In this document: one piece after another, positions 1-23,064 of the stretch
Layout of the letters: each line of letters starts with the position of its first letter
Position numbering within the stretch: position 1 is the first letter of the stretch
IMG/VR virus record: IMGVR_UViG_3300025727_000058
Coordinates: 1 to 23,064 of that record
Strand: one strand, 5' to 3'
From: a virus
DNA length: 23,064 nucleotides
Notes under the pieces: model-generated
Database searches by the model: none
What the model saw: only the letters and a program-made list of their open reading frames with translations
What the model was told of the DNA's origin: nothing
Made by a program: the position numbers and the translations under genes

Positions 1-3000
1 TCCAAAGAACCGTATTGATTATCCTCAATTGTATCATATGTTGGTGGTAATAAATTTATAACACCACCAAGCTCAACATCAAGCTCAACGACTGAGTTTA
101 TAGATGGCTGTATTGCCCATATAGATTTTCTTTCAGGATTATAAACTAATTTTGTCGTCTGTGCGCTCACAGGAGCGGTATATTTAACAGTACCATCAAC
201 ACCATCCAAAACCAGTATATTATCATATGTTTGTGATGATAAATAAACATCACCATCAAATTGATTTATCATTAAATACCCATAATTAGAAACACCGGTT
301 TGTAAATAAAAATCAGTATCTAAATTCATTCTAGTAAAATTTGTAGATGAATCGGATACGTTCATCTCACCAGTTATATTATTAAATATAACATCATTGA
401 ATGCTTGTGATGGTAAAGCAATCGATTGTGTAGCGCCATTATCTATTTTCCATAAACTAGCAGATCCATAAACATATATACCCTCATTAACCGGTTCATA
501 AAAAATCGAATGTGTTAATCCAGTAACACCATAACTCGTCTGAAATGTTCTTGTTAAACCATCTATTCTAACTACCAAATCAGCATTAGTTGTAATATAC
601 ATATCACCTTCAAAATCATTAAATACCATTTTTCCCGTCTTAGTATCTAATGGTGATGGTGTTGTCAGATTATGATTTGGTATATTAGTTAAATTATTAT
701 ATTCCCAAATATCAATATATGGTATATTATCATATGTAACATAAACATCACCATTTATTGGATTCATCCCGATATCAAAAGCGTCATTAGATAAAGAAAT
801 TGTGTTAATCAAGGTATTAATAAGAGGATCAACAACATAAATACTGTTTTTAGATAAACAGTAAAGATAATTATTTATAGGGTTAAATTCAACCTCTATA
901 CTTTGTGTATTACCTGGTAAAGCAACTGTTGTTATATATTGTCCTATATAAGCATCTATAACAACTAATTCATCTCCATAAGCATACATAGAATTAGATA
1001 ACTGAACATATTTAATATCAACTAATCCGGTAGTCCCAGAGAAAGAATTTAAATCATATTCATTAACCACATATTCATTCAGATTATATGATAAAGAGAA
1101 CATATTCAAATCGAAGGAGCTCATTGGTAATCCTGGAGAAGCACCATCATCACCTCCGCCAAACGCACCACCCTCAGATTGAGTTGGTACAATTATTGGC
1201 TGGCAACCAGTTTGGCCAAAACCATAATCAAATGCTAATGTAACAAAAGCTGATGAATTACAAATACTATCGGTTAATCCCCAAAAAGGTCCTTGATAAC
1301 TCAAATTCAGCACCTGTGGGTCTAAAAATTGTATATTAAAATCTTGATTAACATATGGATGGTATGTATTGTTTATAGCAAATACCATACCCGTAGCGAA
1401 CCCAGAATCCTCAAATGATGTTAATGATGTATCAGGTAGTAAAACCTCATTAGAAGCTATTAACATACCATGATTACCTAATATCTTTTCTGTTATTATA
1501 TAATCTTGTAAACCCGGTATATTTAATTTACCAGTAGTTATTGTATAATCTAGTCTTCTACCCAAATGCTTAATATCAAATTTCAATAAATTATTAATAT
1601 TTGTTACGAAAATCTCGAAGCTGACTAATATCTCAGAATGTTTTTCCATCCAAGCTGATAAAGTAGATGGGATATCCGGAAGTAATCCACTATAAATTGT
1701 TTGTTGTGAATATGATTCATCATTTATTATGATATTTAAAAATGGTCCCATGTCATCGAACAAAACTCTAGAGTGTTCTATATGATAATTTGCTGTTATA
1801 CCAACCTCAACATTATTTATATCAAGTGGAACATTAGGATATTCTGTTCTCAAAACAATTGAATTATAAAATACAGAAGTATAATTACCTACATATTTTA
1901 ATTCAGCTATTATACCTAATGATAATAATCTTAAATACCACCGTGATAACCAAGATCTTAAAGTTCTATCTATTGTTCTTTCCATATCAATGATTGATCC
2001 GGTATAAATAAAGGCAACTTCTTCATCATATATCATTTTATTGACCTCGACCAGTATACCAAATTCATCAATATCAGTAAAAACAATATTATATTTGAAA
2101 TTCTCAGATATATCATAATTTAATTCATAATTTAATTCTTCTTCAACCTCAACCAATCTCTCAGAAGTTTTTAATTCAGAGCCGATGGAATAGGTAGCAC
2201 CTATTTCACTATGATAAAAGTTAACTTTAGCATAATCACTAGGATAAATTAAATCAGATTTTAATGTATTATTTTTATAAAATAAATCAATATTAAATAT
2301 TTTAAGATCTTCTTTATATTTATCAGCAGCAGACGCTAATGTAACAGCAGCTGAACTAGTCCAACCAGTATAAAAATAATATCTATCTGTTGTTAAATAT
2401 ATCTGAGCAGATAATAAAGATTCTGCAACCGTGGACTGTTCAACTTTAACATAAGTTGGGTTAGACCAATAATTAGTATTTAAAGGTGTTACAAAGGATG
2501 TTGTTTGTGATGCAAAGCTTTGTGTATAACCTTTTACACATTCATATATTCTATTATTGAATAAAACTTGAGACTGTGTAGCATAATATGTTAATTGTGT
2601 GTTACCAGCAAATGTTGGTATATTAGAAACTCTTAAAAAATTTTGATTATCAACAGATCCTATAATTTTGAATTCCGTACCAGATTTTAGTATATGTGGG
2701 TAATTAAAAACGTTATTTATATAGATTCTACTATCAGTAGTTATACTTAACCCTCCTTCATACACCTTAGGTATATCAGTTTTTGTTATAACTTCTATTA
2801 TAAAATTTGAATCATCGGGTAAATTAGAATTGTTTGTTGAGAATTCAAAATGAACTTGATCTGTAACATCTATATTCTCAACAGAGACTACCGAATCATT
2901 AAATTCAGTATTAACTAAATTTAATTTCTTACCAACATAATATTCATCATAAAAATCCGGCTCTGACCAATCAGATAAATTATTATCATAAGAAGAATCT

Positions 3001-3566
3001 ATATAATTATAAACACCAACAGCATTAATTCCCGTTATCGTTTTATTATCATAACTATTCACATCAATATATGATGAATAGTAAGTACTTTCAAATGTAG
3101 CATTATCCATCTGCCCAATAATCATAATAGCATTTTTCTTACTACTAACAACAGCATATGTTTGGTTAATATTATTAAACTCAAATAAAGGACTATTAAA
3201 CTTGATAAGTGTTCCTGTTGGGAATTTTGATTCAAAGTCAATACCATATATCCATTTAGAGTAGAAAGAGGGATCGTTATTAACCGGTTCGATATTTATT
3301 ATATCTTGGTCATCATACTTAGCACCATATAGGTTTAAACCATATTCATTAAATAATTGAAACTTTTTAGTTGTTAATTCACCAGGTAATTCAAACTCAA
3401 AAGATGGTATATTTTCCATAGTATAAAGACCATAAGTCTTAAACGTATCTGTTGAATTTTCGTGAAAGAGCATATCTCCTTCGAATCTATCATTAGATTC
3501 ACTATAATTAAAGTTTAAGTAGTCTCCTTCTTTATTGAAAAATACAAGATTCTTATGATTTGACAT
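1..3566 (-). CDS. Large virion structural protein, 5' part, with propeller-like repeats
   Basis: The reverse strand is open from an ATG at 3566 to the left edge (about 1188 codons), so the 3' end lies outside the window. The start MSNHKNLVFFNKEGDYLNF follows a TATATA box by about 20 bases. The first 800 residues are rich in Tyr, Asn, Asp and Ser, with no motif I can name. A Gly/Asp linker (GGGDDG) lies near residue 810. From roughly residue 860 onward the protein has repeats of about 40 residues, such as VDPLINTLINTISLSNDAF and NPINGDVYVTYDN, of the YVTN/NHL beta-propeller type. Size, composition and position suggest a baseplate, fibre or other surface protein, with the propeller possibly binding a receptor or glycan. 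The structural role is inference; the open frame and repeats are seen directly. Confidence 0.8.
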   Translation of the reverse strand, partial: MSNHKNLVFFNKEGDYLNFNYSESNDRFEGDMLFHENSTDTFKTYGLYTMENIPSFEFELPGELTTKKFQLFNEYGLNLYGAKYDDQDIINIEPVNNDPSFYSKWIYGIDFESKFPTGTLIKFNSPLFEFNNINQTYAVVSSKKNAIMIIGQMDNATFESTYYSSYIDVNSYDNKTITGINAVGVYNYIDSSYDNNLSDWSEPDFYDEYYVGKKLNLVNTEFNDSVVSVENIDVTDQVHFEFSTNNSNLPDDSNFIIEVITKTDIPKVYEGGLSITTDSRIYINNVFNYPHILKSGTEFKIIGSVDNQNFLRVSNIPTFAGNTQLTYYATQSQVLFNNRIYECVKGYTQSFASQTTSFVTPLNTNYWSNPTYVKVEQSTVAESLLSAQIYLTTDRYYFYTGWTSSAAVTLASAADKYKEDLKIFNIDLFYKNNTLKSDLIYPSDYAKVNFYHSEIGATYSIGSELKTSERLVEVEEELNYELNYDISENFKYNIVFTDIDEFGILVEVNKMIYDEEVAFIYTGSIIDMERTIDRTLRSWLSRWYLRLLSLGIIAELKYVGNYTSVFYNSIVLRTEYPNVPLDINNVEVGITANYHIEHSRVLFDDMGPFLNIIINDESYSQQTIYSGLLPDIPSTLSAWMEKHSEILVSFEIFVTNINNLLKFDIKHLGRRLDYTITTGKLNIPGLQDYIITEKILGNHGMLIASNEVLLPDTSLTSFEDSGFATGMVFAINNTYHPYVNQDFNIQFLDPQVLNLSYQGPFWGLTDSICNSSAFVTLAFDYGFGQTGCQPIIVPTQSEGGAFGGGDDGASPGLPMSSFDLNMFSLSYNLNEYVVNEYDLNSFSGTTGLVDIKYVQLSNSMYAYGDELVVIDAYIGQYITTVALPGNTQSIEVEFNPINNYLYCLSKNSIYVVDPLINTLINTISLSNDAFDIGMNPINGDVYVTYDNIPYIDIWEYNNLTNIPNHNLTTPSPLDTKTGKMVFNDFEGDMYITTNADLVVRIDGLTRTFQTSYGVTGLTHSIFYEPVNEGIYVYGSASLWKIDNGATQSIALPSQAFNDVIFNNITGEMNVSDSSTNFTRMNLDTDFYLQTGVSNYGYLMINQFDGDVYLSSQTYDNILVLDGVDGTVKYTAPVSAQTTKLVYNPERKSIWAIQPSINSVVELDVELGGVINLLPPTYDTIEDNQYGSL

Positions 3567-3587
3567 CTATTTACATTCCGGTTTTGT

Positions 3588-3603
3588 TTATATATTAATT
3601 TTA
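3588..3603 (-). promoter_or_regulatory. TATATA-type promoter for the large virion protein
   Basis: On the reverse strand this reads TAAAATTAATATATAA and ends 21 bases before the ATG at 3566. The same 16 bases occur upstream of the portal gene at 19763-19778. The box resembles the T4 late promoter TATAAATA in composition and placement, but that equivalence is inferred. Confidence 0.6.
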
Positions 3604-3618
3604 CATTTCTTGATAGAG

Positions 3619-3633
3619 AAAATTAATATATAT
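3619..3633 (+). promoter_or_regulatory. TATATA-type promoter for the rightward small-gene cluster
   Basis: AAAATTAATATATAT nearly matches the two identical 16-mers elsewhere in the window. It lies inside the longest possible reading of the next gene (TTG at 3610). This argues that translation starts downstream, at the ATG at 3658, which is 24 bases beyond the box as for other genes here. Confidence 0.5.
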
Positions 3634-3657
3634 GTAATGATAAGAATCGATAGCTAT

Positions 3658-4011
3658 ATGGAATTTATAAACGAAGAATTCTTTAGAAAGATATTTAATA
3701 AGAAAAAAACAAATAAGTCATCTAAAAAATCAAGATTAGATACTTGTTTATTTAACATTTTAGAATTCTTAAAAGATAATGATATTAATGATTGGAATGA
3801 TTTTATGGGAATGTCACAATTTGATAGAGAAATTGTTGATAAAATAATTGACCATGAAATAAAAAACTTCGATGAATTAAAGGAAATTAAATTTCTAATA
3901 AAATTAGAATTGGCAGATACTCAACAATTAAGAGAGTTTCTAACTGAATATGAAGATAAAGAAGAGTATGAAAAATGTGCTCAGATAATTAAAAAAATAA
4001 GTAGTAAATAA
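3658..4011 (+). CDS. Small protein with Alt-like N-terminus, putative internal head protein
   Basis: This 117-residue protein starts MEFINEEFFRKIFNKKK, followed by a Lys/Ser-rich stretch and then helical sequence. The frame is open from a TTG at 3610, and an ATG at 3637 is also possible. I chose 3658 because the TATATA box at 3619-3633 would otherwise be coding. The start MEFINE|E also resembles the capsid-targeting start of T4 Alt (MELITE, from memory), with an I-N-E site. It is the first of five rightward genes and its stop overlaps the next start by one base (TAATG). No domain is recognised. Being packaged in the head is inference from the N-terminus only. Confidence 0.65.
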   Translation: MEFINEEFFRKIFNKKKTNKSSKKSRLDTCLFNILEFLKDNDINDWNDFMGMSQFDREIVDKIIDHEIKNFDELKEIKFLIKLELADTQQLREFLTEYEDKEEYEKCAQIIKKISSK

Positions 4012-4217
4012 TGAAACACTTAAAGAAATTTAACGAAAGTGAAGAGTTTAATTGGGATGATGTTCTAAAAAAACAAAGATCTGGAGATAAATGGGAAGAA
4101 CTTGAAAAGGATATAATCTCAATTGCTGAAAAATATGAAGGTGACTTCGGAGTTGACTCTTATGGAGTTGTTGATGCTATGTACCAAGTACTGGAAGGAA
4201 TGTACCAAAAGAAATAA
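4011..4217 (+). CDS. Small acidic protein with capsid-targeting-like N-terminus
   Basis: This 68-residue protein starts MKHLKKFNESEEFNWDD. The ATG shares one base with the previous stop. A basic-aromatic start ending in F-N-E followed by Ser resembles T4 internal-protein targeting sequences of the MKTYQEFIAE type, which gp21 removes after (L/I)xE. The rest is short and charged, with DVLKKQRSGDKWEELEKDI probably helical and a C-terminal segment DSYGVVDAMYQVLEG. No known family is recognised. It is translated in series with its neighbours, and the next ATG lies 8 bases after its stop. Confidence 0.7.
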   Translation: MKHLKKFNESEEFNWDDVLKKQRSGDKWEELEKDIISIAEKYEGDFGVDSYGVVDAMYQVLEGMYQKK

Positions 4218-4225
4218 TTAAAACT

Positions 4226-4645
4226 ATGAAAAAGATTAAAAGGTTTAATGAAGCCAAAAAAGAAGAAGAAACACAAGAAATTACATTTGATGCTAAAGAA
4301 CTAGTTGATAAAGATGTTGAACCTGGATTCACAACATCTGTTGAGGACCAAGAAAAGGTTGATAAGGCATTTAAAAAAGAAATGGATAAGATTGTTAAGT
4401 TTGAAAACTTCATAACGATTAACATCGATAATATTGAGAATATTGAGAATATTGATATGGAGAATGAATTAGAAGAAGAAAGTGATGAAACTTTATCAGG
4501 AGATTGTGCTTGTTGTGATAATTGCACCGGAGAAGCTGGCTGTGAATGTGGATGCCCCGGATGCGAATGTGTTGAGAGTGATGGTGTTGGTGTTATTAAC
4601 TTCTCTGAATTTACAAGTGATGGTGAAAATGAAGTAGAAGAATGA
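4226..4645 (+). CDS. Cysteine-cluster acidic protein with targeting-like N-terminus
   Basis: This 139-residue protein starts MKKIKRFNEAKKEEE, again basic-aromatic and ending F-N-E before Ala. Residues 64-77 hold a short INIDNIENIENID repeat. Residues 94-115 carry nine cysteines (94, 96, 97, 100, 106, 108, 110, 113, 115), mixed with Gly, Asp and Glu. This is a metallothionein-like or zinc-cluster composition with no exact known motif. The remainder is strongly acidic. The gene ends in an ATGA overlap with the next gene. Metal binding is plausible from the cysteine density, but the function is unknown. Confidence 0.75.
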   Translation: MKKIKRFNEAKKEEETQEITFDAKELVDKDVEPGFTTSVEDQEKVDKAFKKEMDKIVKFENFITINIDNIENIENIDMENELEEESDETLSGDCACCDNCTGEAGCECGCPGCECVESDGVGVINFSEFTSDGENEVEE

Positions 4646-5211
4646 TACACAAATTTAATCAATATAAAGAAATATCAGAGAATCTAAAATACCATTTAGA
4701 TAGTTCTAAACCTATAACTGAAAATGTTTTTAGACCTGGTTCAGATGCTTTTTATGAAGTAATAAAAGAAGCTAGAAAGTTATTCGATTCTAATACTGTT
4801 GAATTGTGTGATATAGATAATGAATTATTCGAATCAACAGATATTGGTAGGTTCGGAGTGTTTAATAATGAATTAGTACCACTTGATTTACCAATAGAAA
4901 ATATTCAAGAATTAAATGAAGCAGAGTATAAGGGTAAAGAAGTTAAATTAAATTATCCTAAAAGAGGCGGGACTAAGAAATATCACGTTTATGTTAAAAA
5001 CCCAAAGACTGGTAATGTTAAAAAACTTGCCTTTGGAGATGTACATGGTGGACTAACAGCTAAAGTTAGTAACCCAGATGCTAGAAAGAGCTTCGCGGCT
5101 AGACATAAATGCTCAACCAAAAAGGATAGAACAACTGCTGGATATTGGGCTTGTCGTCTCACGAAATACGGACATCTTTGGAATGGGCGAACCTACCCTG
5201 GGTATTGGTAA
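4642..5211 (+). CDS. Targeting-like N-terminus plus basic domain seen in T4-like phage proteins
   Basis: This 189-residue protein starts MIHKFNQYKEISENLKYHL, with an I-S-E site at residues 11-13. A linker leads to a second site, L-N-E, at 91-93. After it comes a basic domain (about 96-176) with KLNYPKRGG, YHVYVKNPKTGNVKKLAFGD, DARKSFAARHKC and GYWACRL, with Cys157 and Cys171. The RKSFAARHxC...YWxC pattern is familiar from many T4-like marine phage virion proteins, though I cannot name the family with certainty. If both sites are cut, the mature product would be the compact C-terminal domain. The ATG overlaps the previous stop by 4 bases. Its molecular role is unknown. Confidence 0.75.
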   Translation: MIHKFNQYKEISENLKYHLDSSKPITENVFRPGSDAFYEVIKEARKLFDSNTVELCDIDNELFESTDIGRFGVFNNELVPLDLPIENIQELNEAEYKGKEVKLNYPKRGGTKKYHVYVKNPKTGNVKKLAFGDVHGGLTAKVSNPDARKSFAARHKCSTKKDRTTAGYWACRLTKYGHLWNGRTYPGYW

Positions 5212-5231
5212 AATATTAGTATTTATAATAA

Positions 5232-5690
5232 ATGAAACACTTAGAAACATATAAAATATTCGAAATCGCTAAAATCAAAGAAATTACTTGTGATAACTGT
5301 GATTGGAATTGGGAAATTGAAATAAATGATGATAGAAAATATTTATGTCACCAATGTGGATATGATAATGAATTAAAAGAATTTGATATGAAAGCTTTGA
5401 AAGAATGGCAAAATGAAAACCCAGACGTTGTATTACCATTTATTGAAGAACAGTTATCAGAGAATACATTTATCAGAGAATTTAAACAAGAAACTGATTC
5501 AGGTGAATTTATTTGGCATCGTGATAGAGAAGATAGAATTATAGAGTCTATAAATGAAACTGATTGGATGATTCAAATCGATAATCAACTTCCAAAAGTA
5601 ATTGAGGGTATTGTAGAAATACCTATGGGTGTTTATCATAGACTAATAAAAGGAAATGGTAACTTAAAGATTAAATTAATTAAGAAATAA
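5232..5690 (+). CDS. Zinc-ribbon protein with capsid-targeting-like N-terminus
   Basis: This 152-residue protein starts MKHLETYKIFEIAKIKEIT. Its first 12 bases match those of the gene at 4011, and I-F-E sits at residues 9-11. A zinc ribbon follows at once: Cys20-x2-Cys23 and Cys39-x2-Cys42 (CDNCDWNW...CHQCGYDNE). The rest is acidic, with a hydrophobic C-terminal part (VIEGIVEIPMGVYHRLI). It is the last gene of the rightward cluster and its end overlaps the convergent gene at 5680 by 11 bases. Nucleic-acid or protein binding by the ribbon is the family expectation. Packaging is inference. Confidence 0.75.
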   Translation: MKHLETYKIFEIAKIKEITCDNCDWNWEIEINDDRKYLCHQCGYDNELKEFDMKALKEWQNENPDVVLPFIEEQLSENTFIREFKQETDSGEFIWHRDREDRIIESINETDWMIQIDNQLPKVIEGIVEIPMGVYHRLIKGNGNLKIKLIKK

Positions 5691-5901
5691 CCTTATTGAT
5701 TCTATATTCTCTTTTTTCTGATTTACCATGTGGCTCAACTAATACCTCACCATCATAAATTGAAAAATCCCACTTAGTTCCATCTTTTTGATCAACAAGT
5801 ATTAATTTATCAATAGTTGTGTATCCATCTGGATCAACCACAATAGCATTTTTATTAGAAGCCGAATTCACCTGGAATGTATTATTAATCTGTTGAGCCA
5901 T
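5680..5901 (-). CDS. Small hypothetical protein, possibly a head accessory protein
   Basis: This 73-residue protein starts MAQQINNTFQVNSASNKNAI. It has alternating polar and hydrophobic strands (AIVVDPDGYTTIDKLILVD, TKWDFSIYDGEVLVEP) suggesting a small beta-rich fold. The start overlaps the end of the capsid paralog by 17 bases, so it is probably co-translated with it. It could be a decoration or accessory partner of that protein, but this rests only on position. No family is recognised. Confidence 0.6.
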   Translation of the reverse strand: MAQQINNTFQVNSASNKNAIVVDPDGYTTIDKLILVDQKDGTKWDFSIYDGEVLVEPHGKSEKREYRINKVIS

Positions 5902-6637
5902 CTAATAAAGAATTTATTTTTATATCACGCTGTAATTGTTTATATTGCTTATAAGAACTACTTGATTCATTACCATCTAAAACAAATATAACCTTAGAGT
6001 CTGCTATTTTAAAAGCCACATCATAACTTATCATCATCTTAGGTGCAAATGTGGCCGCTGATGTAACAGTTTGATTTATATTCTCTATATTAATCTCACA
6101 AGAATCAAATAAGCAAATTCTATTATCATCAAATTTCATAAAAGGATCTATATAAACATCATATTTAATCAAAGACCCAAATAAATATGGTAAACCTTGA
6201 GATTCTACAACCGATGCACTTGGTTTAAAGTTAAATAATGAACTATCACCTATTGAATTAGCCATAGAAGTATTCGTAACTAAATACTTATATTTTTTAT
6301 CTATACAATCAATAGATAAAAAATCAATAATATCATTAACAGATTGGTGAGTATTAACAGTTTTAGAAATATCTATATAATCAAATTTTGAAGTATTGAA
6401 TAATTCTTTCAAAATTGTTTTATAAATACTTTGATTCATCTCAATCCTAATAAGACTTATCATCTCAGCATCAGTATCAACACCAAACCCATCCAATTCC
6501 ATCGGAATTGATAAACTAAATGTATTAGTAGTGAAATTTTTTAGATTATTATTAATAGATAAATATGGTTGAATTGAAAAAATATCATCCTTAACACTCT
6601 CGAAAATATCAACAATCTTAAAGTTCACATTCGACAT
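5885..6637 (-). CDS. Truncated paralog of the major capsid protein
   Basis: This 250-residue protein matches the C-terminal part of the major capsid protein (11093-12823) by eye. KYDVYIDPFMKFDDNRICL (159-177) corresponds to ISIYVDPYMRYNDNRIAL in the capsid protein (493-510). KYLVTNTSMA matches QYLITNGGLA, and AATFAPKMM (194-202) matches EATFAPRML. A helix around residues 58-82 also resembles capsid residues 353-377. It therefore covers roughly capsid residues 330-576 and lacks the N-terminal half, including the propeptide. T4 has a full-length paralog, gp24, at the vertices; this one is much shorter. A minor capsid, vertex or decoration role is inference. Its end overlaps the gene at 5680, and its start lies within the methylase end. 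Confidence 0.8.
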   Translation of the reverse strand: MSNVNFKIVDIFESVKDDIFSIQPYLSINNNLKNFTTNTFSLSIPMELDGFGVDTDAEMISLIRIEMNQSIYKTILKELFNTSKFDYIDISKTVNTHQSVNDIIDFLSIDCIDKKYKYLVTNTSMANSIGDSSLFNFKPSASVVESQGLPYLFGSLIKYDVYIDPFMKFDDNRICLFDSCEINIENINQTVTSAATFAPKMMISYDVAFKIADSKVIFVLDGNESSSSYKQYKQLQRDIKINSLLDGSTD

Positions 6638-7589
6638 CCTTATTAGTGATTTTTTCTCCCGTTTCTGGATTATAATTCATAATAAGCATCTCAACACCTT
6701 TAGCTTGTACCTTTTTATTATCCGAATTGTTACCACCATGAGCAGAACTTCTAAATACTTCTTTCTCAACCCAGTTATATTGGTCTCTTGGTAATAATTC
6801 TTCTAATAAAGGAAAGTAATAATAAGATAATGACCATCTACAATCAGTCTTTTTAAGCATTTCTAATAACCTTCTATGTGATTCGGGTCCAAAGACACCT
6901 TCATCATCACATCCATACCAGAATAGTCTCCTAGCATCATCCATTCCTTTAGCCTCGTCAAATCTAGCGTAAGGTGGGTCTAAGTAAAGAAATGTATCTA
7001 CTGAATCATATTTGTTTATCAATTCCTCAAAATCAATATTATAGAACTCAGTAATTGATTCCAATTTCTCTGTGTACTTACCCTTCTTTAGTTTATTAAC
7101 AAGTGCTTCTATTTTAAGTTTGCCATTATTCTTCTTATAACCATTAAACCCTGCTCCTCTTGGATAAACTGAATTATGAGCTGATGTAATTAAGAAAGCA
7201 TACATAGCAGCTTTTTCATAATCCCCAATCTCAAAATCCATATCATCTAAGAAATCATTCTTTTGAAATGTCTTATAAATAGCTTTATAAAAATCCCAAT
7301 TTTTTATTGGATCCGTTTCTGTTGTGTGTAATAAACCACTCTTTAGATTATCTATATGTATCAACATTTCTGTTGGATTTTGACAACACTTATATAAGTT
7401 CACCTGGTGGCGGTTCTTATCATTATAAACAACTGTATCGAATTTAAGATTTGGGTCATCCATATACGTTCCCATTGCACCTGAGAATGGTTCTACATAA
7501 GTTTTGATACCATCTTTTGGTATTCTTGTGTTGATGAACTGATGGAAGACCTTTGAGGACTTGCCACCAAAATAGCTAATAACAGACAT
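6618..7589 (-). CDS. D12-class DNA adenine-N6 methyltransferase (Dam-like)
   Basis: The 323-residue protein has the full set of D12 methylase motifs: FGGKS at residues 7-11, EPFSG at 33-37 (S-adenosylmethionine binding), YND at 55-57 and catalytic DPPY at 204-207. Length is normal for the family. It transfers a methyl group to adenine N6 at a short DNA target that cannot be deduced here. In phages such enzymes usually protect DNA from host restriction or mark it for other processes. No restriction endonuclease is adjacent. The start ATG at 7589 has only a weak AT-rich box upstream, and the end overlaps the capsid paralog by 20 bases. Confidence 0.9.
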   Translation of the reverse strand: MSVISYFGGKSSKVFHQFINTRIPKDGIKTYVEPFSGAMGTYMDDPNLKFDTVVYNDKNRHQVNLYKCCQNPTEMLIHIDNLKSGLLHTTETDPIKNWDFYKAIYKTFQKNDFLDDMDFEIGDYEKAAMYAFLITSAHNSVYPRGAGFNGYKKNNGKLKIEALVNKLKKGKYTEKLESITEFYNIDFEELINKYDSVDTFLYLDPPYARFDEAKGMDDARRLFWYGCDDEGVFGPESHRRLLEMLKKTDCRWSLSYYYFPLLEELLPRDQYNWVEKEVFRSSAHGGNNSDNKKVQAKGVEMLIMNYNPETGEKITNKDVECEL

Positions 7590-7683
7590 TTTTATTGGTT
7601 TTATATTTTTTAGAAATTATTTTCTATATTTTTTCTTACTTTTAGTTATAGAAGCAATCTTATCAAAAGTTTCCCTTTTTTAT

Positions 7684-8160
7684 TCAAATAAACAGACCAA
7701 CTCTCTTCTCACCTCTCAACTCTCTTCTTACTTCCATAAGAATTTTACCAAGATGGTTTTTACCCTTTCCATTACAAACTCCCCAAAAAGTATCTTTATG
7801 AAAATTACCCTCGATTAGTTCATCGTCACCAGTTGATAATAATAATTCTCGAAGAGTTGAGTTGTTATTAAATTTTTCTCTAACACCCCAGTTCATAAAT
7901 TCAATCTTCTTAACTTCCCAATCTTTACGAACCTTTATTTTCTGTCCTAACTTTTTAGCAATAGCAGCACTTGGTATTGTCGCTATCATTTCTCTGAAAT
8001 CACCAGCGGTATAATATCTACCATTAATAAATTGTTCATCCGTCACTTTCATAGCAACATAATAATGTTCATTTGATGGATATGATATACCTTGGTGTTC
8101 TACCACACACGGATAGAAGTTTGATAGAAATCTCCAGCGACCTTCGAATTTATTAATCAT
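7684..8160 (-). CDS. NADAR (YbiA-like) domain protein, possible anti-DarT factor
   Basis: This 158-residue single-domain protein matches the NADAR family along its length: FLSNFYP (11-17), YPSNEHYY (27-34, with the conserved Glu31), VRKDWEVKKIEFM (77-89), KFNNNSTLRELLLSTGDDELIEG (97-118), DTFWG (123-127), KNHLGKILMEVR (134-145). NADAR proteins are N-glycosidases. Some reverse guanine ADP-ribosylation of DNA made by DarT toxins, and a T4-like phage NADAR has been described as an anti-DarT factor. Next to a DNA methylase, a counter-defence role is attractive but inferred. Riboflavin-type metabolism is the alternative. It starts just after the tmRNA terminator. Confidence 0.88.
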   Translation of the reverse strand: MINKFEGRWRFLSNFYPCVVEHQGISYPSNEHYYVAMKVTDEQFINGRYYTAGDFREMIATIPSAAIAKKLGQKIKVRKDWEVKKIEFMNWGVREKFNNNSTLRELLLSTGDDELIEGNFHKDTFWGVCNGKGKNHLGKILMEVRRELRGEKRVGLFI

Positions 8161-8224
8161 AACTATTATATTTAAAATAATAGATTAGTTTATCAAAAAC
8201 AATACGTCATAGTTCTATAGCATT

Positions 8225-8257
8225 AAAAAACCTCACTCCCATGTAGGAAGTGAGGTT
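8225..8257 (-). terminator. Intrinsic terminator of the tmRNA gene
   Basis: Read leftward, AACCTCACT pairs with AGTGAGGTT (8249-8257 with 8229-8237). Two more G-C pairs extend the stem after a mismatch, and the hairpin is followed by TTTTTT (8225-8230). It begins 36 bases after the inferred tmRNA 3' end. Confidence 0.85.
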
Positions 8258-8292
8258 AAAAAATCCAATTGAAAGTATTCAATCGGCTCTTG

Positions 8293-8669
8293 TGGAGATG
8301 ACGATGTACTGCCCATCGTGTCTTCCTCAGTTAACAATAATTATTCATTTACAGGCTTAGAAAGTTTTTCTAAACTTTCAAACTAGATAATTTTTTTGAA
8401 AAGACTTCTAAAAATTATCAAATAACGGTCTTACCTTTTTAACTGTGTAAATCAGTTGTTAAATTTTCAAGAGTTTCCTCTATTAAGCTTCAACTAACTC
8501 CCCTACGTTAAGTAGGTTGTTTTGTAGAGCAAATACTAAATCTTCTTTGCTTGCTACTTCTGTTACGTTTCCGTTTACTGTTTTGTTATTTAATTTATTA
8601 ATCGGGTATTTAACAATCCGATACCTGCATAACTACCTTTACTCTGCGAATCTATTCTATGACACCCCC
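8293..8669 (-). ncRNA. ssrA: Transfer-messenger RNA (tmRNA)
   Basis: This is a 377-base RNA on the reverse strand. The ends form a tRNA-like acceptor: GGGGGUG (8669-8663) pairs with CAUCUCC (8300-8294), including a G3-U70 wobble, the alanyl-tRNA-synthetase determinant, and discriminator A (8293). CCA is not encoded. GAUUCGCAG and GGUAGUUAUGCAGGUAUCGG resemble the 5' region of Bacteroides tmRNA. An H-type pseudoknot follows: AUCGG/CCGAU (8618-8622 with 8601-8605) interlocked with UUGUUA/UAACAA (8611-8616 with 8583-8588). Ten bases later comes a likely resume codon GGA (8570-8572), and the frame runs 29 codons to TAA at 8483-8485. More hairpins follow. The T arm (ACGAU/AUCGU) is present, but its loop (GGGCAGUAC) is not canonical. 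It would tag and release stalled ribosomes using host SmpB. The rest of 8161-8739 holds only its promoter and terminator. Confidence 0.8.
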
Positions 8670-8678
8670 AAGTGTTTG

Positions 8679-8695
8679 TAATTAATGTATATATA
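8679..8695 (-). promoter_or_regulatory. Promoter of the tmRNA gene, shared with the capsid gene
   Basis: On the reverse strand this reads TATATATACATTAATTA, identical over 17 bases to 12846-12862 upstream of the major capsid gene. The box lies 19 bases before the mature tmRNA 5' end, leaving a short leader for RNase P to remove. Confidence 0.6.
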
Positions 8696-8739
8696 ATATA
8701 CTAAAATATTTAAAAGTTGTTAAAATGGATTGTTTATAG

Positions 8740-9234
8740 TTAAAATGGAACACGATCATCGTTCAAACCTTCATCATAAAAGAAGTTAAAGGTTAACATT
8801 GGTTTACCTTTTCTAGTTTCCCACATCTCAAACTCACAATCATATTGTGGTAATACATCCTTCTTCAATTTATTAGCCACATCTAAAACATTAATAACAT
8901 CTTTTAATCTTTCCTTTCTATTCATAACACAATATATCATAATATCTAAGTTCTTATGTTCTATTTCAACCTCAATACCATTGTTCTTAAACATTGTTCT
9001 TAACAAGTAAAGTAAATGTTGAACATCATCTCTATCATCATTATCATCCTCACTAGATCTAGACTCACCACCATTAAGATACTGGTAACCCTCATCATCA
9101 TAATCCGACCGATCAGACCATCTATCACTTGGATCACCCCAAGGATCGTTAATATCATCATTAAGATATGAGTTCTCATCCTCTCTTATATTTTCCTTTT
9201 CTAGGAACTTCTTATAATTCTTAATATTCTTCAT
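8740..9234 (-). CDS. Acidic protein with capsid-targeting-like N-terminus
   Basis: This 164-residue protein starts MKNIKNYKKFLEKENIRED, a basic-aromatic start with F-L-E at residues 10-12. Residues 13-75 are acidic, Asp/Ser/Gly-rich and probably disordered (DPWGDPSDRWSDRSDYDDEG). Residues 70-164 look folded, with strand-helix-strand character (DIMIYCVMN, RLKDVINVLDVANKL, MLTFNFFYDEG). The start lies one base after the peptidase gene ends, so the two are probably co-transcribed. No family is recognised. The same kind of N-terminus on other genes here suggests a packaged internal protein, which is inference. Confidence 0.75.
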   Translation of the reverse strand: MKNIKNYKKFLEKENIREDENSYLNDDINDPWGDPSDRWSDRSDYDDEGYQYLNGGESRSSEDDNDDRDDVQHLLYLLRTMFKNNGIEVEIEHKNLDIMIYCVMNRKERLKDVINVLDVANKLKKDVLPQYDCEFEMWETRKGKPMLTFNFFYDEGLNDDRVPF

Positions 9235-9235
9235 A

Positions 9236-10591
9236 TTATGTTAATTCTATTTTAAGATATGTTTCAGTAAAAATACACATACTATCTACTTTATGTTTAT
9301 CAAGTAAGTTTTGTACAATATTCAAAGTATCATAAACAGTTACTAGATTAGTATCATCTAAATCTATTCTTATATATATTTTATCCTCAAACCCAACCAT
9401 CTTCACCTCTAATTCAAATACTGCATTTTTTATAACATCAATTAAAGATTTGTGCTTCTGCACTAAATCAAGGTTCAAACCTACTTTTCTAGCAACTGGT
9501 AATCCAGCCCAATCAACATTAATAGAAGTTTTACACAACTGTATTAAAAATGTCATGTTTTGTTCTTCTCTACCTGTGTGTTCATTTAAATAACCAACAG
9601 ATAAATTAGTACACTCAGGAATAATATCCATAAATGAAGCAGAATCAGTATAAACGCCACCATTATCCAATGAAAGGTTAAGTCCTTGTTTATTGTACTC
9701 TTTACAAAGTCCTGTACCAAAAGCATCAGAACAACAACGACCACCCATTTGATGTGTTATAACAGAAATTGTTCTTCTTCTATCAAAAGAAATACATTTC
9801 TTAACATTTTTTAGGAAATCAAATTTATCATAAACATCAGCTAATTGATTAGAACCAATACCACCTCTTTCTTCACCAATAAAGAAATAATAAATACCTG
9901 GGATATTATGAACCATCATATACATCATAACAGTAACTCCAGACTTATCATCAGCCCCTAATATTGTACTACCATCAGTATAGATTATCTCATCCCCATC
10001 TACCTCTTTAGTGAATAGGTTAGTAGGAACTGGACTTCTATCAGCCGTATCAAGGTGAGAACTAAACATTGTAGTATCATCACCAGGAATCACTTTATAA
10101 TAATTACCAAATTCATCTTTATCTAAGTCTTTTGGTAAGTATTTCATAACTTTCTCCTCATGTGGGTGTGGGTATGTTTCTGTAACAAGTGATAAGAATG
10201 TAGACCTAGGGTCTTTTGGATTATAACTAAACTCAGGTATTTCAACTTTTTTACCAGATTGTTCAGCCTTACCACCATTCTTCACTCTATTGAAAGCATG
10301 AGCAAATTTTGTTATCTCATCACTACTAAATAGATTAGAAAAGTAATATCTAATGAATTTACCAATTTTCATTATATTTTTCTTACCACCAATAACAACA
10401 GTGAAATTAAAATCTGATGATTTATCTGTACCACAATCAACATTTGTTATATTAAGGCCATTATGATATTTTGCAGTTGGATCATTCATCCAAAGAAGTT
10501 CAAAAGCTAGATAACTATTATTATCCTCCATACTTTTAAGTATCTTTAGTAATTTATCCGAAAATTTTACTCTTTTAGTTTCTCCTGCCAT
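9236..10591 (-). CDS. M20/M28-like zinc metallopeptidase with extra N-terminal region
   Basis: The 451-residue protein carries the di-zinc peptidase ligand series: HLD (His179, Asp181), GADDKSG (Asp214), GEERGG (Glu240-Glu241), SFDRR (Asp270) and NEHTG (His338). YTDSASF lies at 314-320. These fit co-catalytic zinc exopeptidases of the M20/M28/M42 type. About 145 N-terminal residues precede the catalytic domain and match nothing I know. The C-terminus (DKIYIRIDLDDTNLVTVYDT) has a strand-helix pattern like that of the protein encoded next. A TATATA box (10615-10625) lies 24 bases before the ATG. Such enzymes are unusual in a phage head region. Peptide degradation is the family expectation; the substrate is unknown. 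Confidence 0.82.
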   Translation of the reverse strand: MAGETKRVKFSDKLLKILKSMEDNNSYLAFELLWMNDPTAKYHNGLNITNVDCGTDKSSDFNFTVVIGGKKNIMKIGKFIRYYFSNLFSSDEITKFAHAFNRVKNGGKAEQSGKKVEIPEFSYNPKDPRSTFLSLVTETYPHPHEEKVMKYLPKDLDKDEFGNYYKVIPGDDTTMFSSHLDTADRSPVPTNLFTKEVDGDEIIYTDGSTILGADDKSGVTVMMYMMVHNIPGIYYFFIGEERGGIGSNQLADVYDKFDFLKNVKKCISFDRRRTISVITHQMGGRCCSDAFGTGLCKEYNKQGLNLSLDNGGVYTDSASFMDIIPECTNLSVGYLNEHTGREEQNMTFLIQLCKTSINVDWAGLPVARKVGLNLDLVQKHKSLIDVIKNAVFELEVKMVGFEDKIYIRIDLDDTNLVTVYDTLNIVQNLLDKHKVDSMCIFTETYLKIELT

Positions 10592-10614
10592 TATAAAAAT
10601 TTATTTTATTAATC

Positions 10615-10625
10615 TTATATATTAA
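10615..10625 (-). promoter_or_regulatory. TATATA-type promoter for the peptidase gene
   Basis: On the reverse strand this reads TTAATATATAA, the core of the repeated 16-mer promoter. It is 24 bases before the ATG at 10591 and directly after the stop of the preceding gene. Confidence 0.55.
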
Positions 10626-10628
10626 ATA

Positions 10629-11018
10629 TCAAACTACGATTTCGTAGGCATTGATATAATCAACTCTTACTTGACCCTCATTCATACCACTTTCTTTCTT
10701 AACAAATTTTCTTTGGCAATAAACAACAGTTACATTATCTTCTTTACTAGCTTTACTATTCTTTTTAGCTAATTCAGCAACATATCTTAGTATTTCTTGA
10801 GTTGGTAAGTTTTCTCTAACTCTTATAATAACATGACTCCCAGGAACACCCTTAGCGTGCATCCAGATGTCTTTATCATCAGCAACGTTAAATGTTAAGT
10901 GGTCGTTAGATTTGGAGTCTCTACCTATATGAATAAAGAATCCTTCTACTTCAACTTTCTTAATATTAGGGAACTTAGTCTTCTTAGACTCAAAGAAATA
11001 ATTATACTTTTTAATCAT
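10629..11018 (-). CDS. Stand-alone NFACT-R domain protein with targeting-like N-terminus
   Basis: This 129-residue protein starts MIKKYNYFFESKKTKF, with F-F-E at residues 8-10 before Ser. Residues 23-129 form an NFACT-R (DUF814) domain: GRDSKSNDHLTF (32-43) and the hallmark DIWMHAKGVPGSHVIIR (50-66, with Asp50, His54, Pro59-Gly60-Ser61-His62). In RqcH, FbpA and NEMF this domain belongs to proteins that bind stalled 50S-peptidyl-tRNA complexes. Here the NFACT-N, helical and coiled-coil parts are absent, so it cannot be a full RqcH. The TATATA box ends only 3 bases before the ATG, which may mean a leaderless message. A role at ribosomes is inference from the family. Confidence 0.88.
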   Translation of the reverse strand: MIKKYNYFFESKKTKFPNIKKVEVEGFFIHIGRDSKSNDHLTFNVADDKDIWMHAKGVPGSHVIIRVRENLPTQEILRYVAELAKKNSKASKEDNVTVVYCQRKFVKKESGMNEGQVRVDYINAYEIVV

Positions 11019-11020
11019 AG

Positions 11021-11032
11021 TGTATATATAAA
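11021..11032 (-). promoter_or_regulatory. TATATA box directly before the NFACT-R start
   Basis: On the reverse strand this reads TTTATATATACA, identical over 12 bases to the box of the capsid gene (12853-12864). It ends 2 bases before the ATG, much closer than elsewhere in the window, so any transcript from it would start about at the A of ATG. Confidence 0.45.
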
Positions 11033-11044
11033 TTATTTAAAAAG

Positions 11045-11071
11045 AAAAAAGACCCACAAGGAGTCTTTTTT
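11045..11071 (-). terminator. Intrinsic terminator of the major capsid gene
   Basis: AAAAAAGAC (11063-11071 read leftward) pairs with GTCTTTTTT (11045-11053), with two inner C-G pairs. The T-run forms the 3' arm. It lies 22 bases after the capsid stop and before the promoter of the NFACT-R gene. Confidence 0.8.
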
Positions 11072-11092
11072 CGGTATTTTCAATTTAACTAT

Positions 11093-12823
11093 TTAGTTAA
11101 GAAGTGTATTCACATCTGTAACTTCGATAGTCATAAATTGTTTTTGTGGGAACCAACCAACTTCTGTTACAGCGTATCTAGATCTTAGTAACATTCTAGG
11201 AGCGAAAGTCGCTTCAGAAATTACAGATATAGACTGAGCCATTAAGTAAGGTACAAAAATAATACCTGGTTGATCTGGATTGTTCTTTCTACCAAGAGCA
11301 ATTCTATTGTCGTTATATCTCATATATGGATCAACATATATTGAAATATCTCCAATTGAACCTACTGGGTATAATTGACCTTGACCATTGATTTTTGATT
11401 TCACTGGGTTAATTGTATAACCAGAGATATCAGAAAGTGCTGCTGCTAATCCCCCATTTGTAATAAGGTATTGAGCTGGACCAACACGTCCCTCTGTAGC
11501 GATGTAGTTAGAAGCGTGAGCTATCTTAGTTACAAGCTTTCTTTGAACAGCGTGTGTAGTTTCACCACCAACGTTTCCATTACCAGCAGCAACAGTTGCA
11601 TAAGCTGTGTTTAAGTCAAAGATTGTTTGTCCCGCTAATGGTGCCGGTGCTGTTCCAACATAAGCTGGTGCAGATAATCTGTTAAGTGAACCCATTTCAA
11701 ATATCTTAGCAACAATTTGCTTAGAGATTGTTTGAGATAATTCATTAACAAGAATTGACTCCATTTTTTGAACGATATCCATACCAGTGTTAGCTTTGAT
11801 ATCTTCAATTTCAGTTCTTCTAAGAGCTGAAGATACTTCAATAGTACCTACGGCAACTGTTTTAGAACTAATTTTTGGTCCGATGATACCAGAGTATCTT
11901 TTATCGTCCATTTCTCTATCCATTGGATAGTTACCAGCAGGGCCAGTAGCATCCGACATCCAGTTTGCAGAGAAACCAGGAATGTGATCTTCAAGAGCTG
12001 ATACTAATTCAATAGTAGGCTCATCAGTTAAAGTAACATCTCCTAAATCAGTAATTTGAGAAGCCATTGACATTGTAGGACTAAATGTGTTTCTAGTCGG
12101 GTCAAATCCCCAGTTTGCTTGAGCTGAACCAACATCTGTGTGAGATGTATTCATCTGTCTGTAAGCTCTGAACATTGGATAACCATCAATTCTAGAGAAT
12201 CCTAAAAATTCAACTTTTCCTTCTTTTGAAGGTGTTGGTTCTACAACTACATCTGAACCATCTGTGATATCATTCCACATTCTACCAGTTAAACCACCAA
12301 CTGTTTCAGTGATTGTATTCGTAGCTAATTGAGCTCTTAATCCAGCGATAACTGCTGTCATACCACCAGCACCAGTAGTTAAAAATGTAGCGTTTGGTGC
12401 AATCTTAAAGACTTGTGGTCTTTCGTCTGAATCTCCTAAATGAGCATCATCATATCTAAAGTCGATATATAATAAATCAATTTTTGGACCTGGAGAAGGT
12501 TTAACAGCTACTAAATCTAAACCGATTGTTTGAGCTGCTATTTTCATCGCTACCGGTAAAAGGTTTTGACCAACATCACCTGAACCAGTTGAGTCAGCGT
12601 AATTGCCAATTGTGTTACCAGCTAATGAATTAGGTTGTGCAGCTACTACAGCTCCCATACCCGATACGTTTGAAGCGTTTGCGTAAGCGTTTTCATTGAT
12701 TGAGTGAAATTCAGCATATTCTGACATCCAATCCAATCTATCTTCACCAGCAACTCCCATGTTCTCTAATACTGGAGACCATTTCTTCATAGCTTTTTGT
12801 TTGTCTATTCTAATGTGTGACAT
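11093..12823 (-). CDS. Major capsid protein, T4 gp23-like
   Basis: The 576-residue protein follows the T4 gp23 plan. The N-terminus (KQKAMKKWSPVLENMG) resembles the gp23 start (KAELLNKWKPLLEGEG, from memory). A prohead-protease site I-N-E ends at Glu44 (HSINE|NAYANASN), giving a 44-residue propeptide against 65 in T4. Then come NYADSTGSGDVGQNLLPVAM and KIDLLYIDFRYDD, as in gp23. The C-terminal IYVDPYMRYNDNRI (495-508) and SEATFAPRMLL (536-545) are shared with the truncated paralog at 5885. It assembles the capsid shell as hexamers in the family. Its promoter is strong-looking and bipartite, and an intrinsic terminator follows, so high expression is likely. The adjacent gene upstream is the protease-scaffold, matching T4 order. 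Confidence 0.93.
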   Translation of the reverse strand: MSHIRIDKQKAMKKWSPVLENMGVAGEDRLDWMSEYAEFHSINENAYANASNVSGMGAVVAAQPNSLAGNTIGNYADSTGSGDVGQNLLPVAMKIAAQTIGLDLVAVKPSPGPKIDLLYIDFRYDDAHLGDSDERPQVFKIAPNATFLTTGAGGMTAVIAGLRAQLATNTITETVGGLTGRMWNDITDGSDVVVEPTPSKEGKVEFLGFSRIDGYPMFRAYRQMNTSHTDVGSAQANWGFDPTRNTFSPTMSMASQITDLGDVTLTDEPTIELVSALEDHIPGFSANWMSDATGPAGNYPMDREMDDKRYSGIIGPKISSKTVAVGTIEVSSALRRTEIEDIKANTGMDIVQKMESILVNELSQTISKQIVAKIFEMGSLNRLSAPAYVGTAPAPLAGQTIFDLNTAYATVAAGNGNVGGETTHAVQRKLVTKIAHASNYIATEGRVGPAQYLITNGGLAAALSDISGYTINPVKSKINGQGQLYPVGSIGDISIYVDPYMRYNDNRIALGRKNNPDQPGIIFVPYLMAQSISVISEATFAPRMLLRSRYAVTEVGWFPQKQFMTIEVTDVNTLLN

Positions 12824-12852
12824 AATTTTCTTTTTTTATTTTTTTTAATTAA

Positions 12853-12864
12853 TGTATATATAAA
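12853..12864 (-). promoter_or_regulatory. Promoter of the major capsid gene
   Basis: On the reverse strand this reads TTTATATATACA and ends 29 bases before the ATG. The 17-mer at 12846-12862 is also present before the tmRNA. The 19-base element at 12888-12906 lies upstream at the same spacing as in the protease-scaffold promoter. Confidence 0.65.
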
Positions 12865-12887
12865 CCCACAAATTCTTGATTTTTACC

Positions 12888-12906
12888 AAGGTGGATTCTT
12901 TACAGA
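12888..12906 (-). repeat. 19-base upstream element, copy 1
   Basis: On the reverse strand this reads TCTGTAAAGAATCCACCTT, identical to 15111-15129. In both copies 34 bases separate it from the end of the TATATAC box, and AGAATTT lies between. It sits right after the protease-scaffold stop. The fixed spacing suggests a promoter element rather than a chance repeat. Confidence 0.7.
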
Positions 12907-12908
12907 CA

Positions 12909-15050
12909 TTAAATATTTTTGAATCTTTCCATTATCGCTTGAACATCATTATCTGAAAGTTTATCTTCTTGGATAAGGCTTTCATGTGATACAAGTTTCT
13001 TTGTTACAGACTCATTTGTCTTTAGCTTTCTAGTTGACCAAAAATGTTCAACTTGTGCCTCAGTAGTTAAAACGTCTTCTGGATATAATCTAGCTTGTGA
13101 CAAGATAGATTTCTTAGAAGTGTCGTTTAATTGTTCCCAGATTGGCTTTGTGTTTTCAGGCATCAATCTGATTATTCTCTCTTCAAGAGATTCGTTCTTA
13201 GTTGATAGTGCTTCAGATATCAATAACAAAACATCTTTTTGAGTAAAGTAGTCTCTTTCGTTTATATGGACTTTAACTGACTCTTGTTCGTCATTTGACA
13301 AAGCGTAAAAGCTGTCAACTTGTGATTTAGACATGAACTTCAAGAAATTCACATCTGTTGTTTCAGAAACTTTTCGTTTTTTAGCTTCTTCAATTAGTTT
13401 ATCAATAGATTCAGATAATTCAGAATCACTATCACCGTTTACCATATCATGGCTTTCAGTTTTATCTTCTTTGTTTTCTTCATCTTTATTTTCTTCATCT
13501 TTGTTTTCTTCTGTTGCGTAATCATCTGTATTCTCAACAGATTCTTCAACACCATTTTCTTCATCATTATTATCTAATGATACTTCAAGATTACAATTTT
13601 CTTCATCTTTGTTTTCTTCATCATCAAAAGCTTCAAAACCAGCATCGTCTAGAGATGGGAAGCTTTCAGATCCTTCAACAGATTCAAATAATTTATCTCC
13701 GTTTAATCTCTCAACTATCAATCCTTGATAATTAATTGATTTGTCAAGATTCTCTGCTACATACTCAGAATAAGCGATGTTATCATCTAAATGTTCTGCG
13801 ATATACTCAGAGTAAGCAATGTTACCTTCAACATGCTCAGATAAGTATTCAGAATAAGCGATATTATTATCAACGTTTTCTGCGATATACTCAGAGTAAG
13901 CAATGTTTTTGTCTAAATTCTCAGCGATATACTCAGAATAAGCGATGTTTTTGTCTAAATTCTCAGCGATATATTCAGAATAAGCAATGTTCTTATCTAA
14001 ACTCTCAGCTAAATACTCAGAATATGAAATGTTTTTATCAACATTCTCAGCTAAATACTCAGCATAAGATATGTTCTTGTCTAAATTCTCAGCTAAATAC
14101 TCAGAATAATCAATGTTCTTATCTAAGTTTTCACCTAAATACTCAGCGTAATTAATAGATTTCTCTAAGTTTTCTGCTAAATAATCATTATGTTTAACTA
14201 ATTTCTCAGTTGTCTTCTTTAATGATTTATTCTCATTAACTACTATTTGTACCTTTTCTGATAAATAATCAAGATACTTAGCTACTTTTGAATTAGAGTT
14301 GTTTAACTCTTCATAATACTCTAATAATTGTTCCAATTTCTTTGGAGCTACATTACCTTTAGTAATGGCTGTATTAACTGTCTTCTTAGTTGATGCTAAT
14401 TCGTTAACTAAGTAGTTAGAGTAGTCAGTCAATTGTTTTTTTGTTACAAACTCATTTTTGTTCATATTGAATAACTCATTTATTTTTGACTCATCGGACA
14501 TTTCATATATCCTAAAGTTAGATTTTTCGTCATTATATCCCAATGACTCATTAAGTACCTTAACATCCATTTTAGCTGACGCAAATCCTGGGTCAGCAAC
14601 AATGTCATAAGTAAATAATTTTTTAAGGGAAACTGAACCATCAGATTCAGTAATACCAGCAGCTCTTGAAGAAACGAATACAGGACACCCGTCATCGACA
14701 AGTGCTTTTGCTTCCTTACCCCAGTAAGTACTTAGTAATTTAATCTCTCCCGCTACGATATTTTTCTCTTGGATATAACTTGCCTTTGTGATAATATGCG
14801 AGGCTCTTGAGAGTGATGTGTCAAAAACGTCTGGATGATCGAATTCACCATAAACAGCACCTAAGCCACTTATACGTTCATTCATTTCATTCAATGCTGG
14901 TAAAAATTTATCAGCCGAATAAATACGTTCATTTCTGTTCTTGACACCGAATTCGGTGAATGTACCACCTAATGTGTACCCCTTATTAGCAGAGTTACTC
15001 TCTCTAATAAGTTGGTTTTGTGAATTTTCTACTATTAAAACCGGTTTCAT
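12909..15050 (-). CDS. Prohead protease fused to a repeat-containing scaffold
   Basis: This 713-residue protein has an N-terminal protease domain (1-165) of the T4 gp21/herpes-assemblin type: GEFDHP (His72), VFVSSRAAG (Ser127/Ser128) and FTYDIVADPGF (Asp149, Asp153). T4 makes protease (gp21) and scaffold (gp22) from separate genes; here they are one frame. Residues 185-290 are helical. Residues 290-443 are eleven 14-residue repeats of the type YIAENLDKNIAYSE, each with a [LIV]xE protease site. Residues 470-545 are Glu/Asp/Asn-rich (KDEENKDEEN). A helical C-terminal domain (545-713) resembles a prohead core protein. It would form the core on which the capsid assembles, then degrade itself. An internal start making scaffold alone, as in lambda Nu3, is possible but not visible. 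Confidence 0.92.
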   Translation of the reverse strand: MKPVLIVENSQNQLIRESNSANKGYTLGGTFTEFGVKNRNERIYSADKFLPALNEMNERISGLGAVYGEFDHPDVFDTSLSRASHIITKASYIQEKNIVAGEIKLLSTYWGKEAKALVDDGCPVFVSSRAAGITESDGSVSLKKLFTYDIVADPGFASAKMDVKVLNESLGYNDEKSNFRIYEMSDESKINELFNMNKNEFVTKKQLTDYSNYLVNELASTKKTVNTAITKGNVAPKKLEQLLEYYEELNNSNSKVAKYLDYLSEKVQIVVNENKSLKKTTEKLVKHNDYLAENLEKSINYAEYLGENLDKNIDYSEYLAENLDKNISYAEYLAENVDKNISYSEYLAESLDKNIAYSEYIAENLDKNIAYSEYIAENLDKNIAYSEYIAENVDNNIAYSEYLSEHVEGNIAYSEYIAEHLDDNIAYSEYVAENLDKSINYQGLIVERLNGDKLFESVEGSESFPSLDDAGFEAFDDEENKDEENCNLEVSLDNNDEENGVEESVENTDDYATEENKDEENKDEENKEDKTESHDMVNGDSDSELSESIDKLIEEAKKRKVSETTDVNFLKFMSKSQVDSFYALSNDEQESVKVHINERDYFTQKDVLLLISEALSTKNESLEERIIRLMPENTKPIWEQLNDTSKKSILSQARLYPEDVLTTEAQVEHFWSTRKLKTNESVTKKLVSHESLIQEDKLSDNDVQAIMERFKNI
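13722..14183 (-). repeat. Eleven 42-base tandem repeats in the scaffold region
   Basis: Each unit encodes 14 residues with consensus Y-[LI]-A-E-N-L-D-K-N-I-A-Y-S-E. In order the P3-P1 residues are LAE, LGE, LAE, LAE, LAE, IAE, IAE, IAE, LSE, IAE, VAE. Units 6 and 7 are identical at protein level; the outer ones diverge, and a twelfth degenerate copy (LIVERLNG) follows. Bases vary at third positions while protein is kept, so selection is on the peptide. Confidence 0.92.
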
Positions 15051-15076
15051 GTAAAATAATTATTTTTTGCTTCTTA

Positions 15077-15088
15077 GTATATATTGAC
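15077..15088 (-). promoter_or_regulatory. Promoter of the protease-scaffold gene
   Basis: On the reverse strand this reads GTCAATATATAC and ends 26 bases before the ATG at 15050. The 19-base element at 15111-15129 precedes it at the same distance as in the capsid promoter. Confidence 0.6.
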
Positions 15089-15110
15089 AATGTAAATTCT
15101 AAAAATAACA

Positions 15111-15129
15111 AAGGTGGATTCTTTACAGA
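15111..15129 (-). repeat. 19-base upstream element, copy 2
   Basis: On the reverse strand this reads TCTGTAAAGAATCCACCTT, identical to 12888-12906. It lies upstream of the protease-scaffold promoter. The bases from here to the next rightward gene (15130-15219) show nothing else I can identify. Confidence 0.7.
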
Positions 15130-15219
15130 GGCTCTATAATCTTTTATTAAAGAAGGTTTGGTGAGTACGGGAAGAGGACAACACATATTTAATAAATAAT
15201 TAAAATTTTGAGGTTTTTT

Positions 15220-15621
15220 ATGATAATAACTAGAGAGATAAAAGTTAAAATAAGCGAAGCAAACTATTCATACTATGAAAATCTAGGATATAGTGATGTT
15301 ACAATTGGTGAATTATTAATAATACCAGTTGAATTACTATCCAAAGGATCCCACTATAAAATAAAGTGTAAGTGTGATAAATGTGGAATCGAAAAGGATG
15401 TAATATTCAAGAACTATATTAAATATGATAATAACTGGGGTGAATACTCTTGTAGAAAATGCTCAGAATCAAAAAGGAAAAAATCATTAAGAGAAAATTA
15501 CGGTGTTGACTATCCAATACAAAACAATAAAATATTGAAAAAAATGAAAAAAACACTTATAGATAAGTACGGTGTTGACAACATATCCAAACGCGATAAT
15601 AAACAAAACGATATTTCCTAA
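15220..15621 (+). CDS. Zinc-finger fragment like the N-terminus of phage homing endonucleases
   Basis: The 133-residue reading starts MIITREIKVKISEANY at the ATG at 15220; a TTG at 15208 would add four residues. It has a Cys cluster (Cys50, 52, 55 and Cys78, 81: CKCDKCG...CRKC) and then two units of a YGVD-type repeat (ENYGVDYPIQNNKILKKMKK, DKYGVDNISK). This arrangement occurs as the DNA-recognition part of several phage and giant-virus endonucleases. No GIY-YIG, HNH or VSR-like catalytic part follows, and the frame stops 11 bases before the RNase R start. It may be a decayed or truncated homing endonuclease, or a small DNA-binding protein. It forms the left edge of the rightward cassette that splits the head genes. 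Confidence 0.6.
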   Translation: MIITREIKVKISEANYSYYENLGYSDVTIGELLIIPVELLSKGSHYKIKCKCDKCGIEKDVIFKNYIKYDNNWGEYSCRKCSESKRKKSLRENYGVDYPIQNNKILKKMKKTLIDKYGVDNISKRDNKQNDIS

Positions 15622-15631
15622 TAAAAGGAAT

Positions 15632-17536
15632 ATGAATAATAATATAAAAGAAGGAGAACGTTACGAAGGTCAAATAGAGTTCTCAACAAACAGACACGCA
15701 ACAATCACAATAAACGATAAATCAATTTTCATTTATAAGAAGAATACTAAAAATGCTTTACACTTAGATAAAGTAATTGTAGAAGTATTTAGGGGTGATA
15801 GGAAATTAGAAGCTAAAGTAATTAACACAATATCAAGGAATAAGAAAGAATTCGTTGGTAAGGTACATATTAATGGTAAATCAACATTTGTTATAGCAGA
15901 TAATAAAAGAATACCAGTTGATTTCTATATCAAGGGTGGATTAAAATCGGAAGATAACCAAAAGGTTATAGTCGAACTCACAAAGTGGGTAGATAGTAAA
16001 TCCCCACAAGCTAAGATAACTAAGATATTAGGAGATGTTGGTGATAATAACGCTGAGATGAATTCGATAATGTATGAATATGGATTACCAGTTGATTTTC
16101 CACAAGATGTTATAAACGAATCAGAACTCACACCAGAAGTAATAACCGAAAAGGAAATAAAATCTCGTAGAGATATGAGAGATACAACAACAATAACAAT
16201 CGACCCAGTAGATGCTCGTGATTTTGATGACGCATTATCACTTAAAGTAATGAATGATAATAGATTTGAAGTAGGAGTACATATTGCTGATGTTGGACAC
16301 TATGTTAAACCTGGTACTAAATTAGATGATGAAGCTTATGAAAGAGCAACATCTGTGTATCTAGTTGATAGATGTGTATCTATGTTACCAGAAAGACTTA
16401 GTAATGGAATATGTTCATTAAAACCTAATGAAGATAGGTTAGCATTTTCAGTTGTATTTACACTAGACTCGGATGGTAAAATTGTTAAAGAATGGCACGG
16501 TAAAACAGTCATACATTCTGATATGAGATTTGCTTATGAGGATGCTCAAGAGATAATCGAGGGTAATGATGAAAAATACACAGGTGATGGTAGTGTTTAT
16601 CCATTGATGATTAATCATCTAAACACATTAGCTAAGAAAATAAGAAAGAAAAGAATTAAAGACGGTTCATTAGAGATGGGTGGTGTGGAAGTTCGATTCG
16701 AATTAGCAGAGGATAATAAGAAACCAATTGGTGTTTATTTCAAAGAACAGAAAGAAGCTAATAAATTAATTGAAGAATTTATGTTACTAGCTAATAAATC
16801 TGTTGCTAAACTATTATCAAGTAATTCGAGAACTAATGTATTTAGAGTACATGATACTCCTAATATGGAGAAGTTAACAGCATTATCAAATGTGTGTAAG
16901 ACTTTTGGTCACGAATTCAAAATAGAAGGCGAATCTGAAGATCTTAAAAAATCTATAAACAAGTTATTACAAGATGTTAAAGGAACACCAGAAGAAAATA
17001 TGTTAAGTACGGTTGTAACTAGATGTATGTCTAAAGCAACATACACAATACAAAACATAGGACATTATGGATTAGGATTCACACACTATTCACACTTCAC
17101 AAGTCCAATACGTAGGTATCCGGATTTAATGACACATAGAATGTTACTTGATTTCTTACATAATAAGAAACAAGGAAACCCTACTAAAGTTGAAGATGAG
17201 GCTAAATGGTGTTCAAGTAGAGAATTGATAGCATCCAGAGCCCAAAGAGATTCTATAAAATACAAACAAGCCGAATATCTTTTAGATAAAATTGGGAAAG
17301 TATTCACTGGGATAGTTTCTGGTGTAACTGATTGGGGATTATATGTTGAATTAACAGAAAGTAAATGTGAGGGTATGATAAGATACCAATCTTTAGAAGG
17401 TAATTATAATATAGACACACAAAACTATCAAATCTTTAATGATGTTGGGGATAGAATCAGATTAGGTGATGAGATAACTATCATAGTTAATGGTGTTGAT
17501 TTAGAAAAGAAACAAATAGATTTCATAAAAATGTAA
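15632..17536 (+). CDS. RNase R/RNase II family 3'-5' exoribonuclease
   Basis: This 634-residue protein is read from the ATG at 15632, preceded by AAAGGAAT. A 20-residue extension from 15572 overlaps the previous gene and looks non-coding. Cold-shock-like N-terminal domains (GERYEGQIEFSTNRHATITI) lead to the RNB domain. It has the catalytic TIDPVDARDFDDALSL (Asp191, 197, 199, 200), HIADVGHYVKPGTKLDDEA, RLSNGICSLKPNEDRLAFS and HYSHFTSPIRRYPDLMTHR. A C-terminal S1 domain (GKVFTGIVSGVTDWGLYVEL) completes it. All active-site aspartates are present. It is shorter than bacterial RNase R (over 700), lacking the extra N-terminal HTH and the basic tail. It degrades RNA from the 3' end. RNase R works with tmRNA on non-stop messages in E. 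coli; such a role here is inferred. Confidence 0.93.
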   Translation: MNNNIKEGERYEGQIEFSTNRHATITINDKSIFIYKKNTKNALHLDKVIVEVFRGDRKLEAKVINTISRNKKEFVGKVHINGKSTFVIADNKRIPVDFYIKGGLKSEDNQKVIVELTKWVDSKSPQAKITKILGDVGDNNAEMNSIMYEYGLPVDFPQDVINESELTPEVITEKEIKSRRDMRDTTTITIDPVDARDFDDALSLKVMNDNRFEVGVHIADVGHYVKPGTKLDDEAYERATSVYLVDRCVSMLPERLSNGICSLKPNEDRLAFSVVFTLDSDGKIVKEWHGKTVIHSDMRFAYEDAQEIIEGNDEKYTGDGSVYPLMINHLNTLAKKIRKKRIKDGSLEMGGVEVRFELAEDNKKPIGVYFKEQKEANKLIEEFMLLANKSVAKLLSSNSRTNVFRVHDTPNMEKLTALSNVCKTFGHEFKIEGESEDLKKSINKLLQDVKGTPEENMLSTVVTRCMSKATYTIQNIGHYGLGFTHYSHFTSPIRRYPDLMTHRMLLDFLHNKKQGNPTKVEDEAKWCSSRELIASRAQRDSIKYKQAEYLLDKIGKVFTGIVSGVTDWGLYVELTESKCEGMIRYQSLEGNYNIDTQNYQIFNDVGDRIRLGDEITIIVNGVDLEKKQIDFIKM

Positions 17537-17991
17537 TGGATGATTTACTAGAATATAATGTTGTTTTAGGAAATGATGTTGAGTTAAATAACTATGATCG
17601 ATTACTAACTAAATTTCCACAATGGATACAATATAAACGTGAGATAAAACTTAATGTTTTATTAAACGAAGGTAAAAGGATTGGATTTGACGTAACCGAA
17701 ATATCAAAAATAAATAGTCCGGTATATGGTAGTTTAGGAAAACCAGAATATTCTGATATATTATTAAAAAGTATATCATTTTTTGTTAGGTCAATGTCTT
17801 TTATCATAACGAATAATAAAGTGGATGAGTTAAAAATAGTATTAAAAGTTCTAGATACACCAAAAGGTAAAGAATTAAAAAACATATTAGAATCGGGGTG
17901 TTTACTAGAAGTTAAACAAATGAAACTTCCAAGTTGTAATAGCGTAACACAATTTTACTTTGATATACCCGACCCAAAAACTGCGGCATAA
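17536..17991 (+). CDS. Unknown protein co-translated with RNase R
   Basis: This 151-residue protein starts MDDLLEYNVVLGNDVEL, its ATG sharing one base with the RNase R stop. It has amphipathic helices (LLTKFPQWIQYKREIKLNVLLNEGKRIG), a hydrophobic middle (ILLKSISFFVRSMSFIITNNK) and a C-terminal end CNSVTQFYFDIPDPKTAA. No family is recognised. Overlapping start and stop suggest coupling to RNase R. A bidirectional terminator follows at once. Confidence 0.7.
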   Translation: MDDLLEYNVVLGNDVELNNYDRLLTKFPQWIQYKREIKLNVLLNEGKRIGFDVTEISKINSPVYGSLGKPEYSDILLKSISFFVRSMSFIITNNKVDELKIVLKVLDTPKGKELKNILESGCLLEVKQMKLPSCNSVTQFYFDIPDPKTAA

Positions 17992-17993
17992 AA

Positions 17994-18021
17994 AAACCTC
18001 TTAATTAATTTTAAGAGGTTT
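17994..18021. terminator. Bidirectional terminator between convergent genes
   Basis: CCTCTTAA (17997-18004) pairs with TTAAGAGG (18011-18018) around a TTAATT loop, with flanking AAA/TTT pairs. Rightward the hairpin is followed by TTTCCTTTTTT, leftward by TTTTTTT. It serves the cassette at 15220-17991 and the portal gene. Confidence 0.88.
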
Positions 18022-18038
18022 CCTTTTTTAAATATCTT

Positions 18039-19736
18039 TTAGAATTCAAATTCTCCACCGTCATCTCCACCAGCATCTCCACCAGCATCTCCACCATCAT
18101 CTCCACCACCAGCATCATCTACACCACCAACATCACCAGATTCACCAAAGTCGCCTCCATCATCTCCGCCTTCAGCGCCTTCTTCACCAGAACCAACACC
18201 TTCACCAGCATCACGAGCCCAATACCTGTCATTCTCAGCTTTCTCCTCTGGAGTAAGCTTGAATATATTATCCATTATCCACTCAATGTGAAAATAAGGT
18301 TTTTCATCTGTTCTCATAACACCTAATAAAGTTCCAACTATTTCTGATTTCTTAGCTAAGTTATTTATCTTCTTCCAATCTTCAAATATTTGATTAGTAT
18401 AGAAGTCAATATCAACTCTATTAGTAAATACCTCATCCTCTGTTAATTCAGGAAACTCAATTAACATTTGTAATTTAAGTGGCTTAACAATAAGTTCTTT
18501 AAAGTTAGCTCTTAATCTACTAATAAAATTGTGAAATTTAATCTCATCTCTAGTCATCTCAGAAGCGTCACCAAAAAGGTTACCACCACCATTTTCACCT
18601 TCGAATCTAGATATAGGTATCTTAGAAGCTCTTTTAAGAGACTTATAAAACCAAGATAACATAGTTTCATCATTCAAATCATGACCTTCTGGTGAAACCA
18701 TCTCCATATTAGGAGTACCAGCATCTCCCTCAGGAAACCATATTTGTTTATTGTAAGGTAAGTGCTTAGCACCATTGATAGTAAGTGTTCCTAGACTATC
18801 ATCCCACTCAACTTCTTCTGAATAATCATGTATTAACTGACCTATTTGTTCTTCTGCTCTTTGTCTAGACAATCCTTTAATAGGAATTGTAAATTTTTGA
18901 TAAAGAGTAGCGTTTATAACATTGAACATTATTCTAGTTTGTTCTAATATTTTTAATTGATTATATGGTTTTATCAAACCTTCAACATAAGAAGTTTCTG
19001 AATAATCATTCTGTGTTGAATATGATATATAAACTATTTGTGAATCTAAAAATATTCTCCTTAATTGTGGATCCTCTGGAAATTGTATCCATAAGTGTCC
19101 AATAGCTGGTTCATAAGCAGGTACTAAAGTTTCTGGTCTCATTCTATTGAAACCAACAATATTCTTTTTCTTATCATCATATATAATCTCAATAGCTATA
19201 TAACCATCAATAAGGAAATCTCTCATCATATCCCAAGCACTAATACCATCAGAAAATCCATACTTATTGTATATTTTTTCGAAATATTCTTGATACTTAT
19301 CTCTTACTTCTTGTGGATATTCATTTGATAGTGATTTAGGTGAGCAAAAGGCAACATCATCATTAAAAACAATAGACTCATCCGATATAGTACTCACAAA
19401 ATCTCTTATTTCATCCTTAATAGAATACTCTCTAAGTATTCTTCTCTTATCACCATATGCTTTATCTAGATAAGGTATTGACTTTCTATTCAAAACAGAA
19501 GCCACAGCTCTCTGACTAAAGAAATCATACATCGAATTACCTCTAGCTGAATATGGATCCTCATTTATACCGATACCAACTTGATTTCTGATGATCATAT
19601 CATCATAGTTCATACCATAATTTGAAAGGTTTCTTAGAATACGACTAAATAGTCCTTTATTCTCAACTGCTGAATTACTAGCAGCGAAGTTAGAATCTGC
19701 TCCTGCTGCTCCGTTAAAGTTATTATATGATGGCAT
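18039..19736 (-). CDS. Portal protein, T4 gp20-like, with acidic Gly/Asp tail
   Basis: The 565-residue protein matches the T4 gp20 portal plan. After an N-terminal low-complexity start come ISDESIVFND (117-126), FLIDGYIAIEIIYDDKKKNI (174-193), MRPETLVPAYEP (199-210), IWFPEGDAGTPNMEMVSPEGHDLND (332-356), then SLKRASKIPISRFEGENGG (366-384) and a helical C-terminal domain. These are typical gp20 blocks. Portals form the dodecameric DNA channel at one capsid vertex and nucleate head assembly. Residues 509-565 are an unusual Gly/Asp/Glu tail (GGDDGGDAGGD) not known from T4. It has a 16-mer promoter 26 bases upstream. In T4 the portal gene heads the contiguous run 20-67-68-21-22-23; here an opposite-strand cassette intervenes. 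Confidence 0.92.
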   Translation of the reverse strand: MPSYNNFNGAAGADSNFAASNSAVENKGLFSRILRNLSNYGMNYDDMIIRNQVGIGINEDPYSARGNSMYDFFSQRAVASVLNRKSIPYLDKAYGDKRRILREYSIKDEIRDFVSTISDESIVFNDDVAFCSPKSLSNEYPQEVRDKYQEYFEKIYNKYGFSDGISAWDMMRDFLIDGYIAIEIIYDDKKKNIVGFNRMRPETLVPAYEPAIGHLWIQFPEDPQLRRIFLDSQIVYISYSTQNDYSETSYVEGLIKPYNQLKILEQTRIMFNVINATLYQKFTIPIKGLSRQRAEEQIGQLIHDYSEEVEWDDSLGTLTINGAKHLPYNKQIWFPEGDAGTPNMEMVSPEGHDLNDETMLSWFYKSLKRASKIPISRFEGENGGGNLFGDASEMTRDEIKFHNFISRLRANFKELIVKPLKLQMLIEFPELTEDEVFTNRVDIDFYTNQIFEDWKKINNLAKKSEIVGTLLGVMRTDEKPYFHIEWIMDNIFKLTPEEKAENDRYWARDAGEGVGSGEEGAEGGDDGGDFGESGDVGGVDDAGGGDDGGDAGGDAGGDDGGEFEF

Positions 19737-19762
19737 ATATTAAAATAATTTAAAAATTTAAG

Positions 19763-19778
19763 TTATATATTAATTTTA
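19763..19778 (-). promoter_or_regulatory. TATATA-type promoter for the portal gene
   Basis: On the reverse strand this reads TAAAATTAATATATAA, identical to 3588-3603. It ends 26 bases before the ATG at 19736. Confidence 0.62.
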
Positions 19779-19796
19779 ACACCTACCTCCTGTAAC

Positions 19797-19825
19797 AAAA
19801 AAACACGAGCTAAGACTCGTGTTTT
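19797..19825 (-). terminator. Terminator whose stem encodes the end of the gene at 19810
   Basis: AAAACACGAG (19816-19825 read leftward) pairs with CTCGTGTTTT (19800-19809), 10 pairs with a 6-base loop TCTTAG, followed by more T. The stop codon TAG (19810-19812) lies in the loop, and the 5' arm codes for the last residues (KHE). Confidence 0.82.
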
Positions 19826-20160
19826 ATTATTTCATTTATTTTTTTCTGGTTTTTCTTGACATTCTCCACTATATCTGGATCAAAGAAATCATTACATGAT
19901 TTTCCAGCTCTAGGTTTAAATAATTTATTCAATTTATTCAACGATTTAATATAATCATCAGAATCAGGACCATATAATCTATCCGAAATATCCTGTAAAA
20001 TCATCTTATCAACCTTATTAGTAATTGGCTTTTTCATATTTTCTCTTTGCCTCTGTAAGTTAGCAATATCAGACTCACTTGGTCTTTCTATTGTATATTT
20101 AATACCCATAGGTTTTACATCACCACTAAGTTCTTTTTTACTTTTTCTGAAAATTCTCAT
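19810..20160 (-). CDS. Small basic protein upstream of the portal gene, unknown
   Basis: This 116-residue protein starts MRIFRKSKKELSGDVKPMG and is rich in Lys, Asn and Asp. Predicted helices are SESDIANLQRQRENM, VDKMILQDISDRLYG and SLNKLNKLFK. A DFFDPDIVENVKKNQKKINEI helix closes it. It lies 12 bases after the gene at 20173 and ends inside a terminator before the portal promoter. Position next to the portal suggests a small head-core or neck protein, as T4 genes 67 and 68 are, but sequence gives no match. Confidence 0.7.
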   Translation of the reverse strand: MRIFRKSKKELSGDVKPMGIKYTIERPSESDIANLQRQRENMKKPITNKVDKMILQDISDRLYGPDSDDYIKSLNKLNKLFKPRAGKSCNDFFDPDIVENVKKNQKKINEIIKHES

Positions 20161-20172
20161 TATTATTATTTT

Positions 20173-20886
20173 TTAAGTCCATGTGTTAGAACCTCCCGGT
20201 CCATACTTCTTCATATTATTTCGTATTCTAGAAACGTGGTTTCTAAGAACACCATACTTCTCCGATATATCATTATTTATATCAAAGAATTCATCTATAC
20301 TAGCCATCATCATTTCTTTATGTCTCTCATCCCTATTAGCTATCTTAGCATCCCATATTTGTATTAACTTCTTAGGGTCATAAATATTTTTAGGATGTTG
20401 TGAATATAAAAATCTTGGTAATAGGTCTAATTCTATTTTATGTACTAATTTAACTCTTGAAGCATCATACTCCACCATAGCATATTCAAAACCCAAATCT
20501 CTTAATTTATCATAAACACCTTTATAATCAACTTTTAATAAAGCATCATTCTCAAAGTCTTGTTCACTAACATACTGATCAAATAACAATGTTCTAACCT
20601 CAATAGGTATAAAGTTAAAGTTGATAGCAAATATAATAATTTTATTTGAGAATTTCTTATAATCAGATACAAAAACTGGAGAAAATTGCATCCAACTAGA
20701 GGTATCTAAATAGTGTATAAAATAAAACCCTCCAGGTTGTATATCAGTAACAGAAACTCCTAGAACCTCCTTAGTAGATTCTTGATATTTATTATAAAAA
20801 AATAAAGAATTATTTTTGAAGTTATCCGGAATGCCATTACCATTAACCAATAAATTTATTTTAACTCTTTCTGCTAATTCACCCAT
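20173..20886 (-). CDS. Protein of T4-like marine phage head region, function unknown
   Basis: This 237-residue protein starts MGELAERVKINLLVNGNG at the ATG at 20886; a TTG three bases upstream could add one residue. The central PGGFYFIHYLDTSSWMQF and IIIFAINFNFIPIEVRTLLF reflect a pattern I recall from T4-like marine myoviruses (FYFYxY..., then GLNLHYLPPxLRAxLMD), where function is often uncertain. The C-terminal half is charged and helical, ending KKYGPGGSNTWT. It precedes the gene at 19810 by 12 bases and shares a divergent TATATA region with the gp4-like gene. A DNA-packaging or neck role is guesswork from neighbourhood. Confidence 0.72.
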   Translation of the reverse strand: MGELAERVKINLLVNGNGIPDNFKNNSLFFYNKYQESTKEVLGVSVTDIQPGGFYFIHYLDTSSWMQFSPVFVSDYKKFSNKIIIFAINFNFIPIEVRTLLFDQYVSEQDFENDALLKVDYKGVYDKLRDLGFEYAMVEYDASRVKLVHKIELDLLPRFLYSQHPKNIYDPKKLIQIWDAKIANRDERHKEMMMASIDEFFDINNDISEKYGVLRNHVSRIRNNMKKYGPGGSNTWT

Positions 20887-20900
20887 CAAGACATTTTTCT

Positions 20901-20910
20901 TTTATATATA
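20901..20910. promoter_or_regulatory. Divergent TATATA promoter region
   Basis: TTTATATATA is part of a near-palindrome (TTTTATATATAAAA). It can be read rightward, 18 bases before the ATG at 20929, and leftward, about 14 bases before the ATG at 20886. It is the only promoter-like signal between the two genes. Confidence 0.5.
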
Positions 20911-20928
20911 AAAAAAATTATAATCATA

Positions 20929-21450
20929 ATGTTAAACTCGAAACCAAATAATTCTAAATATCATGGTGGTAATTATATACCAAAAAATAAAGATAAAGTG
21001 ATAAAGTTAAATGCTGAACGTGGACTTTATTATAGGAGTTCTTGGGAAAAGAAAATAATGTTTTGGTTAGATAATAATGATCAAGTAACAATGTGGGGAG
21101 CCGAATGTTTAAATATACCTTACCAAATGACACATTTTGAAAATGGAGATGCTAAAGTTAAAAAACATACGTATTATGTAGATTTCTATTATGAAATGAG
21201 GGTAAATGGTGTACTAAAACAAGTAGTTGTTGAAGTAAAACCTAAAAAGGAATATAATATGGTAATCGCTCTTAATGCTGGTAAACTTAGTGTTCCTGAA
21301 AAAGGAACTAAAAAGTTGAAAAACTTCGAGTATGACTTAAAAATGGCATATAAGAACAAGAATAAATGGGAAACTATGATAAATTGGTGTAATAAAAAGG
21401 GTTATGAATTTATTATAATAACAGAAGATCATTTGAAAATGTTTAGTTAA
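20929..21450 (+). CDS. Head-completion nuclease-fold protein, T4 gp4-like
   Basis: The 173-residue protein matches T4 gp4-type head-completion proteins: YRSSWEKKIMFWLDNNDQV (35-53), WGAECLNIPYQ (56-66), YYVDFYY (82-88) and VVVEVKPKKEY (99-109). Together these give a PD-(D/E)xK nuclease arrangement with Glu40, Asp85, Glu102 and Lys104. In T4, gp4 acts after DNA packaging to make the head competent to join the tail; family relatives have an endonuclease fold. It is divergent from the neck-region gene and upstream of the mini synthetase. It is slightly longer than T4 gp4 (150). Confidence 0.88.
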   Translation: MLNSKPNNSKYHGGNYIPKNKDKVIKLNAERGLYYRSSWEKKIMFWLDNNDQVTMWGAECLNIPYQMTHFENGDAKVKKHTYYVDFYYEMRVNGVLKQVVVEVKPKKEYNMVIALNAGKLSVPEKGTKKLKNFEYDLKMAYKNKNKWETMINWCNKKGYEFIIITEDHLKMFS

Positions 21451-21472
21451 AAAATTTACTCATATTATTTTT

Positions 21473-21481
21473 AATATATAC
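21473..21481 (+). promoter_or_regulatory. TATATA-type promoter for the mini synthetase
   Basis: AATATATAC lies 24 bases before the ATG at 21506, within TTTTTAATATATACTTAA. Its sequence and spacing match the other boxes in the window. Confidence 0.5.
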
Positions 21482-21505
21482 TTAATAAGTAAAAATAATA
21501 TTATT

Positions 21506-22354
21506 ATGATAACAAGAGTAGCTCCGTCACCAACAGGACAATTCCACTTAGGAACTTTAAGAACAGCATTGCTAAACTATTTAATGGCTAAAGCTAACAA
21601 TGGTACTTTCATACTACGTATTGATGACACCGATCAAGAAAGAAATAAACCAGAATGGATAGATTATATCTATGATCAAATGAATAAATTTGGTTTGGAT
21701 AGTGATATAACATTTAGACAATCAGAAAGATTAGACAGATATAAAGAAGTTGCTGAGAAAATCGGAACGAAAACTGAAAAGGGTTATGTGTTAGATATGG
21801 GTGGTTATGAAATGGTTATACTTAGAAATAATGGATTCCCAACCTATAACTTCTCTTCTATATTAGATGATTATGATTATGACGTAACAAATATAGTAAG
21901 AGGTGTAGATCATATTTCTAATGAAATAAAACAAAGAATAATATGGAATAAAATTTGTGAGGTTGAGTCTGATAAACAATTTCCAGAAATAACACATGCT
22001 GGTCTTTTATTCGAAGGTAATAAAAAACTATCGAAAAGAACTGGTAATGGAACAACAGAGGATTACAAAGAATATAGTAAAGAAGTTTTATTAAATTGGT
22101 TAGTAAAATTTGGATGGTCGCATCCGGATCCAAATTTTGACAAAAAACATAAAACATTAAGTATGGATGAAATGATAAACCTTTTTAATGAGGGTAGTAT
22201 TTCGAATAAAAATTGTAAAATTGATAAAAACAAACTATTATTTTTAAATAAAAAATGGAAAGGTAGATTACCAAGAATTAAGAATTTTAAAAACTTTGAT
22301 GTATCAGAATCTATTAATATTGAAAAATGGTACGAATTTCAAAACAACCAATGA
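21506..22354 (+). CDS. Miniature glutamyl-tRNA-synthetase-like protein
   Basis: The 282-residue protein has the class I GluRS catalytic core: RVAPSPTGQFHLGTLRTAL (4-22, HIGH-type), RIDDTDQER (38-46), FPTYNFSSILDDYDYDVTNI (111-130), IVRGVDHISNEIKQR (130-144) and KLSKRTG (174-180, KMSKS-type). GluRS is normally 470-500 residues. Here the C-terminal anticodon-binding domain is absent. The acceptor-binding insertion is cut to about 35 residues between QSERLDRY and FPTYNF, against roughly 120 usually. GluQ-RS (YadB) is also about 290 residues, but no zinc-binding cysteines are seen. It probably activates glutamate, or a relative; whether it charges tRNA or another acceptor is unclear. The end overlaps the membrane protein gene by 16 bases. 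Confidence 0.85.
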   Translation: MITRVAPSPTGQFHLGTLRTALLNYLMAKANNGTFILRIDDTDQERNKPEWIDYIYDQMNKFGLDSDITFRQSERLDRYKEVAEKIGTKTEKGYVLDMGGYEMVILRNNGFPTYNFSSILDDYDYDVTNIVRGVDHISNEIKQRIIWNKICEVESDKQFPEITHAGLLFEGNKKLSKRTGNGTTEDYKEYSKEVLLNWLVKFGWSHPDPNFDKKHKTLSMDEMINLFNEGSISNKNCKIDKNKLLFLNKKWKGRLPRIKNFKNFDVSESINIEKWYEFQNNQ

Positions 22355-22680
22355 AAAAAAATTGTAATTAGTGTGGATATAGAAAAAATTGGGTATATAT
22401 CATTATAGATCCTGAAAATATTTTTATTAAAATGGTAAGTGGGAAATTTCAAAAATCCCAAAACAAATAATACATAGAATAGTTCTGGTTGATTAGTAAA
22501 GAAACCAATTGGTACCCATATCCAATATGAAATTTTAGTAAAATAATATATAATATCCAATCTTGACATACCAATTATATCTCTTTCTCTAAATCTCTTA
22601 TCTAATTGCTTATTCTTAAGCATATGATAAACATTCATAAAAATGAATAAAATAGGTAATATGTAAAATACATTAATCAT
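22339..22680 (-). CDS. Small multi-pass membrane protein, unknown
   Basis: This 113-residue protein has three or four hydrophobic segments: residues 2-16 (NVFYILPILFIFMNV), 44-62 (IYYFTKISYWIWVPIGFF), 67-80 (LFYVLFVLGFLKF) and 95-113 (to HWLF). A basic loop (KNKQLDKRFRERD) follows the first. It overlaps the mini synthetase at its end by 16 bases and the gene at 22673 at its start by 8. Membrane location is clear; function is not. Confidence 0.7.
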   Translation of the reverse strand: MINVFYILPILFIFMNVYHMLKNKQLDKRFRERDIIGMSRLDIIYYFTKISYWIWVPIGFFTNQPELFYVLFVLGFLKFPTYHFNKNIFRIYNDIYPIFSISTLITIFFHWLF

Positions 22681-22969
22681 GATTTATTATAATTTCTTCC
22701 ATTTTTATTAGATTATTTAACTCATTTTCAAATAATCTAACATTTTTATCTTCATTGATAATATCAAATAAACCATCATCAATAAAAGCCTCTATTGGAT
22801 CACCAACAATTCTTTCATAGGTATCAGGAACATCACCACTTCTATCTTCATAAGAATCCTTTACATATTTTTTTTGATTATTTAAATCAATGTGTAAAGA
22901 GCAACCATCAGGCCGTGATCCTTGACCCCTCTCTGATTCTTCCCATATTTGTAAAATAACTTTATTCAT
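22673..22969 (-). CDS. Small acidic protein, unknown
   Basis: This 98-residue protein starts MNKVILQIWEESERGQGSRP. Its sequence CSLHIDLNNQKKYVKD, RIVGDPIEAFIDDGLFDIIN and LFENELNNLIKMEEI suggests a small alpha/beta protein. The end overlaps the membrane protein start by 8 bases, so the two form an operon. A CATATATAAAA box lies just upstream. No family is recognised. Confidence 0.65.
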   Translation of the reverse strand: MNKVILQIWEESERGQGSRPDGCSLHIDLNNQKKYVKDSYEDRSGDVPDTYERIVGDPIEAFIDDGLFDIINEDKNVRLFENELNNLIKMEEIIINHD

Positions 22970-22976
22970 AATTATA

Positions 22977-22987
22977 TTTTATATATG
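22977..22987 (-). promoter_or_regulatory. TATATA-type promoter for the right-end operon
   Basis: On the reverse strand this reads CATATATAAAA, 8 bases before the ATG at 22969. The remaining bases to the right edge are A-rich and show no gene. Confidence 0.4.
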
Positions 22988-23064
22988 TTTTTTTATATTA
23001 AAAAGTAAACAAAGTTTAAAAAAAAAGTAAAAATAAAAATAAAAACAAAAACTATTTTTATGCA

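Follow-up and report, generated by a model that had tools for sequence, protein, structure and literature searches.

A probable phage-encoded tmRNA with a remodelled elbow and a long tag, overlooked by standard detection tools

tmRNA is a bacterial RNA that rescues stalled ribosomes. The window examined here, a 23,064-nt stretch of viral DNA, carries on its minus strand at exactly 8293-8669 a gene whose product, judging from sequence comparison, is very probably a working, virus-encoded tmRNA that together with SmpB would form a viral trans-translation system. It is taken to be a working tmRNA because it combines alanine identity elements, a first pseudoknot (PK1), a conserved tag frame with stop and a terminator of its own, and because SmpB is encoded in related genomes. 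Its T-loop and D-loop depart together from the usual form, and its tag is roughly three times as long as usual.

Detection of the gene by standard means fails. ARAGORN reports 0 genes in the whole window, and Rfam gives no match there at gathering threshold. The one-piece tmRNA model RF00023 can be aligned over its full length (1-374) to 8290-8669 of the minus strand, but it scores 8.8 bits where 47 is the gathering score (E 0.28); by itself, this alignment is no evidence. The call is accepted, despite the sub-threshold score, because of comparative evidence. An nhmmer profile matches the gene over its full length, and a model built from its 5' 148 nt (R1) matches 11 of 12 huge-phage records. 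RF00023 independently matches the same place as R1 in six huge-phage records, three of them above cut-off (LR756500, 95.5 bits; LR756504, 65.2; a 596,785-base contig, 57.3). In the last of these the tmRNA is also called by ARAGORN and ends in the same tag frame. The window RNA thus appears homologous to accepted tmRNAs indirectly, via the same-place matches in these six records. A 735-kb phage offers a weak candidate only (30.5 bits with R1, 21.1 with Rfam), missed by ARAGORN. The core pattern of the class is matched by 101 IMG/VR stretches, and ARAGORN finds one of its 65 unique full-length members, a set from which 20 partial RNAs were excluded. A search for a cellular source among 296 genomes of a Bacteroidales genome's phylum gave one weak match (E 8e-4, 29.1 bits). 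Weak Rfam matches to PyrR, the L10 leader, U4 and similar families lay below their gathering scores, were tied to terminator stems or AT-rich sequence and were rejected. The earlier note had placed a tmRNA at these positions without giving a strand, and comparison bears it out. Infernal does reject the RNA at default thresholds, which the note had held would count against it; covariation and the Rfam-accepted homologues overturn that rejection. The literature covered on phage and huge-phage tmRNA, from which most subscription papers are absent, gives no description of this tmRNA class.

The comparative evidence lies foremost in the RNA's structure (Table 1). A 62-pair structure including PK1 and PK2 was scored on 27 aligned relatives, in which 95.3% of cells are paired and 38 of the 62 pairs, in both pseudoknots as elsewhere, show two-sided compensatory changes; as the aligned RNAs are related, neither these pair counts nor the nt18-nt55 counts given below represent independent events. 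None of 500 shuffles scored as high, and slid alignments reached 35-48%. A chance hairpin at the locus is ruled out by this structure. The tRNA-like domain is present, with a reduced, stemless D-loop, a T-arm and a long P2, and compensatory changes occur in helices 2, 3 and 9. Helix 9, the T-stem, is paired in 99.4% of cells with two-sided changes in four of six pairs, and PK1 has such changes in six of nine. The alanine identity elements G3-U70 and A73 are found in 27/27 relatives and in all 62 parsable acceptors among the 65. An encoded CCA is seen in just 4 of these 62 relatives. By eye, a possible third pseudoknot can be drawn at about 8387-8432, where the alignment columns do not match up.

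Table 1. Features of the tmRNA locus and of the two protein genes named with it (window positions).
Feature	Position	Strand	Details
tmRNA gene	8293-8669	-	RNA 5' end at 8669
Upstream region	8670-8700	-	Bacteroidetes-type TAnnTTTG box in 43/65 relatives
Acceptor stem	8663-8669 with 8294-8300	-	5' strand GGGGGUG, 3' strand CAUCUCC; 7 pairs, G3-U70
D-loop A18-G19	8657-8658	-	GG in ordinary tmRNA; nt18 co-varies with T-loop nt55
Long helix P2	8623-8650 (5' strand), 8323-8356 (3' strand)	-	25 pairs (helices 2 and 3), 14 with two-sided changes
PK1	8585-8622	-	Directly upstream of tag; helices 4 and 5, 100% and 97.2% of cells paired
Putative resume codon	8570-8572	-	GGA, preceded by UAAAC; placed by analogy
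Tag frame	8483-8572	-	GNVTEVASKEDLVFALQNNLLNVGELVEA, 29 aa, then stop
PK2	8431-8457	-	Helix 7: 4/4 pairs two-sided, 99.1% paired; helix 6 weaker, 72.4%
Hairpin before P2 3' strand	8362-8377	-	Helix 8: 4/6 pairs two-sided, 96.3% paired
T-arm	8301-8319	-	6-bp stem; loop GGCAGUA (8307-8313) in place of UUCRANY
Discriminator base A73	8293	-	
Positions 74-76	8290-8292	-	CAA, not CCA
Second stem after tmRNA	8265-8286	-	
Intrinsic terminator	8229-8257	-	12-bp stem, then T-run
Stand-alone NFACT-R protein	10629-11018	-	129 aa; PF05670, E 8.2e-16, 59 bits against cut-off 29.8
RNase R	15632-17536	+	634 aa; PF00773, E 9.7e-111; TIGR02063, 642.2 bits against cut-off 597.85

The tag frame is likewise conserved. 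A frame of 27-30 codons is open in all 65 unique RNAs (27/27 in the aligned set), the non-tag frames are closed within 20 codons in 27/27 relatives, and pN/pS is 0.53 in the tag frame, with values of 0.74 and 1.13 for the two remaining frames. The putative resume codon is assigned by comparison with the UAGUC box of E. coli. None of the 65 tags ends in -AA; degradation of the tagged proteins by host proteases is therefore not assured.

In the elbow, most T-loops of the class read GGCRGUR where UUCRANY is usual, and the D-loop has changed to match; UUCRANY is retained in one of the 65 unique RNAs and is absent from the window RNA. Across the 65, the combination of nt18 and nt55 is A-G in 56, G-U in five, A-U in two, U-G in one and unparsed in one. 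The rule is broken in L146 and L158 (A18-U55) and in L106 (U18-G55), and the reversion to G18-U55 in L047, L052 and L144 is probably a single event. From these sequences, exchange of G18-U55 for A18-G55 would preserve the D-loop/T-loop contact, which is described as required for SmpB binding (PMC3968760). Because T-loop positions 54, 55 and 58 deviate from the rule, modification of U54/U55 is impossible. UUCRANY is usual and not universal, since alphaproteobacterial and mitochondrial tmRNAs are reported to deviate from it (PMC1168896). This remodelling of the elbow, GGCRGUR in the T-loop together with A18 in the D-loop, is probably an adaptation of the RNA to the SmpB that the phage itself encodes.

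Such an SmpB gene, with an intact C-terminal tail, lies outside the window's bounds, in the 635-kb and 642-kb relatives, and SmpB genes are present in eight of nine records longer than 400 kb. None was found in LR756500, although the tmRNA there is good, nor in nine of ten shorter IMG/VR records. No close source of the phage SmpB is seen in cells: its identity to 28 loci from many phyla is 37-47%. Among tmRNA partners, SmpB, which the earlier note did not name, is the best supported.

Transcription signals flank the gene. Three terminator-like sites were found in the stretch, versus 0.2 expected. The frequency of the TAnnTTTG box among the relatives compares with a mean of 3.2 and a maximum of 8 in shuffles that keep single-base composition only; the box is absent from the window's own copy. 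A late promoter common to the tmRNA and the capsid gene was considered, as TATATATACATTAATTA stands upstream of both in the window (8698, 12865), and was rejected: it was not seen upstream of gp23 in the three relatives scanned, and its eight matches compare with a shuffled average of 4.9.

The window further encodes the gp23 capsid protein (PF07068), the portal (PF07230) and a head maturation protease (phrog_207), in agreement with the head region described earlier, and the two protein genes assigned there as NFACT-R and RNase R are confirmed by matches above cut-off. The NFACT-R protein has B. subtilis RqcH residues 456-550 as its best solved relative (E 8e-15), also resembles CCDC25 (E 1e-7) and retains 14 invariant columns in a 20-member alignment. 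Unlike RqcH, it is only 129 aa long and lacks NFACT-N, HhH and coiled coil. NFACT-N (PF05833) was found in 0/12 related records, including the 635-kb and 642-kb genomes; hence no RqcH was found in them, and an NFACT-R domain on its own does not amount to an RQC pathway. The RNase R shares the OB/CSD, RNB and S1 domains of its family. Unlike the E. coli-type enzyme, it has neither the N-terminal HTH region nor the C-terminal K-rich tail: its match to PRK11642 (E. coli-type, 813 positions) covers 107-723 only and reaches the protein's C-terminus, so the K-rich region is missing. In E. coli RNase R this region is reported to be the route of recruitment by tmRNA-SmpB (PMC3968760).

The earlier note had read tmRNA, RNase R and NFACT-R as a single rescue set controlling stalled translation. 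This proposal is partly supported; as a whole, it is rather unlikely. All three genes are real and lie within 9 kb, and their order is conserved in many relatives. Of 29 tmRNA-bearing capsid-gene clusters, 18 carry the two protein genes together in the locus and none lacks both. Duplicates L001-L005 were excluded from this count, as were four clusters that show no tmRNA and in which the contig stops 215-3370 bases beyond the capsid gene. However, NFACT-R occurs alone in six clusters and RNase R alone in five, which speaks for independent loss or movement, and in LR756502 RNase R is at a distance of about 158 kb. NFACT-R and RNase R show no positive association with each other. Genes without a known link to rescue are about as frequent as neighbours (NADAR 25/33 clusters, a peptidase 31/33, an adenine methylase 23/33), and the tmRNA has its own terminator. 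In the nine records above 400 kb the gene counts are nested: tmRNA 9/9, SmpB 8/9, RNase R 6/9 and NFACT-R 4/9. Of the suggestion that parts of both rescue routes are present, the three genes stand, whereas the failure to find NFACT-N, and hence RqcH, in the 12 related records and the lack of the RNase R tail that binds tmRNA-SmpB in E. coli speak against it. RNase R and NFACT-R may nevertheless assist trans-translation in phages that carry them.

For the tmRNA itself, host alanyl-tRNA synthetase would charge the RNA, which with SmpB and EF-Tu would enter ribosomes stalled on broken messages; such messages should abound during destruction of host mRNA. Addition of alanine and the 27-30-residue tag would be followed by termination, so that ribosomes would stay available to the phage and incomplete proteins would be marked. 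A decoy that titrates host SmpB, EF-Tu or AlaRS and thereby shuts off host trans-translation has a precedent in the TLD-only tmRNA of mycobacteriophage DS6A, and a similar molecule is reported to inhibit tmRNA, perhaps via SmpB titration (PMC4131195 and PMC11915505). It is nonetheless very improbable here: a decoy needs no tag, yet PK1, the resume region, the tag frame and the stop are all conserved, and these phages encode their own SmpB. Some structured RNA other than tmRNA, as rejection at the ARAGORN and Rfam thresholds and the non-canonical T-loop might suggest, is hardly credible given the alanine identity elements, PK1, the tag frame and same-place homologues accepted by Rfam or ARAGORN. 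Trans-translation separate from the host's is conceivable, though less likely than not, with an elbow rebuilt for phage SmpB and a long, conserved tag that, having no -AA degron, directs rescued peptides to a fate other or slower than degradation by host ClpXP. An equally tentative part of this proposal is escape from host T-loop modification, and perhaps from host attack on tmRNA.

In its order of parts, the RNA resembles one-piece tmRNA (RF00023): an acceptor with G3-U70 and A73, reduced D-loop, long P2 and PK1 are followed by a tag frame with stop, a further pseudoknot and the T-arm, the homology being transitive. It differs in its GGCRGUR T-loop, 6-bp T-stem, A18 and 27-30-aa tag without -AA; eight control bacterial tmRNAs all have UUCRANY loops, 5-bp T-stems and 9-10-aa tags and are detected by ARAGORN, and the commonest bacterial tag length is given as 10 aa (PMC11915505). 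Guanine at T-loop position 55 or 54-55 recalls two-piece tmRNA (RF01849, consensus GGGCgGUAC), for which two T-loop guanines are reported in Reclinomonas mitochondria and one in Caulobacter (PMC1168896). Unlike the two-piece genes of alphaproteobacteria and mitochondria, the phage gene is unpermuted and in one piece, and its RF01849 match is partial (16.3 bits versus a gathering score of 50). Phage-borne tmRNAs are described from mycobacteriophages (Bxz1, Wildcat and others), Bacillus phage G and huge phages (PMC4131195, PMC7162821). Those of the huge phages of Al-Shayeb et al. (2020) are likewise accompanied by SmpB; unlike the window's class, they were assigned with ARAGORN (PMC7162821).

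Standard tools miss a tmRNA family in the largest known phages. This class amounts to a natural experiment on the essential parts of tmRNA, in which the D-loop/T-loop contact would survive by a paired swap, whereas neither the sequence and modification of the T-loop nor a short tag ending in -AA is retained. Within the FCB group, 1,913 of 1,956 genomes are reported to have smpB and 1,910 of 1,956 ssrA (PMC11633108). Why phages bring tmRNA and SmpB although nearly all likely hosts have both becomes directly testable.

Although neither ARAGORN nor Rfam at its gathering threshold called a tmRNA in the window, the tmRNA proposed in an earlier note at 8293-8669 is borne out by covariation. Its relatives were collected by blastn and a profile search of loci recruited through the capsid gene. 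The RNA was recovered in 29 of 33 capsid-gene clusters (95% identity) and is present wherever the locus extends far enough; in the other four, the contig stops 215-3370 bases beyond the capsid gene. For 27 distinct copies, RNAalifold gave 60 pairs, 35 with two-sided compensation, and a named 62-pair structure including the pseudoknots PK1 and PK2 was paired in 95.3% of cells, with two-sided changes in 38 pairs. None of 500 shuffles equalled this structure on any of five measures, and sliding the partner columns by 1-3 lowered pairing to 35-48%; the first helix of PK2 is weak (72.4% paired).

Judged from its sequence, this RNA is a tmRNA on five grounds: the acceptor stem, P2 and PK1, the tag frame, homology to Rfam hits and an ARAGORN call. 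The acceptor stem carries G3-U70 and A73 in all 27 aligned copies and in 62/62 parsed among 65 unique full-length RNAs; these are identity elements for alanine, and ssrA sequences keep the wobble pair (PMC3968760). The long helix P2 and PK1 occupy the positions that they hold in tmRNA. All 65 RNAs have, after PK1, an open stretch of 27-30 codons that closes with a stop; its frame has a pN/pS of 0.53 versus 0.74 and 1.13 in the other two frames, a test weakened by RNA-level constraint. Of 12 huge-phage records, 11 gave a match to a covariance model built from the 5' 148 nt, and in six of these 11 the Rfam tmRNA model, built without knowledge of the phage class, matches the same place (identical 5' base in five). 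Three matches exceed its 47-bit cut-off (LR756500, 95.5; LR756504, 65.2; a 596,785-base contig, 57.3) and three fall short of it (contigs of 276 kb and 249 kb, 46.8 and 32.8; the 735-kb LR756501, 21.1); the matches listed include none at the equivalent position in LR745206, LR756502 or three further records. ARAGORN calls L145, the copy on the 596,785-base contig, a tmRNA, with its tag end in the same frame.

In most of the 65 RNAs, a 6-bp stem carries a T-loop that reads GGCAGUA or nearly so, and the canonical UUCGAUU occurs once, in L145; eight bacterial control tmRNAs, all found by ARAGORN, have UUCRANY loops and 5-bp T-stems. Nucleotides 18 (D-loop) and 55 (T-loop) are A-G in 56 RNAs, G-U in five, A-U in two and U-G in one; the remaining RNA (L104) was not parsed, and a separate reading gives A with GGCAGUA. 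Since the two positions vary together, including a return to G18 with U55 in three RNAs deep inside the class (L047, L052 and L144), the tRNA-like elbow contact is kept by paired change. Binding of the partner protein SmpB requires this D-loop/T-loop interaction (PMC3968760). Guanines at 54-55 or 55 are described in mitochondrial and Caulobacter two-piece tmRNAs (PMC1168896), and the Rfam two-piece consensus (RF01849) likewise has a guanine there. Thus, the phage T-loop has precedent, as a parallel in a one-piece tmRNA.

The earlier note also joined the tmRNA with RNase R and NFACT-R in one translation-rescue set. Both protein genes are real by domain and family matches, and joint action is a possibility. 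RNase R was found in 13/19 records and NFACT-R in 10/12, with 2/9 in a second record set; NFACT-N was found in none of 12 related records, and RqcH is rare in Bacteroidota-type hosts (404 of 1,956 FCB genomes; PMC11633108). Of the 29 tmRNA-bearing clusters, 18 carry RNase R and NFACT-R together at the locus, six carry NFACT-R alone, five RNase R alone, and every cluster has at least one of the two. A gene missing from a locus may still lie elsewhere in the genome: LR756502 has its RNase R gene at 71 kb and its NFACT-R gene at 230 kb. Other neighbours are as constant: the NADAR, peptidase-like and adenine methylase genes occur in 25, 31 and 23 of 33 clusters. Gene content across nine records above 400 kb is nested (tmRNA 9, SmpB 8, RNase R 6, NFACT-R 4). 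The tmRNA has a terminator of its own. A TAnnTTTG box, a motif known from Bacteroidetes promoters, lies 18-60 bases upstream of it in 43/65 relatives (shuffled mean 3.2, maximum 8); none lies upstream of the window's own copy. The K-rich tail by which E. coli RNase R binds tmRNA-SmpB (PMC3968760) is missing from the window's RNase R. Because of this uneven co-occurrence, separate terminator and missing tail, the tmRNA-SmpB pair is retained as the system.

Among related records, SmpB was found in 3/12; the nine without a match are fragments of 77-242 kb. The SmpB genes of LR745206 and LR756502 share neighbours, thioredoxin-like and others. As a lead only, SmpB reads R-D/E-K-K-L-L-L in GGC-type phages versus R-x-R-K-L-L in other phages (five versus four sequences). 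The search of records above 400 kb gave no SmpB match in LR756500, a 462-kb phage with a clear tmRNA, which would therefore have to use host SmpB. Prevotella phage Lak-B5 carries a tmRNA that scores 48 bits, above the Rfam cut-off, and was missed by ARAGORN; LR756501 has a weak candidate in which no acceptor stem was made out.

The window is a virus record of 23,064 bases. Its near relative is the phage genome LR745206.1 (634,780 bases), and a further relative is LR756502.1 (642,428 bases); genomes above 634 kb in Al-Shayeb et al. (2020) fall within the Mahaphage clade, with Bacteroidetes as predicted hosts (PMC7162821). The glutamyl-tRNA synthetase-like gene occurs in one of 33 clusters, the window's own; its product aligns with gltX from the start to ~88 and at 173-319, of 470 positions, and thus lacks an internal stretch as well as the anticodon-binding part. 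NADAR enzymes are linked, partly through their NCBIfam name, to ADP-ribosylation and anti-phage defence. A scan of three relatives did not recover the promoter-like stretch listed below.

Coordinates of the features discussed (in the window unless a record is named)
Feature	Position	Remarks
NADAR protein (PF08719)	7684-8160	directly downstream of tmRNA terminator
tmRNA	8293-8669	minus strand
Promoter-like stretch TATATATACATTAATTA	8698; 12865	nearly identical copies, minus strand; upstream of tmRNA and of capsid gene
Peptidase-like protein	9236-10591	phrog_4191, with weak matches to peptidase T; lies between tmRNA and NFACT-R
NFACT-R	10629-11018	minus strand
Head maturation protease	12909-15050	713 aa; run of ~15-residue repeats of type YSEYIAENLDKNIA, from translation
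RNase R	15632-17536	plus strand
Protein	20929-21450	matches TnsA-like endonuclease N-terminus (PF08722) and phage head closure (phrog_218)
Glutamyl-tRNA synthetase-like protein	21506-22354	282 aa, very compact
SmpB, LR745206	332958-333383	
SmpB, LR756502	367597-368013	
tmRNA L215, LR756500.1	94509-94921	
tmRNA L217, Lak-B5, MK250024.1	409798-410207	
tmRNA candidate L253, LR756501.1	near 718388-718748	

With its start codon placed by analogy, the tag of the phage class would be 27-30 aa long; the commonest length among 97,179 curated tmRNAs is 10 aa (PMC11915505). Tags of 10 aa were read in LR756500 (ending RMAA, by ARAGORN) and Lak-B5 (DDEIEFRMAA, manually), and one of ~24 aa ending AVAA in LR756504; the weak LR756501 candidate may have one of ~33 aa with LVLA as its end. 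Of the 65 tags in the phage class, 37 terminate in V and 28 in A; no tag has an AA end. In E. coli, ssrA variants with the ends LVA, AAV and ASV remain subject to degradation, in some cases slow, so a tag that has lost -AA could still lead to proteolysis. Phage tmRNAs (PMC4131195) and huge-phage tmRNAs with SmpB (PMC7162821) are already known; compared with these, a class that combines a rebuilt elbow with a long tag and escapes standard tools appears to be new.
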